Made by a program: the position numbers and the translations under genes. Below the pieces are notes generated by a model. The model searched no databases. It saw nothing but the letters and a program-made list of their open reading frames with translations, and was not told where the DNA came from. Of a stretch of DNA of 64,000 nt, positions 1-64,000 are shown one piece after another; position 1 is the stretch's first letter, and each line of letters starts with the position of its first letter. The stretch lies in contig NZ_RBCI01000012.1 in assembly GCF_003628535.1 (NCBI RefSeq), forward strand, positions 62,001 through 126,000, read 5' to 3'. This DNA comes from Flavisolibacter nicotianae. GTDB taxonomy: Bacteria > Bacteroidota > Bacteroidia > Chitinophagales > Chitinophagaceae.

Positions 1-137
1 AGTGCTAAATTGAACAACAAATCACTGATCTACGACAAAGCATGTGTGACGCGAAAGGAACATAGACATCCACTCCGTCACAAACGCCCTGGCCGTTAGC
101 GGTAACTCAGGCAACCACTCACTTTTAAACAACTGTT
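1..137. other. Left-edge non-coding stretch
   Basis: No gene is visible before the NTF2-like gene. The 10-mer GTTAGCGGTA at 95-104 is the inverted partner of 607-616. Confidence 0.4.
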
Positions 138-593
138 ATGAGAAAATCTTTTTTATTCGCGTTGCTTTTCTTTGCGGCTTCTTTTTGTTTAAAAGCACAA
201 CCCCAAAAAACTGGAGAGCAAGCGCAGGTGAACCAAGCAGTCAACAATTTTTTTGACGGCATTGCAGCACTGGACGCAAAAACGATGAAGCAATACACAA
301 CGAAAGATTTCCTGCTGCTAGAAGACGGTGCTGTTTGGAATATGGATACCCTGGCCAATAAATTAAACCCCTTAAAAACAATGAATTTTAGCAGAACCAA
401 CCATTTGGATTTCATTCAAACTGAAGTTGAGGGAAGCATCGCATGGGTGGCCTATAACAACACGGCTGACATGAGTGTTAATGGCCAGAAAATGAATGTT
501 CGTTGGCTGGAAAGTGCTGTATTGGTAAAAGAAGGAAAAGATTGGAAGATTAAAATGCTTCATTCTACACCACTAAAGCCAAAAGCTCAATAG
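138..593 (+). CDS. Secreted NTF2-like (DUF4440-type) protein
   Basis: A 151-residue protein with a clear Sec signal peptide (residues 1-20, basic start, hydrophobic core, cleavage after LKA). The mature part has the length and alternating pattern of a single NTF2-like/SnoaL fold, as in the DUF4440 family: an opening helix (VNQAVNNFFDGIAALD), a middle strand with WVAYNNTADM, and a closing strand with KDWKIKMLHSTPL. These domains form cone-shaped dimers that bind small ligands or act as enzymes, and the sequence does not say which. It is probably periplasmic or exported. It stands alone, with 178 bases before the next gene, and its flanks carry an inverted 10-mer (95-104 and 607-616). Family assignment is fairly secure; function is unknown. 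Confidence 0.8.
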   Translation: MRKSFLFALLFFAASFCLKAQPQKTGEQAQVNQAVNNFFDGIAALDAKTMKQYTTKDFLLLEDGAVWNMDTLANKLNPLKTMNFSRTNHLDFIQTEVEGSIAWVAYNNTADMSVNGQKMNVRWLESAVLVKEGKDWKIKMLHSTPLKPKAQ

Positions 594-771
594 GTATCGC
601 TGTTAATACCGCTAACAGTTGCTTACCGAAATAGCTGCTGACGTACTACTATGAATTCGAAGGACAATTTGTTTACTTCAGAATATAAATCAACGATAGA
701 ACTGCCAATGCCGATACTTCAGTAAGCAGTCCGACGTTGTACGTCATTTACTCAAGACTTTTTACCAAACA

Positions 772-2517
772 ATGCTCATGAGAAAATTACTTCTTCTTTC
801 AGCTCTCCTTGCCTTTTTAGCTGTACAAGCACAAAACAACCAGATTGATAAACGCTTCGACGATTTCAAAGTTCAGCTGCTGGACGCCTGTTGGAAACGC
901 TATCCTGAATACGCCATTTATTTTGGCTACGGCAAGTATTATGACAAGCCGGCGATACCGAACGAGCAGTATTTCAAAGGCAACCTTACTTTTTTCAGAC
1001 AATGGATAGACTCGTTGCATAAAGTACCCTTCCAAAAACTAAGTGCAAACAATCAGGTATCCTACCGCATTATTGAAAACCAACTGCGCCTTTTCGAATG
1101 GCAAATTGGAACACTAAAGATTCACCAATGGAACCCGGCGAGCTATAACATCGGAAACCAGTGTTACCTGTTATACACCCAGAACTATGCGCCACTTGAA
1201 AAGAAGTTGGAAACGCTTTCCGCCTTCCTGCAATTTGCCGGTCAATACTACAAAGCAGCCTTGAACACTCTCGACCGGCCCACGAAAGAGCACACCTTAG
1301 CTGCCATCAGCCAGAACGAGGGTGCGCTAACTGTATTTGGCAAGGCCTTGACAGATTCCATCAATGATTCTCATTTAAGTCCTGTGCAAAAAGACACTCT
1401 GCAACGGCGCATCGATGGCGCACAAACAGCAATTAAGGAATACATAGCAGCATTGAAGAGCATGGCCTCGGACAGCAATTATTCTTTTCGAAGCTTCCGA
1501 ATTGGAGCGGATTTATTCAACCAAAAGTTCCAGAGGGAAATCGTCACCGATTATACAGCGAAGGAGATTTTCGACAAAGCCATTGTTGCAAAAAACGAGT
1601 ACCATCAAGATATGTTTAAACTGGCGAATCAATTATGGCCAAAATATGGTAATGGTCTTGTGAAGCCAACGGACAGTTTGTTGTTGATAAAAGCCGTAAT
1701 TGATAAAATATCCCTTCACCACGTGGCCCAGGCGAATGTGTTTGATACACTGAACAGCCAGTTGAAAGCAATGAAGCGGTTCATTGTACAAAAGGATTTG
1801 TTTGACTTTGACACCCTTGCACCGATCATTGTAAGAAAGAAGCCAGCCTTTTCAAGTAGCGTGGCAATGGCTTCTGCCGATTTCCCCTCTCCATACCTTA
1901 AATCGACAGCTGCCTATTACAACATTGCTGACATTTCAGCAATGCCGCCAGCAAAAGCTGAGAGCATGCTGCGGGAGAACAACAACTACATGCTGCAAAT
2001 CCTCACGATCCACGAAGGTGTTCCCGGCCACTGTTTGCAGGGAGTCTATAACACCAAGTCCCCTGACATTATAAAGTCTGTCTTTCGAAACGGACCTATG
2101 GCAGAAGGCTGGGCGGTGTACTCTGAACGCATGATGCTCGAAAATGGATGGGGCAACGACTCGCCTGAAATGCAGTTAATGTATGACAAGTGGCGTTTGC
2201 GGGTTGCCTGTAATGTGATTGTTGACTATGGACTTCATTGCCTCAACTATTCAAAAGACGATGTGATAAAGCTATTGCGCAATGAAGCGTTTCAAGAAGA
2301 AGCGGAATTGGAAGAAAAGTACCAGCGGGCAACGTTGTCGGAGGTCCAGTTGTGTTACTATTTCACCGGTGCTACGGAGATATTGACACTGCGTGAGGAT
2401 TACAAGAAAAAAATGGGTGCCAAATACCGGTTGAAAGACTTCCACGAACGCTTTCTAAGCTATGGCACTGCTCCGGTGAAATTTATTCGTGAACGGATGC
2501 TGTCGAAGGCACTTTGA
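772..2517 (+). CDS. DUF885 family secreted metallohydrolase-like protein
   Basis: A 581-residue exported protein with a signal peptide (about residues 1-20, ending VQAQ). Methionine codons at 772 and 778 are both possible starts; the shorter one gives the more typical MRKLLLL signal. It has the full length of the DUF885 family. The family's conserved region is present near residues 410-425 (IHEGVPGH, His414-Glu415 and His420), followed by MAEGWAVYSE with Glu445. Together these resemble a gluzincin-type zinc site, an inference from motif spacing. DUF885 members are usually annotated as uncharacterised exported peptidase-like proteins. No neighbour on the same strand is close enough to imply an operon. 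Confidence 0.85.
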   Translation: MLMRKLLLLSALLAFLAVQAQNNQIDKRFDDFKVQLLDACWKRYPEYAIYFGYGKYYDKPAIPNEQYFKGNLTFFRQWIDSLHKVPFQKLSANNQVSYRIIENQLRLFEWQIGTLKIHQWNPASYNIGNQCYLLYTQNYAPLEKKLETLSAFLQFAGQYYKAALNTLDRPTKEHTLAAISQNEGALTVFGKALTDSINDSHLSPVQKDTLQRRIDGAQTAIKEYIAALKSMASDSNYSFRSFRIGADLFNQKFQREIVTDYTAKEIFDKAIVAKNEYHQDMFKLANQLWPKYGNGLVKPTDSLLLIKAVIDKISLHHVAQANVFDTLNSQLKAMKRFIVQKDLFDFDTLAPIIVRKKPAFSSSVAMASADFPSPYLKSTAAYYNIADISAMPPAKAESMLRENNNYMLQILTIHEGVPGHCLQGVYNTKSPDIIKSVFRNGPMAEGWAVYSERMMLENGWGNDSPEMQLMYDKWRLRVACNVIVDYGLHCLNYSKDDVIKLLRNEAFQEEAELEEKYQRATLSEVQLCYYFTGATEILTLREDYKKKMGAKYRLKDFHERFLSYGTAPVKFIRERMLSKAL

Positions 2518-2618
2518 AATTGCCACCAAACGAACGCACAACAGTGTGTTTATGAAATTGTGGCAGAATGACAAACATTCAACTGTAAATCGCTATTCTG
2601 CTTTTGTGGTTAGTTGAC

Positions 2619-2663
2619 GCTGACGTTTTACAAATGCCACAACTTCATAAACAATTTTACGTT
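2619..2663 (+). repeat. Spacer repeat, copy 1
   Basis: This stretch begins GCTGACGTTTTACAAATGCC and aligns with 4299-4343 over about 45 bases with scattered mismatches. Both copies lie in intergenic spacers ahead of TPR genes and both lead into a GTT-containing motif (GTTGGGC here). Confidence 0.55.
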
Positions 2664-2790
2664 GGGCGTAATGCCGACCGCCAAATGTTTCGCCCGTTTC
2701 ATCCTCTCGGATCGAAATGAACCAAGGTATCATCTTTGGACTTCATACAAAGTAAAAGCATCTTATATTTCATACTAAAATGATACTGCT

Positions 2791-4233
2791 ATGAGGAGAG
2801 CCTGGCTCGCTGTTGGTTTGTGGTTGCTCGCTTGTACTGTCCATTCACAAAACCCGGAAAGAGATAGTTTACGTTCGCTCCTGCGCCTTTCACAAGATGA
2901 TACTTTGCGCATTTTGCGTCAAATCCAGCTGAGCGGCACCTATGCCGGCTCGGCGCCTGATACGATGTTGTTGATGGCATCTGAGGCCGTCAGCCAATCC
3001 CGCAAAATTGGGTTCAAAAAGGGAGAAGGGTTTGGGTTAAACGCGATGGCAAATGCTTATTCTACAATGGAAAGCCCAGCCAAGGCGCTTGAACTTTATC
3101 TTCAGTCATTGCTCGTCAGTGAAAACATCAATGACCGGCAAATGATGGAAAAAGTATACAATAACATTGGTGTGATCCATTCCAACCAGCAAGGGGAAGA
3201 GCGGCAGGGATTACAATATTACTTTCAGGCAAAAGCAATGGCGGAGCAGTTGCACAACCAGCGCAGTCTTTCCATTGTTTTGGTGAATATGGGCGAAGCA
3301 TACAAAAACCTGAGGATGTATGACTCTGCTATCATCTATACACAACAAGCTTATAAGCTGGCGGTCAAACTTGGTGGCATAGCAAATACCGGTGTTCCGA
3401 TGCTTGTGATGGGCGAAATTTATCTTGCTATGGGCAAGCCTGCCGCTGCACAGGATTACCTTAAAAAGGCAGCGATTTTAAGCAAACAAGCAGGCGACTA
3501 CAGGTTTTTGTCCCAACAATATGTCGATTTAGCAAAAAGCTTCAATTCCCTGAATCAACCCGATTCCGGCATGCATTACGCTAAGATGGCACTGTCCATA
3601 GCGAAGGAAAAGCAATTTTTGGGTTCAGCAGCCGCTGCCAGTGAATTGCTCTACAACTTGTATAAGAGGAAGGTTGATGCCGACAGTGCGCTTACCTATC
3701 TCGAACTTACCCGCTCCTTAAATGATTCGCTAAAGAGCGAAGCAAGCACAAAGAAGCTACAGGCGCTAAGTATGGAAGAGAGCCTGCGCCAGCAAGAGAA
3801 ATTACGGGAAGAAGAAAGGGCCAGGGAAGAACGGCTTCACAACATCCAGTACGCCGCTATCGCAGTTGGGCTGTTCAGCTTTCTTATTGTGTTCTTTATT
3901 GTCAGCCTTACGGTGGTGGTAAACCAAAAGCTGATCAAGCTTTTAGGAATTGTTGCGCTATTGATCTTGTTCGAATTTATCAACCTGCTTATCCATCCCT
4001 ACTTGGGTGGGCTTACGCATCATTCGCCCTTTTGGATGTTGCTCATCATGGTTTGCATTGCTGCATTATTGGTACCAATGCATCACCGCATTGAACACTG
4101 GGTGACACACAAGCTGACTGTGAAGAACAACAAAATTCGGATGGCGGCGGCGGCGAGAAAAAGCAGGGCTCAAAAGCAGCAAGAGGCTAAACTGGCAACA
4201 GGAAAAGGCACAGGCGCACAACAGCAGCTTTGA
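2791..4233 (+). CDS. TPR-repeat membrane protein without output domain
   Basis: A 480-residue protein with a signal peptide (residues 1-19, ending TVHSQ) and tandem tetratricopeptide repeats over roughly residues 40-310 (for example AKALELYLQSL and YDSAIIYTQQAYKLA). A charged coiled coil follows (about 327-350, many Glu/Arg), then three hydrophobic segments near 351-378, 381-402 and 412-430, and a basic Ala/Lys/Gln-rich tail. This is the layout of Bacteroidota TPR sensor proteins, but the usual histidine kinase, HTH or cyclase output domain is missing. It lies directly upstream of a TPR-cyclase of similar N-terminal design and may be its paralogue. Protein interaction is the likely role; the ligand is unknown. 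Confidence 0.8.
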   Translation: MRRAWLAVGLWLLACTVHSQNPERDSLRSLLRLSQDDTLRILRQIQLSGTYAGSAPDTMLLMASEAVSQSRKIGFKKGEGFGLNAMANAYSTMESPAKALELYLQSLLVSENINDRQMMEKVYNNIGVIHSNQQGEERQGLQYYFQAKAMAEQLHNQRSLSIVLVNMGEAYKNLRMYDSAIIYTQQAYKLAVKLGGIANTGVPMLVMGEIYLAMGKPAAAQDYLKKAAILSKQAGDYRFLSQQYVDLAKSFNSLNQPDSGMHYAKMALSIAKEKQFLGSAAAASELLYNLYKRKVDADSALTYLELTRSLNDSLKSEASTKKLQALSMEESLRQQEKLREEERAREERLHNIQYAAIAVGLFSFLIVFFIVSLTVVVNQKLIKLLGIVALLILFEFINLLIHPYLGGLTHHSPFWMLLIMVCIAALLVPMHHRIEHWVTHKLTVKNNKIRMAAAARKSRAQKQQEAKLATGKGTGAQQQL

Positions 4234-4298
4234 AAAGTAAGAGGTGACGATTAAATGTTGAACAAGTTAACTTTATTGAGTAGCAGAAATTGAATGAA

Positions 4299-4343
4299 GC
4301 TGACGTTTTCCAAATGCCCTTACTTCTTAAAGCTGTAAAACGT
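4299..4343 (+). repeat. Spacer repeat, copy 2
   Basis: Partner of 2619-2663, sharing GCTGACGTTTT, CAAATGCC, ACTTC and TAAA blocks in the same order. It sits 60 bases before the start of the TPR-cyclase gene. Confidence 0.55.
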
Positions 4344-4402
4344 TATCGGATAAGCTTTTGTACCTTCCTACAAAGGTGCAAGCCTTCAAAAACAGACTGT
4401 TT

Positions 4403-6736
4403 ATGAAAAAGGTGTTTTTGCTGCTGGCAGCATTTTTCTTTTTACAACTGGCTTCCTTCTGTCAGGACACGGCCGTTCTCTCGCTAAAAACAGCGCTGCA
4501 AAAGGCGAAAGACGATACAACCCGATTGCATCTACACCTGGCGTTGGCCAGTGTCGGCAGCGCACAGGAAAAACAACGACACGCCGAAGCGGCCGTCAGC
4601 CTCGCGGATGCCCTCCTGAAGAGAACAGCGGGCAAGGCGGAAAGAAAACCCATCGTCATGCAACTAATTCGTGCTTACAGGCGGTTGGATTCGCTTTTTG
4701 CTGAAAGTGGGAACATGAACGCTGACATCTCAGTTGCCCATGCCCAACGACTGCTGCAACTTAATACAGAAATTGAAGACAGGAAGGGCATGGCAGAACA
4801 ACAGATAAGAATTGCTTACAACAAGCTATACAAAAACGACACAACTGGTTACCTTTCTTATTATCAGATGAGCCTCGCCAGCTCCCGGCAGGCAAACGAC
4901 ACGGCCCGTGTTGTGGACGCGTATCAAGGTCTTAGCTATTTTTACCTCTCCGCCGGCAATTTTTCCAAGGCCCTGGAAACGCTTCAAACAGGCCTTGCCA
5001 CCGCTAAAGAGATGAAGTATAAAAAAGGCATTGCTTATTGCCTGCTGCAACTGGCGGACATCTACCGGGACAACAACGAGGCGGCCCAGGCCCTGCAACA
5101 TTACCAAACAGCCCTGCCCATTTTATACGAGTTAAAAGACACCACCGATTTGTATATTGGCCTCGCCGCCCTCGGTGGTTATTATTACAAGCAGGCCAAC
5201 ACTCCCAAAACGATGGAGACCTACCAAAAGGTCATTGCGCTGGCAGAAGCCAAAAAGGATTTACGCGATAGGGTTCCATCCGTTTATAATTGGATGGGGC
5301 AGGTTTACAAGGATGCAAAGGACTATACCAAATCTATTGAACACTATCAAAAAAGCCTGGCAGGATTAAGAAAACAAAAAGATACTGCTTCACTAATAAA
5401 TGTTCCGCGGATAGAGTTTTATATCGCAGGCGTGCTTGGCGGCCTTGGCGACACGTACCAGGAAAAAGGAGATTTTGCAAAGGCGGCTGCTTATCATTTG
5501 CAGGAAGCACGGATGCATCAAAAATTCAAGTATGAAGCTGGCCTTGCTTGGGCTTATTTAGGAGTAGCACGGGGTTTTCTTTATCAGGGGAAACATACCG
5601 CAGCAAAGCAGTACAGCCACGAGGCGCTTAAACTGCTCCAAAAGCAGTATGCCTTGGATCCCATTAGTAAAGCACAGCTTCTGGCTGCTCAGGTCGACTC
5701 ACCCAGCGGCAACGGGGCTGAAGCACTCGCACATTACAAAGAATATGTTCGGTTAAGCAACCAGTTGCGGGGCGATGAAATCCGCAAAGCGGCGCAGGTG
5801 GAAACCTTTGATGCACAGTTTGCCCAACAAAAAGCGTTGGCAAAGGCGGAGCAGGAAAAACGGGAAGCGGTGGCAAAAGCCGAACTGAGGCAAGAGCAAA
5901 CAAAGCGGTATGCATTGTACGGCGGCATTGTACTCCTGGTAATTTTTGGAGCCTTTATGTTCAACCGCTTCCGTGTCACAAGCCAGCAAAAGCGAGTAAT
6001 TGAAAAACAGAAGGCCGTGGTGGAAACAGAGAAGCGGCGCAGCGATGAGTTGTTGCTTAATATTCTCCCTGCAGAAGTGGCCGAAGAACTAAAAGAAAAA
6101 GGGCGTACGGAAGCAAAACTGTTCGAGCAGGTAACTGTTTTGTTCACGGACTTTAAAGACTTCACGCAAACCGCAGAAAAACTCTCGCCAAGAGAATTGG
6201 TGGCGGAAATTGACGCCGCCTTTAGTTCATTTGATCACATTATCTCGAAGTACAACATCGAAAAAATCAAAACCATCGGCGACAGCTATATGTGTGTTGG
6301 TGGGCTGCCGGTTGCCAATAAAACCAATGCGGCAGATGTGGTAACCGCTGCACTCGAAATTCAACGCTACATGGAGCAACAAGTAGAAGAGCGGAAAAAA
6401 GCGGGCAAAGATGTTTTTGAAATACGCATTGGCATTCATACCGGTCCTGTGGTGGCAGGCATTGTAGGGGTGAAGAAATTTGCATATGATGTGTGGGGCG
6501 ACACGGTGAACATTGCCTCCCGTATGGAAAGCAGCGGCGAAGCAGGCAAGGTGAACATCAGCGGTGAGACCTATGAGATGGTAAAAGATGTTTTTCGTTG
6601 CTCGCACCGAGGCAAAATCAAGGCAAAAAACAAAGGGGAAATAGACATGTATTATGTCGAAGAAATTTTGCCGGACAAAGTAGCCCATCCAATAACAAAT
6701 GGCTTGGCAAAAGTTGGGCTAACAAACATAGGCTGA
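4403..6736 (+). CDS. TPR sensor with class III adenylate cyclase domain
   Basis: A 777-residue protein from the start at 4403, which gives a clean signal peptide (MKKVFLLL...ASFCQ); an in-frame codon at 4358 would add 15 non-signal residues. TPR units fill about residues 40-440. A coiled coil (440-500) and one membrane helix (about 503-522) follow, then a second coiled coil and the cyclase domain (about 570-750). Metal-binding aspartates are visible at Asp583 (FTDFKDF) and Asp627 (IGDSYM). The purine-selecting residues are Lys623 and Asp696 (YDVWGD), the pair known for adenylate rather than guanylate cyclases. It probably senses an external or envelope signal through the TPRs and makes cAMP inside the cell. 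Substrate choice is an inference from those two residues. Confidence 0.88.
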   Translation: MKKVFLLLAAFFFLQLASFCQDTAVLSLKTALQKAKDDTTRLHLHLALASVGSAQEKQRHAEAAVSLADALLKRTAGKAERKPIVMQLIRAYRRLDSLFAESGNMNADISVAHAQRLLQLNTEIEDRKGMAEQQIRIAYNKLYKNDTTGYLSYYQMSLASSRQANDTARVVDAYQGLSYFYLSAGNFSKALETLQTGLATAKEMKYKKGIAYCLLQLADIYRDNNEAAQALQHYQTALPILYELKDTTDLYIGLAALGGYYYKQANTPKTMETYQKVIALAEAKKDLRDRVPSVYNWMGQVYKDAKDYTKSIEHYQKSLAGLRKQKDTASLINVPRIEFYIAGVLGGLGDTYQEKGDFAKAAAYHLQEARMHQKFKYEAGLAWAYLGVARGFLYQGKHTAAKQYSHEALKLLQKQYALDPISKAQLLAAQVDSPSGNGAEALAHYKEYVRLSNQLRGDEIRKAAQVETFDAQFAQQKALAKAEQEKREAVAKAELRQEQTKRYALYGGIVLLVIFGAFMFNRFRVTSQQKRVIEKQKAVVETEKRRSDELLLNILPAEVAEELKEKGRTEAKLFEQVTVLFTDFKDFTQTAEKLSPRELVAEIDAAFSSFDHIISKYNIEKIKTIGDSYMCVGGLPVANKTNAADVVTAALEIQRYMEQQVEERKKAGKDVFEIRIGIHTGPVVAGIVGVKKFAYDVWGDTVNIASRMESSGEAGKVNISGETYEMVKDVFRCSHRGKIKAKNKGEIDMYYVEEILPDKVAHPITNGLAKVGLTNIG

Positions 6737-6928
6737 ACAAAATAACGACACTAAAAGCATAAAGGAAACCAAGCAGAAAGAACTTAAATGCCCACCCTTC
6801 GCCAAGTCATATTAGTTATGTGCAACTCGCTAACAAGCGCCGAAACTTAATTTGGATAAACGAAAGGTCTTTATCTGACTGTTCAGTGGTAAATCCTCAC
6901 TTTTTTGTAAGTTGTCTCTTCAACTTGA

Positions 6929-7693
6929 ATGAACAAAAGCAACCAATCAATGGCATCAACGATTTGTCTGAACTGCGGCAAACAGGCCGCGTATAAATAC
7001 TGTTCTCACTGCGGCCAAGCCACTGCGGTTTCAAGAGTAACTTGGAAAAGTTTGTTGGAAGAAGCCTTTCATTTTTTTACACATGTCGAACATGGATTTT
7101 TAAGAACAACCCGGATGGCTATCTTTCAGCCCGGAACATTACCGCAACTATACCTTGAAGGCAAACGAAAATCCTTTAGTAAGCCGGTTGCTTTTTTATT
7201 GGTTTGGATTGCCATCAGTTTGATTACGTATGCAACAGCGAAACACATTACTCATAATGAACATTTGCGCACAGCGTCCGTCTTTTCAGGTAGTGGTGAA
7301 ATTTTTGCCTTTTACTTAAAATACACATGCCTGATTGAAACGCTTATATTACCTTTTATTGCGCTGGCTGCATGGCTGGTATTCGCACGTCCGAAACTGA
7401 ACTATGTAGAAGTGGTTGTCGTAACGTTTTATCATTTCGCCGTTTCATACATTTCTTATGTGCTGTTCTTGATAATTGCTTGCTTTTTCGCAGCGAACAA
7501 AACCTATAATTTTTACTTCGACACAGAGGTTGCTCTTTATTTGGTCTGGGCGGTATTTGCGGCGTATAGTTTTTATAAAAGATACGCTAAACGTTTCTTC
7601 GTCCTTCGGCTGATCTTGTTCTTTTTTCTGGGTGGGTTAATTCATTATTTCGGTGTTTATCTAATTTGTACTCTTTTGATTGCCTTACATTGA
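6929..7693 (+). CDS. DUF3667 family zinc-ribbon membrane protein
   Basis: A 254-residue protein with an N-terminal zinc ribbon (Cys13, Cys16, Cys25, Cys28 in CLNCG and CSHCG). The DUF3667 signature TWKSLLEEAFHFFTHVEHGFLRT comes next, and then about five hydrophobic membrane segments. A short amphipathic stretch with PGTLPQLYLEGKRKSF between ribbon and membrane part is typical of the family. The function of DUF3667 proteins is not established. It stands alone, with spacer motifs GTTATGTGCAAC upstream (about 6816) and GTTGCACAAC downstream (about 7739). Confidence 0.8.
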   Translation: MNKSNQSMASTICLNCGKQAAYKYCSHCGQATAVSRVTWKSLLEEAFHFFTHVEHGFLRTTRMAIFQPGTLPQLYLEGKRKSFSKPVAFLLVWIAISLITYATAKHITHNEHLRTASVFSGSGEIFAFYLKYTCLIETLILPFIALAAWLVFARPKLNYVEVVVVTFYHFAVSYISYVLFLIIACFFAANKTYNFYFDTEVALYLVWAVFAAYSFYKRYAKRFFVLRLILFFFLGGLIHYFGVYLICTLLIALH

Positions 7694-7988
7694 TTATTTC
7701 GCGCCTAAAATTTTGCCATTGCCCATAACAGGGGGACTGTTGCACAACTCACTTGAAAAATTCATTTTCGCTGTTTACAATCCGGTAGTTGACGCTTGCT
7801 GCTTCGTCTACTCATAGCGACCGTCAAATGGCTTTTTCCACCCCGCAGGGCCACGGGGAGCCACAGTGCCCAAAGTTGTTTTGCAAGCGTTTTTCGGTGT
7901 TTTCAATGGCGTCAGTCGTCCATTTTAGCAGACCTTTCAGGTAGTAACAGACCATGCAAGGGATCGATTGATTTTGAAACAACTTAGG

Positions 7989-8044
7989 TGGCTCCTGAGG
8001 GACTTGAACCCCCGACCCTCTGATTATGAGGCCGACGCTCTAAC
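7989..8044 (-). pseudogene. tRNA (CAU anticodon) remnant
   Basis: Read on the minus strand, the 3' half of a tRNA is intact. The acceptor arm strand ends AGGAGCCA, the T-arm is GGGGGTTCAAGTCCCTC, and the anticodon loop CTCATAA carries CAT (8026-8028), so it was a Met or lysidine-type Ile tRNA. The 5' strand of the anticodon stem no longer pairs fully (TCGGC against TCAGA), and the D-arm and 5' acceptor strand are lost after GTTAGAGCG. It cannot fold into a full cloverleaf. Confidence 0.7.
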
Positions 8045-8267
8045 AGTTACCACTTTAAATAAGATATCATCTATTTTGTGTAATTGGCACGGTGGGGGAT
8101 ATCCGTATTTTAATTTGGTTATAGTATTATTTTTGTAGTAGCTCTTTTCAGTGCTGGTGTACTTTTGGAGACCAAAGCAAAATTGGGTGATTTCAAAACC
8201 GTTTTACAGTTTGTAAGTTGTTGTAATCCAGTCAAATATAAGTGTCAAAAATAAGAAAACTATAAAA

Positions 8268-8291
8268 GGTTCGAATCCCTCAGTCTCCGCA
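8268..8291 (+). pseudogene. 3' end fragment of a second tRNA
   Basis: The sequence has a T-loop core (GGTTCGAATCCC) followed by an acceptor-like 3' strand AGTCTCC and GCA. There is no matching anticodon arm directly upstream, where the DNA is A/T-rich. The amino-acid identity cannot be told. A terminator hairpin follows 23 bases later, as it would after a real tRNA. Confidence 0.6.
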
Positions 8292-8313
8292 AATTGGTTT
8301 GTCAAACGAGTTC

Positions 8314-8350
8314 AAAGCCTGTATATCCCTTGGTTACTGGCTTTTTCTTT
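8314..8350 (+). terminator. Rho-independent-type terminator after tRNA fragment
   Basis: AAAGCC (8314-8319) pairs with GGCTTT (8339-8344), with an inner GTA/TAC extension, and a T-rich run follows. It probably ended the transcript of the tRNA now reduced to 8268-8291. Confidence 0.5.
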
Positions 8351-8459
8351 TTGAAAGCATGTCAAAAGGGCAATGGTAATCCATCAACTTTACGGATTGA
8401 ATTAATTATGTGACCGGTACGCACTGGGCGTATAGCCAACCTGCTGTTTGAACAGGCAG

Positions 8460-9116
<657 letters not shown>

Positions 9117-9156
9117 GTTGTCGCAAACAATAAACAACGCAAAACACAGGAATACC

Positions 9157-9990
9157 ATGACAAACGTGATTGTAGTAATCGGTGTCGGCTCCATCGGCCA
9201 GGCCATTGCAAGGCGGGTTAGTGCAGGCAAGAAAGTCCTGCTGGCCGATCTGCGCCAGGAGGTTGCCGATGCTGCTGCAAAAACCTTGAGCGATGCAGGT
9301 TTCGACGTAACCTCGGCGACAGTTGATGTGTCCTCTCGGCCATCAGTTGAAGCGCTTGTTCGCCAGGCTGCTGCTCTCGGAGAGGTCGTTGGTGTGATCC
9401 ATGCCGCCGGCGTTTCTCCTTCCCAGGCTTCACCCGAAACCATTCTCAGGGTCGACATGTATGGAACCGCGCTGGTGTTGGAACAGTTCGGCAATGTGAT
9501 TGCGCGGGGCGGCTCCTGTGTGGTCATTGCTTCGCAGTCCGGCCACCGGCTTCCACCTCTTTCTGTTGCACAGAATAATGCTCTTGCAACGACGCCGGTT
9601 GAAGAATTGCTAAACCTGCCCTTCCTTCAGCCTGGCCAGGTAACGGACAGTTTGCATGCCTACCAACTTTCCAAACGGGGCAACTCCCTTCGTGTCATGG
9701 CCGAAGCTGTTCGTTGGGGTAAGCGGGGTGCAAGGGTCAACACGATCAGCCCGGGCATCATCATTACCCCGCTTGCCAACGATGAACTGAAAGGTCCACG
9801 CGGTGCAGGTTACCGGCGCATGATTGAAGTGTCTGCCGCGGGCCGGGCGGGCACGCCGGATGAAGTGGGAACTGTAGGCGCACTCCTGATGGGGCCGGAC
9901 GGTGCATTTATCAGCGGCAGCGATATCCTGATGGATGGCGGCGTGACGGCAGCATACTGGTACGGCGAACTAACTCCTGCTGAAGGATGA
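9157..9990 (+). CDS. Short-chain dehydrogenase/reductase
   Basis: A 277-residue classical SDR, cytosolic. The start at 9157 puts the Rossmann strand VIVVIGVGSIGQAIA right at the N-terminus; longer upstream readings have no SDR homology. The glycine motif is GVGSIGQ (residues 10-15 region), an unusual form of TGxxxGxG. The active site is visible as Ser126/Ser128, Tyr169 and Lys173 (YQLSK), followed by NTISPGII. Asp31 after the second strand (LLADLR) favours NAD over NADP, which is an inference. The substrate is unknown. It is followed by the Crp/Fnr gene after 247 bases and preceded by the reductase pseudogene. Confidence 0.87.
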   Translation: MTNVIVVIGVGSIGQAIARRVSAGKKVLLADLRQEVADAAAKTLSDAGFDVTSATVDVSSRPSVEALVRQAAALGEVVGVIHAAGVSPSQASPETILRVDMYGTALVLEQFGNVIARGGSCVVIASQSGHRLPPLSVAQNNALATTPVEELLNLPFLQPGQVTDSLHAYQLSKRGNSLRVMAEAVRWGKRGARVNTISPGIIITPLANDELKGPRGAGYRRMIEVSAAGRAGTPDEVGTVGALLMGPDGAFISGSDILMDGGVTAAYWYGELTPAEG

Positions 9991-10237
9991 CAAACGAATA
10001 GAATGGCGAGTGAGCCGCAGGATGTCGTTCGCTGACTTTACAGCGAACTTTTGTTTCTGGCATAATGCTGAAAGCGCCAATTTCGAAGGAAGTATTTTGT
10101 TCCTGCTATAAGAAGGAAGCACCGCGCAATCGTGCCGTTCCGGGTTTCTGGATGGTCGCCTGTTTTCTTTAAACGGCAGCGAATTCATGCCGGTCGGCTT
10201 ATCTTCATTGTCTCGTTTATGCATTGATGACAGAACA

Positions 10238-10819
10238 ATGTTTGAATTACTTTACCGGAAAATCACCGAAAAAATTTCAATCACAGAAGAAGAGTTCACC
10301 TTCTGCAAATCCTTGTTCCAGCCGAAGAAGTTGCGAAAGCGGCAGTACCTGCTGCAGGAAGGCGACGTGTGTAAATACCAGGCTTTTGTGGAAAAAGGGA
10401 TCCTTCGTTCGTACACTGTCGACGAAAAAGGAGCCGGGCACATTTTACAGTTTGCCTCCGAAGGTTGGTGGATAGCTGATTTGTCCAGCTACATCACCGG
10501 AGAGCCATCGCCTTTTAATATCGAAGCCCTGGAAGATGCCGAACTGTTGCTGCTGAGTAAACCGTCCTGGGACAAGCTTATGCAAACCCTTCCGGGGTTC
10601 GAACATTACTTTCGCATCCTGATACAAAATAACCTGATTGCCACGCAAAAAAGGTTGATGCAATCGCTCACGGAAACAGCCGAAGAAAAGTACAACAAGT
10701 TCACGCAGGTCTATCCGGACTGCGTTCGGCGAGTGCCGCAGCACATGATTGCATCTTATCTCGGCATCAGCCGCGAAACGCTGAGCCGGCTTCGGAAGAA
10801 TAGTGTCCCGGGCCGGTAG
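10238..10819 (+). CDS. Crp/Fnr family transcription regulator
   Basis: A 193-residue regulator with an N-terminal cyclic-nucleotide-binding-type beta roll (about residues 20-120) and a C-terminal winged helix. The recognition helix reads GISRETLSRLRK and keeps the Arg-Glu-x-x-x-Arg pattern that E. coli CRP uses on TGTGA half-sites. The phosphate pocket is different: where CRP has Arg-Ser before the second roll strand, this protein reads GEPSPFNIEAL, so canonical cAMP binding is doubtful. No Cys cluster for an FNR-type iron-sulfur centre is visible. The start at 10238 is preferred over 10187 because homology begins there. A perfect CRP-type palindrome lies 4 bases after its stop codon, in front of the stress genes, so it is the natural candidate to control them. 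Confidence 0.87.
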   Translation: MFELLYRKITEKISITEEEFTFCKSLFQPKKLRKRQYLLQEGDVCKYQAFVEKGILRSYTVDEKGAGHILQFASEGWWIADLSSYITGEPSPFNIEALEDAELLLLSKPSWDKLMQTLPGFEHYFRILIQNNLIATQKRLMQSLTETAEEKYNKFTQVYPDCVRRVPQHMIASYLGISRETLSRLRKNSVPGR

Positions 10820-10822
10820 CCA

Positions 10823-10838
10823 TGTGATATAGGTCACA
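10823..10838. promoter_or_regulatory. CRP-type operator palindrome
   Basis: TGTGATATAGGTCACA matches the CRP consensus TGTGA-N6-TCACA at every defined position. It lies between the Crp/Fnr gene and the YceI gene, about 60-66 bases upstream of the start expected from the -7 element at 10884, which is close to class I activator spacing. Confidence 0.7.
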
Positions 10839-10883
10839 CTCATTTCTTACCCTACCTCAATGGAGGGAGACTGCCGGCCGGTG

Positions 10884-10891
10884 TAGTTTTG
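10884..10891 (+). promoter_or_regulatory. Bacteroidota -7 promoter element
   Basis: TAGTTTTG fits TAnnTTTG exactly and is placed 22 bases before the YceI start codon. No good -33 TTTG is visible at the usual spacing, which would suit an activator-dependent promoter. Confidence 0.5.
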
Positions 10892-10912
10892 CCTTGTAAA
10901 CAAAAAATAAAA

Positions 10913-11464
10913 ATGATGGCAAATACAGAATGGGCAATCGACCCTTCACACTCCGAAGTTCAGTTCAAGGTAAAACACCTGATGATTACCACCGTAACCG
11001 GCTACTTCAAAACATTCGACCTGCAGGTGGAGACAGAATCAGATGACTTTGCCGGTGTGAAAAAAATTGAGTTTACGGCTGCTGTTGATTCAATCAATAC
11101 CAACAACCAGCAGCGGGATACGCACCTGAAGTCGGCCGATTTCTTTAACGCCGAAGTGTATCCGCAACTCCGCTTTACGGGCACCAACTATAAAGCCAAT
11201 GGTGACGAGGCAAACTTGCAGGGTGATCTAACCATTCGCGGTGTGACCAGGCCTGTTGCGCTGAGCGTGGAATTCGGCGGCATTGTGGTTGACCCTTATG
11301 GGCAGACAAAAGCGGGATTTACAGTCAGTGGAAAAATCAGCCGGAAGGAATTTGGCCTCACCTGGAATGCCGTAACGGAAGCCGGCCAGGTGGTGGTAAG
11401 CGATGAAATTAAAATACACGCAGAAGTCCAGCTGGTTAAACAAACAGAATTGGTTAACGCATAA
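10913..11464 (+). CDS. YceI family lipid/isoprenoid-binding protein
   Basis: A 183-residue single YceI domain. The family fold is a lipocalin-like barrel that binds isoprenoid chains. Family marks are WAIDPSHSEVQFKVKHLMI at the start, INTNNQQRDTHLKSADFF in the middle and KISRKEFGLTWN near the end. There is no signal peptide, so unlike E. coli YceI it should be cytoplasmic. Methionines at 10913 and 10916 are both possible starts. It is the first gene of a same-strand run with only 9 bases to the next gene, which suggests an operon under the operator at 10823. Binding of a quinone or its breakdown product would suit the neighbours, but that is an inference. Confidence 0.88.
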   Translation: MMANTEWAIDPSHSEVQFKVKHLMITTVTGYFKTFDLQVETESDDFAGVKKIEFTAAVDSINTNNQQRDTHLKSADFFNAEVYPQLRFTGTNYKANGDEANLQGDLTIRGVTRPVALSVEFGGIVVDPYGQTKAGFTVSGKISRKEFGLTWNAVTEAGQVVVSDEIKIHAEVQLVKQTELVNA

Positions 11465-11473
11465 ACGGTAGCA

Positions 11474-12418
11474 ATGGAAAACAAAATTTTAGGACTGCAT
11501 CACATCACCGCTATTGCGGGAGAAGCGCAGCGCAATTATACCTTCTATACAAAAATTCTGGGCCTGCGGCTCGTGAAAAAAACGGTCAATTTCGACGATC
11601 CCGGGACCTATCATTTCTACTATGGCGATGAAATTGGAACACCCGGTTCGATCCTGACATTCTTCCCCTGGGAGGGAATCCAGAAAGGAAGAGCTGGCGC
11701 CGGCATGGCGACAGAAATTGGTTATTCCGTTGCAAAGGGGAGCCTTCCCTTTTGGGCCAAACGTTTCGGGGAGCAAAAGGTAAAGCATCAGCTGGTCGCT
11801 GAACGAATGGGCGAACAATTTCTTTCTTTTGAAGACCCGGATGGCTTGATGCTCAATTTGATTGAAACAGGCACAACCGACAACAGGCAACCCTGGGAAA
11901 CAAAAGACGTACCGGCAGATGTGGCCACAAAGGGCTTTCACAGCATCGTGCTGACTGTTCGCAACAGCACCGCCACCGCCAAGGTTCTTACCGATATTTT
12001 CGGTTACAGGCTAGTGGCACAGGAGGGAAATCGCTACCGTTTTGTTACGGATGCAATCGCCACGGCGAACATCGTTGACCTGGTAGAAGAACCCAACGGG
12101 TCTATGGGAATCAATGCAGGCGGTACCAATCACCATGTGGCCTTCCGGGTAAAAGACGACGAAATCCTGATGGCGTTTCGCGAAAAAGTGCAAGCAGCAG
12201 GATTGCAGATCACGGAGAAAATCGACCGCAATTATTTTTACTCGCTGTACTTCCGCGAGCCCGGCGGCATTTTATTTGAGATCGCATCCGACAACCCTGG
12301 CTTTGCCACGGATGAATCAGTTGCCGAACTGGGAACCCACCTGATGTTGCCGCCACAATATGAAAAAAGCCGCAGGCAGATAGAAGACGTGTTGCCCGTT
12401 ATTCAATCAGAAAGTTGA
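11474..12418 (+). CDS. MhqO-type ring-cleaving dioxygenase (first copy)
   Basis: A 314-residue protein of two vicinal-oxygen-chelate modules. The metal-binding set expected for extradiol dioxygenases is visible: His9/His10 (LGLHHITAI), His220/His221 (NHHVAF) and Glu269 (REPGGILFEI). Length and motifs match the MhqO/PcpA-like group, which opens hydroquinone-type rings with Fe(II) and O2 and is known from quinone resistance in Bacillus. A second copy lies at 13294 in the same run. It starts 9 bases after the YceI gene, so co-transcription is likely. The exact substrate cannot be read from sequence. Confidence 0.88.
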   Translation: MENKILGLHHITAIAGEAQRNYTFYTKILGLRLVKKTVNFDDPGTYHFYYGDEIGTPGSILTFFPWEGIQKGRAGAGMATEIGYSVAKGSLPFWAKRFGEQKVKHQLVAERMGEQFLSFEDPDGLMLNLIETGTTDNRQPWETKDVPADVATKGFHSIVLTVRNSTATAKVLTDIFGYRLVAQEGNRYRFVTDAIATANIVDLVEEPNGSMGINAGGTNHHVAFRVKDDEILMAFREKVQAAGLQITEKIDRNYFYSLYFREPGGILFEIASDNPGFATDESVAELGTHLMLPPQYEKSRRQIEDVLPVIQSES

Positions 12419-12430
12419 AAAAGCAATAAA

Positions 12431-12730
12431 ATGGAAGACGTAAAACTCAGCTTGAACGAAAAAGGCCAGGGTGCCTTTCTTATACTGGAAGATGCCAAAC
12501 AGTTGGGTGAGATGGTCGTGAGCGTTTCAGGTACAAACCTGACGGTGTACCATACCGAAGTTTCTCCCGAAGCGGAGGGCAAAGGATTGGCAAAGGAACT
12601 GCTGAAGGCAATGGTTGGCTATGCACGGAAGAATGGATTGAAAGTGACAGCACTATGTCCCTACGTGCATGCACAGTTCAAACGGCACCCGGACGAGTAT
12701 GCCGATGTATGGAACAGGGATGGAGAATAA
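12431..12730 (+). CDS. Small GNAT acetyltransferase (COG2388 type)
   Basis: A 99-residue minimal GNAT domain. The acetyl-CoA loop is visible as VSPEAEGKGLAKELLKAMV (about residues 38-56), a Q/RxxGxG/A-like site, followed by the conserved C-terminal motif ALCPYVHAQFKRHPDEYADVW. This short form is widespread and typically annotated N-acetyltransferase of unknown substrate. It begins 12 bases after the dioxygenase gene, so it is probably part of the same operon. Confidence 0.85.
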   Translation: MEDVKLSLNEKGQGAFLILEDAKQLGEMVVSVSGTNLTVYHTEVSPEAEGKGLAKELLKAMVGYARKNGLKVTALCPYVHAQFKRHPDEYADVWNRDGE

Positions 12731-12845
12731 GAAGTGCAGCAAGTGGAATGGAAAAATCGCGGTGCGCCGGTTCGGCTGGCGGGGTTTTGCCACTGATGAA
12801 TCGGAAATGCAAGTCATCAATCGACCCCTTGGTAAATGAAAAGCA

Positions 12846-13265
12846 ATGACAAAAACAAAGACGATCGGTTCGGCGTCGGCACAAAACAACGGGGAAGCCT
12901 ACAGGACGAGCGTAGTGACAGGAGACTTCAATTTGACTGTGGATGAACCAACGGAATACGGCGGTGGGGCAACAGGCCCGGCACCGGCCGATTACCTCTG
13001 CACGGCGTTGGCTTCCTGCAAAGCCATCACCATTCGCATGTATGCACAGCGCAAAGGCTGGCGGGTGGACCAGGTTGCCGTCAATGTCAGCTTTATGAAA
13101 AGCAACCAGGGCGCTGCAGGTGTGAACAGCTTTTTTTGCGAGATAAGGCTCACCGGTGCATTGAGTGAAGCGCAGCGCCAAAGAATTTTGCAAATTGCCA
13201 GGATCTGCCCGATTGAGCGGTTATTGGACAAGCCAAATGAAATCGTAACCGTTCTTGCAGAATAA
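12846..13265 (+). CDS. OsmC/Ohr family peroxidase-like protein
   Basis: A 139-residue OsmC fold protein. The two redox cysteines of the family are present at Cys58 (LASCKA) and Cys121 (RICPIERLL). In OsmC/Ohr proteins these reduce organic hydroperoxides with lipoyl or thiol donors. The motif YGGGATGPAPADYLCTALASC is characteristic of the OsmC rather than the Ohr branch. A gap of 115 bases separates it from the GNAT gene and 28 bases from the second dioxygenase. Its place in the run supports a role in electrophile and peroxide defence. Confidence 0.87.
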   Translation: MTKTKTIGSASAQNNGEAYRTSVVTGDFNLTVDEPTEYGGGATGPAPADYLCTALASCKAITIRMYAQRKGWRVDQVAVNVSFMKSNQGAAGVNSFFCEIRLTGALSEAQRQRILQIARICPIERLLDKPNEIVTVLAE

Positions 13266-13293
13266 ATAGAAATCTTTTTATCAAACCTTTATT

Positions 13294-14247
13294 ATGGGAA
13301 AACTCATCACCGGTATTCATCATGTAACAGCCGTGGCCAGCGATGCCCAAAAGAACATCGATTTTTACATGGGTGTTTTGGGATTAAGGCTCGTGAAAAA
13401 AACGGTCAATTTTGATGGGCCCGATGTCTACCATTTTTACTACGGCGATGAAACAGGAAGGCCGGGCAGCCTTCTTACTTTTTTTCCCTACCAGGGTTTG
13501 GTTAACGGCCGCCAGGGCAAGGGGATGTTGAACACGACTACTTTTTCTGTACCCACTTCTTCGCTGAACTACTGGTTGGAAAGGTTAAAGCGTTTCGGCA
13601 TCAATTATAAAAAACCGCAGGAACGGTTTGCGGATGAGACGGTTGTTTATTTTGAAGATGAAGATGGACTGGGACTTGAATTTGTATTCAACGACAAGGA
13701 TGCAAGACAAGGTTTTTCGTTGGGTCATATCCCGGCCGAGCATTCCGTCAGGGGATTTTATAACGTCGAAATCTGGGAAGAAGGATATGAGCGTACCGCC
13801 GCGCTTCTCACCGAACAGTTGGATCATCAGCTCATTGCGGAAAAAGGCAACCGCTTTCGTTTTGCGGCGAATGATAGCCCGGGTAATTATGTCGACCTGC
13901 TTTGTTCGCCGGATCGTATGAAGGGCCTTGCCGGCAGCGGTACCGTGCACCACATTGCCTTTGCTACACCTGATAAGCAAACGCAGGAAGAAGTGCGATT
14001 GCGCATCGTAAAGCGAATGCTGAATCCATCCCCGGTACTGGACAGAACGTATTTCACGTCTGTTTACTTCCGCGAACCCGGTGGCGTTTTGTTTGAAGTT
14101 GCCACCTCCGGTCCCGGCTTTGCCGTTGATGAACCGGTTGATCAATTGGGCGTGTCTTTGCAACTGCCGCGGCAATACGAGGAAGACCGGGAGCAGATCG
14201 AAAAGACATTGCCGCGCATCTCTGTAAACCCTGACAAGTACAAATAA
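13294..14247 (+). CDS. MhqO-type ring-cleaving dioxygenase (second copy)
   Basis: A 317-residue paralogue of the product at 11474, with the same two-module vicinal-oxygen-chelate layout. Ligands are visible in GIHHVTAVA (His9/His10), TVHHIAFATP and REPGGVLFEVA. The two copies share a near-identical stretch (LRLVKKTVNFD) but differ through the middle, so they are old duplicates and may have different substrates. The next gene, an MhqD-type hydrolase, starts 2 bases after the stop codon, so translation is probably coupled. Confidence 0.88.
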   Translation: MGKLITGIHHVTAVASDAQKNIDFYMGVLGLRLVKKTVNFDGPDVYHFYYGDETGRPGSLLTFFPYQGLVNGRQGKGMLNTTTFSVPTSSLNYWLERLKRFGINYKKPQERFADETVVYFEDEDGLGLEFVFNDKDARQGFSLGHIPAEHSVRGFYNVEIWEEGYERTAALLTEQLDHQLIAEKGNRFRFAANDSPGNYVDLLCSPDRMKGLAGSGTVHHIAFATPDKQTQEEVRLRIVKRMLNPSPVLDRTYFTSVYFREPGGVLFEVATSGPGFAVDEPVDQLGVSLQLPRQYEEDREQIEKTLPRISVNPDKYK

Positions 14248-14248
14248 T

Positions 14249-14875
14249 ATGCACCAGAAAAATATAAAGACAGCAGGAAAGGAGTTGACACCCGGTAGCC
14301 GTGTTTTGATCATGATCCACGGAAGGGGTGGAAGTGCCGAGGACATACTTTCGCTTTCCTCTTACCTGGACGCGAAGGACTTTACCTTGCTGGCCCCCCA
14401 GGCGACAAACAACTCATGGTATCCTTATTCGTTTTTAGCACCGCCATCGCAGAACGAACCATGGCTTTCCTCCGCTTTACATTTATTAAAAGAGATCACC
14501 GGGGATGTTTTGCAAAAAGGCATTCCTGCAGAGAAGATTTATTTTTTAGGCTTCTCTCAGGGTGCGTGCCTGGCGTTGGAATTTGTTACCCGGAATGCGG
14601 GAAAATACGGTGGCGTTGTTGCCTTCACCGGCGGCTTAATCGGAGATAAAATTTACCCGCAGAACTACAAAGGCGACTTCCAGGGAACACCTGTCTTTAT
14701 CGGTACCAGCGACCCCGACCCGCATGTGCCGGTCGAACGGGTGTATGCCACCACGAACATCCTGAAGAACATGAATGCCAGTGTCACCGAAAAGGTGTAT
14801 GCAGGAATGGGGCATACAATTAACCAGGACGAGATGGTTCATGCCAATCAACTGTTACAGGCAAACACAGTTTAA
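14249..14875 (+). CDS. MhqD-type alpha/beta hydrolase (carboxylesterase)
   Basis: A 208-residue cytosolic hydrolase of the phospholipase/carboxylesterase family. The oxyanion region is MIHGRGG (residues 22-28). The nucleophile is Ser103 in GFSQGA, the acid is probably Asp155 or Asp157 (GTSDPDPH), and the base is His189 (GMGHTI). In Bacillus the equivalent mhqD sits beside mhqO in the quinone-inducible mhqNOD operon. Here the same pair is joined with one base between genes, which supports the assignment to ring-cleavage product hydrolysis. It is the last tightly linked gene of the run. Confidence 0.87.
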   Translation: MHQKNIKTAGKELTPGSRVLIMIHGRGGSAEDILSLSSYLDAKDFTLLAPQATNNSWYPYSFLAPPSQNEPWLSSALHLLKEITGDVLQKGIPAEKIYFLGFSQGACLALEFVTRNAGKYGGVVAFTGGLIGDKIYPQNYKGDFQGTPVFIGTSDPDPHVPVERVYATTNILKNMNASVTEKVYAGMGHTINQDEMVHANQLLQANTV

Positions 14876-15200
14876 CCTACTAAGATGGATCTGTCGCGAC
14901 AGAAATGGTCATATTGATATAAAGAAGACCTGTTGAGAAGACCGTACTATTGGCTGGTTGTTGGATCGTTTACCGGCAAAGGGATTTATCTTTCAGGAAG
15001 AAGGGCCTACTGTAATCGGAGATTTTAGGCTGCATTCAAAATGGTAATCATTTCGGTTGGCGAATCGACACGGCAGCATTGCCGTGGGATAAACGAACAG
15101 GAAAGACAAGAGAAACGTTAGTGACGGAAGGGTGCAAGACCGAGAGCCTCCTGCCTGTCAATTGAAAGTCTATTTAATTTTTAAACCTTATTCAGCAGGT
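14876..15200. other. Spacer between MhqD-type and pirin genes
   Basis: No gene is visible in 325 bases. The one feature seen is a perfect 14-base palindrome at 14890-14903, close behind the hydrolase stop codon. Confidence 0.5.
14890..14903. promoter_or_regulatory. Perfect palindrome TCTGTCGCGACAGA
   Basis: A 14-base exact palindrome starts 15 bases after the hydrolase stop codon and about 300 bases ahead of the pirin gene. It has no T-run, so a protein-binding site is more likely than a terminator. The binding protein is unknown. Confidence 0.35.
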
Positions 15201-15914
15201 ATGAAATCGCAGGTATTTCGAAAAGATGAACGCGGCATCAAAGACATTGGCTGGCTCAGGAGTCATTTTTACTTTAGTTTCAGCGATTATTGCGATCCGG
15301 TGAAAGCTGCGTTTGGCAGCCTGGTGGCCTTCAACGACGACTTTGTAGAAGCGGGGAAAGGCTTCGGTATTCACCCGCACGCCAATATGGAAATCATCTC
15401 GGTCCTGCTGCAGGGCACGATGAATCACATCGATACGCTGGGCTACAAAACTGTTATTGAAGAAGGCGGCGTGCAGATTATGAGTGCCGGCAGCGGGCTT
15501 CGGCACGAAGAATACAATGTGGGCGAAGAGGAGGTGAATTTTTTGCAGATCTGGATTCAGCCAAAGCTGCAAAATATTGTCCCGCGGTACCAGCAGCGCA
15601 GCTTTCCATTGGGAAAGCGGAGAAACCAACTGAAAACAATTGTTTCGAATGAGGAAGGACAGGAGCATTGCTGGATCAACCAGAATGCAAAGCTATCGCT
15701 CGGCTTCTTCGACGAGGCACAGGAACTCACGTATCGTTTTCGACCAGTGAATAAATGCCTTTTTATCTTCCTTCTGGAGGGCAGGATCCGGGTGGATGGA
15801 ACGGACCTGAATCCAAGAGACGCCATCGGTGTGTGGGAAACCGATACGGTTCCGATCCATTGTGAGGCCGGTTCACATTTTTTGGTGATCGAAACCCCAA
15901 TCAATCAAAAATAA
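15201..15914 (+). CDS. Pirin family bicupin protein
   Basis: A 237-residue bicupin. The N-terminal cupin keeps the metal site: HPHANMEI (His58, His60), a later His in SGLRHEEYN, and a following Glu, as in pirins that act as quercetinases. The signature GFGIHPHANMEIISVLLQG and MSAGSGLRHEE is diagnostic of the family. The start at 15201 begins the homology; an upstream GTG at 15132 adds unrelated residues. Some pirins cleave flavonols and some bind transcription factors. Being next to the aromatic-ring enzymes supports a role in aromatic or quinone stress, but it is 325 bases away and may have its own promoter. Confidence 0.88.
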   Translation: MKSQVFRKDERGIKDIGWLRSHFYFSFSDYCDPVKAAFGSLVAFNDDFVEAGKGFGIHPHANMEIISVLLQGTMNHIDTLGYKTVIEEGGVQIMSAGSGLRHEEYNVGEEEVNFLQIWIQPKLQNIVPRYQQRSFPLGKRRNQLKTIVSNEEGQEHCWINQNAKLSLGFFDEAQELTYRFRPVNKCLFIFLLEGRIRVDGTDLNPRDAIGVWETDTVPIHCEAGSHFLVIETPINQK

Positions 15915-16010
15915 GATTGTATACAGGCATTTGATCCAAAGTCGCAGGCGTTGGCCGGGCTATGGTGAAGCCTGAATTTGAATGCACCGGTGCCGAAAAG
16001 GATGCGGTGT

Positions 16011-16340
16011 TTAAAGCCGGTTGTATTCAGCCACTCTGATTTTGACGTCTTCAGGCGTGATGGCGTAGTGTTTGGCGAGAGAATCGAAGATTAGGGTTTT
16101 TATTTCGTCGATCTCGCTTTCGGTATTTGAAGAAGTCAGTATTGGTTGATGCAAAAAGACCGGTGAAGTCAGTTCGCGGCCCTCCCTATCCAGGAAAGTA
16201 AGGCCTCTTTCTTTCACGGAACCGTATTCGACCCAATTGCTGGGGTCGGAAATAGAGCAACCCAGGACTTTCTCGAATTCGTTTGAGGGCAGGGAAGAAG
16301 CATTGCTAACTTCAATTGAAATTGTGTATCTCCTGAACAT
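16011..16340 (-). CDS. Hypothetical protein, 109 residues
   Basis: A small acidic protein of no recognised family. It begins MFRRYTISIEVSNASSLPS, has the core WVEYGSVKERGLTFLDREG and ends IRVAEYNRL. Strand-turn-helix alternation suggests a compact soluble domain. There is no signal peptide and no membrane segment. It is divergent from the sigma factor gene, with 147 bases between the start codons. Protein-like composition supports it as real, but no known motif confirms it. Confidence 0.5.
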   Translation of the reverse strand: MFRRYTISIEVSNASSLPSNEFEKVLGCSISDPSNWVEYGSVKERGLTFLDREGRELTSPVFLHQPILTSSNTESEIDEIKTLIFDSLAKHYAITPEDVKIRVAEYNRL

Positions 16341-16487
16341 CTCAGAAAGTTACAAAACTTCTCCTGGTGTCCTGGATATTTACTCCATTCGCACAGTTTA
16401 TTTTACCGAACCGTGGTTGCCGGCCAAATCGTTTTCCGCCGTATCAGCAGAATAGACCTACCTTACACAAGACAAGAATACAAGAGC

Positions 16488-17354
16488 ATGCGGGCATTGA
16501 AGATTACTCAGTCCATCACCAACCGTGATTCGGCCAGTCTGGAAAAATATTTATTGGAAATCTCCAAAATACCCATGATCACACCAGAGGAAGAGATCGC
16601 CCTGACTCAAAAAATCCGTAGTGGCAACAAGCATGCGGTTGACAGCCTGACAAAATCAAACCTGCGCTTTGTTGTTTCGGTGGCAAAACAATACCAGAAC
16701 AGGGGCTTGCCGCTCACCGATTTGATCAGCGAAGGAAATATCGGCCTGATGAAGGCTGCGCAAAATTTTGATGAAACCCGGGGATTTAAATTTATCTCCT
16801 ACGCGGTATGGTGGATCCGGCAATCCATTTTACAGGCCGTCAATACCAAGGCCCGGCTTGTACGGCTTCCGGAAAACAAGGTCAACCAGCGAAACCATAT
16901 ACAGTTATCCATCTCGCAGTTGGAGCAGGAACTGGAAAGAAATCCATCGGTCGAGGAAATTGCACAGCATGTTCAAATCAATGCAAAAGACGTGGAGCAC
17001 ATCACCGGTTTGTTTGCGCACCACCAAAGCCTCGACTTGCCCATGAGCAGGGACAGCAATGAAAATACCTTGTTGGATGGCCTTGTCAGTGAGGGCAGTG
17101 AAACGGATAACAACGTCGTGTACACCAAATCACTCCAGCATGAAATTGAACGGTGTCTGGCAACACTGACGCCGGTTCAGAGCACCGTTCTTCGGTGTTT
17201 TTTTGGTCTTGGGTTAAAAGAGGCGATGAAGGTTGATGAAATCAGTAAACGCCTAAAACTTTCAACCGAAAGAGTACGCCAGATAAAAGAAAAGGCGATC
17301 CTGCAACTGCGTATGGATAAGAGGGCGGTTCTTCTGAAACCATTCCTCGGCTAA
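16488..17354 (+). CDS. RpoD-like sigma-70 factor, probably a second copy
   Basis: A 288-residue sigma factor with region 1.2 (SLEKYLLEISKIPMITPEEEIAL), region 2 (NLRFVVSVAKQY, GNIGLMKAAQNFDETRGFKFISYAVWWIRQSI), region 3 and region 4 with the helix-turn-helix KLSTERVRQIKEKAI. The start at 16488 gives MRALKITQSITNRDS, the N-terminus usual for the short primary sigma of Bacteroidota. Region 3 (VNTKARLVRLPENKVNQRNHI) and region 4 (EAMKVDEISKRLKLS) differ from the usual housekeeping wording, for example ALAEQSRIVRLPLN and MALEEIGEKFGLT. This suggests an extra RpoD-like factor (group 2) rather than the main one. That judgement is from memory of family sequences. Confidence 0.85.
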   Translation: MRALKITQSITNRDSASLEKYLLEISKIPMITPEEEIALTQKIRSGNKHAVDSLTKSNLRFVVSVAKQYQNRGLPLTDLISEGNIGLMKAAQNFDETRGFKFISYAVWWIRQSILQAVNTKARLVRLPENKVNQRNHIQLSISQLEQELERNPSVEEIAQHVQINAKDVEHITGLFAHHQSLDLPMSRDSNENTLLDGLVSEGSETDNNVVYTKSLQHEIERCLATLTPVQSTVLRCFFGLGLKEAMKVDEISKRLKLSTERVRQIKEKAILQLRMDKRAVLLKPFLG

Positions 17355-17691
17355 TTCTTTCAGGACGCGGGGCGGGAGGTTTCGGTTGAACGGTGGAATG
17401 TAACCGTTACTCTTTCTGCCGGCTTCTTGTTGCCCATCACGGGGACCCGGCGGTTCAGCCTTTTGGGCTTGTTAAAAATCGTTTACCATATGGTTTTCGG
17501 TGTTGGAGCGGTATAGCTTGCGATAAGCTTTCACAAACTATTTGATAGCTGTGCGGAAAAAACAATTACCTTCATTGAGTTAATTTGAGCCTCGCATCAG
17601 TAAACGTTAATTATCCTGCTACTTTGCATCTTAGTTAGTCTCTTACTTCTTGCCTTTCTCAGATCATTTTTAATTTTATTAATTATCAAGT
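17355..17691. other. Spacer and long leader before RRM gene
   Basis: No gene is visible in 337 bases. The right third (17580-17691) contains the leader elements shared with two other RRM genes; the left part shows nothing recognisable. Confidence 0.5.
17580..17691 (+). promoter_or_regulatory. Conserved promoter/leader of RRM gene, copy 1
   Basis: It contains TTAATTTGAGCCTCGCA (17580-17596), identical to 21370-21386, then TACTTTG (17620-17626, a -7-like element), TTGCATC (17624-17630), and TTGCCTTTCTC (17650-17660), also shared with 21438-21448 and mostly with 22333-22342. The order is kept ahead of all three RRM genes, so it is probably a common promoter plus untranslated leader. Confidence 0.6.
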
Positions 17692-18009
17692 ATGAACATT
17701 TATGTTTCCAACCTGAGCTTCGATGTCCAGGACGAAGACTTAAAAGAATTTTTTACACCGTACGGAGAAGTTACCTCTGCTAAAATCATCAACGACAAGT
17801 TCACTGGCAAAAGCCGCGGATTCGGCTTTGTGGAAATGAGCGACGACGAAGCCTCAAAAAAGGCGATTGCAGAACTGGATGGTGCTACCGTTGATGGTCG
17901 CAACATTAAGGTAATGGAGGCCAGACCCAAAGAAGACAAGGGCGGCCGTCCTGGTGGTGGTGGTTTCCGTAGCAACGGAGGCGGTGGTTTTAACAAGAAC
18001 AGGTGGTAA
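17692..18009 (+). CDS. Single-RRM RNA-binding protein with Gly-rich tail
   Basis: A 105-residue protein with one RNA recognition motif. RNP2 is IYVSNL (residues 3-8) and RNP1 is SRGFGFVEM (41-49), with the RNA-stacking aromatics Tyr4, Phe44 and Phe46 in place. After residue 80 a Gly/Arg/Asn tail (GGRPGGGGFRSNGGGG) ends in NRW. Such short RRM proteins in Bacteroidota and cyanobacteria are often cold-induced and bind U-rich RNA; the role here is inferred. It is closely similar to the product at 21478 and shares its leader. A strong terminator follows at 18026. Confidence 0.92.
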   Translation: MNIYVSNLSFDVQDEDLKEFFTPYGEVTSAKIINDKFTGKSRGFGFVEMSDDEASKKAIAELDGATVDGRNIKVMEARPKEDKGGRPGGGGFRSNGGGGFNKNRW

Positions 18010-18025
18010 ACACATCACGAAATAG

Positions 18026-18051
18026 AAAGCCTTTGGATTTCCAAAGGCTTT
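18026..18051 (+). terminator. Rho-independent terminator
   Basis: AAAGCCTTTGG (18026-18036) pairs with CCAAAGGCTTT (18041-18051) around an ATTT loop, 16 bases after the RRM stop codon, and T-rich sequence follows. Confidence 0.8.
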
Positions 18052-18082
18052 TGTTTCTGTTTCGTAGTGCGTTTGCAAAAAC

Positions 18083-18310
18083 ATGAATCGATCGATGGAA
18101 CAATTTACAAAGTCAATAAACGGTATAGAATTTAATTTTCAAGGATTCCTGGAGGGAAAGGACGAAGTGTGCCGGGTTTCGGTTGACAGCCATAACTTCA
18201 AAATGATCATTGGTGACGACGGCAACTGGGAGATCTGGCAACAAGTACCTGCATGGATCAAAAAGCTGGAAAAGGAATTAGCGGAAGCAATCGACGCGGC
18301 GTATTGCTGA
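18083..18310 (+). CDS. Small hypothetical protein, 75 residues
   Basis: A soluble protein with an N-terminal beta-rich half (INGIEFNFQGFLEGKDEVCRVSV, FKMIIGDDGNWEIWQQ) and an amphipathic C-terminal helix (PAWIKKLEKELAEAIDAAYC). No family is recognised. It lies between an RRM gene and the desaturase gene, with a terminator separating it from the former. The desaturase promoter begins inside its last codons. Composition and codon pattern look genuine. Confidence 0.6.
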   Translation: MNRSMEQFTKSINGIEFNFQGFLEGKDEVCRVSVDSHNFKMIIGDDGNWEIWQQVPAWIKKLEKELAEAIDAAYC

Positions 18311-18333
18311 CATAGCATGTCTTTTTATCTTTG
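18304..18333 (+). promoter_or_regulatory. Promoter of the acyl-ACP desaturase gene
   Basis: TTG (18304-18306), a 19-base spacer and TATCTTTG (18326-18333) fit the Bacteroidota -33/-7 pattern exactly. The -33 part overlaps the last codons of the small upstream gene. The transcript would have an untranslated leader of roughly 80 bases containing two copies of CGGAAGAGCAG (18334-18344, 18402-18412). Confidence 0.65.
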
Positions 18334-18421
18334 CGGAAGAGCAGAGGCATAGAACTTGCTTATTTCTTAACGGACAAATTACAATGGCTCTTTCTGCTAA
18401 CCGGAAGAGCAGGTCAACACC

Positions 18422-19423
18422 ATGATACATTATATCCCTGAAGCAAACGAAATCGAGAAAAACAAAGAGGTTGTTTCCAGTATGGATGCGATCGCAAATG
18501 AAGCGGTCAGTTCATTTCTGGTGGAGGCTGAAACAGCCTGGCAGCCCACCGATTTCCTTCCTGAAATGAGCTCTCCGGATGCACTGCAGGCGATTAAGGA
18601 ACTGCAGGCAAGAGCCGCTGGTCTGCCGGCCGAGGTCATCACTTCGCTTGTTGGTAACATGATTACAGAGGAAGCGTTGCCAACCTACACAACCTACTTC
18701 AACCTTGTGAAAGGTGTTAACGAAGAAGGAAATATTGCTTCCGACCGAGGCTGGGTGAAATGGTCGAGGCGCTGGACAGCGGAAGAGAACCGGCACGGCG
18801 ATCTTTTGAACAAATACCTCTATCTCTCCGGGCGGGCCGATATGAAACAGGTGGAAATCACCATCCACAACCTGTTGGCCAATGGCTTTGATCCGCGTAC
18901 GGAAGGCGACCCCTACCAGGCCTTTGTGTATACGTCGTTCCAGGAAAGAGCAACCAAGATCTCCCATGTCAATACAGGCAAGCTGGCCGATAAAGGCGGC
19001 GACGCCGTCTTATCCCGCATCTGCAAAACCATTGCCGGTGATGAAGCCCGTCATGAAAAAGCGTACAAAACATTTATGGCCCGGATCTTTGAGATCGATC
19101 CCAATGGTGCCCTGCTTGCTTTTGAAAAGATGATGAAAAAGCAGATTGCGATGCCGGCTATCCTGATGGACACAGCCCCGGTTGATAATCTCTTTACCCG
19201 GTTTTCGGCCATTACGCAGAAGATGGGTATTTACACAACGTTCGACTACGCCGCAATCATCAGGCACCTTACAGAACTCTGGAAAGTGGAAACACTCACC
19301 GGTCTTAATACGTATGCTGCCCGTGCCCAGGAATACCTCAGCACGCTGGCCGATCGTTACCGCCGGATTGCGGAGCGGATGAAAGAACCGGAGGTGGTGA
19401 AACTGGCCTGGCTTGTTTCGTAA
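18422..19423 (+). CDS. Acyl-ACP desaturase (diiron, FAB2/DesA type)
   Basis: A 333-residue soluble ferritin-like desaturase that puts a double bond into acyl chains bound to acyl carrier protein, using O2 and ferredoxin. Both diiron motifs are present: EENRH (residues 121-125) and DEARH (207-211), the ExxH pairs of this family. Length fits the bacterial stearoyl-ACP desaturase group. It has its own well-formed promoter at 18304 and a repeat-containing leader. A membrane-fluidity role would suit its place within a set of RRM genes of the cold-shock type, which is an inference. Confidence 0.9.
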   Translation: MIHYIPEANEIEKNKEVVSSMDAIANEAVSSFLVEAETAWQPTDFLPEMSSPDALQAIKELQARAAGLPAEVITSLVGNMITEEALPTYTTYFNLVKGVNEEGNIASDRGWVKWSRRWTAEENRHGDLLNKYLYLSGRADMKQVEITIHNLLANGFDPRTEGDPYQAFVYTSFQERATKISHVNTGKLADKGGDAVLSRICKTIAGDEARHEKAYKTFMARIFEIDPNGALLAFEKMMKKQIAMPAILMDTAPVDNLFTRFSAITQKMGIYTTFDYAAIIRHLTELWKVETLTGLNTYAARAQEYLSTLADRYRRIAERMKEPEVVKLAWLVS

Positions 19424-19932
19424 GTCGTTAACTTATACCAGCCTCTGGATTTATAACTTGGCGGAATGTCTTCCGGGCTTTTAAAAGCCAACTTGCAGAA
19501 GACAATTCGCCAACTTTTTTTATGGGTAGGTCAATTAAACCTGTCTGTTTATTATTTGAAAAAAAGCATGCATTGCAAAGGAGGGAGGAAATTAACTCTT
19601 GCATGTGCGAGCCGGCGTAAGCATTTATCAAAATCCAATTGGCCCTTTCCGCTTAGTTAGGAAAGATCGCCGCATGGTTTTCAATATTTGACGTAACAAG
19701 CCAGGTATAAAGGGAATTGTCCGGGAATGTTGTTTCCGAATTCACCGGCGGAAACAGGATTTCACCCTGTTTTTACCAGGACGTTATTTTTCCCAGGATT
19801 TAATTGCAGGATGAAATCCCTGGATGGTAGGAAATGTGAATGTATGTGACACACTGCATGACGACCGGGGAAGTGTTTTTCCGGCCATTTCGTTCAAGAT
19901 CTGATCTGGGTAAAGCCAGTGCTGCCCCAACG
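19424..19932. other. Non-coding spacer after desaturase
   Basis: About 500 bases between convergent genes with no convincing coding sequence. A small hairpin AAACAGG/CCTGTTT (19752-19772) is the only structure noticed here; the terminator of the minus-strand RRM gene follows at 19933. Confidence 0.5.
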
Positions 19933-19957
19933 AAAAAAAGCAATGCTTTCGCATTGC
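19933..19957 (-). terminator. Terminator of minus-strand RRM gene
   Basis: On the minus strand GCAATGC, a GAAA tetraloop and GCATTGC are followed by seven T. It begins 4 bases after the RRM stop codon. Confidence 0.8.
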
Positions 19958-19961
19958 CCCG

Positions 19962-20270
19962 TTAATTCTTTCTGAATCGGTATGGATTGACTCCACCGTT
20001 ACCGACTTTATACGAGCCTTTTCTTTCAATTCTGGGATCTGCTTTTTGCACGGTAAGTTTCATGCCGTTTTGTTCCGATTGGTTCAGTGCGGAAATGGCC
20101 TTGGTGGCTTCCGCCTCGTCCTGCATTTCCACGTATCCAAAACCCCTGGATTGTTCGGTAAACCCATCGATCATCACATGCGCTGTACTTACAGTACCAA
20201 AAGGTACAAACAGGTTTTTCAGGTTTTCGTCCGTCCACTGCGTATCAAAATTGCCAACATAAATATTCAT
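19962..20270 (-). CDS. Single-RRM RNA-binding protein
   Basis: A 102-residue RRM protein. RNP2 is IYVGNF (residues 3-8) and RNP1 is SRGFGYVEM, with aromatics intact. The tail is basic (KADPRIERKGSYKV) and ends NPYRFRKN without a glycine run. The start at 20270 begins MNIYVGNF like its paralogues; an extended start at 20333 adds non-RRM residues. The minus-strand upstream DNA has a TTTGCAT -7-like core and a CTGCTTTTCTC stretch resembling the leader element of the other RRM genes. It is one of five RRM genes within 5 kb. Confidence 0.9.
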   Translation of the reverse strand: MNIYVGNFDTQWTDENLKNLFVPFGTVSTAHVMIDGFTEQSRGFGYVEMQDEAEATKAISALNQSEQNGMKLTVQKADPRIERKGSYKVGNGGVNPYRFRKN

Positions 20271-20505
20271 TATCATTCGTTTTAAATAAGTAAATGGTTT
20301 GGAGAAAAGCAGAAGTAAAAAAGAGAAATGCAAAGGATTTGATACTGGTGCCGGGTCTCACTGCCAGGATCGAAGGTAGGTGTTTCCGCGGGCACCCTGC
20401 CGATCTTTTTACAGGTCGCAAAACCTGCCGGTACGCTTTTCCTTACCGTTTTCTGTTTGTGCTGTCTGCCAACAGGTTCGTTCTGTTGTCGGAAGAACAG
20501 GATAC

Positions 20506-20823
20506 CTACGATTGGATCCGCTTAATGGTTAGCTGGAATTTTGTGTTCATGCTAATATGAAACTCGTTTGTGTTCGCCAGTTCTTTCACAACCGCATCGT
20601 CCAGCAAGGTAGAGGCAAGACTTGACGCGATGGGCGCATCCACCAGCACATTGTTCAGCCGGCCGTCTTTTAATTCAACATGAAACTTGTAACCCGACTT
20701 GCGTTTGTAACCGGCTCTTTCAAAATCCGGTATGTTCAGTGCCAGTTGCTGGTCTGCTGCCAGCGATTTTTTCATAACAATTCGAAGAACAGGAAGGTAT
20801 TTATCCCAAACATTTGTAAACAT
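20506..20823 (-). CDS. Hypothetical protein, 105 residues
   Basis: A small soluble protein: MFTNVWDKYLPVLRIVMKKSLAADQQLALNIPDFERAG at the start, a central basic KRKSGYKFHVELKDGR segment, and an Asp/Asn-rich C-terminal half ending KFQLTIKRIQS. No known family is recognised. Its strand-rich middle after a helical N-terminus suggests a defined fold. It lies downstream of the next hypothetical gene on the same strand (80-base gap), so the two may be co-transcribed. Confidence 0.6.
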   Translation of the reverse strand: MFTNVWDKYLPVLRIVMKKSLAADQQLALNIPDFERAGYKRKSGYKFHVELKDGRLNNVLVDAPIASSLASTLLDDAVVKELANTNEFHISMNTKFQLTIKRIQS

Positions 20824-20902
20824 AGTAAAAAGTCAAAGTTGATAAATCGGTGCCCTTAACAGGAACACATTGAGCGGGCCTGCAGGAATGCAAACCAGGT
20901 TG

Positions 20903-21175
20903 TTACGCCTCAAAGCTTTCTTTGTACGTCGCCAGCTTCGAAAACTCATCGCCGTTGAAGATCTTCGCCAATGAAGCGTCTTTCGATGTTTTGTAAGCAT
21001 CGAGCTGGCTTTGTGGCACAATGCGCCAAAAGTTTTTAGCTTTCAGGTAATTGTAGTCAGAGTCCTTCAGAAACAAACCATAGATGGGCTCTCTTTTCTT
21101 GAATGTGATTTTGACATAGTCCTCGTTAAGCACTGCTTTCCGGGAAAAAAATTGTTCGATGTCTTCACTGTTCAT
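20903..21175 (-). CDS. Hypothetical protein, 90 residues
   Basis: A small protein starting MNSEDIEQFFSRKAVLNEDYVKITFKKREPIYGLFL, taken from the methionine at 21175. The 105-residue alternative at 21220 only adds a weak hydrophobic leader. The helix followed by short strands (YVKITFKKR, IYGLFL, FWRIVP) recalls a small SH3-like or LSm-like barrel, but that is only an impression. No function can be assigned. It sits between RRM genes. Confidence 0.55.
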   Translation of the reverse strand: MNSEDIEQFFSRKAVLNEDYVKITFKKREPIYGLFLKDSDYNYLKAKNFWRIVPQSQLDAYKTSKDASLAKIFNGDEFSKLATYKESFEA

Positions 21176-21477
21176 AGTAGCTGTTTTTACATGTGGCGAT
21201 AGAAGCACAGCAGCAAACATCAGCAGGTAGGAAAATGATGAAACCGGTATGCTAAGAACTCGCGTAATACATCAAAGGTAGCTGTAATAATTGACAGTGC
21301 TTGTTTCTGAAAAAATGGTTTATGATAGTTTTGGCAATCAGACTGCCAGGAAAGACTATCTTCACGTTATTAATTTGAGCCTCGCACATGTAATCGTTAC
21401 TCAGTTCTGCATCGCAAACTTCGTTCAACCCTTACCATTGCCTTTCTCAAGTATTCTTCAATTACAATTTAAAAGAC
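21176..21477. other. Divergent spacer before second RRM copy
   Basis: About 300 bases between divergent start codons, without a gene. The right part holds the shared RRM leader (21370-21477). Confidence 0.5.
21370..21477 (+). promoter_or_regulatory. Conserved promoter/leader of RRM gene, copy 2
   Basis: It carries TTAATTTGAGCCTCGCA (21370-21386, identical to copy 1), TGCATC near 21408 and TTGCCTTTCTC (21438-21448). The start codon follows 29 bases after the last motif. Sequence between the motifs has diverged from copy 1, which argues that the motifs themselves are kept by selection. Confidence 0.6.
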
Positions 21478-21768
21478 ATGAACATTTATGTTTCAAACTT
21501 AAGCTTCAACGTAAACGATGAAGACTTAAAAGAATTCTTTACACCCTTTGGTGATGTTGCCTCGGCCAGGATTATCACGGATAAGCTTTCTGGCAAAAGC
21601 CGCGGATTTGGCTTTGTGGAAATGAGCGACGACGAAGCCTCCAAAAAAGCCATCGCAGAACTGGATGGCGCCACAGTCGACGGCCGCAGCCTGAAGGTAA
21701 TGGAAGCCCGTCCGAAAGAAGACCGCCCGGCCCGCACAGGTGATAACTTTAGTCGAAACCGCTGGTAA
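21478..21768 (+). CDS. Single-RRM RNA-binding protein
   Basis: A 96-residue RRM protein, near-identical to the product at 17692 through the domain (for example SRGFGFVEMSDDEASKKA and IAELDGATVDGR) but with a shorter tail (DRPARTGDNFSRNRW) that lacks the glycine run. RNP2 IYVSNL and RNP1 RGFGFVEM are complete. Together with the shared leader this indicates a segmental duplication with later change in the tail. A 13-pair terminator follows. Confidence 0.92.
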   Translation: MNIYVSNLSFNVNDEDLKEFFTPFGDVASARIITDKLSGKSRGFGFVEMSDDEASKKAIAELDGATVDGRSLKVMEARPKEDRPARTGDNFSRNRW

Positions 21769-21783
21769 TCGAACAAAGAAATA

Positions 21784-21814
21784 AAAAGCCCCGGAAGAAC
21801 ATTCCGGGGCTTTT
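21784..21814. terminator. Bidirectional terminator between convergent RRM genes
   Basis: AAAAGCCCCGGAA (21784-21796) pairs over 13 bases with TTCCGGGGCTTTT (21802-21814) around a GAACA loop. The A-run and T-run on the two sides let it serve both the plus-strand RRM gene and the minus-strand one ending at 21877. Confidence 0.85.
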
Positions 21815-21876
21815 GCATTGACGGATAAGCGGCGATGATGGCGGTAAGCCCCTGAAATCACGTCTCGTTTTTTGAT

Positions 21877-22137
21877 TTAGTTATTGAACTCTCCGGGCTT
21901 GTAAATGATTTCCTGTACCATCATTTCTTTTCCGTCGAGTATTGATCCATTGAGGGCATTGATGGCCTGTTCGGCTTCTGCTTCATTCGGCATTTCCAGA
22001 AAAGCCCGCCCTTTCGAACGGCTGCTGACTTTATCGCGGACAACAGCGGCATAACTCACAGTGCCGTAAACCGAAAACATGGCCACCAGGTCGTTGTTGT
22101 TGATGTTGACGCTTAAATTGGTGACAAGAATATTCAT
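21877..22137 (-). CDS. Divergent RRM protein, 86 residues
   Basis: One RRM domain whose RNA-contact motifs are altered. RNP2 is ILVTNL (no aromatic at position 2) and RNP1 is KGRAFLEM (Arg where Phe is usual, second Phe kept). The frame of the domain (YGTVSYAAVVRDKVSSRSKG, AEAEQAINALNGSILDGK) is well preserved, so it folds as an RRM but may bind RNA weakly or bind protein instead. It has a short C-terminus (IIYKPGEFNN) similar to the product at 22375 (VIYDPAPHAS). It is divergent from that gene, with 237 bases between starts. Confidence 0.87.
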   Translation of the reverse strand: MNILVTNLSVNINNNDLVAMFSVYGTVSYAAVVRDKVSSRSKGRAFLEMPNEAEAEQAINALNGSILDGKEMMVQEIIYKPGEFNN

Positions 22138-22270
22138 AGATGTAGATGTTCCGGTCGGCAGAAAACAGATCCGATTGAATTTTTTGAAGGTAAGCCTATT
22201 CTATAAAAACCAGCCGAATAATAAATCAATGGATCTGTAGGGAAAGGTCTACCTTCACCCTGTTCCCATC

Positions 22271-22374
22271 TTGAGCATTGCATCTTAGTAGAACAAGCAC
22301 CTTGGACTTGCCGGATACCGTTCGCTACTATCTTGCCTTTCTTTTGATTTTCACTTCACGTTTAAATACCCGAT
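22271..22374 (+). promoter_or_regulatory. Conserved promoter/leader of RRM gene, copy 3
   Basis: TTGAGCATTGCATCTTAGTA (22271-22290) condenses two motifs of copy 1 (TTGAGC and TTGCATCTTAGT), and TTGCCTTTCT is at 22333-22342. It is the shortest and most diverged of the three leaders. Confidence 0.5.
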
Positions 22375-22656
22375 ATGCAAATTCACATAACGAACCTGCA
22401 CGGCAACATGATTGAGGCAGATATTCAACGGCTTTTTACAAAATATGGTGAAGTGGAGTTGGTAAAGCTGGTTCGCGACAAACTGAATAATCGTTCACTG
22501 GGTCATGCATACGTTGATATGCCGGTGCAAAAGGAAGCGCTGCTGGCCATTAGCAGCCTGCACGAGACGGATGTGAAAGGAAAAAGGATTCGGGTGGCCG
22601 AAGTGATCTATGATCCGGCGCCCCATGCATCATGGAATGTCAGCAAAAATGCCTGA
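22375..22656 (+). CDS. Divergent RRM protein, 93 residues
   Basis: An RRM-fold protein in which both RNA motifs have drifted. RNP2 is IHITNL and RNP1 reads LGHAYVDM, with Leu in place of the basic residue and His in place of the first aromatic. The rest (IQRLFTKYGEVELVKLVRDKLNNRSLGH, ALLAISSLHETDVKGKRIRVAEVIYDP) is a normal RRM frame. It resembles the product at 21877 more than the canonical copies. Two small hypothetical genes follow on the same strand 44 bases downstream. Confidence 0.85.
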   Translation: MQIHITNLHGNMIEADIQRLFTKYGEVELVKLVRDKLNNRSLGHAYVDMPVQKEALLAISSLHETDVKGKRIRVAEVIYDPAPHASWNVSKNA

Positions 22657-22700
22657 GTTCTTTTGCTGCGAAAAAAAAATCTCGATCACAACAGAAACAT

Positions 22701-23039
22701 ATGAACAAGCCGCTGTCACTCCTGCATAAACGACAATTGGAAGAAATCAAAAGAGATCTTTCTGCGAACGGTGCAAAGGAAGGCAGTTTTGTAAAAGTGG
22801 AACTCCTGTTTTACAAAGCAATTTCAGTGGCCAGGGAATATGGCGACGATGAAAGGGAGAACTACCTGCTGGCGGCCCTCAAACAGGTTCAGTTCAATCA
22901 GTACCAGCAGACGAATGCGTTGTTTAAAAAAAGCACGCAACGGGAGCAGAGCATTCGCCGTTTTATTACCAGCGTCAAGTCTGTGCTTGCCACAGGCATC
23001 CGCAACGGTTTCGTCAATCCAAATCTTAGCAGGCAATGA
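22701..23039 (+). CDS. Hypothetical helical protein, 112 residues
   Basis: A mostly helical, basic protein (HKRQLEEIKRDLSANGAKEG, KVELLFYKAISVAREYGDDERENYLLAALKQVQF, basic C-terminus). No family is recognised. The start at 22701 is chosen because the upstream extension is low-quality coding sequence overlapping the RRM gene. Its stop codon overlaps the start of the next gene by four bases (ATGA), so the two are translationally coupled and probably act together. Confidence 0.6.
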   Translation: MNKPLSLLHKRQLEEIKRDLSANGAKEGSFVKVELLFYKAISVAREYGDDERENYLLAALKQVQFNQYQQTNALFKKSTQREQSIRRFITSVKSVLATGIRNGFVNPNLSRQ

Positions 23040-23338
23040 CAAATTCAAGTGATCAGGCTGCAGGAACTGTTTTTCTCATTGAACGCCTGTCCATCAAACT
23101 GCGGGTTGAACTGCGGGCAAACGGAAGTGTCAAAATCGATCCGGTCGGCTGCAGCAAAGAAAACGAACGACTCTGGTCTGTCATTGCAAAAACGCAAACA
23201 ACAGCCGCGCAAATGCATCTCGACCTCAACAAGACGAAGCAAAAAACAGACGTCCTGATCTCTCTCTTCAGAAAAAATAACTGGACTATTTTTCCCTTTG
23301 ATGAAATTTGGAATGCCATTGCTGCAACAGGTAAATAA
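23036..23338 (+). CDS. Hypothetical protein, 100 residues
   Basis: A small protein that overlaps the preceding gene by ATGA. It contains a strand-rich first half (VFLIERLSIKLRVELRANGSVKI), a helical middle (TAAQMHLDLNKTKQKTDVLISLFRKN) and a C-terminal FPFDEIWNAIAATGK. It shows no known motif and no signal peptide. Coupling to the preceding gene is the only functional clue. Confidence 0.55.
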   Translation: MTNSSDQAAGTVFLIERLSIKLRVELRANGSVKIDPVGCSKENERLWSVIAKTQTTAAQMHLDLNKTKQKTDVLISLFRKNNWTIFPFDEIWNAIAATGK

Positions 23339-24080
23339 TTTTCATCTGCGTTTTCTTCTGTTCAATTATACCTGATCTTTCCGCATTGGAGATTTTTCCT
23401 TAACGGCAAACAAGCACCTGGCTGGTCAATATGCACGTTGGGCTTGGTTAGCGTCTTTTGCTAACAGCTTTCTCCGTAGAGATATATCACCTGATTGTGT
23501 AAAGTATTTCTCAGGTCAAAATCGCTGCCTTTCATGTTCATCTTTTGATCAGCATGCTTCCTTTCCTTTGGTGATGATTATGCCGGAATGGAACGTTTGA
23601 CCTATCGAAGGGTGGTACAATAAGAACCCGAAATCATTGTCGCACCGTTATCTGCTGTGTTTGTTTGTTGGTGAAAATTGAATTTGGAGAAGGTCGTTTG
23701 CAGAACAGAAAACAATAACCTGTTTAGTTGGACGGTTATCCGGCAATTTTTTGGATCATTTTTTTGATTTTTCAAAAAGGAGGCAGCGAAAATTTCTATT
23801 TTTCCTAAAACGGGATCAGGCAGCTTGAAATAAGATATCTGGTTCAAAAAAATTGCAATTCAAAAGTGCTGTATTAAAAGACTACAAATTTATTTCTGCG
23901 ATACTAGTGGTCGGTAGGCGATCAAAAGAGCAAAATGAAAACCTGTCTCAGCAGAAAAAAGGCATGCATGTATTGGCAGTAACCGGTTGCCTTTAATTGC
24001 GCTTACATGCCCTATTGTCACGACGTTAGGCAATGAATGGCATGGCTTTTTCAGCAATAGTATTCCTAAAATTTACGGTT
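23339..24080. other. Long non-coding spacer
   Basis: Over 700 bases without a convincing gene or RNA. A TTGCCTTT string at 23987-23994 echoes the RRM leader element and precedes the next gene by about 90 bases, which may be chance. Nothing else stood out. Confidence 0.5.
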
Positions 24081-24320
24081 ATGTCAGATCAAAACAGAAA
24101 CCAGCAGGACCAAAATCGTGGTCAAAGCGGTAACATGGGTAATCAAGGTAGCCAATCTGGTCAGCAAGGTCAAAACCAAGGTAGCGGCATGGGTAGCCAG
24201 CAGGGTACAAGCCAAACTGGTGGAAGCAGCAGCAGCAGTGGGAGCCAGGACAGAAACAAAGACCAGCAATCCCGCGGCAGCCAGCAAGATCAGGGTGGAA
24301 GCAGCCAGGGCAACCGTTAA
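24081..24320 (+). CDS. Low-complexity Gln/Gly/Ser/Asn-rich protein
   Basis: A 79-residue protein made almost entirely of Q, G, S, N, D and R (MSDQNRNQQDQNRGQSGN... ending QGNR), with no hydrophobic core. It should be disordered. Such polar tracts resemble prion-like or glycine-rich stress proteins, and similar small proteins in Bacteroidota are simply annotated hypothetical. The start at 24081 excludes a 16-residue hydrophobic extension from 24033 that has a different character. A strong terminator follows its stop codon, supporting it as an expressed unit. Confidence 0.65.
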   Translation: MSDQNRNQQDQNRGQSGNMGNQGSQSGQQGQNQGSGMGSQQGTSQTGGSSSSSGSQDRNKDQQSRGSQQDQGGSSQGNR

Positions 24321-24753
24321 CGATTGCAGCTATTTAACTTGTAAACAGCGTCCAGAGCAAATGCTTTGGACGCTGTTCTTTTATTGGCACTTTCGGGTAA
24401 CAGCCCATTTGTTCAAAGACTTCTACGTAACATAGTTGTGAATAAGAGAACTTTCGAATAATAAAATCCCTTCCCAATTACATGACTTTGCTCTCACCTC
24501 GGTGTGACGGATACAGCAGTGTCGTGAACCAGGCATAGTCAATTTAGTGTTACGGCCGTTTTGTTCCTGCATGGTATACTCCCCCGAAATCGTCTAAACA
24601 GTTTACTGGCTCCGATGATGTTGAACCGGCCTCCGGAAAATTGCCGTTTCCTAAAGACTGGCCGAAGGTTATCAATTGCACTTCTACCTTCTGTCAGGTG
24701 AACAACGGTAAAAAAGAACGAAATTTCAGAGCAGATCATGTAAATGTGTTTGT
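24321..24753. other. Spacer with terminator
   Basis: About 430 bases with no gene seen. The terminator at 24344-24377 belongs to the low-complexity gene; the remainder shows nothing recognisable. Confidence 0.5.
24344..24377 (+). terminator. Rho-independent terminator
   Basis: AACAGCGTCCA (24344-24354) pairs with TGGACGCTGTT (24367-24377), and an inner GAGC/GCTT extension closes on an AAAT loop. CTTTTATT follows. Confidence 0.8.
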
Positions 24754-24918
24754 ATGTCTACCAGCACCATTATCTGGATCACTGTCGTTGCAGTTTTTGC
24801 CCTCCTGTTTTTTCTTTTGCTGAAGCGGAACAAACGGGATCGCCGCGAATTGGAAGAGAAGTTAAAACAGGATTACGAAAAGCCGCGGCCCCACTGGGAC
24901 GAAAATGACATTCAGTGA
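24754..24918 (+). CDS. Small single-pass membrane protein, 54 residues
   Basis: A 54-residue protein: MSTSTIIWIT, then a hydrophobic helix (about residues 5-23, VVAVFALLFFLLL), a strongly basic cytosolic stretch (KRNKRDRR) and an acidic, aromatic tail (YEKPRPHWDENDIQ). By the positive-inside rule the tail is cytoplasmic. This plan is common among tiny bacterial membrane proteins that attach to larger partners; no family name can be given. Clean coding quality and a normal stop support it. Confidence 0.55.
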   Translation: MSTSTIIWITVVAVFALLFFLLLKRNKRDRRELEEKLKQDYEKPRPHWDENDIQ

Positions 24919-24964
24919 ATTCCTTGTAAACGACTGCGTGCAGGAATTTTTATGACAGCCGTTG

Positions 24965-26383
24965 TTATGCTCCGGCAATCCGGTTGATCATGCCGTTGAA
25001 AATAAAGCCATGAAAAGGCAGCACCGAGTACCAGTACAGCCTGCCGAGGATGCCGAGCGGCCGGAATGTAGCCGTTTGAATGAGCTCGTTGTTATTGATC
25101 CTGAATTCCAGCCAGGCCTCACCGGGCAATTTCATCTCGGCATAAAGCAAAAGACGTTTTTCTTCCTTGCTGGCGAGCAGCACCCGCCAAAAGTCCAGGG
25201 CTTCGCCGGGAAAAATATCGCTCCCGCTTCTTCGTCCCCTGCGCATGCCCACGCCACCAAAAAGCTGGTCCAGGAAACCACGCAGTTCCCAGAGCCAGTT
25301 GCCATAGTACCATCCAGTCCGTCCGCCCAGTTGCCAGATCTTTTTGAGCGACTGCGAGGGGTCAGCCAGTTTGCGTTTCCGCACGTCGGTAAAGCAACCG
25401 TTGGTGGGCACTTCAATGTAGTGTGAAAGACCTTTGTGCAACAGGTTACTATTTTGCGCATCCTTCCAGCTCGAAAGCACCTGATTTTGTTCGATCTTGT
25501 CGAAGGCGAGTTGGATCGCGTCGTCATATGAAAGCAGTTTGATGCCGAGCCGTTGGGCCAGGTCGTTGGGTTGGCAAATGACCTCTGTCTTCATGCTTTC
25601 CACGAGGTTTTTGGCCAGCGAATAAGAGGTTGACGTGACAAAATAGAGCCAGTAAGAAGAGAGACGTGGTGTCATCACCGGTACAACGAAAATGCGGCGT
25701 TTCAGGCCGCGGATGTGCGCAAAGCGCAAAAGCATTTGTTTGTAGGTAAGAATGTCCGGTCCGCCAATATCGTAACTCCTGTTGTATGTTTCTTCTTTAC
25801 CCAGCACACCGGCCAGAAATTCCACCACGTTCCGGATGGCGATGGGCTGGCAGCGGGTTTTCAGCCATTTCGGTGCAATCATTACCGGTAATTTCTCCAC
25901 CAGGTCGCGGATGATCTCAAACGAGGCACTGCCGGAGCCCACGATGATCCCGGCCCGAAGCGTGGTAAGGGGATAGCGGCCGCCGGACAAGGTTTTCTCG
26001 ACATTTTTGCGGGAGGCCAAATGCCTCGACAGGTGATTCTCGTTCACGATGCCGCTCAGGTAAATTACCTGTTTTACTCCTGTTTCGTCCATGCGTTGCC
26101 GGAAGTTGCGGGCACTGGCTTCTTCCAATTTTTCAAAATCACCGCTCGTGGTTGACATGGAGTGGATGAGGTAATAAGCAGCATCGATGTCGGCTGGTAT
26201 TGCTTGTAAACTTTCGGGTTGCAGGAAGTCGCCTTCCACCAGGCTGATGTTTTCGTAGCTGTATTTATTGGGAAACCGGTTCTTGTCGCGCAGGCAACAA
26301 ACTACGTGATGACCCTGCTGCAGTAAGGCAGGCAGCAGGCGTTGGGCAATATAGCCGGTTGCACCGGTTAAGAGAATTTTCAT
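24965..26383 (-). CDS. NAD(P)-binding SDR with DUF2867 C-terminus
   Basis: A 472-residue protein. Residues 1-300 are an atypical (NmrA-like) SDR with the nucleotide loop TGATGYIAQRLLP (residues 7-19). Residues 330-470 match DUF2867 (WYYGNWLWELRGFLDQLFGG, GEALDFWRVLL, RLLLYAEMKLPGEAWLEF). This two-part form is common in Bacteroidota and Actinobacteria and is annotated SDR family oxidoreductase; the substrate is unknown. It has no close partner gene on its strand, as the nearest neighbours are in the opposite orientation. Confidence 0.88.
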   Translation of the reverse strand: MKILLTGATGYIAQRLLPALLQQGHHVVCCLRDKNRFPNKYSYENISLVEGDFLQPESLQAIPADIDAAYYLIHSMSTTSGDFEKLEEASARNFRQRMDETGVKQVIYLSGIVNENHLSRHLASRKNVEKTLSGGRYPLTTLRAGIIVGSGSASFEIIRDLVEKLPVMIAPKWLKTRCQPIAIRNVVEFLAGVLGKEETYNRSYDIGGPDILTYKQMLLRFAHIRGLKRRIFVVPVMTPRLSSYWLYFVTSTSYSLAKNLVESMKTEVICQPNDLAQRLGIKLLSYDDAIQLAFDKIEQNQVLSSWKDAQNSNLLHKGLSHYIEVPTNGCFTDVRKRKLADPSQSLKKIWQLGGRTGWYYGNWLWELRGFLDQLFGGVGMRRGRRSGSDIFPGEALDFWRVLLASKEEKRLLLYAEMKLPGEAWLEFRINNNELIQTATFRPLGILGRLYWYSVLPFHGFIFNGMINRIAGA

Positions 26384-27150
26384 GCGAATCGTGGTTGAAC
26401 TTTTTCTCCCATTATAACAATTGGTATTACCTGCGGTTCACTGCGGTACCAAGTTGGGAAGACTGACGGAATTTGCAAAGCGTGTGCTTGGGTTAGGTAA
26501 ATTTTTCACAGCCGCAGGATTCCGGCATGCAATAAAAAAACAAACTGGCAGGCGTGTTAACACAAGCAATCGCTGGCCGGCTAAGGCATTTTGTGCCTCT
26601 TCGTTTCCATTGTTCATTTACAGGAAACGAATCTTTTTGGGAGAGGTCTTTCGCCTGGTGATGAGTTCTGTTGGGAAGCTGGTTGCCAGCGATTTTGCGT
26701 CGCCAGGGGATGCAAAAAAACAGTGCAGGTTGTTGCTGCAACCTGCACTGCCGGCGGATGAAAGTTTACAGTTTTTTGCCACTGTTATTCTTTCACTGTC
26801 TCTTTCCATGTACTGTCGTCCTGGCCATGCTAACAGTTTTTATTCTGTATTGCAACCATAGTTTACTGTCTTTTAAACAGGTATTTCTATCGTGCTGCAT
26901 GACCGACTTACGGTGAATGAATCTGGTATAAAAATAGCCGCACGGACCGGTCGTTCCCCTAACGAACGTCAGCAAAAGGGCTGTTTGTGGTCAGGCAGAA
27001 AAGAGCCGATCAATTCTGCCCGTTAAAAGAAAGTTGGCTTGTTTCATTTGGTTCTTGTAAAGAGGCTTCAAATGATCTGCTGACCGTTGTCAGCGACAAA
27101 CGCGGTCCTCATCATTGGATCGCCTTCGCCGATGCAGGTAATCTTGCGGT
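26384..27150. other. Long spacer containing an orphan minus-strand terminator
   Basis: About 770 bases between divergent genes. No convincing protein gene is visible. A strong minus-strand terminator at 26714-26750 has no gene upstream of it, so a short minus-strand RNA may be made from roughly 26750-27000. The rest is featureless. Confidence 0.5.
26714..26750 (-). terminator. Orphan rho-independent terminator (minus strand)
   Basis: CAGTGCAGGTTG and CAACCTGCACTG form a perfect 12-pair stem (26721-26750) with a six-base loop. On the minus strand it is followed by seven T (26714-26720). Confidence 0.75.
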
Positions 27151-28125
27151 ATGGACGAAGGGACACTGGTACTCGGTTTAACCGGCGATGTAATGGTGGG
27201 CCGCAACGTAAATGATGCGATGAACAACAAGGGGACTCGCTACATCTGGGGCGACCTGTTGCCTATACTCCGGGCTACTGACCTGAACATCATCAACCTT
27301 GAAGCAGCGCTGACCCGCCACAACCAAACCGTGCCGAAAACCTTTCATTTCAAAGCCGATCCGCAAAACGTTTCTGCGCTCAAAGATGCCAATATTCACC
27401 TGGTGAACCTGGCCAATAATCACGTGCTGGACTATGGCGAAGAAGGACTGTTGGGAACCCTGGAAATACTGCGTTCTGCCGGGATCCTTTTTGTGGGTGC
27501 CGGTAAAAACAGTAGGGAGGCAGCAAGGCCCGTCATCCTTACAGCAAAGGGTCTTTCTATCGGTGTCCTGGGCTATACCGATAACGAACCACGGTGGAAG
27601 GCCGGGACGTCGAAACCCGGTGTGAACTATATTGACATTGCACAAAAAAACGACCGGGAATTTGCCCTTTCCTGCATCCGGGAAGCAAAAAAAGAAGCCG
27701 ACTTTATCGTCGTCAGCATCCATTGGGGACCGAACCTGAAAGCCACACCGGGCCAGCTTTATACCACTTTTGCACAGGCGATGATCGATTGCGGCGCCTC
27801 CCTTGTTCATGGCCACAGTGCACACAATTTCCAGGGTATCGAACGGCGCGGTCCAAAACTGATTTTTTACGACACCGGCGATTTTGTTGATGATTACATG
27901 GTGCATCCCGAACTGAAAAATGATCATTCATTTTTTTTCCGGGTAACTGTTGACAAAGGCGGAATCAAAAGCGCCAAGCTCCTGCCGGTACTGATTTCAC
28001 ATTGCCAGGTGAACCTTGCCAAAGGCAAACAGGCATCGTGGAGTTTGCAGCGGATGCAAACTCTTTCGTCGGCGTTTGCCACAACGATCAGCGATGACGG
28101 GGAGATTGATCTGGTGCCGAAATGA
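27151..28125 (+). CDS. CapA/PgsA-like metallophosphatase-fold protein
   Basis: A 324-residue protein spanning the CapA domain (calcineurin-like fold, PF09587 type). Metal-site motifs appear in order: GLTGDVMVGRN (residues 9-19), NLEAALT, LANNHVLDYG, then SIHWGPN and HGHSAHNFQGIE. CapA proteins take part in poly-gamma-glutamate capsule formation, but many family members stand alone with unknown tasks. No signal peptide or membrane anchor is present, unlike capsule-type CapA, and no capB/capC lies near. The gene starts 34 bases before the phosphoribosyltransferase gene, so both may be expressed together. Confidence 0.85.
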   Translation: MDEGTLVLGLTGDVMVGRNVNDAMNNKGTRYIWGDLLPILRATDLNIINLEAALTRHNQTVPKTFHFKADPQNVSALKDANIHLVNLANNHVLDYGEEGLLGTLEILRSAGILFVGAGKNSREAARPVILTAKGLSIGVLGYTDNEPRWKAGTSKPGVNYIDIAQKNDREFALSCIREAKKEADFIVVSIHWGPNLKATPGQLYTTFAQAMIDCGASLVHGHSAHNFQGIERRGPKLIFYDTGDFVDDYMVHPELKNDHSFFFRVTVDKGGIKSAKLLPVLISHCQVNLAKGKQASWSLQRMQTLSSAFATTISDDGEIDLVPK

Positions 28126-28159
28126 GCGCAGGCAAATTTTTTCATGCAAAACAAACGAT

Positions 28160-28840
28160 ATGTTCATTGATCGAAAAGATGCAGCACAGCGGCTTGCCAC
28201 GGCACTGGAAAAATACCGGGACAAGAACGCGGTAGTGTTAGGCATACCAAGGGGCGGTGCCGTTACGGCGTATTATGTTGCCAGTCATCTCAACGCGGAG
28301 TTTTCCCTGCTCGTAGCCAGAAAGCTGGGACACCCCAACAACCCCGAATATGGCGTTGGCGCCATCGCCGAAGACGGCACCATTCATTTAAATCCAACGG
28401 CTCTTTACGAAGTGGCCGAGGAGGACATTGAGAGTGAAGCGGCGACACAAAAAAAAGAGATCCGGAGGCGTATCCAATTGCTGCGAAACGGTGAGCCGCT
28501 CCCTGATTTGAAAAACCGCGTGGTGATCCTGGTTGACGATGGCATTGCGACAGGTGCAACGATGTTTGCCGCCATTAAAATGTGCCGGAACCAGGGCGCT
28601 GGGAAGATCGTTGTCGGGGCACCGATTGCCGGACTAAAGATGGCCGCCCGCCTGAAAGACGAAGTGGATGAAGTGGTGATCCTCGAAGTCTCGGAATATT
28701 TTCACGCCGTATCGCAGGCCTATCTTTCCTTCGGCCAGGTGTCGGATGAGGAAGCCCTGGCCTTGCTCGAACGATGGAAGCAGGAAAAACTGCAGGGCCG
28801 CAGGCCTTCCGCTGCACCGCAGATCATCGACGAGCCGTAG
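28160..28840 (+). CDS. Phosphoribosyltransferase family protein
   Basis: A 226-residue type I phosphoribosyltransferase. The PRPP loop is VVILVDDGIATGATM (about residues 117-131), preceded by an N-terminal LGIPRGGAVTAYYVA. The start at 28160 gives MFIDRKDAAQRLA, the usual N-terminus of this group; the longer reading from 28016 overlaps the CapA-like gene. These proteins are often found in stress clusters and their base substrate is unknown. A PRPP synthetase gene lies 1 kb away on the other strand, so local production and use of PRPP is plausible. The last 17 bases overlap the end of the convergent kinase gene. Confidence 0.87.
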   Translation: MFIDRKDAAQRLATALEKYRDKNAVVLGIPRGGAVTAYYVASHLNAEFSLLVARKLGHPNNPEYGVGAIAEDGTIHLNPTALYEVAEEDIESEAATQKKEIRRRIQLLRNGEPLPDLKNRVVILVDDGIATGATMFAAIKMCRNQGAGKIVVGAPIAGLKMAARLKDEVDEVVILEVSEYFHAVSQAYLSFGQVSDEEALALLERWKQEKLQGRRPSAAPQIIDEP

Positions 28841-29882
28841 GTTCGGGTTGCAACAGGTATTGTTCGGCCAGTTGAAGATAGGCATGGGCTTTTGCCAGCC
28901 ATTTCGGGTCGGATCGATACGGTTCTTCGTCCAGGTGCCTTACCACCAGGTAGGCACGCACAAATGCTTTTTTTGCTTTGTAAAAGCGGACGAGGGATGG
29001 CGATAAGATGTCGCCGGAGCATTCTTTGTATACGTCGAAAAACAGCTCGCCAACCTGCGGATTACCCAGCATCTCGCATTCCATGGCCAGGTAGGCCAGT
29101 TCTTCTGCGGGGTCCATAACACGAAGTGCTTTGCTGAATTCCAGTCGGTCGATGATCACCGGTTCAGGGGTCACGCAAATGTGCTCGGGACGCAGATCGC
29201 CGTGGGCATCGAGAATTGCTGAGCGCTGCACCCGTTCCTGGAAGAGGGTGGGATAGGCTACCAGGAAGGCAGCCAGCTTTTCTTTTAGTTTTGTCAACAG
29301 CGCAAACGGCAGATGGTAGGCCGGCAGCAGGAGTTGCAGGTGGGTGATGATAATGTCCGTCTCCAGTTTTCGCAGGTACTGCAATCCGCTGAGTGGCACC
29401 CGGGGTGTGGCTGCGTAAAAGGTGGCCAGCAACCGGGCAGCGCGTCGGACAGCGGTTTCGTTCAAACGGTGGTGCTCAATGGCATTGTCCAGCATGTTTT
29501 CTTCCGGGATCCGTTTCATCTTCACCAGCCAGTCAACTACCGTTCCGTTTCCTTCAAGTTGCAGCCTTCCGTTTTCGTTCATTACCAGCGGGATGACGCC
29601 CAAATAAATGTCCCTCGCTAAAAATTGATTGATGTTGAATTCTTCGCGGCTGTTGCGCAGGCGGGAAGCGAGGGTGCGGTGGTCAAAGAAATCGTAGGCA
29701 ACCGGTTTTTTCATTTTATACACGAAGCCATTTGCCAGGAAGACCCACGACATGTGCGTTTCTTTTACGAGCACGTTTTTCGCATCGAAGGGAAAGGCCG
29801 ATCGTTGCGAAAGAAACTGCACTTTTTCTTCGACGCGAACGTCTTCTTTTGTGCTGGCTTGTTTGGTTTTGTCAGGCGTCAT
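28824..29882 (-). CDS. Aminoglycoside-phosphotransferase-like kinase (COG2187 type)
   Basis: A 352-residue protein with an APH-like kinase fold. The catalytic loop is AHGDLRPEH (HGDxxxxH pattern) and the metal Asp follows in VIIDRLEFS. The N-terminal part (SWVFLANGFVYKMKKPVAYDFFDHRTL) matches COG2187, where it is sometimes fused to an AAA/gluconate-kinase domain that is missing here. The start at 29882 overlaps the end of the PRPP synthetase gene by 11 bases, a normal coupled start; upstream methionines would overlap much more. The substrate is unknown, and its operon with PRPP synthetase hints at a nucleotide or sugar phosphate. Confidence 0.82.
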   Translation of the reverse strand: MTPDKTKQASTKEDVRVEEKVQFLSQRSAFPFDAKNVLVKETHMSWVFLANGFVYKMKKPVAYDFFDHRTLASRLRNSREEFNINQFLARDIYLGVIPLVMNENGRLQLEGNGTVVDWLVKMKRIPEENMLDNAIEHHRLNETAVRRAARLLATFYAATPRVPLSGLQYLRKLETDIIITHLQLLLPAYHLPFALLTKLKEKLAAFLVAYPTLFQERVQRSAILDAHGDLRPEHICVTPEPVIIDRLEFSKALRVMDPAEELAYLAMECEMLGNPQVGELFFDVYKECSGDILSPSLVRFYKAKKAFVRAYLVVRHLDEEPYRSDPKWLAKAHAYLQLAEQYLLQPEPTARR

Positions 29883-30861
29883 GAGTCTGGTCGTTTTCGA
29901 GCAGTTCATCAATCGATCCGCCTTCATTGATTCGCCGGATTGCTTCGGCAAATAGCGGCGCAGCATCTACGATGGTTAGTTTTGATTTTACATCCGTGCT
30001 CGCCAGGCGAAACGGCGGCACCGTGTTGGTGATGACGAGTTGGTCCAGCACCGGGTCTTTCAATGTCTCTGCCGCCCGGCCGGTAAAGAGACCATGCGTC
30101 GCCATCGCGATTACGCTGCTGGCGCCGCTGCTCCTGCAGGCTGCGGCAGCCCGTACAACGGTGCCTCCTGTGCTGATCAGGTCATCCAGGATAATGACAA
30201 GCCGTCCGTGAACGTCGCCGGCAAGCCGGCTGCCCCATACTGTTCCACTGCTGCGATATTTTTCCATAACGGCAAACGCCGGCGGTTTGGGAAGCATTTT
30301 CTCCAATGTTTCGAAAAACTCTTCTGCCCGTTTGGCGCCGCCAAAATCTGGCGACACTACAGCTACGTCCCTGTCACTGATCCGCCCTGCCAGGAAGGAA
30401 GCAAAAAGCTTTTTCGCCTTCAGGTTTTCCGCCGGAATGCTGAAGGCGTTTTGAAAGGCCTGCAGGTTGTGGATGTCCATCGTTACCACGTTGTCGGCGC
30501 CGGATGCTTCCAGCAGTCGTGCCACGTAACGCGACGTGACCGGATCGCCGGGCTTTGTGCGCCGGTCTTTCCGTGCATAGCAGAAATAGGGAATGACCGC
30601 CGTTACCGATTTGGCGGCAGAATCTTTTAGCGCACTGATAAAAAACAGGAGGCGGCAAAGTTTGTCGTTCACGGTTTGCCTTGCATCACTGTATAGCGAG
30701 TGAAGAATAAAGGTGTCCTGGTTGCGAATATTTTCCAGCGGACGGATTTTATGTTCGCCATCTTCAAACTCTCTTTCTTCGTGTTTGCCCAGCGAAAGTT
30801 GAAGGTGGTTTGCCACCTGCCGGCCAAATTCCTCGCTTCCCTGTAACGCAAAAAGCTTCAT
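29872..30861 (-). CDS. prs: Ribose-phosphate pyrophosphokinase (PRPP synthetase)
   Basis: A 329-residue PRPP synthetase that makes PRPP from ribose-5-phosphate and ATP. The flexible ATP loop is YARKDRRTKPGDP, the metal/His region is TMDIHNLQAFQ, and the PRPP loop is IILDDLISTGGT. Wording differs from housekeeping enzymes (YARKDRRTKPGDP rather than YARQDRK...REPI), so this is probably a second, cluster-borne copy of the class seen in stress cassettes. It starts 9 bases after the DUF892 gene and overlaps the kinase gene by 11 bases, hence one operon. Confidence 0.88.
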   Translation of the reverse strand: MKLFALQGSEEFGRQVANHLQLSLGKHEEREFEDGEHKIRPLENIRNQDTFILHSLYSDARQTVNDKLCRLLFFISALKDSAAKSVTAVIPYFCYARKDRRTKPGDPVTSRYVARLLEASGADNVVTMDIHNLQAFQNAFSIPAENLKAKKLFASFLAGRISDRDVAVVSPDFGGAKRAEEFFETLEKMLPKPPAFAVMEKYRSSGTVWGSRLAGDVHGRLVIILDDLISTGGTVVRAAAACRSSGASSVIAMATHGLFTGRAAETLKDPVLDQLVITNTVPPFRLASTDVKSKLTIVDAAPLFAEAIRRINEGGSIDELLENDQTHDA

Positions 30862-30870
30862 GTGACTTGG

Positions 30871-31377
30871 TTAATGGATCAGCGCCGTTCTTGCTTTTGC
30901 GTTGACTTTTTTTTCGGCCAGTTTGGTCAGCCTTTTGTCTTCCTTTTTTTCTTCTTCCATGATCTTGTGCAGATCGGTTGCAAGTTTATCCAGTTCCAGC
31001 AGCCGTGCATACGAGGCAACCGTCCCGTACTTCGCAATCATGTAGTGGTTCATGCATTGATGGGCCACGATCAATCCTGCATCGAGCACCTCGGGATCGG
31101 CGGCGGCTTCCTGCACTTCTTTTAGTTCCCGCACTATGTCTTCGGCTACCGTATTCCGCCTGTCAAGACTGGTAGAGCCCAGGTCCGTCAGCATTCCCTG
31201 CAGGCTGGACGCATGCCCAGCGGCGGCTTTGCTGCCTTTTTCAAAAATTTTTTGCAGGTCTTCGTTGGCAATGACCCGTGCTGTTTCGTTCAACGCATTC
31301 GACCACCTGTTTTCCGCTTCAAAAATGGACTGAAGCTGGTAAATCATCAACCCTCTGAGCGTGGCAACTTCTTTCAT
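30871..31377 (-). CDS. DUF892 ferritin-like protein (YciE/YciF type)
   Basis: A 168-residue four-helix ferritin-like protein of the DUF892 family. The opening helix contains LMIYQLQSIFEAENRW, and the later metal-site helices contain GHASSLQGMLTDLG and AHQCMNHYMIAKYGT. E. coli YciE and YciF are stress-induced diiron-type proteins of unknown activity. It is second in a minus-strand operon after a universal stress protein (45 bases) and before PRPP synthetase (9 bases). Confidence 0.88.
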   Translation of the reverse strand: MKEVATLRGLMIYQLQSIFEAENRWSNALNETARVIANEDLQKIFEKGSKAAAGHASSLQGMLTDLGSTSLDRRNTVAEDIVRELKEVQEAAADPEVLDAGLIVAHQCMNHYMIAKYGTVASYARLLELDKLATDLHKIMEEEKKEDKRLTKLAEKKVNAKARTALIH

Positions 31378-31422
31378 ACAAAAATCTTTTTTGAGGTTAA
31401 AAAAACTGCGGTGAGGATGTTT

Positions 31423-32250
31423 TCAGTGGGCAATAAAAAGCGGGATGCTGGTCGGGTGGATGTCACCAACGCGGTCTTTTTCAAAAAACGTTTCCAGTAA
31501 ACCGCTGCCATACGAACCCATCACCACGATGTCGTTTCGCTTCTTCAGTAGAAAATGAAAAAACGCTTTGGATGCGGCGTTGTCCAGCGGCTCCACTTCA
31601 ACGTCGGCAAAATGACAGTTGAGCCAGTCGGCCAGCTCTTTCCGGCTTTCGGGAAACGGATCTTTTTCCGCACCGATATCGATCACTTTAACGCGTTTGT
31701 TTTTAAAGCCAGGAAAGAGGTGCAGGAACTGCTTCATGGCAAGCACCGACGAACGCATGCCGTTGTACACAAAAACAATGTTGTCGATCAACTGGACATT
31801 TTCCGGTGCAAGAACAACAGGGCATTCGGCTTCCTGCAAAATGGTTTTCACAAAACGCGAAGGCAACTCGCTGCCCGGGTTTTCTATCGACAGGGCTGCA
31901 TCGAGTACAAGGGCATCGGCAAAACGGCTTTTGTTTTTGATCGTTGCGGCCGGCAACTCACCAATGGTTTGGAACGAAGCCTGCACGCCGTTGCGTTCTG
32001 TTACTTCAAAGAATTGTTGCCGTATTTCTTCAGCACGCCTGTTATTGGCTTTTGTATTCCTGATCAAGACAGATTCAACGACAATGTCACCGGCTTCTGC
32101 CTGAACAACCGTGAGTTCTTCTTTTTCCACTTCCGCTTCGAGAAAAATTCCGGTCAGGTTGGAGTGGGATAACCGCGCCATGTGACACGCAAAGTGGACG
32201 ACATGCGTACTCACTTTCCGGTTATCCAGCAGAACCAAAATTTTTTCCAT
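31423..32250 (-). CDS. Universal stress protein, two-domain form
   Basis: A 275-residue cytosolic protein with two tandem Usp-like halves. The first begins MEKILVLLDNRKVSTHVVHFACHMARLSH and the second begins NIVFVYNGMRSSVLAMKQFLHLFP, ending DIVVMGSYGSGLLETFF. The ATP-binding G-2x-G-9x-G(S/T) motif is incomplete in both halves, so nucleotide binding is uncertain. The start at 32250 is the one at which Usp homology begins. It heads the minus-strand operon, and an FNR-like dyad lies 43 bases upstream (32293-32304). Confidence 0.86.
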   Translation of the reverse strand: MEKILVLLDNRKVSTHVVHFACHMARLSHSNLTGIFLEAEVEKEELTVVQAEAGDIVVESVLIRNTKANNRRAEEIRQQFFEVTERNGVQASFQTIGELPAATIKNKSRFADALVLDAALSIENPGSELPSRFVKTILQEAECPVVLAPENVQLIDNIVFVYNGMRSSVLAMKQFLHLFPGFKNKRVKVIDIGAEKDPFPESRKELADWLNCHFADVEVEPLDNAASKAFFHFLLKKRNDIVVMGSYGSGLLETFFEKDRVGDIHPTSIPLFIAH

Positions 32251-32292
32251 TTGTTTTTCTTTGAAGGTAAACCGGCCTGTTGCCCGGCGCAA

Positions 32293-32304
32293 TGATCGTC
32301 ATCA
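32293..32304. promoter_or_regulatory. FNR-like dyad before universal stress gene
   Basis: TGATCGTCATCA has the TGAT-N4-ATCA core of FNR-type sites and sits just upstream of the universal stress protein start at 32250. Length alone makes a chance match possible. Confidence 0.4.
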
Positions 32305-32423
32305 CCGGAAAGCATGATTAATTTAAGAAACACCGGAATGCCTCACAAGGTTGAACGCAATGCAACGATCTTCCTGCCGCACTGATCCTGTCCATCGCTT
32401 TTTTGCGAAAACGATCAGGACCG

Positions 32424-33242
32424 TTAACGTGCTTTCAGAACCAGCATGGGCAGCCTGACATCGAAACTGACGGTGGTGGTATGCGTGAGCGAAAACAGCC
32501 GTTCGAAGAACGAATGCTGGTGGGCAATCATCACCAGCAGGTCGGTCGGGTGCGTGGTAACGAAATCAAGAATACCCCTGTCCACATCGTCCGATTCCAC
32601 CCGGTCGTAATAGTAGGTGAGTGAAGACAACAAACGACCCATTTCGAGCTTTCCTGCCGTATCAGTCTCGGCAGGTTCCGCACCTTTTTCTTCTACGTGC
32701 AACACCCGCACTGATGCATCAAATTGGTGGGCCAGTTCGATCAGTGGCGCAAGGCTGATACTTTCGATGCGCCTGGTAAAATCAATCGCCAACACAATGG
32801 TTTTAACCGGTTGGTATGGACTTTCCTCCGGAACCAATAATACGGGCAGCGGAGATTTGCGCAGCATCTTTAATGTGGTGCTGCCCCAGTGGTGCCCATC
32901 CCCCGTGTGTTTGATCCCAAGCACCAGCAGGTCGGCACCCACTTCTTTGGCCGTGTCGTTGATGGTGTCTCCTTTGGCCCCGATTGCAATTATGCTATGC
33001 AACGTTGTGTGGTACTTGCCCTGCAAACGGTCAACTTCCTGCCGGATGCGTTCGTCTTTGTTGGCAAGCAGTGAATTGACATTGGCTGTCCAGGGCTCCG
33101 GCCCGGGCAGGACCGGCATGACCTCCGTGTCCACATGAAGAAGGTGAACCGTTGCGCCGGTGACTTTGGCCAGTGAAATGGCATACTCGCCTGCATTTTT
33201 TGCGGCCTGTGTAAAATCGGTTGGGACCAGTATTCTTTTCAT
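32424..33242 (-). CDS. Universal stress protein (UspA family), two-domain
   Basis: A 272-residue protein of two Usp domains. The first starts MKRILVPTDFTQAAKNAGEYAISLAK and has GADLLVLGIKHTGDGHHWGSTTLKMLRKSPLPVLLVPEE, close to the nucleotide-loop pattern of ATP-binding Usps. The second (KTIVLAIDFTRRIESISLAPL) lacks it. The start at 33242 is supported by homology; the extension to 33347 is not Usp-like. It precedes the other stress genes by 173 bases, and a GTGA-N6-TCAC dyad lies upstream at 33318. Known Usps respond to starvation or oxygen limitation. Confidence 0.88.
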   Translation of the reverse strand: MKRILVPTDFTQAAKNAGEYAISLAKVTGATVHLLHVDTEVMPVLPGPEPWTANVNSLLANKDERIRQEVDRLQGKYHTTLHSIIAIGAKGDTINDTAKEVGADLLVLGIKHTGDGHHWGSTTLKMLRKSPLPVLLVPEESPYQPVKTIVLAIDFTRRIESISLAPLIELAHQFDASVRVLHVEEKGAEPAETDTAGKLEMGRLLSSLTYYYDRVESDDVDRGILDFVTTHPTDLLVMIAHQHSFFERLFSLTHTTTVSFDVRLPMLVLKAR

Positions 33243-33317
33243 AACAACAGGTTGTGGGTGCGGAATTAAAATTGCTCTGTTTCTTTCCTTAAAAAAATGA
33301 CGGCGGTTGATCGCGGC

Positions 33318-33333
33318 GGTGACCGTGATCACC
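33318..33333. promoter_or_regulatory. CRP/FNR-type dyad before universal stress gene
   Basis: GGTGACCGTGATCACC keeps the GTGA-N6-TCAC core of the operator at 10823-10838. Its centre lies about 84 bases upstream of the Usp start codon at 33242. Confidence 0.45.
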
Positions 33334-33508
33334 ATGCGAAAACGCAAGCCACAGAGAAGATTGGGTGCATGCTGAACCTGCGGTGAACGGAAGCTGCGTA
33401 TGCTTTTAAGACATGGCCTTGAACAGGAAAAATGTTCTACAACGTTGCTCCATTGTAATTGATCGTTTTCAGAACTGGAACCTTTGAAGATCTTTGCGAA
33501 TTAAGACG

Positions 33509-34288
33509 ATGACAGGATTGACACAACTTTTGGAAACGGCAATGACTGCAGCGCTGGAAGCGGGACATGCGATCATGGACGTGTATGCCTCGGGTAACTA
33601 TGCAGCAACCGTGAAAGAAGGCGACCAGCCGGTTACAAAGGCCGACCGGTTATCCAACGGCATCCTCACCACGGCCTTGCAAAAAACCGGGCTCCCTGTT
33701 CTTTCCGAGGAAGGCAGCCGTCTTCCCTATAACGAAAGAAAAAACTGGGATGCGTTCTGGCTCATTGATCCGCTCGACGGCACAAAAGAATTTCTTCATC
33801 AACGCAGCGAATTCACCGTCAACATTGCACTGGTGAAGCAGGAGACAGCCGTTGCCGGCGTCGTCTACGCACCCTGTCTTGATTGCCTCTATGCCGGCTC
33901 GGCCGAAACCGGCGTATTCAAAACCGACAACGGCGTTCGAACGGTGATGCCGGGTTTGCCCCAGCGAAAATCGTTCGATAAATTAAAGCAAATGCAAACC
34001 ATCACGCTTGCCGTATCGCGTTCGCATCTTTCGGCGGAAACACTGGACTTTTCGCGGCAGTTTTTGCATCCCCGTTTTTTGTCAAAGGGAAGCGCTCTCA
34101 AATTCATGCTGCTGTTGGAGGAAGAGGCAGACCTTTACCCGCGTCTGGGCCCAACAATGGAATGGGATACGGCTGCCGCCCACGCAATCCTGAATGCATC
34201 CGGCCGTGGCGTTTACCGGGTGGATTTACAGGCAGAACTTCGCTACAACAAACCGGACCTGCACAATCCTTTTTTCCTTGCTTTTTAA
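33509..34288 (+). CDS. cysQ: 3'(2'),5'-bisphosphate nucleotidase
   Basis: A 259-residue member of the inositol monophosphatase superfamily, cytosolic. The metal site is visible as LSEEG (Glu67/Glu68) and WLIDPLDGTKEF (Asp87, Asp90), with EWDTAAAHAIL near the C-terminus. The DPLDGTKEF form is specific to CysQ, which removes the 3'-phosphate from PAP(S) made in sulfate assimilation. The start at 33509 is preferred over a TTG at 33494. No other sulfur genes are near. Confidence 0.9.
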   Translation: MTGLTQLLETAMTAALEAGHAIMDVYASGNYAATVKEGDQPVTKADRLSNGILTTALQKTGLPVLSEEGSRLPYNERKNWDAFWLIDPLDGTKEFLHQRSEFTVNIALVKQETAVAGVVYAPCLDCLYAGSAETGVFKTDNGVRTVMPGLPQRKSFDKLKQMQTITLAVSRSHLSAETLDFSRQFLHPRFLSKGSALKFMLLLEEEADLYPRLGPTMEWDTAAAHAILNASGRGVYRVDLQAELRYNKPDLHNPFFLAF

Positions 34289-34377
34289 GCCGTGCCGGCA
34301 CGTTTTCGATGAAGGCTATACGGCTCTTTCCAGACGGGTGCACTGACAGCACTCAAAGAATCGTTTGATAGCCATCA

Positions 34378-34409
34378 TTGGAAACCGCCCTGCCGGCTTG
34401 CTACTTTCG
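34378..34409 (+). promoter_or_regulatory. Likely promoter of the bactofilin-like gene
   Basis: TTG (34378-34380), 21 bases, then TACTTTCG (34402-34409), one mismatch from TAnnTTTG, about 40 bases before the start codon. Confidence 0.4.
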
Positions 34410-34450
34410 GGTGGCAAGAAACCATTCTTTCAATCCATAAAAACCATTGT

Positions 34451-35632
34451 ATGAAAAAGCTCGTTCTCCTTTTGCTTGGCTGTGGTTTTTTCGTCACGGC
34501 ACAGGCATACCGCATTGAATGGGGAAGAACAGTGACGATAACACAACCCGTTCACGAAGACCTTTATGTGGCGGGAGGCACGGTTACCATCAATGCACCT
34601 GTTTACGGCGACCTGATTGTGGCAGGAGGAACCATTTTTTTGAACGACACCATTGCCAACGACCTTCTCCTGGCTGGCGGTACGGTCCACATCAACGGCT
34701 ATGTGGCCGATGACATCCGTTGTGCCGGCGGCGAGCTGCACGTCCTGCAAAATGTGGGTGGCGATCTGGTGATCAGCGGCGGCCGTGTGGAGGTGGCCAG
34801 GAATGTAGTCATCAACGGCGGCCTGGTTACCGGTGGCGGCGATGTGACGTTCGACGGAACCGCAAACGGCAACATTCGCTCGGCGGCGGGGACGATGCGC
34901 TTTAACGGGACATGCCTGGGCAATTTCGAATTTCGCGGCGAAACACTGGTCCTGAACGGTGCAGTGAAAGGTCAATCGGTAATTGCAGCACGGCAACTGC
35001 AGTTTGGGAGCACGGCGGTGCTGGACAACAATGTGCGCTACTGGACTAAACGGGGTCAGGTTGATTTTGGACGAAACCTCCGCAACGGCACGGCTGTCTA
35101 CGACCCAACATTGAAAATCCAAACGAGTTCATGGTATTTCCTGGGCCGTTCCACCGTGCTGGGATTGATCTGGTACCTGTCCACCGTATTTATTTTCATT
35201 CTGCTGCTGCAATACCTTTTCCGGAATACCTTCCGGCGGGCCGGCGACACGGTTGATGAATCCATGCTCAAGTCAATGGGCTGGGGCCTCCTTTTCTTCG
35301 TGGGTGTACCGGTCTTGATTGGTGTTCTGCTGATCACCGTTGTGGGCATACCCGTCGGCCTGATCCTCATGGCCGGCTATATTTTGCTGCTGCTGCTGGC
35401 AACCGTCATTACCTCGCTTGTGTTTGCCAACTGGTACAACCACCGGTTTGCACAACAATGGACCTTCTGGCAAATTGTGGCGGCTTCCATGGCGATGTTT
35501 GTCTTATTCAAACTGGTAACGTTTACGCCTTTCTTTGGATGGCTGGTCATGATCATGGTGGCCTCCATTGCAATTGGTGCGCTGGTAAAAACCATTGACT
35601 GGCGAAGAAGACACCCGGTGGCTGTTTCGTAA
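34451..35632 (+). CDS. Bactofilin-like polymer-forming membrane protein
   Basis: A 393-residue protein with a signal peptide (residues 1-19). A long series of short beta-helix turns follows over about residues 25-200 (repeating units such as VAGGTVTINAPVYGDLIVAGGTIFLND), and then four or five membrane helices (about 235-375). The repeats are of the bactofilin/polymer-forming type, but their position outside the membrane, after a signal peptide, differs from the cytoskeletal bactofilins. A basic tail ends the protein. Its role is unknown; an envelope scaffold is one guess. It has its own promoter, and the glucokinase gene follows after 75 bases. Confidence 0.82.
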   Translation: MKKLVLLLLGCGFFVTAQAYRIEWGRTVTITQPVHEDLYVAGGTVTINAPVYGDLIVAGGTIFLNDTIANDLLLAGGTVHINGYVADDIRCAGGELHVLQNVGGDLVISGGRVEVARNVVINGGLVTGGGDVTFDGTANGNIRSAAGTMRFNGTCLGNFEFRGETLVLNGAVKGQSVIAARQLQFGSTAVLDNNVRYWTKRGQVDFGRNLRNGTAVYDPTLKIQTSSWYFLGRSTVLGLIWYLSTVFIFILLLQYLFRNTFRRAGDTVDESMLKSMGWGLLFFVGVPVLIGVLLITVVGIPVGLILMAGYILLLLLATVITSLVFANWYNHRFAQQWTFWQIVAASMAMFVLFKLVTFTPFFGWLVMIMVASIAIGALVKTIDWRRRHPVAVS

Positions 35633-35707
35633 GAACGCCTGGCCTGTTCGGCTCAAAATTGCAGGACCGAAGTAAAAGTCAATTCAGTCATTTTTATATC
35701 CTGGTTT

Positions 35708-36721
35708 ATGCTGTTGAAAATTGCCGGTACGCAACCAAAACCGTTCACCGCACTTCTGGCCGGCGACGTTGGCGCCACCAAAACGGACCTTGCCATCTTT
35801 GATTGGACAGAGAACGGGTTGCAAACACGGAAAGAAGGTAGTTGCAAAACCAAAGCATACCCCGACATCAGCGCCCTGCTGCATGATTTCGTGGCCAATG
35901 AAAAAATGCCGGCCGGCATTTGTTTGGGCGTGGCAGGGCCTGTGCAGGGAGGAAGGGCCGACCTGACCAATCTTGGCTGGCAGGTAGAACAGGAGGCCCT
36001 GTCGCGGCAATTCAACCAGGCACCTGTCCGGTTGGTGAACGACCTGGAAGCAACGGCTTACGGGCTTGCCTTGCTGGATGAACAGGATGTTTTTGTGATC
36101 CACGAGGGCGACCGTTTTCCAACGGGAAATGCGGCCATCATCGCACCGGGAACGGGACTGGGAGAGGCCGGGTTGTTTTTCGACGGGGAGGGCTATCATC
36201 CTTTTGCTTCCGAAGGCGGCCACGTTGATTTTGTACCCCGTACCGACATTGACCTCGAGATTTTTTCGTTTCTCAAAAAAAAGTTCGGTCACGTCAGCCA
36301 GGAACGGGTGCTCAGCGGGCCGGGAATCTGCGTCCTTTACGACTTCCTGCGACAAAAAAAGGACAGGGAAGAACCGGCCTGGCTAAAAGAAAAACTGCTG
36401 GCCCACGACAAGGCAACAGTCATCTCTCAAAATGCAACGGAATGCGAGATCTGCAGGGAAACCATGGAGCTGTTTCTCCGTTATCTCGCCGTTGAATCTG
36501 CCAACCTTGTGCTGAAGTTAAAGGCAACCGGCGGCCTTTTTATCGCGGGTGGAATCGTGCCGCACCTGCTGTCTTTTTTGGACAAGGACATTTTCCTGAA
36601 ATGGTTTCGCAATGCGGGTCGCCTGAAAGGGCTGTTACAGCAGGTGCCGGTAAAAGTACTTGTGGCGAAGAAGACGGCTTTGCTGGGAGCTGCCTTTTAT
36701 GGTTTCCGTCATTCATCCTGA
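35708..36721 (+). CDS. glk: Glucokinase (ROK-unrelated Glk family)
   Basis: A 337-residue hexokinase-fold enzyme phosphorylating glucose with ATP. The phosphate loop is LLAGDVGATKTDLAIF (residues 16-31), the glucose-binding Asn-Asp is in LVNDLEATAYG, and there is a conserved IAPGTGLGEAGL followed by SEGGHVDF. These are marks of the Glk family of proteobacteria and Bacteroidota. The length is normal. It could feed sugars released by the glycosidases further downstream into glycolysis, though it is not in their operon. Confidence 0.9.
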   Translation: MLLKIAGTQPKPFTALLAGDVGATKTDLAIFDWTENGLQTRKEGSCKTKAYPDISALLHDFVANEKMPAGICLGVAGPVQGGRADLTNLGWQVEQEALSRQFNQAPVRLVNDLEATAYGLALLDEQDVFVIHEGDRFPTGNAAIIAPGTGLGEAGLFFDGEGYHPFASEGGHVDFVPRTDIDLEIFSFLKKKFGHVSQERVLSGPGICVLYDFLRQKKDREEPAWLKEKLLAHDKATVISQNATECEICRETMELFLRYLAVESANLVLKLKATGGLFIAGGIVPHLLSFLDKDIFLKWFRNAGRLKGLLQQVPVKVLVAKKTALLGAAFYGFRHSS

Positions 36722-37123
36722 TCGGCAAACGTTGCCTTGCACTACGTGACCAAAACAAGACGCTTTCCCCAACCGTTGTTTGCAAGAAAGATCACGGTTG
36801 CGAAAAATAAAATTGCTATGGAAAATACCTGCTAAAAAGGCATTCCTCTATCACTTCTGCACATGCGTGCCCTGGCGCCTTCGCTGGCAAATGCGGGTAC
36901 GCTCCTGTCGACCCTGAAGGCCAATCCATTTGAAAATCTGATTCTTTATCCTAAATTGGTTACGCATACCTTTTGCAAGACTGCAGCGTACTCTTCAGAA
37001 CTGTTTCGTTGCCGGCAGTCCAAGCTGTGAAAGCCGTTGGTAGAACCGCGATCGCAGCCCGTTGCTGTCAGGCAACCCCGATACACAAACCCGGCGTGTA
37101 ACACAAACTAAAACGCATCGCTC
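36722..37123. other. Spacer before the CHAT gene
   Basis: About 400 bases with no gene seen. TACCTTTT near 36968 is a possible -7 element of the following large gene, but no matching -33 was found. Confidence 0.4.
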
Positions 37124-40100
37124 ATGTCCATTCATTCCATTTCGTTTACCGGCTCCCGGCAAGCGCTGCCCGAGACCATCACTACGCAAGACGACCTGCT
37201 ACAACTTCAGGAATCATTCGTTGTTAGCGCCGCTGCCAGGGGCGCAGGCGAAAAGCAAAAAATTCAACTCGACGACAAGTTGGTTGAGTTGGTCTTCGAC
37301 GACAACACCACCTGGCTTTGTCATGCCGATACGATCGAAGAAGTGTTTCCCGAAGCGGCCAATCCCACCCGTTCGGCCGACGGTGCCTTCGAATTGCCGC
37401 AGGTGCTTCGCAGCACTGGCGCCGAACGCGGTCTCGTCAGCGATATTGCGTTGAAAGCGGTCAACCTCTTTGCCAAAAAGGCCATCCAGCGAACGGTGGG
37501 GCAACTGGCCGGAGACCTCGAAAAAAAACAGCTCAATGACCGCATTGGCCTTTACCGCCTCGACGAAGATTTCAACCTCGTTGCTCCCGATTTTTCGAAG
37601 CCGGGCAATCCCTTCCTGCTTTTTATTCACGGAACGTCGTCTTCGACCAGCGGCTCGTTCGGCAAACTCGCCGGGACCGATGCCTGGAAGGACCTGGTCA
37701 GGCAGTACGGCCAAAACATCCTGGCCCTTCAACACGAAACCCTCACGTTGTCGCCCCTGCAAAACGTGGAAGTGTTAGTTCATAAATTGCCGGCAGGAAT
37801 TACCCTACACCTGGTGACCCATTCGCGGGGCGGACTGGTGGGCGACATCCTTTCACGGTATTGCAACAGCAACGCCGCCCTTCGTGGCTTCGACGAAAAC
37901 GAAGTGGCCTATTTGAAGGAAGAAGGACGCGATAAAGACGTTGAGATCATCAGCCGCCTGGCCGGTTTGTTTCAACAAAAAAATCTTTCGATTGCACGCT
38001 TTGTGCGGGTGGCATGCCCGGCTAACGGAACCATCCTTGCATCGCGGCGCATGGATAATTTTTTCAACGTCACGGCTAATTTGGTCGGCCTGGGAACCGG
38101 CATTGCAGCCAGCCCGGTTTACGGCGCCTTCCGTAACCTGATCGCGGCCGTGATCGATACAAAGAACGACACGGAAGCTCTGCCCGGAATCGAGGCCATG
38201 AACCCCGATTCGCCTTTCATCAAAGTGATGAATACTCCGGCATCGTCCATCGAGATCGACGACCCGCTGGTGGTGATCTCCGGCAACTGCAAGGCCGGCA
38301 TCAACCTGAAAGGATTGCTGATCATAGCCAGCAAGCTGTTTTACTTCACCGACAATGACCTCGTCGTCAACACGAAGTCGATGTACCAGGGCTCCAAACG
38401 GCACTGCAAACTGAAATACCTTTTTGACGAAGCGGGCAACGTGGACCATTTTCATTATTTCCAAAATGAAAAGACACGCAATGCCCTGCTCCTGGCTTTA
38501 AAGGGCGACGGTGATCTCTCGGCCGCAGGGTTTAAAACCGAAGAACAGGCAATCGTCATTGAGCAGGCAAGAAATATAGAGCTTCTCGGCCTGGAAGGTG
38601 GCGACCTGGTGCAAACGCCGGCCAGTGGCACCCGGCCAATTGCAGTGCTGCTGCCCGGTATCATGGGCTCTAACCTGTCGTTGAAAAACGATAAGATCTG
38701 GATCGATTACAAAGATTTCTTGTTTGGCGGGCTGGGAAAGCTGGCCATCAGCGAAAAGGGAATTGCGGCTTCTTCGATTGTAAAAACATCCTACGGCCGG
38801 CTGGCGGCATATTTAAATATCACCTATGACGTGGTTGTGTTTCCCTACGACTGGCGGCAGCCGCTGACCGAGTCGGCAAAGGAATTTGAAAAACTGGTGA
38901 CGAAGCTGTTGGAGCTGAATCAGCCCATCAAGATCATCGGGCATTCGATGGGTGGTGTGCTGGTGCGGGACTTTATCCTGCGTCACAACGAAACCTGGAA
39001 ACGGTTGAATGCAGCAGCGGGTTTCCGGCTGATCTTCCTGGGTGCACCACTGGGCGGCTCGTACCGCATTCCCGCTGTTTTGTTCGGGAAAGATGCCATC
39101 ATCGATAAATTAAGCATGATCGATATCGTGCACACGAAAAAACAATTGCTGGGGATCTTTTCCCGGTTCCCGGGTTTACTCAGCCTGCTCCCGCTGGCAA
39201 CAAGTCTCGACAACGATTTTGCCAAAGAGCTGACCTGGAGCCGCATGGCCGAAGCAACCGGCGACAGCGCCTGGCCGCTGCCGGTTGAAAAGGGGCAGGA
39301 CCTGGACTGGTTTTTCGACTACCGGGAAAAAAATAAAGAGACAAACGACATTGATTTTACCAACGTGGTTTACATCGCCGGTAAGGACAAGGCCACACCC
39401 TGCGGCTATCGTATCGACCAAACGGCCCGTGGTCCCGAACTGGTATTTTTAAGTACAGGCGAGGGCGACCAGAGTGTGACCTGGGAAACGGGGATTCCCA
39501 AAAAACTGATCGACAACGACTCGGTCTACTACGTGAATGTAACCCACGGCTCACTCGGCAACGCACCGCAGATTTTTGACGGCATCGCCGAAATTTTAGC
39601 CAAAGGCAAAACAAGCCTGCTCTCCAAAGCAAGACCGGTGGTGAGGGGTGAGGAAAAAGTATTCAAATCACCCGAACTCCGCGATCTCGACCTGACGGAA
39701 ACCGGCGTGGAAAAAACCCTTCTTGGCCTCGAACCACAGGAAGAAAAGGCAAGAGAAGAGCGGCCTGTTGACGTGGTGGTGAGTCACGGCGACCTGAATT
39801 TTGCGCTGTACCCGGTGCTGGCGGGCCATTTTTTAAATGATGGTATTTTGTACGCCGAAGCAACGATCGACAAAATGCTCGACGGTGCGCTGACTGAACG
39901 CCACCGCCTGGGAATTTACCCCGGTGACATTGGTACCAGCAAGGTGCAGTTTTTAGAAAACGGCAAAGGCGCCATCATTGTGGGTTTGGGAAAGTTTGGT
40001 TTGCTGACGTCTTCCCTGCTGACGCAAACAGTGGAACAGGGAATTGCCAACTACCTGATTGAAATAAACAAAAAGCAGGCATCGGATGCCGCCAGTGTGC

Positions 40101-42634
40101 TCCAGGCAGTCGACAAAGGCGTTGTTGCGTTTTTGGCGGGCAGATCGAATGGAGTTTCGACGGACGAAATAAACCGGGATGTTGCCCGGCAGGAAAAAGA
40201 ATTGAACGCATTTAAGAAAAGCCTGGCCGAAACACTGCGCTCGGGGCAGCCGCAAAAGCTGGGCGTTTCCGCTCTTGTCATTGCATCGGGCTATGGCGGG
40301 CTTTCGATCGAGAGTTCCATGAGTGCTGTTATCCAGGGGGTTCAAAATGCCAATGCACGCATTGCCGAATTGCATCGCGGACGCTACAGCCTTGTTGAAT
40401 GCATCGAATTCATTGAGCTGTACGAAGACCGTGCGCTAAGCTGTTTCTACTCGCTGAGCAAGATGGCCAAAGGCGGTGCCGGCGGTCCCAGCGTTCGGAT
40501 CGCGAAAAAAGCAATCAGGCGGACCTTTGGCGCCAAACGGCGCATCCCGGCGGAGATGTCCGAAGGCTGGTGGAACCGGATCACGGTACGGGCAGACGAA
40601 AAATCACTCGAAAGTAAAGTGCGTCACCAACTGTGTTTTACCGCGTCCACCCTGGGTGCAAGGGAAGAAAGCCGCAATCTCTTTATCAACCCCGCTGCGT
40701 TGCAGGACACGATCCGGCAAAGTTCCGACAGCAACCTGTGGTCGCCGCGGTTGGGAAAAACACTTTTCGAAATGCTGCTGCCCCTGGACTTCAAAGAGCA
40801 GTTCAAGCGACGGTTCAATATCAATTGGATTTTGGATTCCTATACGGCAGCCTTTCCGTGGGAACTGCTGCAGGACACCGCCACCGAAGCCATGCCGCTT
40901 TGTGTAAATGCGGGCATGGTGCGGCAGATGGTAACGCGGGATTTCCGGCTGAACATCAATGCCGTTGCCGCGAACAACGCACTGGTCGTAGCCGAACCGC
41001 AACTGAATGGTTTTCTGCCCGCCCTCCCGGGTGCGTTGCGGGAAGGCACGAAGGTGACGGAATGGCTGGAAAAAAATGGACTCAAGGTCAATGCCCTGCT
41101 GCAGGAAACGGCCGGCAGGATCCTTCCTGCTCTCTTTGCCGACGATTACAAGATTATTCACCTGGCTGGTCATGGCACGTTCAACAAGGACGAACCCGAA
41201 AGCTCGGGAATGGTGATCGGTGAGAACAGTTTTCTTACCACGGCCGAAATTCAAAACATGAGCACCGTGCCCGAGCTGGTTTTTGTCAACTGCTGCTTTT
41301 TGGGAAGAACCGATTCGGAGGCCGAAGAGTTTTACCGCAACACCTACCGGCTTGCTGCCAACATCGGCACGCAACTGATCGATAACGGCGTGAAGGCGGT
41401 TGTGGTAGCCGGTTGGGCCGTCAATGATGAAGCGGCCTTGCGCTTCACCGAAGTTTTTTACCAGGCCATGTTTGGCGGCGAATGTTTTGGCGACGCGATA
41501 CGGCTGGCCCGCAGTGCGGTTTATGAAGAGTTTCATACCGTCAGCAATACCTGGGGCGCTTACCAGTGTTATGGCGATCCGTTCTACAAACTCCGCAACG
41601 GGCAGGATGGAAAACTAAAAACAGACCTGGAATTTGTCATTGCCGAACAGGCCGAGATTGCGTTGAGCAACCTGCAAAGCGAAAGCCATACTGGCTATTT
41701 TTCGCAGGCAACCATTCTGAAGAAGCTGAAGGAAATTTCCGATGCCGTGGATGCCGCGCAGATCCGGGATGCCGAGATCACTGAAAAGGAAGCCCTTATT
41801 TATACTGCTCTTTCCGAGTACGACAAGGCGATTCAAAAATTTGAAAGCCTGTTGAGCATGGAGAACGCCAATTTTTCGGTGAAAAGCCTCGAGCAATACA
41901 GCAATGTGCGGATGAAAAAATACGTGGCCGATTACCTGAAAGCATCGCAGGACAACAAAAAGCCGGGCGCAGAAGAACGCAGGACGTGGGTGGCGGAGGC
42001 AGATAAAGTGATCAATGGCCTGGAAAGCCTGCTGCTGATCAGCCCCACGGTAGAACGCTACAATCTTTTAGGTAGTGCCTACAAGCGCAAAGGGATCCTG
42101 TGTGCCACGGCCGCGGAAAAAAAGAAAGCCTATTCCATGGCAGCCTATTATTACCAAAAAGCACATGCGCAGGAGGGGAAAAAATACACGTCCTATGCCC
42201 TGACCAACTGGTATGAACTGGAAAGCATCCTGGCCCTGACCGGCGACCGTAAATGGAAAAGCGAAGTGCAGGTAGACGGAAAGGAAAGCTATGCGCTGCC
42301 CGCAAAAACGGCCGTGCAAAGCCAGGTGAAAAAACTCATGGAGGAAGCAAAAAAAACACAGGGCCAGTCCGACGATTACTGGAACCTCGTTGTGGATCCC
42401 AATTGCCGGCTTTGTCTCCAGGTGGTGAATAACACGGCTGCAAAAGACGGGTGGGACAAGTTGGAAACTGCCTACAGGGACGTGTGGAGCAGGGCCGGAT
42501 CGAAAGGCGACAAGTTTGCCGAACTGGAACACCTGCAACTGTTGGCCGATGCCCTGTCCATCGGGAAAGAAAAGGCCAACGGTTTGAAAGAGCACATTGA
42601 AACACTGAAAAACAGTCTGGAAAAAATGTTGTAG
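37124..42634 (+). CDS. 1836-residue CHAT protease-dual alpha/beta hydrolase protein
   Basis: A very large cytosolic protein without signal or membrane segments. Domains in order: an N-terminal region (1-140); alpha/beta hydrolase 1 (about 150-430) with FIHGTSSS and nucleophile Ser234 in THSRGG; hydrolase 2 (about 500-860), LCAT/lipase-like, with LLPGIMGSN and Ser608 in GHSMGG; a macro/M17-N-like region (about 880-1150, GIYPGDIGTSKV and AIIVGLGKFG); a CHAT caspase-like domain (about 1170-1510) with His1350 in HLAGHGTF and Cys1391 in FVNCCFLG, ending YGDPFYKL; and a helical TPR-like tail (1520-1836). CHAT proteases cut proteins in bacterial death and defence pathways such as Craspase. Here the candidate targets, two lipase-like domains, share the chain. 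Function is unknown; an abortive-infection or stress lipase is an inference. Two enzyme genes follow on the same strand. Confidence 0.85.
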   Translation: MSIHSISFTGSRQALPETITTQDDLLQLQESFVVSAAARGAGEKQKIQLDDKLVELVFDDNTTWLCHADTIEEVFPEAANPTRSADGAFELPQVLRSTGAERGLVSDIALKAVNLFAKKAIQRTVGQLAGDLEKKQLNDRIGLYRLDEDFNLVAPDFSKPGNPFLLFIHGTSSSTSGSFGKLAGTDAWKDLVRQYGQNILALQHETLTLSPLQNVEVLVHKLPAGITLHLVTHSRGGLVGDILSRYCNSNAALRGFDENEVAYLKEEGRDKDVEIISRLAGLFQQKNLSIARFVRVACPANGTILASRRMDNFFNVTANLVGLGTGIAASPVYGAFRNLIAAVIDTKNDTEALPGIEAMNPDSPFIKVMNTPASSIEIDDPLVVISGNCKAGINLKGLLIIASKLFYFTDNDLVVNTKSMYQGSKRHCKLKYLFDEAGNVDHFHYFQNEKTRNALLLALKGDGDLSAAGFKTEEQAIVIEQARNIELLGLEGGDLVQTPASGTRPIAVLLPGIMGSNLSLKNDKIWIDYKDFLFGGLGKLAISEKGIAASSIVKTSYGRLAAYLNITYDVVVFPYDWRQPLTESAKEFEKLVTKLLELNQPIKIIGHSMGGVLVRDFILRHNETWKRLNAAAGFRLIFLGAPLGGSYRIPAVLFGKDAIIDKLSMIDIVHTKKQLLGIFSRFPGLLSLLPLATSLDNDFAKELTWSRMAEATGDSAWPLPVEKGQDLDWFFDYREKNKETNDIDFTNVVYIAGKDKATPCGYRIDQTARGPELVFLSTGEGDQSVTWETGIPKKLIDNDSVYYVNVTHGSLGNAPQIFDGIAEILAKGKTSLLSKARPVVRGEEKVFKSPELRDLDLTETGVEKTLLGLEPQEEKAREERPVDVVVSHGDLNFALYPVLAGHFLNDGILYAEATIDKMLDGALTERHRLGIYPGDIGTSKVQFLENGKGAIIVGLGKFGLLTSSLLTQTVEQGIANYLIEINKKQASDAASVLQAVDKGVVAFLAGRSNGVSTDEINRDVARQEKELNAFKKSLAETLRSGQPQKLGVSALVIASGYGGLSIESSMSAVIQGVQNANARIAELHRGRYSLVECIEFIELYEDRALSCFYSLSKMAKGGAGGPSVRIAKKAIRRTFGAKRRIPAEMSEGWWNRITVRADEKSLESKVRHQLCFTASTLGAREESRNLFINPAALQDTIRQSSDSNLWSPRLGKTLFEMLLPLDFKEQFKRRFNINWILDSYTAAFPWELLQDTATEAMPLCVNAGMVRQMVTRDFRLNINAVAANNALVVAEPQLNGFLPALPGALREGTKVTEWLEKNGLKVNALLQETAGRILPALFADDYKIIHLAGHGTFNKDEPESSGMVIGENSFLTTAEIQNMSTVPELVFVNCCFLGRTDSEAEEFYRNTYRLAANIGTQLIDNGVKAVVVAGWAVNDEAALRFTEVFYQAMFGGECFGDAIRLARSAVYEEFHTVSNTWGAYQCYGDPFYKLRNGQDGKLKTDLEFVIAEQAEIALSNLQSESHTGYFSQATILKKLKEISDAVDAAQIRDAEITEKEALIYTALSEYDKAIQKFESLLSMENANFSVKSLEQYSNVRMKKYVADYLKASQDNKKPGAEERRTWVAEADKVINGLESLLLISPTVERYNLLGSAYKRKGILCATAAEKKKAYSMAAYYYQKAHAQEGKKYTSYALTNWYELESILALTGDRKWKSEVQVDGKESYALPAKTAVQSQVKKLMEEAKKTQGQSDDYWNLVVDPNCRLCLQVVNNTAAKDGWDKLETAYRDVWSRAGSKGDKFAELEHLQLLADALSIGKEKANGLKEHIETLKNSLEKML

Positions 42635-42762
42635 CAATGGCTGCTGAAAAGCGGCAACAATAAAGTGATAAGCCGGCAAAGAATGGGTGTGGGCTTTTGT
42701 GAGGAAGGTGATTTGCTTTCGTTGCTGTTTTCGCAAAGCCTGTCATTTACAAAATCCCCGCC

Positions 42763-44364
42763 ATGCGCTATTTCGATTTTCATTGCCACATCCTGCTCAA
42801 GCAGCTCTTTGCCGAACATCCGAATGTGGACACGCGGTTCAGTGCAAACGATGTGGTAACCCTGCCAAGGATCTGTACATCCCTGCCCAACATTCTTCAA
42901 TCGCAGACCCACCAAAGCCAGTTGGCTTCGTTCAACGACGAAGTGATGGCCGGCGTGGCGCTCTACGCACTGGAAAGCCAGCTGGCAGCGCAGGTAATCC
43001 CGTTTCGCAAACACCTGCGGGCCACCGCGCAGGACAAAATGTGGGTACCGCTTTTTGAGGCCGTTGCCAACACCGGTGCGGTGCCGCCTTACCCGCTTTT
43101 TGATCTTTTTATCCAAAAACGAACACTCGATACCTACCTCCAGGCTGCGGCGTCTTTTCATGTGTTGCGGAAAGACAGCTTTCAGTCACCGCTGCCCAAA
43201 AACAAGGTCAATCTTTTTTTTGTCGTAGAAGGCTGTCATTCGCTGGTGAATTCTTCCCTCGATGCCGGGAGCGACGATCCGGCGCGGAAGTTTCCACCCG
43301 CCGAGATCTTGCAAAACCTCGACCGGCTGCTGCACCAGGTGCCGGTCCTTTCGGTCAACCTGACGCACCTGCAACAATCGAATTTGTGCAACCATGCCTT
43401 CGGCATGCAGTTGACCGACAGTAAGCCATTTTACCCTCGGGGCAATGGTCTTACCGGCGATGGGAGGGAAGTGGTACAGGGCTTGTTCGATCGCGGCGTG
43501 AACGTGGATGTAAAGCACATGAGCTGCAAATCGCGGTTCGATCTGTACCGCGAGATCGACGGTGGCGCTTACCGGAATGTGCGTCACCTGCATTGCACGC
43601 ATGCGGGCTTCACCGGCATTCCGTTCAAGGACTGGCCGGGCTATATTTTTCATTCGCTGGATGCCGGCGATGTGTACTACCTCGAGCTGGCCAAGACCAT
43701 GCAAACCCGCAACGAACCTTCCCGTCCGGGAGCGCCGGCTTTCAACCTGTCTACCATTAATCTCTTTGACGAAGAAATTGCCTGGATCGTGAAGAACGGC
43801 GGTATGATCGGGCTTTCGCTGGACCGCCGCATCCTGGGTTACGTGGATCCAAATGATGATTCGCCGCTGGGCCGTCGTGCCGACTCGGAGTTGTATGTAG
43901 ACAAGGAGTTTTTTTCAAAGGCCGAGTGGAATGCATTGGGCTTAGGGAGAAAGGTCGGTTACCTGATCGACGAGGACGACTGTGTTAGCGAACGAGAAAT
44001 GCAGGATAACCTGGAGCTGAGTGTGCAGGGGCGTAATGAATATTTTTATGATCATGTGCTTTTGCAGGTCAAACATTTTTTGCAGGTTTGCTACAAAGCC
44101 GGTCTTGACCTTGCAGAGGCACAGAAACACCTCACCATCGGCTCCGATTACGACGGGATGATCAATCCCTTTCTCAACCTGGCAACGGTGGACGATCTGT
44201 CGGCGCTGAAACAATACCTTCTGGCCAATTTGGGCTACTACCTGTCGTCTCTCCGCGACTCAAAAAAATGGGCAAAAAAACTGGACATCCCGGTTTTTGT
44301 CGAAGGACTGTTTTACGACAACGGTTACCGTTATGTCAAAAACTTTTTCCTGAAACCGGCATAA
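42763..44364 (+). CDS. Membrane-dipeptidase-like (M19) amidohydrolase
   Basis: A 533-residue cytosolic protein aligned to renal dipeptidase by its metal-site motifs in order: DFHCH near residue 6, VVEGCHS (Glu156), VDVKHMS (His252), LHCTHAG (His280) and TIGSDYDGM (Asp462). M19 enzymes normally start with HxD (DGHND); here the second position is His, as in other amidohydrolases, so substrate and metal use may differ. It is longer than typical M19 enzymes (about 400 residues) because of inserts between motifs. It starts 128 bases after the CHAT gene and 69 bases before the nitrilase gene. Assignment to M19 is moderate; the natural substrate is unknown. Confidence 0.72.
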   Translation: MRYFDFHCHILLKQLFAEHPNVDTRFSANDVVTLPRICTSLPNILQSQTHQSQLASFNDEVMAGVALYALESQLAAQVIPFRKHLRATAQDKMWVPLFEAVANTGAVPPYPLFDLFIQKRTLDTYLQAAASFHVLRKDSFQSPLPKNKVNLFFVVEGCHSLVNSSLDAGSDDPARKFPPAEILQNLDRLLHQVPVLSVNLTHLQQSNLCNHAFGMQLTDSKPFYPRGNGLTGDGREVVQGLFDRGVNVDVKHMSCKSRFDLYREIDGGAYRNVRHLHCTHAGFTGIPFKDWPGYIFHSLDAGDVYYLELAKTMQTRNEPSRPGAPAFNLSTINLFDEEIAWIVKNGGMIGLSLDRRILGYVDPNDDSPLGRRADSELYVDKEFFSKAEWNALGLGRKVGYLIDEDDCVSEREMQDNLELSVQGRNEYFYDHVLLQVKHFLQVCYKAGLDLAEAQKHLTIGSDYDGMINPFLNLATVDDLSALKQYLLANLGYYLSSLRDSKKWAKKLDIPVFVEGLFYDNGYRYVKNFFLKPA

Positions 44365-44433
44365 CAGGGCGCAAGATTGCGGGGGCTTTTTTTTGTGCAA
44401 ATCTTATCTTCATTAGCAGGAAATTACTTGCAT

Positions 44434-45393
44434 ATGGAGACTCTTAAAATGGCCACCGCCCAATTCGAACACAGGAGCGGCGACAAGGAATACAATCTCT
44501 CGGTGATTGACCGGTTAAGCCGGCAGGCTGCGTCCGAAGGTGCGCAGGTAATCGCTTTCCACGAGTGCTCGGTCACGGGTTATTCATTTGCCCGCCATCT
44601 TTCCAAAGAACAATTGCTGGCAGTAGCCGAACCGGTACCGGACGGGCCATGTGTGCAGCGACTGGCGGCCCTGGCCAAAAAGAACAAGATTGCAGTTCTG
44701 GCCGGCCTGTTTGAAAAAGACGCGGACGAAAAAATCTACAAAACCTACGTCTGTGTCGATCCAAACGGCTTTGTGGCAAAATTCAGAAAGCTGCACCCCT
44801 TTATCAATCCGCACATCACACCCGGCGACAGCTACTGCGTGTTTGAGCTTTGCGGCTGGAAGTGCGGCATTCTCATTTGCTACGACAACAACGTCATCGA
44901 AAATGTTCGGGCCACAAGTCTTTTGGGTGCTGATATCCTCTTTATGCCACACGTCACCATGTGTACACCTTCTACCCGCCCGGGTGCAGGCTTCGTGGAT
45001 CCGGAGCTTTGGGTGAACAGGGACGTCGATCCCACCTCGCTGCGCCTTGAGTTTGACGGGCTGAAGGGACGTGCCTGGCTGATGAAATGGCTGCCGGCAA
45101 GGGCGTACGACAATGCCGTTTACGCGGTCTTCGCCAATGCCATTGGCATGGACGACGACCAGCTGAAAAATGGCTGCTCCATGATCCTCGATCCGTTTGG
45201 TGATGTCATCGCCGAATGCCGCAGGCTCGGCGATGACCTTGCAATCGCCACGCTGGTGCCCGAAAAGCTGCGGCAGGCCGGCGGCTATCGCTATAAAAAG
45301 GCCCGCCGTCCCGATCTCTACCGCGACATTATCGGGCAGGCACACACGCCGGAACAAAAAGTCGTTTGGTTACACAGGTGGAGAACAAGATGA
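44434..45393 (+). CDS. Nitrilase superfamily (carbon-nitrogen hydrolase)
   Basis: A 319-residue carbon-nitrogen hydrolase. The catalytic triad is complete: Glu44 (FHECSVTGYS), Lys119 (KFRKLHPF) and Cys149 (GILICYDNN). An early LKMATAQFEHRSGDK strand precedes it. The Asp-Asn pair after the cysteine and the long insert after residue 170 (FMPHVTMCTPSTRPGAGFVDPE) resemble amidases of the aliphatic or N-carbamoyl group, but the substrate cannot be read. METLKM at 44434 and MATAQF at 44449 are alternative starts. It is the last gene of the CHAT locus on the same strand. Confidence 0.85.
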   Translation: METLKMATAQFEHRSGDKEYNLSVIDRLSRQAASEGAQVIAFHECSVTGYSFARHLSKEQLLAVAEPVPDGPCVQRLAALAKKNKIAVLAGLFEKDADEKIYKTYVCVDPNGFVAKFRKLHPFINPHITPGDSYCVFELCGWKCGILICYDNNVIENVRATSLLGADILFMPHVTMCTPSTRPGAGFVDPELWVNRDVDPTSLRLEFDGLKGRAWLMKWLPARAYDNAVYAVFANAIGMDDDQLKNGCSMILDPFGDVIAECRRLGDDLAIATLVPEKLRQAGGYRYKKARRPDLYRDIIGQAHTPEQKVVWLHRWRTR

Positions 45394-45408
45394 AAACGGT
45401 AAAAAAGA

Positions 45409-45430
45409 AGCCCCCGTGGAAACAGGGGCT
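45409..45430 (+). terminator. G/C-rich hairpin after nitrilase gene
   Basis: AGCCCC (45409-45414) pairs with GGGGCT (45425-45430), with a partial inner GT/AC extension, 15 bases after the stop codon. There is no T-run after it, so its strength as a terminator is doubtful. Confidence 0.4.
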
Positions 45431-45624
45431 GTCGAATAATCATTTGACTGCTATATGAGAACTTCAATTTACACCATTTTGAACGAAACCAAAAAGAAAG
45501 TTTTATGCATTGTAGCTTATCGGCCCGCGATCTTCCGGAGAGAGTGTGATGAATCGAACGTACGCTAATTCACAGGATAACCTATCTTGAGGACCCATTT
45601 TCCAAAACGAAATTACCGGCTAGT

Positions 45625-47553
45625 ATGAAAAAACAATTTGTCCTTCTTCTCTCAGCGTTTACATTTATTCAGTCCCATGCGCAGGGTCCGAAAAAAGAAC
45701 CGGCCGTCATCCCGGAACCGGTTTCCCTGCAACAAAAAGCGGGCACTTTCACGCTGCCCAAAACCGTCAGCATCGAGGCACCGGCAGGAGCGGACCTGCA
45801 AACCACGGTTTCTTTTCTGAAAACGCACCTGTCCGTTCCGACGGGTTACAATGTTACAGCCAGCAGCGCGGCGCCCAACGCCGCGATCCGGTTGCAATTG
45901 AACAAATCAGCTGATGACAAACTCGGAAAAGAAGGCTATCGCCTGTCGGTATCACCAAAAAATATTGTGCTTTCCGCCAATACACCGGCGGGTCTTTTTT
46001 ACGGGGTGCAAACACTGCTGCAGCTTTTCCCGAAAGAGATCGAAAGCGCAAAGGCCGTAAGCAATGTGCGCTGGGAAGTGCCGGCCGTGGAGATCATGGA
46101 TTATCCCCGTTTTGGCTGGCGCGGTTTGATGTTTGATGTGAGCCGCCACTTTTTCACCAAAGAGCAGGTCAAGCAGTATATCGACCAGATGGTGCGCTAC
46201 AAATACAACCTGCTGCACTGGCACCTCACCGACGACGAAGGCTGGCGGATCGAGATCAAAGGATTACCCAATCTTACCAAGGTTGGCGCATGGAATGTGA
46301 AAAAAGAAGGATACTTCGGCACGTTTTCTCCCCCGGCTCCCGATGAGCCGCGCAACTTCGGTGGTTTTTACACGCAGGACGATATCCGGGAAGTGGTGCA
46401 ATACGCGAAAGAACGCTTTGTGAACATCCTGCCGGAAGTCGATGTGCCGGGACACAGTCTCGCCGCAATTGTTTCGTATCCGGAACTGTCCTGTACCGAA
46501 GGCGCCGATAAATACGTGGTGCGTTCCGGTGAACCGATCATGGACTGGTCGCATGGTGCGCCGCCTATTGCTATGGTAGACAATACGCTTTGCCCGGCCA
46601 ATGAAAAAGTGTACGAGTTTATGGACAAGGTGATCACGCAGGTGGCCCAGCTTTTCCCGTTTGAATACATTCACCTGGGAGGCGATGAAGCCCCGCATAA
46701 TTTCTGGGAAAAGAGCGAGCAGGTGAAAGCCCTGATGCAGAAGGAAGGGTTGAAAACCATCCCGCAGGTGCAGGAATATTTCACCCGCAGGGTAGAAAAG
46801 ATCGTGGCGTCGAAAGGCAAAAAGCTCATTGGCTGGGACGAAATCCTCGAAGGTGGTGCACTGCCAAAAACAACGGCCGTGATGAGCTGGCGGGGAATGA
46901 AGGGTGGTATTGAAGCAGCGAAAAAAGGCCACGAAGTGGTGATGAGTCCGACCACATTTGCCTACATCGATTACATGCAGGGCGATCCCATAGTGGAGCC
47001 CCGGATCTATGCAACCCTGCGCCTGAGCAAAGCCTACCAGTTCGACCCGCTGCCCGAAGACGTGGACAAGAAATACATCAAGGGAGGCCAGGCCAATTTG
47101 TGGACAGAACAGGTGTACAATATGCGTCATGCGGAATACATGACATGGCCGAGAGGATGGGCCATCGCCGAATCACTTTGGTCGCCAAAGGAAAAAAAGA
47201 ACTGGAAGGATTTCTTCGGCCGTGTGGAAAATCATTTTCAGCGCAGCGATGTCGCGCAAATTAAATATGCTCCCTCTGTTTACGATCCTTCGTTCAAGGC
47301 CAGCAAAGACGCGAACGGTGAGTTGAAAATTGAGCTGGGCAAAGAAGTGGATGATCTGGATATCTACTACACCTTTGATAATTCCTTCCCCGATAATTTT
47401 TATCCCAAATACAAATCGCCGCTGACGCCACCCAAGGATGCCGTGCAACTGAAGGTCGTTACGTACAAAGGCGACAAGCAGGTTGGTCGCATCATTGCCA
47501 TGCCGATCGAAGAGTTAAAGAAGCGGGCCGACAACAAGCGTAACGTTGAGTAA
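45625..47553 (+). CDS. Beta-N-acetylhexosaminidase, GH20
   Basis: A 642-residue secreted glycosidase. A signal peptide (residues 1-19, ending SHAQG) is followed by a GH20b-type domain (about 25-160), the GH20 barrel (about 165-500) with LHWHLTDDEGWRIEI and the catalytic Asp354-Glu355 (HLGGDEAPHNFW), and a C-terminal beta-sandwich. It removes terminal GlcNAc/GalNAc from glycans or chitooligosaccharides by substrate-assisted catalysis. The neighbouring GH29 fucosidase suggests the target is a fucosylated host or plant glycan. A strong terminator follows, so it is probably transcribed alone. Confidence 0.92.
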   Translation: MKKQFVLLLSAFTFIQSHAQGPKKEPAVIPEPVSLQQKAGTFTLPKTVSIEAPAGADLQTTVSFLKTHLSVPTGYNVTASSAAPNAAIRLQLNKSADDKLGKEGYRLSVSPKNIVLSANTPAGLFYGVQTLLQLFPKEIESAKAVSNVRWEVPAVEIMDYPRFGWRGLMFDVSRHFFTKEQVKQYIDQMVRYKYNLLHWHLTDDEGWRIEIKGLPNLTKVGAWNVKKEGYFGTFSPPAPDEPRNFGGFYTQDDIREVVQYAKERFVNILPEVDVPGHSLAAIVSYPELSCTEGADKYVVRSGEPIMDWSHGAPPIAMVDNTLCPANEKVYEFMDKVITQVAQLFPFEYIHLGGDEAPHNFWEKSEQVKALMQKEGLKTIPQVQEYFTRRVEKIVASKGKKLIGWDEILEGGALPKTTAVMSWRGMKGGIEAAKKGHEVVMSPTTFAYIDYMQGDPIVEPRIYATLRLSKAYQFDPLPEDVDKKYIKGGQANLWTEQVYNMRHAEYMTWPRGWAIAESLWSPKEKKNWKDFFGRVENHFQRSDVAQIKYAPSVYDPSFKASKDANGELKIELGKEVDDLDIYYTFDNSFPDNFYPKYKSPLTPPKDAVQLKVVTYKGDKQVGRIIAMPIEELKKRADNKRNVE

Positions 47554-47573
47554 AAACTTTTGAGCCGATTTTT

Positions 47574-47606
47574 GAAAGCCATTCCCTGCGGATGGCTTTC
47601 TTTTTT
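47574..47606 (+). terminator. Rho-independent terminator after GH20 gene
   Basis: GAAAGCCAT (47574-47582) pairs with ATGGCTTTC (47592-47600), followed by six T (47601-47606). Confidence 0.85.
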
Positions 47607-47620
47607 CCGGCTGTCTATTG

Positions 47621-47699
47621 AACCACGGAGACACGGAGGACAGGAAGCCTCACTGGGGAAATGCTCCGCGTAACACCGTGCCCCTGTGTCTCCCTGGTT
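47621..47699. repeat. REP-like extragenic inverted repeat
   Basis: AACCACGGAGACACGGAGG (47621-47639) is mirrored by CCCCTGTGTCTCCCTGGTT (47681-47699), with 16 of 19 arm positions complementary. It lies between a terminator and the GH29 gene. The ACCACGGAGACAC motif recurs between genes in Bacteroidota genomes, as known from experience rather than a search. Confidence 0.6.
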
Positions 47700-47769
47700 G
47701 CTGCCTTCGAGCAACAAAGGAAGTTTCGTTCCAACAGATTTTGTACCTTAAGCCGGTAACGATGTTTGT

Positions 47770-49155
47770 ATGAAAAGAACCTTTCTGTTCCTGCTTTCTG
47801 TTTCCCTTTTTTCAACCGGTTTTGCGCAAAAGAAATACAACCCGACCTGGGAGTCAATCGACAGTCGCCCCATACCCACATGGTTTACCGACGCCAAGTT
47901 TGGAATCTTTATTCACTGGGGACTGTATGCCGTTCCGGCCTGGGGGCCGGTGGGCAAGGAGTGGCCGGTGTATTCGAAATATGCGGAATGGTACTGGTAC
48001 CGGATGCAGAGCGATAGTTCCAAGGTGGGAAATGCCTTTCGGGCCTTTCATGCTAAAACCTACGGGCCCAATTTCCGCTACCAGGATTTTGCCAACAGCT
48101 TTAAAGCAGAACTGTTTAACCCCGACCAGTGGGCCGACCTCTTTGCCGCTTCGGGTGCTAAATATGTAGTGCTTACCTCCAAGCACCACGAGGGCTTTAC
48201 CCTGTGGCCCAGCAAAGAATCGTGGAACTGGAATGCCGTAGATGTCGGTCCGCACCGCGACCTGGCCGGCGACCTGACCAGGGCCGTCAAAAAAAAGGGA
48301 CTGCACATGGGTTTTTACTATTCGTTATACGAGTGGTACAACCCGCTGTATCACACAAACGTTGGCCGCTATGTAGATGAACACATGCTGCCGCAATTAA
48401 AAGATCTTGTGACCCGCTACAGTCCCGATGTGGTTTGGCCCGACGGGGAATGGGAGCATCCAAGCAGCACTTGGAAAAGCACGGATTTCCTGGCCTGGCT
48501 GTACAACGAAAGTCCCGTCCGTGAAACGGTGGTGGTGAACGACCGCTGGGGAAAAGAAACCCGCAGCAAACACGGGGGCTATTACACAACGGAATATGAC
48601 CTGATTGGTGACGTGAACAGTAAGGAGATAAAAATGGCGCACCCCTGGGAAGAGTGCCGCGGAATCGGTGGTTCGTTCGGCTACAACCGCGCCGAAACAC
48701 TACAGGAATACGAAAGTTCTGCCTCGCTGGTACACCTGCTGATCGAACGGGTAGCCAAAGGCGGCAACCTTCTGCTCGATATCGGTCCCGCTGCCGACGG
48801 TACCATTCCCGTCATCATGCAGCAGCGCCTGTTGGATATGGGCCGCTGGCTGCAGGCAAACGGGGAGGCCATTTATGGTACGCAAGCCTGGAGTAAAGTT
48901 CCGCAGGCAAAAAAAGAGGCCACGCAGTTTTTTACGCAGAAGGGGCAAGACCTTTATGTGCTTTGCACCACGTTTCCCACAGCACCCATTGTGGTGGAAA
49001 ATGTTGGCAAGCCGTCACGTGTGTCTTTGCTTGGCTCGAAAGCGGTGGTGCAAAGCACCGCCGGGAATGGCGGTGTCACCATCATTCCACCGGATCTTAA
49101 ACCGGGGGAAACAGGGGAGTATGCCTGGGTGTTCAAGCTGGAAGGCGTGCACTGA
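47770..49155 (+). CDS. Alpha-L-fucosidase, GH29
   Basis: A 461-residue secreted enzyme with a signal peptide (residues 1-19, FSTGFAQ). The GH29 barrel is recognised from WFTDAKFGIFIHWGLYAVPAW near the start, VLTSKHHEGFTLWPS, and the nucleophile Asp225 in VVWPDGEWEH. NLLLDIGPAADGTIP near residue 335 closes the barrel before a small C-terminal beta-domain. It releases terminal fucose with retention. It complements the GH20 enzyme upstream, and the creatininase-family gene follows after 46 bases, so those two may share a transcript. Confidence 0.92.
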   Translation: MKRTFLFLLSVSLFSTGFAQKKYNPTWESIDSRPIPTWFTDAKFGIFIHWGLYAVPAWGPVGKEWPVYSKYAEWYWYRMQSDSSKVGNAFRAFHAKTYGPNFRYQDFANSFKAELFNPDQWADLFAASGAKYVVLTSKHHEGFTLWPSKESWNWNAVDVGPHRDLAGDLTRAVKKKGLHMGFYYSLYEWYNPLYHTNVGRYVDEHMLPQLKDLVTRYSPDVVWPDGEWEHPSSTWKSTDFLAWLYNESPVRETVVVNDRWGKETRSKHGGYYTTEYDLIGDVNSKEIKMAHPWEECRGIGGSFGYNRAETLQEYESSASLVHLLIERVAKGGNLLLDIGPAADGTIPVIMQQRLLDMGRWLQANGEAIYGTQAWSKVPQAKKEATQFFTQKGQDLYVLCTTFPTAPIVVENVGKPSRVSLLGSKAVVQSTAGNGGVTIIPPDLKPGETGEYAWVFKLEGVH

Positions 49156-49201
49156 GACGAGGCGGCCGTCGCAATTTAAAAAGACAACTTAAACCTGGTA
49201 T

Positions 49202-50092
49202 ATGAAATCGATCGTATTCAAAACTGTTTCGTGTTTTGCTTTCCTGCTTTTAAGTGCACTGCATGCAGCGGCCCAGCGCCTGCCTGCCCGTTGGGATGAG
49301 CTGACAGCCAGCGACTGGCCAAAGGCGCTTGACAGTTCGTCCCGTACCTGCATTTTACCGATTGGTATATTGGAAAAGCATGGGCCGCATGCACCCATTG
49401 GCTCCGACCTGATTCATGTGCGGGAGTGGGCGGCCCGGGCCACGAAAAAAGAATACGCGGTGGTGTTCCCCGATTATTTCTACGGCCAGATTTACGAGGC
49501 AAAACACCAGCCCGGGACCTTTGCACTGCCAAGCACGATGGTGCTGGAACTGCTCCAGGCAACCTGCGACGAAATCGGTCGCAACGGCTTCAACAAAATC
49601 GTCATCATCAACGGTCATGGCGGCAATCCCAACCTGCTGCGCTTTTTTGTGCAAAGCCAGTTGGAAAAGCGTCACGACTACGCCGTCTTTTTCTTCGAGC
49701 CCAGTTTCGATTCCAGTATCACGGCAAAGATCAAAAGTCTTCGCCAGTCGGATCCGTCGATGGACCAGCATGCCGGCGAGCGGGAAACGTCTACGCTGTT
49801 GTATCTCCGGCCCGAACTGGTAAAAATGGACAGCGCCAAACTTGAGTCGGGGACTAGTTTAAAACGGCTGTCCATTCCCGATGTCTACACGGGTATCTGG
49901 TGGTATGCTTCGTACCCGAACCATTATGCGGGAGAAGGTGCAAAGGCGACAAAAGAATTGGGAAAGGTCATCACCGACTACACGGTGGAGTCGCTGGTGA
50001 GAGCCCTGAAGGCGGTGAAAACAGATACCAAAACATTGCAATTGCAAAAAGAATTTTACGACCGGGTGAAGAAAAGCGATCAGCCGTTTTAA
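49202..50092 (+). CDS. Secreted creatininase family protein
   Basis: A 296-residue exported member of the creatininase/creatinine amidohydrolase superfamily. A signal peptide (residues 1-24) is present. The metal site shows Glu58 and His60 (ILEKHGPH), Asp69 (GSDLIHV), His139 (NGHGGNP) and a later SMDQHAGERETS. These enzymes open cyclic amides or related bonds; exported versions beside glycosidases in Bacteroidota have no agreed substrate. The 46-base gap to the GH29 gene suggests co-expression. Confidence 0.87.
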   Translation: MKSIVFKTVSCFAFLLLSALHAAAQRLPARWDELTASDWPKALDSSSRTCILPIGILEKHGPHAPIGSDLIHVREWAARATKKEYAVVFPDYFYGQIYEAKHQPGTFALPSTMVLELLQATCDEIGRNGFNKIVIINGHGGNPNLLRFFVQSQLEKRHDYAVFFFEPSFDSSITAKIKSLRQSDPSMDQHAGERETSTLLYLRPELVKMDSAKLESGTSLKRLSIPDVYTGIWWYASYPNHYAGEGAKATKELGKVITDYTVESLVRALKAVKTDTKTLQLQKEFYDRVKKSDQPF

Positions 50093-50149
50093 TGTTTGGC
50101 AATTATTATTTGCTTTGCTTAATTTTCAGCCTGTCTCAAACTTACTGCT

Positions 50150-50479
50150 ATGAAAAAGTGGATCATTGTCTTGTTACTTGTTTTGGGTGTGGCCTACTTT
50201 ACAAAGCCCGATGACAAGACCTGTATCATTGAAGGAACAAGGGCTGTGTGGGGCGACCTGGTGCCCGACGTCAACGACAAGCCGGCGATGTTCGAGCAAT
50301 TCATGAACGTAATCAGCACAAACGTGGTGGTCAAAGACTGGGTCTTTTTCAAGCAGGTCCGGTACAAGGTAAAAACGGAGCAACGCACGATTGCTTTTGG
50401 TGCCTTTAAAAATGTTTTTACCACGGTAAAACCGATGCGCACCAGGGATGTCATCCCCAAAATGCCCGGCCGGTCGTAG
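50150..50479 (+). CDS. Small membrane-anchored protein, 109 residues
   Basis: A 109-residue protein with one hydrophobic N-terminal helix (KKWIIVLLLVLGVAYF), either an uncleaved anchor or a signal peptide. A short soluble domain follows (NVVVKDWVFFKQVRYKVKTEQRTIAFGAFKNVFTTV). The pattern recalls small DUF4359-type proteins, but this is not certain. It is the last plus-strand gene before a bidirectional terminator. Confidence 0.65.
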   Translation: MKKWIIVLLLVLGVAYFTKPDDKTCIIEGTRAVWGDLVPDVNDKPAMFEQFMNVISTNVVVKDWVFFKQVRYKVKTEQRTIAFGAFKNVFTTVKPMRTRDVIPKMPGRS

Positions 50480-50550
50480 CGACTCACGCTGGCATTGTGT
50501 GCAGAAAAAGCGCCTGATAGCTTGTCCTAATCACGAACATTGTTCAACTA

Positions 50551-50578
50551 AAAAAGCCCGAACCAGTTCGGGCTTTTT
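50551..50578. terminator. Bidirectional terminator
   Basis: AAAAAGCCCGAA (50551-50562) and TTCGGGCTTTTT (50567-50578) form a 12-pair stem with a CCAG loop, placed between convergent genes ending at 50479 and 50594. Confidence 0.88.
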
Positions 50579-50593
50579 CGTTTGTGGTATCGG

Positions 50594-52291
50594 TTACAGA
50601 TTTCCTTTTTTCAATTCCTCTACTGCGTAATTGGCAGCACGGGCCGAAAACGCCATATAGGTCAGCGACGGATTCTGTGTGGATGTGGAAGTCATGCTGG
50701 CGCCGTCAGTTACAAACACATTTTTGCAAAGGTGCATCTGGTGCCATTTGTTGAGCAACGACGTTTTCGGATCACGCCCCATGCGAACGCCACCCATTTC
50801 GTGGATATCCAGGCCCGGGGCTTGTTTGGAGTCGTATGCCTTGACATTGATAAAGCCGGCTTTTTCAAACATCTCCGTCATCTGCGCCATGTAATCCCTG
50901 ATCATCTTTTCATCGTTGTCGTCGTAGTCGATATTGACCTTCAGGAGCGGCATGCCCCAGTCGTCTTTTTTGCTGTCGAGGGAAACAAAATTGGTTTCTT
51001 TCGGAATGGTTTCGCCCATCATGTGCGAACCGACTTTCCAGGATTGCAGTTTGGGGTTGAGCAGGCTTTGTTTCAGGGGCATGCCAAAGCCATCCTTGCT
51101 GCTTTCCTCGTTGCGGTAGGCGCCAAAACCTGCTGCATACCCGCGCAGGAAATCCGTTTCCTGGCGGAACACGTTGCGGAAGCGGGGAATATAGCCCGAC
51201 GTGGGACGACGGCCATCGGTGGTGAACTCGCCGGCGCCTTCGTATTCGCCCGACACCCGTGCACGATAAAGGTGAAAGGCGACGTATTTACCCAACACGC
51301 CGCTGTCGTTGCCCAGGCCATTGGGAAAGCGGTGCGAGGTGGAATTCAACAGAATGAGGTTTGTATTCAGGGCCGCTGCATTCACGAAGATGACTTTTGC
51401 ATAAAAGTCGATGGCGTCTTTTGTGTTGTTGTCGATCACCTTAACGCCGGTTGCTTTACCTTTTTGTTCATCGTAGATGATGGAGTGAACAACGGAGTTC
51501 GGACGAAGGGTCAGGTTGCCGGTCTTGGCGGCCCACGGAATCGTGGACGCATTGGAACTGAAATAACCTCCAAAAGGGCAGCCCCGTTCGCACAGAGTGC
51601 GGTTCTGGCATTTGGCGCGGCCCTGTTCGAGGTGAACGGGCTGCGGTTGCGACAGGTGGGCACAGCGGCCGCTGATCACATACCGGTCCTTATAAGCCTT
51701 TTCAACGGATTGCTTGAAATACTTCTCCACAACATTGAGCGGAAAGCCCGGGAGAAACTCGCCATCGGGCAAGTGCGGCAGGCCGTCTTTGTCCCCGGCG
51801 ATGCCGGCAAATTTTTCAACATAGCTGTACCAGGGCGCTATGTCTTCGTAGCGGATGGGCCAGTCCACGGCAAAGCCATCGCGGGCCGGGCCTTCAAAAT
51901 CGTAAGGGCTCCAGCGCTGCGTTTGCCGGGCCCACAGCAGCGATTTACCGCCCACCTGGTAACCGCGGATCCAGTCGAACGGTTTTTCCTGCACATAGGG
52001 ATGCTCTTTGTCTTTGACAAAGAATTGCGTGGTGGCTTCGCCAAAAGCATAACACTTCGATACCACGGGATTTGCTTCCCGCACATCCAGCGGCAGGTTT
52101 CCGCGAAGTGTAAATTCCCAGGGCATTTTGTTGGTGGTCGGGTAGTCTTTGATGTGTTGCACATCGCGACCCCGTTCCAGCACCAGAGTTTTCAAGCCCT
52201 TCTCACAAAATTCCTTGGCGGCCCAGCCGCCGCTGATACCCGAGCCAATGACAATGACGTCGTAGGTTCTGTCTTTAATTGTATCGCCCAT
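50594..52291 (-). CDS. GMC family FAD oxidoreductase
   Basis: A 565-residue flavoprotein of the glucose-methanol-choline family. The FAD loop is VIVIGSGISGGWAAKEF near the N-terminus, with a CxxGCPFGGYFSS segment in the middle. The catalytic His497 is in HEMGGVRMG and Asn540 in STQNPSLTYMA. There is no signal peptide; the partner at 52298, 6 bases upstream, is the gluconate-2-dehydrogenase subunit-3 type. That pairing is the standard two-gene module for oxidising a sugar or polyol at the membrane, with electrons passed to the respiratory chain. The substrate is not identifiable. Confidence 0.9.
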   Translation of the reverse strand: MGDTIKDRTYDVIVIGSGISGGWAAKEFCEKGLKTLVLERGRDVQHIKDYPTTNKMPWEFTLRGNLPLDVREANPVVSKCYAFGEATTQFFVKDKEHPYVQEKPFDWIRGYQVGGKSLLWARQTQRWSPYDFEGPARDGFAVDWPIRYEDIAPWYSYVEKFAGIAGDKDGLPHLPDGEFLPGFPLNVVEKYFKQSVEKAYKDRYVISGRCAHLSQPQPVHLEQGRAKCQNRTLCERGCPFGGYFSSNASTIPWAAKTGNLTLRPNSVVHSIIYDEQKGKATGVKVIDNNTKDAIDFYAKVIFVNAAALNTNLILLNSTSHRFPNGLGNDSGVLGKYVAFHLYRARVSGEYEGAGEFTTDGRRPTSGYIPRFRNVFRQETDFLRGYAAGFGAYRNEESSKDGFGMPLKQSLLNPKLQSWKVGSHMMGETIPKETNFVSLDSKKDDWGMPLLKVNIDYDDNDEKMIRDYMAQMTEMFEKAGFINVKAYDSKQAPGLDIHEMGGVRMGRDPKTSLLNKWHQMHLCKNVFVTDGASMTSTSTQNPSLTYMAFSARAANYAVEELKKGNL

Positions 52292-52297
52292 AATTGC

Positions 52298-52837
52298 TTA
52301 TGCTTGGTGAATAATGGTTTTGACCGGGAATGCACCGTTGTAGCGGCCCGGTACCAGTTCGTAATGAAAAATATCGCCGAGTACAGGCTTGGATGTGAGA
52401 TAGCCCTGGATGGTCAGGTTCTTCATTAGCTTGTAAAACTGCAGGGCATCTTCCGATGCCTTTTTGTTTTCCAGGGCTGTCAGGATTTCGGAACGTTGTG
52501 CAGCCGAAGCGCCGGCAAACGTGGTGTTGTGTGCCTTTTTCATCATGCTCTCCACCTCCTTCATGCCGCCGGTGAATTTTTTTTGTGCGTCTTTATCAAA
52601 ACACTGGTCCATCATACGCAGGGCATGCAGATGGGCGTAGGTGTCTTTTGCACCCGGGGTGGAAGATGCAGGGAGCAGGGTTTCCGCAAATTCGGCAAGC
52701 ATCGTTTCCTGGTCGGCCGTAACCGCAATATTTTTTAAGAGAACCGAGGCCTTGTTCTCCTTGTGAAGGCAGGAGGGAAGAACGGCTGTGCCCCCGGCGA
52801 TCACAAAAAGGTATTTAACTGCTGTGCGACGTTCCAT
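52298..52837 (-). CDS. Gluconate 2-dehydrogenase subunit 3 family lipoprotein
   Basis: A 179-residue partner of the GMC oxidoreductase. The N-terminus MERRTAVKYLFVIAGGTAVLPSC combines a twin-arginine-like start with a lipobox ending at Cys23, so export as a lipoprotein is likely, possibly by Tat and carrying the flavoprotein with it. The rest is helical (AEFAETLLPASSTPGAKDTYAHLHALRMMDQC), typical of the GDH subunit 3 family. It is the first gene of the minus-strand pair, and the gap to the GMC gene is 6 bases. Confidence 0.88.
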   Translation of the reverse strand: MERRTAVKYLFVIAGGTAVLPSCLHKENKASVLLKNIAVTADQETMLAEFAETLLPASSTPGAKDTYAHLHALRMMDQCFDKDAQKKFTGGMKEVESMMKKAHNTTFAGASAAQRSEILTALENKKASEDALQFYKLMKNLTIQGYLTSKPVLGDIFHYELVPGRYNGAFPVKTIIHQA

Positions 52838-53159
52838 ATGGCAGATACATATTTATAAGTATGAATGATTCGATTTGAAGTTGCTCCTGAAACTACGTAT
52901 TTCCTTTCAACCGGATTTTGTTTTTGCAGTTCAATTCTGCAATCTACTCTGTGAAAAAAAGAGTGGCTGGTATTTTTTTAATCAAGTTGAATGTTTTTTT
53001 GCTTGCCGTGCAGCAATTTGAAATGCCGCTTATGTCCTTATTAAAAGCGATCAAAAAAATTAAAGGTTTTTTGTGAAAAAAATTTGTTAATCGAAAAATT
53101 GCTTTTAACTTTTCTCGATTTTATCACTGTATAACATTAAAAACTAAAAACGATTGATT
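52838..53159. other. Divergent promoter region between GMC pair and SusC
   Basis: About 320 A/T-rich bases with no gene. It holds the SusC promoter (53083-53113); no clear minus-strand promoter was picked out. Confidence 0.5.
53083..53113 (+). promoter_or_regulatory. Promoter of the SusC/SusD genes
   Basis: TTTG (53083-53086), exactly 19 bases, then TAACTTTT (53106-53113), one base from TAnnTTTG. The SusC start codon follows about 45 bases later. Confidence 0.55.
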
Positions 53160-56100
53160 ATGCTAGAAAAGCTAACTGCTCCGCGGTTATGGTTTGCATT
53201 ATTCTTTCTCTTTTTCAGCTCGCTTGTCTTTGCCCAGCAAAAAAGGGTTACCGGGAAGGTAACGGGTGAAGACGGAAAACCTGTAGCCGGTGCTACAGTA
53301 ACTGCCCGGGGCACGTCTGTTTCCACTCAAACAACTGATGACGGAACATTTTCTTTCAACGTTCCGCAAAACACAAGCCGGCTTGTTGTGACATCAGTGG
53401 GTTACGACCCCCAGGAAATTGCAGTTGGCTCGGGAGATGTTTCCGTTTCCCTGCGTTCCAATGCCGCTTCCATGAATGAAGTGGTGGTAACAACGGGTTA
53501 CGTCACGCAGCGAAAAAAGGAAGTGACAGGCTCTGTTGCCGTTGTGAATGTTACACAGCTAAAACAGCAGCCTACCGGAACGTTCGCAGAAGCGTTGCAG
53601 GGTAAAGCTTCTGGAGTGCAAATTATCAGTTCCGGCCAGCCGGGTGCCGGCACCGATATCCGCATCAGGGGCATCACCGGTTTTGGTAACAACCAGCCGC
53701 TGGTCATTGTGGATGGCGTGCGGGGCAACCTGAACGACATTAACCCGAATGATGTGGAGTCTGTACAGGTATTGAAAGATGCCGCTGCCGCCATTTATGG
53801 CGTAGCAGGTTCGAACGGCGTTCTCATTGTTACCACAAGAAAAGGAAGAAGCGGGAAGGCGAGAGTAAGCTATGATGCTTATTATGGTGTTGCCACCCAA
53901 GGAAAGGGCTACGATCTTGCCAGTACGCAGGAAGAAGCCAATGCCATCTGGCAACAAATGCTGAACTCCGGTTTGAAACCCGGTGATGTAAACTGGGGCA
54001 ACAAACAATTTGGAAACGGCGCTACGCCGGTGATCCCGGATTACATCACCCCAACCGGGTATACAGGGTCTGATCCATCTAAAATAGACCCCTCTTTGTA
54101 CGACAAGAACAGCTACCAGATTACCAGGGCCAATAAAATTGGTACAAACTGGTACAAGGAAATTACACGCAATGCACCGACGCAAAGCCATAACATTTCT
54201 GTCAGTTCTGGCACGGATAAGAGCAGCTATTTCTTTTCCATGAACTACCTGGACCAGCAGGGGATTGCCAAGTTTCAATACCTGAAGCGCTACTCTGTTC
54301 GAGCCAATACCCAATTCAATGTGAACAATCACATACGGCTCGGTGAAAATGCCTATATTTTCTACCGGCAGAATCCCCGTTTCGGCAACCAGGGAGAAGG
54401 CAGCCCGTTCAGCATGGCGCTGCGGGAAGATCCCATCATCCCGGTATATGATATCATGGGCAACTTTGCGGGTACCAAATCGCAGGGACTGGGGAATGCC
54501 CAGAACGTGTATGCGAACGTTTACCGCACCAAGGACAACCGTGGTAACCAGTGGGATTTCAGCGGAAACGTGTTTGCCGAAGTTGATTTCCTGAAGAATT
54601 TCACGGTCCGCACAACTTTTGGTGGCGTAATGGACAACCAGTACTATTATAACTTCAACTATGTCGGTTACGAAAACGCGGAAGGAAACACCGGTACCAA
54701 CTCCTTTAGCGAAGGTGCCCAATACAACACCCAATGGACATTTAATAACACACTTACCTATAGTAAAATATTTGCCACGAACCACAACGTAAGGGTTCTT
54801 CTGGGTACAGAGGCTGTTCAATATAAGGGCCGCGGCCTGGGTGCCACCCGAAGCAATTATTTCTCTGAAAATCCGAACTTCTGGACGATCGACGCAGGTG
54901 CTGCAAGCCCTGCGAACAGTGGCTATGCTTACCAAAGCGCCTTATGGTCACAGTTTGCGAGTGTTGATTATGGCTTCAAAGGCAAGTACTTATTGCATGG
55001 AAGTATCCGCAGGGACGGTGCCTCTCAGTTTGTTGGCAGCAAGCGGTTCGCTTATTTCCCTGCCGGTTCGGCTGCCTGGCGCATTTCGCAGGAAGACTTT
55101 ATGAAAGGCGTCAGCTTTTTCAATGACCTGAAATTGCGTTACAGTTGGGGCAAGTTGGGGAATGCCGCGAACGTGTCTTCAACGAACCCGTATAATCTGT
55201 ATGCGTCCCGGTCTGGCTTCTCTTTCTACGACATCGGTGGTACCAGCACAGCTCCTGCTCCCGGTTTCTACCAGAGCAATATCGGGAACACCAATACCAC
55301 CTTTGAGGGAGACATTATTTCTAATATAGGGATTGATGCAACTATTTTGCGGAATAAACTTGACCTGAGCATCGACTACTATAAAAAAGCCGTAAGCGGT
55401 TTGTTGTTCCGAGCCTCTGGTCCCCAATACCAGGTTGTCTACACCGGCGGTGCAGGACTCCCGCAAGTGAATATCGGCGACATGCAAAACACCGGTATTG
55501 ATGCCAACGTTACATACCATGGTGCGATAAAACGCGATTTCAAATTTGATGTCACTGCAACCTTCACATCGTACAACAACAAGATCAAAAGCATTCCCGG
55601 TGCCAATTACTTCGATCCCGGTGCTATCCGGAACGTAACCATTACCCGCAACCAAGTAGGGCATGCCGTGGGTGAGTTTTATGGTTACAAGGTGCTGGGC
55701 CTTTTCCAAAGTGCGGACGAAGTGGCCAAAGCGCCTACGCAAAACGGTGCAGAGCCTGGCGTATTCCGTTATGCTGACATTGACGGCAACGGAAAGATCG
55801 ACCAAAACGACCGGACCTTTATTGGTAATCCCAATCCGGATTTCACTTACGGTTTGAACATTTCGTTCAACTACAAGGCCTTTGACTTTTCCACCTTCTT
55901 CTTTGGTTCACAGGGGAACGACATTTTCAACCAAACCCTGTATTATACCGATTTCCCTGATTTCTTTAAAGGCGCGATCAGAAGAGAGGCAGCCTTGAAT
56001 GCCTGGACGCCAACTAACACGTCCACGAACATTCCGAAACTGCTGAATGCGGGTACCTTTAGCACGGATGCGGTTACCAGCAGCTATTTTGTAAGCAATG

Positions 56101-56351
56101 GTTCCTACCTGCGCAACAAGCAAATGCAGCTGGGTTATACACTGCCCAACAGCCTTCTTTCCCGGTATGGTATTGAGCGGTTCCGGATTTATGTACAGTC
56201 AGCCAACATGTTCACCATCACCAAGTACAAAGGCCTGGATCCGGAACTTTCGAGCCCCGATCCGAATGCCCGTACGCCATTGTTTGGCATCGACCAGGGT
56301 AACTATCCCCACACCCCTTATTACCTTGTTGGTGTTAATCTTAACTTCTGA
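53160..56351 (+). CDS. SusC/RagA-type TonB-linked outer membrane transporter
   Basis: A 1063-residue outer-membrane transporter. It has a signal peptide (about 1-25, SLVFAQ), a carboxypeptidase-regulatory-like domain (RVTGKVTGEDGKPVAGATVTARG, about 28-110), the SusC plug (ALQGKASGVQIISSG, GTDIRIRGITGFGNNQPLVIVDGV) and a long beta-barrel ending with aromatic VGVNLNF. The start at 53160 is ATG; an in-frame TTG lies 6 bases earlier. With SusD next door it forms the lidded complex that imports oligosaccharides or peptides using TonB. No sigma/anti-sigma pair is adjacent, so control may be by the plain promoter upstream. Confidence 0.93.
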   Translation: MLEKLTAPRLWFALFFLFFSSLVFAQQKRVTGKVTGEDGKPVAGATVTARGTSVSTQTTDDGTFSFNVPQNTSRLVVTSVGYDPQEIAVGSGDVSVSLRSNAASMNEVVVTTGYVTQRKKEVTGSVAVVNVTQLKQQPTGTFAEALQGKASGVQIISSGQPGAGTDIRIRGITGFGNNQPLVIVDGVRGNLNDINPNDVESVQVLKDAAAAIYGVAGSNGVLIVTTRKGRSGKARVSYDAYYGVATQGKGYDLASTQEEANAIWQQMLNSGLKPGDVNWGNKQFGNGATPVIPDYITPTGYTGSDPSKIDPSLYDKNSYQITRANKIGTNWYKEITRNAPTQSHNISVSSGTDKSSYFFSMNYLDQQGIAKFQYLKRYSVRANTQFNVNNHIRLGENAYIFYRQNPRFGNQGEGSPFSMALREDPIIPVYDIMGNFAGTKSQGLGNAQNVYANVYRTKDNRGNQWDFSGNVFAEVDFLKNFTVRTTFGGVMDNQYYYNFNYVGYENAEGNTGTNSFSEGAQYNTQWTFNNTLTYSKIFATNHNVRVLLGTEAVQYKGRGLGATRSNYFSENPNFWTIDAGAASPANSGYAYQSALWSQFASVDYGFKGKYLLHGSIRRDGASQFVGSKRFAYFPAGSAAWRISQEDFMKGVSFFNDLKLRYSWGKLGNAANVSSTNPYNLYASRSGFSFYDIGGTSTAPAPGFYQSNIGNTNTTFEGDIISNIGIDATILRNKLDLSIDYYKKAVSGLLFRASGPQYQVVYTGGAGLPQVNIGDMQNTGIDANVTYHGAIKRDFKFDVTATFTSYNNKIKSIPGANYFDPGAIRNVTITRNQVGHAVGEFYGYKVLGLFQSADEVAKAPTQNGAEPGVFRYADIDGNGKIDQNDRTFIGNPNPDFTYGLNISFNYKAFDFSTFFFGSQGNDIFNQTLYYTDFPDFFKGAIRREAALNAWTPTNTSTNIPKLLNAGTFSTDAVTSSYFVSNGSYLRNKQMQLGYTLPNSLLSRYGIERFRIYVQSANMFTITKYKGLDPELSSPDPNARTPLFGIDQGNYPHTPYYLVGVNLNF

Positions 56352-56372
56352 TTTTTACAACCCACTTAGTAT

Positions 56373-58169
56373 ATGAAAAGAATGAAGAATAAATTTTTGA
56401 TCATTAGCGGGTTGACGGTTGCCATTGGCATCGCGGCCTGTAAAAAAAGTTTCCTGGATAAAGCTCCATTAGGTACTCTGAGCCCTGAGATCGTCGCAAC
56501 AGAATCCGGAATTCAGGGAATTTTGATTGGTGCCTATTCAATGGTCGACGGAACCGGTGGCGGCGTTGGTAACTACGGTGCCGCTATTTCGAACTGGACA
56601 TTTGGCGGTGTAGCCAGTGACGACGCCTACAAAGGCTCCGATCCAAGTGATATCGCTGATCTGGCCCAGTTTGAACAATTCAAAACACTGACACCGACCA
56701 ACAGTGCGTTGGACCAGAAATGGGTCGGTATGTATAAGGGTGCGCAACGCTCCAACGACGCCATCCGGACACTGGCCATTGCCAAAGGCATCTCTGCCAA
56801 TACAGCTACACAAATCACGGCACAAGCAAGGTTTCTCCGGGCATTTTTTCATTACGAGCTCAAGAAAGTGTTCGGCAATATCATCTATGCCGATGAAACG
56901 GTAACTCCCGATAATACCAATCAGGACAACAAGGCAGATGCATGGCCAAAAATTGAAGCGGATTTGAAATTTGCTGCGGACAACCTGCCTGAAACATGGT
57001 CGGAAGTTGGCCGCGCCAACAAGTGGGCCGCGAAAGCCCTGCTGGCAAAAGTGTACATGCAGCAAGGCAAGTACACGGAAGCATATCCACTCCTGCAAGA
57101 CGTGATTGCCAACGGTAAAACAACAGGTGGTGCGAAATACGATTTGTTCCAGCACTTCTACTCCAACTTCAACCCGCAACAAAAGAATGGCCCCGAGTCG
57201 ATCTGGGCAGCGCAGACTTCTGTAAAAGATAATTCCAGCGTTGACTGGGGTGGTGATCCAAACGGAAACTACGGCGATCTCCTGAACTTTCCGTACAACG
57301 GTGGTCCGGGTGCCTGCTGCGGTTTTTACAATCCTTCACAGGACCTGGCCAATGCCTTTAAAACAGACGCCAATGGTCTTCCCTTGCTGGATGAATCGTA
57401 TGCGACAGGCCTGAACGTAAGCGATAAAACAACGCCTTATACCGGAAACCTCGATCCACGGATTGACTGGGCAATCGGGCGGCCGGGTATTCCATACCTT
57501 GACTGGGGCAACCACCCCGGTGAAGACTGGATCCGGAACCCGGTGAACGATGGCCGTTTCAGCCCGAAGAAAAATGTGTACGCCAAGTCGCAGAAAGATG
57601 GGTACACCGACGCGGGAAGTGCCTACTGGGGACCGAACGAGCTGGTGGCCAACAACGTCAACCTGATTCGTTTTGCCGATGTTCTTTTAATGGCAGCCGA
57701 ATGTGCCGTGAAAGCAAATGATATCCCAACGGCTATGAATTATGTAAACAAGGTTCGCAACCGTGCAGCGGATAAAACAGGCTGGGTGTACAAGACGGGC
57801 GCCTACAATGCAGCGACGGCCACGTATGCTGATCAAACAACACCGGCAGACAACTACAAAATTGCTCCTTACACCGCAGCTACATTCAATGCCGGCAACG
57901 CACTTGCGGCCGTTCGCTTCGAAAGAAGGCTGGAACTGGCTATGGAAGGGCACCGCTTCTTTGATTTGCAGCGTTATGACAAAGAATCTCCGGGTTTGAT
58001 GGCTGATGTGCTGAACCGGTATATCGGTCGTGAAAAAGCACTCAGGCCGTTGAAAAAAGATGCGCAGTTTATCAAAGGAAGAAATGAGATCTTCCCCATC
58101 CCGCAAAATGAAATCGACCAGATGAATGCCGACGGGAAAATCCGTTTGGTGCAGAATCCTGGCTACTAA
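56373..58169 (+). CDS. SusD/RagB nutrient-binding lipoprotein
   Basis: A 598-residue surface lipoprotein with a lipobox ending at Cys23 (GIAACKKS). SusD marks are the N-terminal SFLDKAPLGTLSPEIVATES and TPR-like helices (QARFLRAFFHYELKKVFGNI). The C-terminal IRFADVLLMAAECAVKAND and RRLELAMEGHRFFDLQRY are diagnostic of the family. It caps the SusC channel and binds the ligand. It starts 21 bases after SusC and ends before a 15-pair terminator, so the two form one transcript. Confidence 0.93.
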   Translation: MKRMKNKFLIISGLTVAIGIAACKKSFLDKAPLGTLSPEIVATESGIQGILIGAYSMVDGTGGGVGNYGAAISNWTFGGVASDDAYKGSDPSDIADLAQFEQFKTLTPTNSALDQKWVGMYKGAQRSNDAIRTLAIAKGISANTATQITAQARFLRAFFHYELKKVFGNIIYADETVTPDNTNQDNKADAWPKIEADLKFAADNLPETWSEVGRANKWAAKALLAKVYMQQGKYTEAYPLLQDVIANGKTTGGAKYDLFQHFYSNFNPQQKNGPESIWAAQTSVKDNSSVDWGGDPNGNYGDLLNFPYNGGPGACCGFYNPSQDLANAFKTDANGLPLLDESYATGLNVSDKTTPYTGNLDPRIDWAIGRPGIPYLDWGNHPGEDWIRNPVNDGRFSPKKNVYAKSQKDGYTDAGSAYWGPNELVANNVNLIRFADVLLMAAECAVKANDIPTAMNYVNKVRNRAADKTGWVYKTGAYNAATATYADQTTPADNYKIAPYTAATFNAGNALAAVRFERRLELAMEGHRFFDLQRYDKESPGLMADVLNRYIGREKALRPLKKDAQFIKGRNEIFPIPQNEIDQMNADGKIRLVQNPGY

Positions 58170-58196
58170 GCCGCTTCGATAAAAATTCGAACAAAC

Positions 58197-58229
58197 AAAA
58201 TGAGGTAGAGTAAAACTCTACCTCATTTT
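58197..58229 (+). terminator. Terminator of the SusC/SusD operon
   Basis: AAAATGAGGTAGAGT (58197-58211) pairs with ACTCTACCTCATTTT (58215-58229) around an AAA loop, 28 bases after SusD. Confidence 0.85.
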
Positions 58230-58285
58230 CGTTGTATCCCTCTTTTCTTTATATTGTTGCTCTCATTTCAGCAAAGCCATTCTTG

Positions 58286-61200
58286 ATGAAAATCGCCTTC
58301 CACCCCTTTTCTTACTTGCTGATCGCAAGTTGCTTGTTTGCCGTTTCCTGCAAAAACAAACCCCTGTTTCACCAGCTGTCTTCATCCAAAACAGGCATCC
58401 ATTTCAACAACAAAATCGTGGAGAATGATTCCATTAATCCGATTGACCTGACGAACATCTATAACGGTGGCGGCGTCGGCATCGGCGATTTTAATAACGA
58501 CGGTCTGCAGGACGTATACTTTACCGGGAACCTCGTACCCAACCAGCTTTATCTGAATAAAGGCAACATGGAGTTCCGGGATATCACAAAAGAGGCCGGT
58601 GTGGAAGGCCAGGGACGGTGGAGCCGTGGCGTTGCTGTTGTGGACATCAACAACGATGGCTGGCTTGACATGTATGTTTGTGCCACCATGCTTGATGATC
58701 CGCAGAAACGGCAGAACCTTCTCTATGTGAATCAGGGTGCAAAGACAGATGGCGTACCCCGCTTTAAAGAAATGGCCGCAGATTATGGCTTGAATGATAC
58801 CACGCATTCCACCATGGCGGCTTTTTTTGATTACGACAATGATGGTGACCTTGACATGTACCTCGCGGTGAACCAGATTATCAAAGGCGACAATCCTTCT
58901 GTCTTCCGTCCGCGCATCACAGACGGCCATCATCCGAGCACCGGCCGTTTGTACCGGAATGATTTCGACTCTGCCCGCAGGCATCCCTATTTTACCGATG
59001 TGTCGCATGAGGCAGGCGTGACCATCGAGGGATATGGCCACGGCGTGACCATCGCTGATTTTAACAGGGACGGCTGGAAGGATATTTTTGTTACCAACGA
59101 TTTTAATTCAACCGACCTGCTTTACATCAATAACCACAACGGCACGTTTACCGACAAAGCAACGACGTATTTCAAACACACATCGGCCAATGGTATGGGG
59201 CAGGACGTTATCGACATCAATAACGACGGCCTGTCGGATGTTGTGGAACTGGACATGAATCCGGAAGACAACTTCCGGAAGAAGATGATGATGAATGGCA
59301 ACAGCTACCAGACCTACCAGAACAGCGATCATTACGGCTATCAGTACCAGTATGTGCGCAACAGCCTGCAATTAAACCAGGGGCCGCGAGTGCTGGAGAA
59401 CGACTCGATTGGCGATCCGATCTTCAGCGACGTTGGCTATTTTTCCGGCATTGCCGAAACCGACTGGAGCTGGACACCGCTGGTGACGGATTTCGACAAC
59501 GATGGCTATCGTGATATCGTTGTTTCAAACGGCTATCCCAAGGATGTGACCGACCATGATTTTGTTGCCTTCCGCAGGGATGCCTTCTCGATTGCGCCAA
59601 AAAAATACCTACTCGAACAGATACCACAGGTGAAGCTTCACAACTACGCTTTTCGCAACAAGGGAAATGCAACATTCGATAACGCAACGCAAAGCTGGGG
59701 GCTGATGGAACCCTCGTTTTCCAATGGCGGCGCTTATGCCGATTTGGATAACGACGGCGACATGGACATGATCATCAACAATATCAATGACGAGGCGTTT
59801 GTGTATGAAAACCGGTTGAACGATAACAAGGACGAGCCTTCACACTACCTGGGTGTGCAGCTGGCCGGAGCCGCGCAAAACCGGAACGGCCTTGGTGCAT
59901 GGGTGGAAGTTTATTATGGCGGTCAGCAGCAGGTGTACGAGCAAACACCGTACAGGGGATATCTGTCCACTGTGCAACTGCAACCACATTTTGGCCTGGG
60001 CAAAGCCACCTCGGTTGATTCGCTGGTGGTAAAATGGCCAAACGGCCGAAAGCAGGTTCTTCGCAATGTCAAAGCCGACGAGGTAGTCAATGTCAGCATC
60101 GCCAATGCAAACGAAACCTACGACTGGTCGCGGCCGGCTTTGGCAACGGAGGCTTTGCTGGTGGATGTAACCAAATCGCTGAACATTAACCTGCAGCATG
60201 TGAAACGCGACTTCATCGACTTCAACGTGCAGAAATTACTGCCACACAAATATTCTGAATACGGGCCGGCCATCGCTGTTGGCGATGTCAATGGCGATGG
60301 GCTGGATGACATGGTCGTGGGGGGCAATTTTACTTTCTCAACGACGTTTTTGCTGCAGCAGGCCAATGGCAGTTTCAGTAAAAGCGAGCTGCCGCGAAAA
60401 GATACGTTTCAGCACTGGGTCAATACCGGTCTGGCCCTGTTTGATGCCGATGGCGACGGCGACCTCGATCTTTATGTGGCCAGGGGTGGTTACGAAGCCG
60501 AGCCAGGGTCGAAAGATTACCAGGACGAGTTATGGCTGAATGGCGGCAGGGGCATGTTCACGCAGGATACGGCGGCGCTGCCGCAAATTCACACGAGCAA
60601 ATCCTGCATTCGTCCGTTCGATTACGACAACGACGGCGACCTCGATCTGTTTGTTGCCGGGAGAGTGGATCCCTGGAATTATCCAAAACCGGTGGCCAGC
60701 ACAATCCTGCGCAACGACAGCCGTCCGGGCAAAGTGGCGTTTACCGATGTAACGGCTTCGGTGGCGCCGTTTTTGAGCAAGGCCGGTTTGATCAGCGATG
60801 TAGTGAGTACCGACTTCGATGGCGACGGTTGGACCGATTTGGTGATGGCAGGAGAATGGATGCCCGTTCGCTTCCTGAAAAATGAAAAAGGCACCTTTAA
60901 AGAAGTCACGGCAAGTACCGGTGCAGCCAATCATGTTGGCTGGTGGAATTCGATCCTGCCCGGCGATTTCGACAACGACGGCGACGTGGATTATGTGGTG
61001 AGCAACCTGGGGCTAAATTCGTTTTATCGTGGCAGTGAAAAAGAACCGGTAAGCATCTATGCCAAGGATTTCGACAATAACGGCAGTTTGGATGCGATCC
61101 CCACGTTGTACCTGCCTCGCTCCAACGATAACGCCGAGCGAAAAGAATTTCCAGCCCACACACGGGACGATATTTCCAAGCAAATGATTTCCTTTAAATC

Positions 61201-61888
61201 CAAGTTTCAGAATTATCGTTCTTATGCCACGGCAACTTTCAGTGAAATGTTCAAGCCGGCTGAATTGAAAGATGCCCTGGTGCTCCATGCAAATGACTTC
61301 CGCCACTGTTTGCTGAAGAATACCGGTAACGCGAAGTTCGAGATGGTGCCGCTGCCGTTGAACACGCAATACGTCTGCCTCAATGGAATGGTGGCAGAAG
61401 ATGTAGATGGCGATGGCAACCTGGATATTGTTGCCAGCGGGAACGATTACAGCACCGAGCCCAGTGTGGGTCGCTACGATGCCTGCAATGGCCTTGTGCT
61501 GAAAGGTGATGGCAAGGGTGGATTTACACCGCTTTCTATTCTGCAAAGCGGCTTGTTTATACCCGAAAATGGAAAAGCACTGGTGAAGCTGCGCAATGCA
61601 AAAGGCCAGGTGCTGATTGCTGCAAGTCAGTACCGCGGGCCCATGAAAGTGTTTTTGGTAAAAGAAAAAGGTACACTTGTGCCGGTAGCGCAAACGGATG
61701 TCAGTGTGCTGCTGCATTTGAAAAACGGTGCAAAGCAAAAGCAAGAAATAGGGTATGGGTCCTCGTTTCTTTCGCAGTCGGCGAGGTTTGTCACGGTAGG
61801 TAAAAATGTCGGGTATGCGGAAATCCATGACCGTTCGGGCAACGTTAGAACCATTGGGGGAAAGGAAAATAGGTTGACCCGCCGATAA
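58286..61888 (+). CDS. FG-GAP/VCBS repeat lipoprotein with ASPIC/UnbV domain
   Basis: A 1200-residue surface-type lipoprotein. The lipobox ends at Cys22 (LFAVSCKN); an earlier in-frame TTG at 58232 would spoil the signal. Two blocks of FG-GAP-type repeats form beta-propellers (for example IGDFNNDGLQDVYFTGN, DINNDGWLDMYV, DYDNDGDLDMYL, and later GDVNGDGLDDMVV). Their DxDxDG loops should bind calcium. An ASPIC/UnbV module sits between the blocks near residues 545-615 (GLGAWVEVYYGG, LVVKWPNGRKQVL). Such proteins are regularly found next to SusC/SusD pairs in Bacteroidota, where they probably bind or present polymeric substrates. Cell-surface placement is inferred. Confidence 0.88.
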   Translation: MKIAFHPFSYLLIASCLFAVSCKNKPLFHQLSSSKTGIHFNNKIVENDSINPIDLTNIYNGGGVGIGDFNNDGLQDVYFTGNLVPNQLYLNKGNMEFRDITKEAGVEGQGRWSRGVAVVDINNDGWLDMYVCATMLDDPQKRQNLLYVNQGAKTDGVPRFKEMAADYGLNDTTHSTMAAFFDYDNDGDLDMYLAVNQIIKGDNPSVFRPRITDGHHPSTGRLYRNDFDSARRHPYFTDVSHEAGVTIEGYGHGVTIADFNRDGWKDIFVTNDFNSTDLLYINNHNGTFTDKATTYFKHTSANGMGQDVIDINNDGLSDVVELDMNPEDNFRKKMMMNGNSYQTYQNSDHYGYQYQYVRNSLQLNQGPRVLENDSIGDPIFSDVGYFSGIAETDWSWTPLVTDFDNDGYRDIVVSNGYPKDVTDHDFVAFRRDAFSIAPKKYLLEQIPQVKLHNYAFRNKGNATFDNATQSWGLMEPSFSNGGAYADLDNDGDMDMIINNINDEAFVYENRLNDNKDEPSHYLGVQLAGAAQNRNGLGAWVEVYYGGQQQVYEQTPYRGYLSTVQLQPHFGLGKATSVDSLVVKWPNGRKQVLRNVKADEVVNVSIANANETYDWSRPALATEALLVDVTKSLNINLQHVKRDFIDFNVQKLLPHKYSEYGPAIAVGDVNGDGLDDMVVGGNFTFSTTFLLQQANGSFSKSELPRKDTFQHWVNTGLALFDADGDGDLDLYVARGGYEAEPGSKDYQDELWLNGGRGMFTQDTAALPQIHTSKSCIRPFDYDNDGDLDLFVAGRVDPWNYPKPVASTILRNDSRPGKVAFTDVTASVAPFLSKAGLISDVVSTDFDGDGWTDLVMAGEWMPVRFLKNEKGTFKEVTASTGAANHVGWWNSILPGDFDNDGDVDYVVSNLGLNSFYRGSEKEPVSIYAKDFDNNGSLDAIPTLYLPRSNDNAERKEFPAHTRDDISKQMISFKSKFQNYRSYATATFSEMFKPAELKDALVLHANDFRHCLLKNTGNAKFEMVPLPLNTQYVCLNGMVAEDVDGDGNLDIVASGNDYSTEPSVGRYDACNGLVLKGDGKGGFTPLSILQSGLFIPENGKALVKLRNAKGQVLIAASQYRGPMKVFLVKEKGTLVPVAQTDVSVLLHLKNGAKQKQEIGYGSSFLSQSARFVTVGKNVGYAEIHDRSGNVRTIGGKENRLTRR

Positions 61889-61915
61889 TCACAGATCGTA
61901 AAGTAATCTTGCAGC

Positions 61916-63481
61916 ATGCGAGCAGAACGTTCCCTGAAGTTTCTTTTTGCTTCGGTCTTTATCGCTTTTTCGCTTTCTTCCTGTGAAGACGATCCACGTA
62001 ACAGCTCTCATGCCAGCGTTTCGCTTGACAGCATAAAAAAGGGTCGCGAATTGGCAGGCGTTTATTGCCGTTCCTGTCACCAGTTGCCCGACCCGGCCTG
62101 GCTCAACGCGGCCTCGTGGGAGAAGGGCGTGCTGCCCCAAATGGGTCCCCGCCTGGGTATATTTCAGCACCAGTTGCAACTTTACCCGGCCAGCCGCAGC
62201 GACCGCAGCCTGCCCCGCGATTTCTACCCGCAAAAGCCCCTGCTTTCAAAAGAAGACTGGCAGAATATTCTCGACTACTACACAGCGACAGCGCCCGATA
62301 CCCTGCCCGGCCAGAAACGGGACAAGCCAATTCTGCCCTCGCTTCCACTTTTTGCCGCACAGCCGTCCGGGCTGCGCTATGCCAGCTCCATGACCTCTTT
62401 CATTAAAATCGCTCCAAAGCCCTACCCTTATTCGATGATCGTGAGCGATGCCATGCGCAGGCAAACATTTTTTCTCGACCAGAAATTAGCGCCTGTTGAC
62501 TCCCTTCAAAACGGCGGCCCTGTGGTTGACATGCTGCTTTCGCAAAACGGTCTTCTTGCCTGCAACATCGGGCAGTTAAACCCGAACAACGGCCGGTTGG
62601 GCAAAGGCGATCTTTACCAATACGCAGACGGCAAATGGGACCTGCAGCCGAAAACCCTTTTTGACAGTTTGCAGCGTCCCGTTCAGGTAACGGCGGCCGA
62701 CTTGAACGGAGACGGACGGCAGGATTACGTGGTCTGTGAATTTGGCTTTTTAACCGGTGCGCTGTCTTGGCTGGAGGCCGGTGCCGACGGCCGGTTTTCG
62801 CGGCACGTTCTGAAGCCGCTGCCAGGCGCCATCAAGGCCTATGTCAACGACTGGAATGGCGACGGCCGGCCCGACCTGTGCGTGCTGATGGCGCAGGGCG
62901 ACGAAGGCATTTTTTTGTACACCAACAAAGGCGGCGGAAACTTTGAAGAGCAGCGCCTGCTGCAATTCCCGCCGGTCTATGGGTCATCGTATTTTGAGCT
63001 GGCTGATTTCAACAAAGACGGCCACCCGGATATTGTCTACACCTGCGGCGACAACGCCGATTATTCGCCGGTGTTGAAGCCCTTTCACGGCGTGTATCTT
63101 TTCCTGAACGATGGCGCCAACCGGTTTGTTCAACAGTATTTTTTCCCCATCAATGGCTGCTACAAGGCCATGGCCCGCGACTACGATGGCGATGGTGACC
63201 TGGATCTCGCCACGATCTCGTTTTTTGCCGACTATGCGCACCAGCCCGAAGAAGGCTTTGTGTACCTGGAAAACAAAGGAGGCTGGAACTTTCAGCCCTA
63301 CACCGTGCCCGCAGCAGCAAACGGCCGCTGGCTCACCATGGATGCCGGTGATGTGGATGGTGATGGCCGCATTGACCTGGTGCTTGGCAATTTCTTCATG
63401 GGTCCGACCATCATGCATGCGGCGGCCGACTGGTCCAAAGCGCCGCCCGTCCTGTGGTTAAAAAATACGGGTAAAAAATAA
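61916..63481 (+). CDS. VCBS-repeat lipoprotein with cytochrome c motif
   Basis: A 521-residue lipoprotein (lipobox at Cys23, SLSSCEDD). Its N-terminal part holds a haem c attachment site, CRSCH (residues 51-55), inside GRELAGVYCRSCHQLPDP, with a possible distal Met in LPQMG near residue 75. FG-GAP/VCBS propeller blades follow (DLNGDGRQDYVV, DWNGDGRPDLCVL, DFNKDGHPDIVY, DYDGDGDLDLATI, DVDGDGRIDLVL). A short monohaem domain in front of a propeller is an unusual pairing and could support electron transfer at the surface. It starts 27 bases after the preceding gene, so they may be co-transcribed. Confidence 0.82.
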   Translation: MRAERSLKFLFASVFIAFSLSSCEDDPRNSSHASVSLDSIKKGRELAGVYCRSCHQLPDPAWLNAASWEKGVLPQMGPRLGIFQHQLQLYPASRSDRSLPRDFYPQKPLLSKEDWQNILDYYTATAPDTLPGQKRDKPILPSLPLFAAQPSGLRYASSMTSFIKIAPKPYPYSMIVSDAMRRQTFFLDQKLAPVDSLQNGGPVVDMLLSQNGLLACNIGQLNPNNGRLGKGDLYQYADGKWDLQPKTLFDSLQRPVQVTAADLNGDGRQDYVVCEFGFLTGALSWLEAGADGRFSRHVLKPLPGAIKAYVNDWNGDGRPDLCVLMAQGDEGIFLYTNKGGGNFEEQRLLQFPPVYGSSYFELADFNKDGHPDIVYTCGDNADYSPVLKPFHGVYLFLNDGANRFVQQYFFPINGCYKAMARDYDGDGDLDLATISFFADYAHQPEEGFVYLENKGGWNFQPYTVPAAANGRWLTMDAGDVDGDGRIDLVLGNFFMGPTIMHAAADWSKAPPVLWLKNTGKK

Positions 63482-63584
63482 CTGCCCAGGAAGAGCCTGA
63501 ACACGACGAGTAAAATCAACCGCACATTTTTGCAAAAATTGCAGCGACCAGCGAACTTTCTCTGTATATTGAAGGCGATTGCAG

Positions 63585-64000
63585 ATGCTTATGGTGCGAA
63601 GAAAACTTGCTTTGATTTTGCTGGTGCTGTTCACGGGGATTTTTTTCCAGTCGGGAAAACTGGCTGCGCAGGCGGAAAATGCAGTCCCTTCATTTGCCAT
63701 GACTCTTTCAAACGGCCAATACTTCAAGTCGGCCGACCTACCGAAGGGCCGTCCGCTCGTCCTGATTTATTTTGCCCCCGATTGCGATCATTGCCACACG
63801 CTGATGAATGCATTTTTTCAATGGGCCGACGAGTTTCGCGATGCCGACGTCGTCATGGTCACGTTCAAACCGGTGCAGGAAGTGGCCTCGTTCGAAAAGG
63901 CCTACCAGACCTACCGCTACACCAACATTAAGGTGGGTACGGAAGGCACGACGTATTTTTTGCGCCTCTTTTATAAATTGCAGAACACCCCGTTTACAGC
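63585..64000 (+). CDS. Exported thioredoxin-fold protein (partial, cut by window end)
   Basis: The first 138 or so residues of a protein that runs off the window. A signal peptide (RRKLALILLVLFTGIFF, about residues 1-27) leads to a TlpA/AhpC-like start (VPSFAMTLSNGQYFKSADLPKGRPLVLIYFAPDCDHCH). The redox motif CDHC is an unusual CxxC variant. The methionine at 63585 or 63591 could be the start. It lies 103 bases after the haem-VCBS gene. Thiol oxidoreduction outside the cytoplasm, perhaps for cytochrome maturation, is likely but not shown. Confidence 0.75.
   Translation, partial: MLMVRRKLALILLVLFTGIFFQSGKLAAQAENAVPSFAMTLSNGQYFKSADLPKGRPLVLIYFAPDCDHCHTLMNAFFQWADEFRDADVVMVTFKPVQEVASFEKAYQTYRYTNIKVGTEGTTYFLRLFYKLQNTPFT

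Follow-up and report, generated by a model that had tools for sequence, protein, structure and literature searches.

A CHAT protease joined to two lipase-like hydrolases and a TPR-S tail in one recurrent bacterial chain, a candidate effector of a conflict system

What could a bacterium gain from carrying a caspase-like protease and two lipase-like enzymes on one polypeptide chain? The question is raised by a single intact gene at positions 37124–42634, on the forward strand, of the 64,000-nucleotide stretch of the Flavisolibacter nicotianae genome that was analysed as a whole (hereafter, the window). Starting with ATG and open throughout, it encodes a protein of 1836 residues and has no second copy, being the sole match in its own 6.09-Mb genome (E 1e-3). 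A sequence-only reading had described a CHAT protease and two lipase-like hydrolases in this chain, and this description was borne out by conservation and by Pfam matches over the curated cut-offs. The modules follow each other in the order DUF7379 hydrolase (2.1e-34, in two stretches, the best at residues 165–246), LCAT-like hydrolase (2.2e-12, residues 570–717), Peptidase_M17_N-like region, CHAT (PF12770, 4.5e-30, residues 1209–1485) and TPR-S tail (6.2e-9, residues 1565–1697). A search of NCBIfam with the window protein gave no match, and PADLOC returned a weak match to BovA alone (1.7e-5), lying inside CHAT.

Conservation was followed over 33 full-length rows, namely 28 from Bacteroidota (the window protein included, two being cut by contig ends) and five from plasmids. 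S234, D412, H442, S608, D782, H808, H1346, H1350 and C1391 are each kept in 33/33 rows. As the other rows are 28–50% identical to the window protein, such retention of the catalytic residues is more than chance would give, despite a few near-duplicates (L071/L072 and L102/L103). Ser234, Ser608, His1350 and Cys1391, named beforehand as the key residues, are all present and invariant, and no row had lost the CHAT Cys/His or both serines, the loss that had been named as counting against the proposal. When 25 members were scanned at E 0.05, DUF7379, LCAT and CHAT were found in 25/25, TPR-S in 24/25 and Peptidase_M17_N in 3/25. Judged from sequence, the five-module architecture is real and recurrent.

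This conservation is unevenly distributed along the chain. Over 29 of the 33 rows, the mean pairwise identity is 38.5–41% in the hydrolases and CHAT and 35% in the M17_N-like region, against 22–23% in the N-terminus and the tail and 25% in the TPR-S core. The N-terminal region (residues 1–140; 37124–37543) has no Pfam match and is variable, with R39 kept in 32/33 rows (one gap) and W64 in 26/33. The helical-repeat tail of the sequence-only reading (41621–42631, with its TPR-S core at 41816–42214) is thus a recognised TPR-S region in nearly all members scanned, as variable as the N-terminus and far more so than the enzymes. Such a pattern of identities may be that of constant effector modules combined with changing input parts.

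The first hydrolase (residues ~160–470; 37601–38533) carries its nucleophile Ser234 (codon 37823–37825) in the motif THSRGG, and Asp412 (38357–38359) and His442 (38447–38449) are the residues that would complete the triad. The similarity of the DUF7379 region to lipases of the PDB is weak (best 0.049), and hhalign aligned it to the second hydrolase at 85% over 51 columns around the nucleophile. In the second hydrolase (residues 500–830; 38621–39613), Ser608 (38945–38947) lies in GHSMGG, with Asp782 (39467–39469) and His808 (39545–39547) as its proposed partners. Its profile matched group XV phospholipase A2 in the PDB at 1.3e-8, together with LCAT structures, and membership of the LCAT/group XV phospholipase A2 family is illustrated by both this profile match and the complete Ser/Asp/His set. 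The CHAT domain (40748–41578) keeps the His/Cys dyad, catalytic by analogy, formed by His1350 (41171–41173, in HLAGHG) and Cys1391 (41294–41296, in NCCFLG), which supports its membership along with the profile over cut-off. The best PDB match of the CHAT profile was 8tl0 (9e-4), an entry named SAVED-CHAT in PMC11417357.

The identity of the region between the second hydrolase and CHAT (residues 874–1134; 39743–40525) is less direct. Pfam Peptidase_M17_N, which we take to be a macro-like domain, exceeds its cut-off at this position in short relatives (2.7e-9, 4.1e-8 and 6.3e-7). Among full-length members, it was detected at E ≤0.05 in the 3 of 25 already mentioned, the best value being 0.0043, and below cut-off in two members of a further scan; the window protein has no Pfam match to it. 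The profile of the region gave cytosol aminopeptidase as its top PDB match at a non-significant 0.096, and direct profile comparison with a few genuine M17 N-domains was negative. This comparison was run with nine sequences, three of which (L138, L140 and L142) are apparent wrong-frame ORFs, and then with the other six. The macro-like region of the earlier proposal is thus supported indirectly, its placement in the window protein resting on the short relatives. The window protein carries in this region an insertion of about 55 residues (~988–1042; 40085–40250); each of the other 18 aligned rows lacks it or has a much shorter one.

The tail profile found designed TPR proteins as its best PDB matches (2.2e-8). 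Matches between the tail and SHP-2 phosphatase (0.004) were set aside as probable chance because they fall on a poorly conserved stretch. Structure models of the two half-chains, built from two-row alignments, were poor (mean pLDDT of 42.6 and 39.6), and no fold claim therefore rests on them. In these low-confidence models, the all-helical tail (residues ~1510–1710) is the best-modelled part (ten-residue mean pLDDT of 53–86). Stretches of comparable pLDDT occur in the first hydrolase, which shows a strand-Ser-helix arrangement at its nucleophile.

Relatives of the protein are sparsely spread. Of the 195 genomes searched in the window's family, 30 match it at E 1e-3, 16 of them with a full-length gene (the window genome included, and one gene split across contigs), one with a fragment and 13 inside the CHAT part only; both same-genus genomes of this search lack the gene. 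The fragment (G086; L096 4707–6194), a protein of 495 residues that matches residues 2–235 with 45% identity, could be a decayed copy. With the threshold tightened to E 1e-20, 9 of 395 genomes of the phylum and 13 of 248 of the order matched, yielding four and eight further full-length genes, respectively (contig ends truncate two of the eight), and three short relatives, one of which is interrupted by a stop. In one genome (G440) the CHAT part alone passed E 1e-20, DUF7379 being also present. A pattern scan of genome contigs added one gene, from Chitinophaga oryziterrae. Twelve plasmid records match, seven of which cover at least 74% of the query (Azotobacter, Ensifer and Paracoccus), and five of these seven were taken into the alignment. 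A phage origin was rejected: no match was found in 50,697 phage records, and viral contigs gave three weak matches, in the LCAT part alone, and nothing when searched with the profiles of CHAT and DUF7379.

A quick tree was built from the 33 rows with SH-aLRT support only and a midpoint root, and is limited by long branches and uneven composition. In it, the plasmid proteins form one clade and the window's own family two separate ones, one of which encloses a protein of a different family of the class (support 96). Patchy spread, absence from the same-genus genomes, discordant tree and plasmid copies together suggest horizontal movement of the gene. Besides, the modules occur in other combinations. 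Eight short or rearranged relatives combine the first hydrolase with CHAT, the second hydrolase with CHAT (3/4 of these having an M17_N match in between), or M17_N, below cut-off, with CHAT and TPR-S, or else hold the second hydrolase in a record annotated as trypsin-like, and all eight keep the catalytic residues of their aligned modules. A DUF7362-DUF7379-CHAT protein (L094 9188–12994) raises the possibility that DUF7362 marks an alternative N-terminal domain of the family, and a protein with caspase (C14) and amidase domains (L093 11659–14499) is encoded directly upstream of a short hydrolase-CHAT relative. On a Qingshengfaniella plasmid (L108 8833–11355), an LCAT-like hydrolase occurs in a protein annotated as a trypsin-like peptidase, a possible swap of protease type.

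Neighbour clustering gave no constant operon partner; this candidate was rejected, the largest neighbour family spanning at most 4 of 33 loci. Many relatives have ordinary-looking surroundings, by Pfam or by eye, and the larger part are stand-alone genes. Several loci are of another kind. In one (L065, G006), the full-length gene is immediately preceded, on its own strand, by genes for a DUF4062-iSTAND protein, a MoxR-type AAA protein and a protein of 1206 residues whose receiver-like stretch scores below cut-off; a vWA domain was found there neither by Pfam nor by its DxSxS motif. At another (L067, G007), a patatin and a further TPR-S protein, which also matches MAP3K_TRAF_bd, are encoded upstream, and a third (L090, G724) has downstream a nucleoside-deoxyribosyltransferase-like gene (just below cut-off) with TIR, patatin and LRR-Roc-COR-TIR genes. 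A TIR gene also adjoins the loci L073 and L089. In Rhizobium, M17_N-CHAT-TPR-S forms a gene of its own (L105) with TIR-nSTAND1-WD40 genes on both sides and small genes between. Two other rearranged relatives are followed by a SIR2-pYEATS gene about 0.4 kb downstream (Rhizobium, L106) and by an AAA-SIR2 gene just downstream (Ruegeria, L107), and the Azotobacter copy (L100) adjoins a recombinase and a type I restriction system.

The plasmid loci also carry large upstream genes. On two Paracoccus plasmids (L102 5568–8852 and L104 5354–8599), the full-length protein is preceded by a gene of ~1090 codons whose products are ~48% identical and which overlaps the full-length start in L104; the same gene is annotated in two pieces in L103, and one of these upstream proteins matches SBP_bac_3 at 1.4e-6. 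On the Ensifer plasmid (L101 3893–7804), the upstream protein has 1303 residues with a P-loop and appears STAND NTPase-like by eye.

The proximity to TIR genes was quantified by searching TIR_2 in the 27 genomes of the G-numbered full-length loci, which hold 68 such domains. A TIR domain lies within 7 kb at 4 of the 27 loci (G028, G255, G724 and G763), where genome sizes and TIR numbers would lead one to expect 0.17 (P ~2e-5, an optimistic value because TIR genes had already been noticed when the test was chosen); the other 23, including the window, have none at this distance. Among 76 of the 90 listed neighbour proteins, PADLOC matched 100 families, against 8 among 76 controls drawn from 20 regions elsewhere in these genomes, a crude count since one protein may match several families (one SNF2 helicase probably accounts for many). 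According to the sequence-only reading, enrichment beside defence genes would support immunity, and confinement to housekeeping metabolic operons would count against the proposal. Several relatives do lie near TIR, SIR2, DUF4062-iSTAND/MoxR or patatin genes, but the window copy and the larger part of the relatives have neighbours that look ordinary.

The window copy itself is flanked by glucokinase and M19-like dipeptidase genes, beyond which lie nitrilase-type, GH20, fucosidase and creatininase genes. Both flanking genes are uncommon in the genus, the glucokinase gene having any match in 1/17 other genomes and the M19-like gene in 2/17. The eight proteins neighbouring the gene gave no PADLOC match, and iSTAND, MoxR and vWA were absent from the neighbours scanned with Pfam. 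The genome contains four TIR domains, all on contigs other than that of the window, and the window protein is the only TPR-S protein found in it.

As a possible explanation of these results, we tentatively favour an effector that would act in the cytosol, with several enzymes on a single chain, in a conflict system of the anti-phage or abortive-infection type; a signal would switch on its CHAT protease and lipases. This reading draws on the modules, the catalytic residues kept in all 33 full-length and all eight rearranged relatives, the patchy spread, the plasmids and discordant tree, the TIR, SIR2 and iSTAND neighbours, and precedents. Under such a mechanism, the signal would be read by the TPR-S tail, to which the M17_N/macro-like region may contribute. 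It would most likely be an ADP-ribose-type nucleotide, produced by a TIR, SIR2 or DUF4062 enzyme whose gene lies close by or at another locus; a partner protein is also possible. The signal would switch on the CHAT protease, which would then cut its own chain or proteins of the cell; the two lipase-like hydrolases would attack membrane lipids, and the infected cell would stop or die. We infer the cell location, the signal, the order of events, the substrates and the role in immunity of the proposed effector. The role in immunity, already put forward from the sequence, is plausible and is partly backed by the TIR, SIR2, DUF4062-iSTAND, MoxR and patatin genes near several relatives, although the window copy sits among ordinary genes.

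The nature of the signal is where the nearest alternative departs from this explanation. The same kind of effector could be switched by a protein in place of a nucleotide: the N-terminus and the TPR tail would bind an NTPase of the STAND or MoxR type, or else a protein from a phage. The position of the L065 relative directly downstream of DUF4062-iSTAND and MoxR-type genes, that of the rearranged L105 relative between two TIR-nSTAND1-WD40 genes, and that of the Paracoccus copies behind their ~1090-residue gene, with overlapping start in one plasmid, would agree with a protein switch, as would the variability of the N-terminus and tail. However, a constant partner is missing, no neighbour family exceeding 4 of 33 loci, and the authors of TPR-S are said to describe a sensor of nucleotide signals; we consider a protein switch somewhat unlikely. 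Burroughs and Aravind reportedly predicted in 2020 that TPR-S reads NAD-derived nucleotide signals. A bolder version of the nucleotide scheme appears unlikely as well: an ADPR nucleotide made by a TIR, SIR2 or DUF4062 enzyme would act on TPR-S and the macro-like region, CHAT would cut its own chain, and the two phospholipases thus freed would dissolve the membrane. If true, it would describe a suicide device that resembles pyroptosis but works without a gasdermin, has travelled between Bacteroidota and the plasmids of proteobacteria and can plug into different sensing systems.

The protein might instead belong to ordinary physiology, as a stress- or lipid-turnover enzyme, with proteolysis serving to trim or degrade the chain and hydrolysis to remodel lipids. 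The glucokinase, nitrilase-type, GH20, fucosidase and creatininase genes around the window copy speak for such a role, as do the ordinary-looking genes around many relatives. The full-length gene is, however, present in only 16 of 195 genomes of the family, absent from two genomes of the same genus and devoid of a conserved operon, and the plasmid copies, the discordant tree and a TIR proximity above expectation also argue against this role, which is quite improbable. As for an effector of competition or predation delivered into other bacteria, a large multi-enzyme chain with lipase-like domains could suit this purpose, yet no obvious signal peptide is visible in the translation by inspection, no delivery domain was matched by Pfam at E 0.05 and no neighbour family recurs widely beside the gene, making delivery very improbable.

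In VMAP systems, the caspase-type domain always occurs with a neighbouring alpha/beta-hydrolase gene (Kaur et al., 2020; PMC7159879). These MoxR-vWA ternary systems, predicted to act in conflict, share with the window protein a caspase-superfamily protease accompanied by an alpha/beta-hydrolase; their protease and hydrolase are encoded in neighbouring genes with MoxR, vWA and VMAP, whereas the window protein is one chain, often alone. Of the iSTAND MoxR-vWA ternary system, the L065 locus has iSTAND and MoxR-type AAA, with vWA not found, and none of the three occurs among the scanned neighbours of the window copy. In Thoeris, N7-cADPR made by TIR activates a caspase-like protease, and His-ADPR activates a TM-macro effector (PMC12847820); type IV Thoeris resembles our case by its caspase-like protease and a possible NAD-derived signal, but the window copy has no TIR gene beside it and adds two lipase-like domains and a TPR-S tail. 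DUF4062 proteins are described as TIR-like NADases in a preprint (PMC13174449). TPR-CHAT/Csx29 (Craspase) and SAVED-CHAT (8tl0) likewise join a CHAT protease to a regulatory part, while the window protein has extra lipase-like domains and no SAVED, and 36 ORFs of the window gave no cas match. In the canu system, a caspase can activate a partner pro-nuclease (PMC12799240), and a protease possibly activating a second enzyme is common to both; this enzyme is a nuclease in canu, and the window protein has lipase-like domains instead. LCAT and group XV phospholipase A2 share with the second hydrolase its profile and its Ser/Asp/His, and differ in that the window hydrolase is part of a multi-enzyme bacterial chain.

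No description of the five-module chain was found in the available excerpts of the literature searched, nor any experiment on this protein in that literature. If the favoured reading is right, a bacterial caspase-like protease and phospholipases would form one regulated machine with its own sensor, the predicted partnership of caspase and alpha/beta-hydrolase in bacterial immunity could be tested with a single gene, and such work would put to the test the reading of NAD-derived signals by TPR-S domains.

SAVED and CRISPR readings of the locus were also tried and rejected: the chain has no Pfam match to SAVED at E 0.05, and no cas gene is named among the six families that PADLOC matched in 36 chosen ORFs of the window. 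These families comprise only MzaA, PycC-type cyclase and TPR matches. The MzaA match (1e-40) was not traced to an ORF. The PycC-type matches probably originate from a gene at 4358–6736 of the window, in which TPR repeats are fused to an adenylate/guanylate cyclase domain (8.6e-56).
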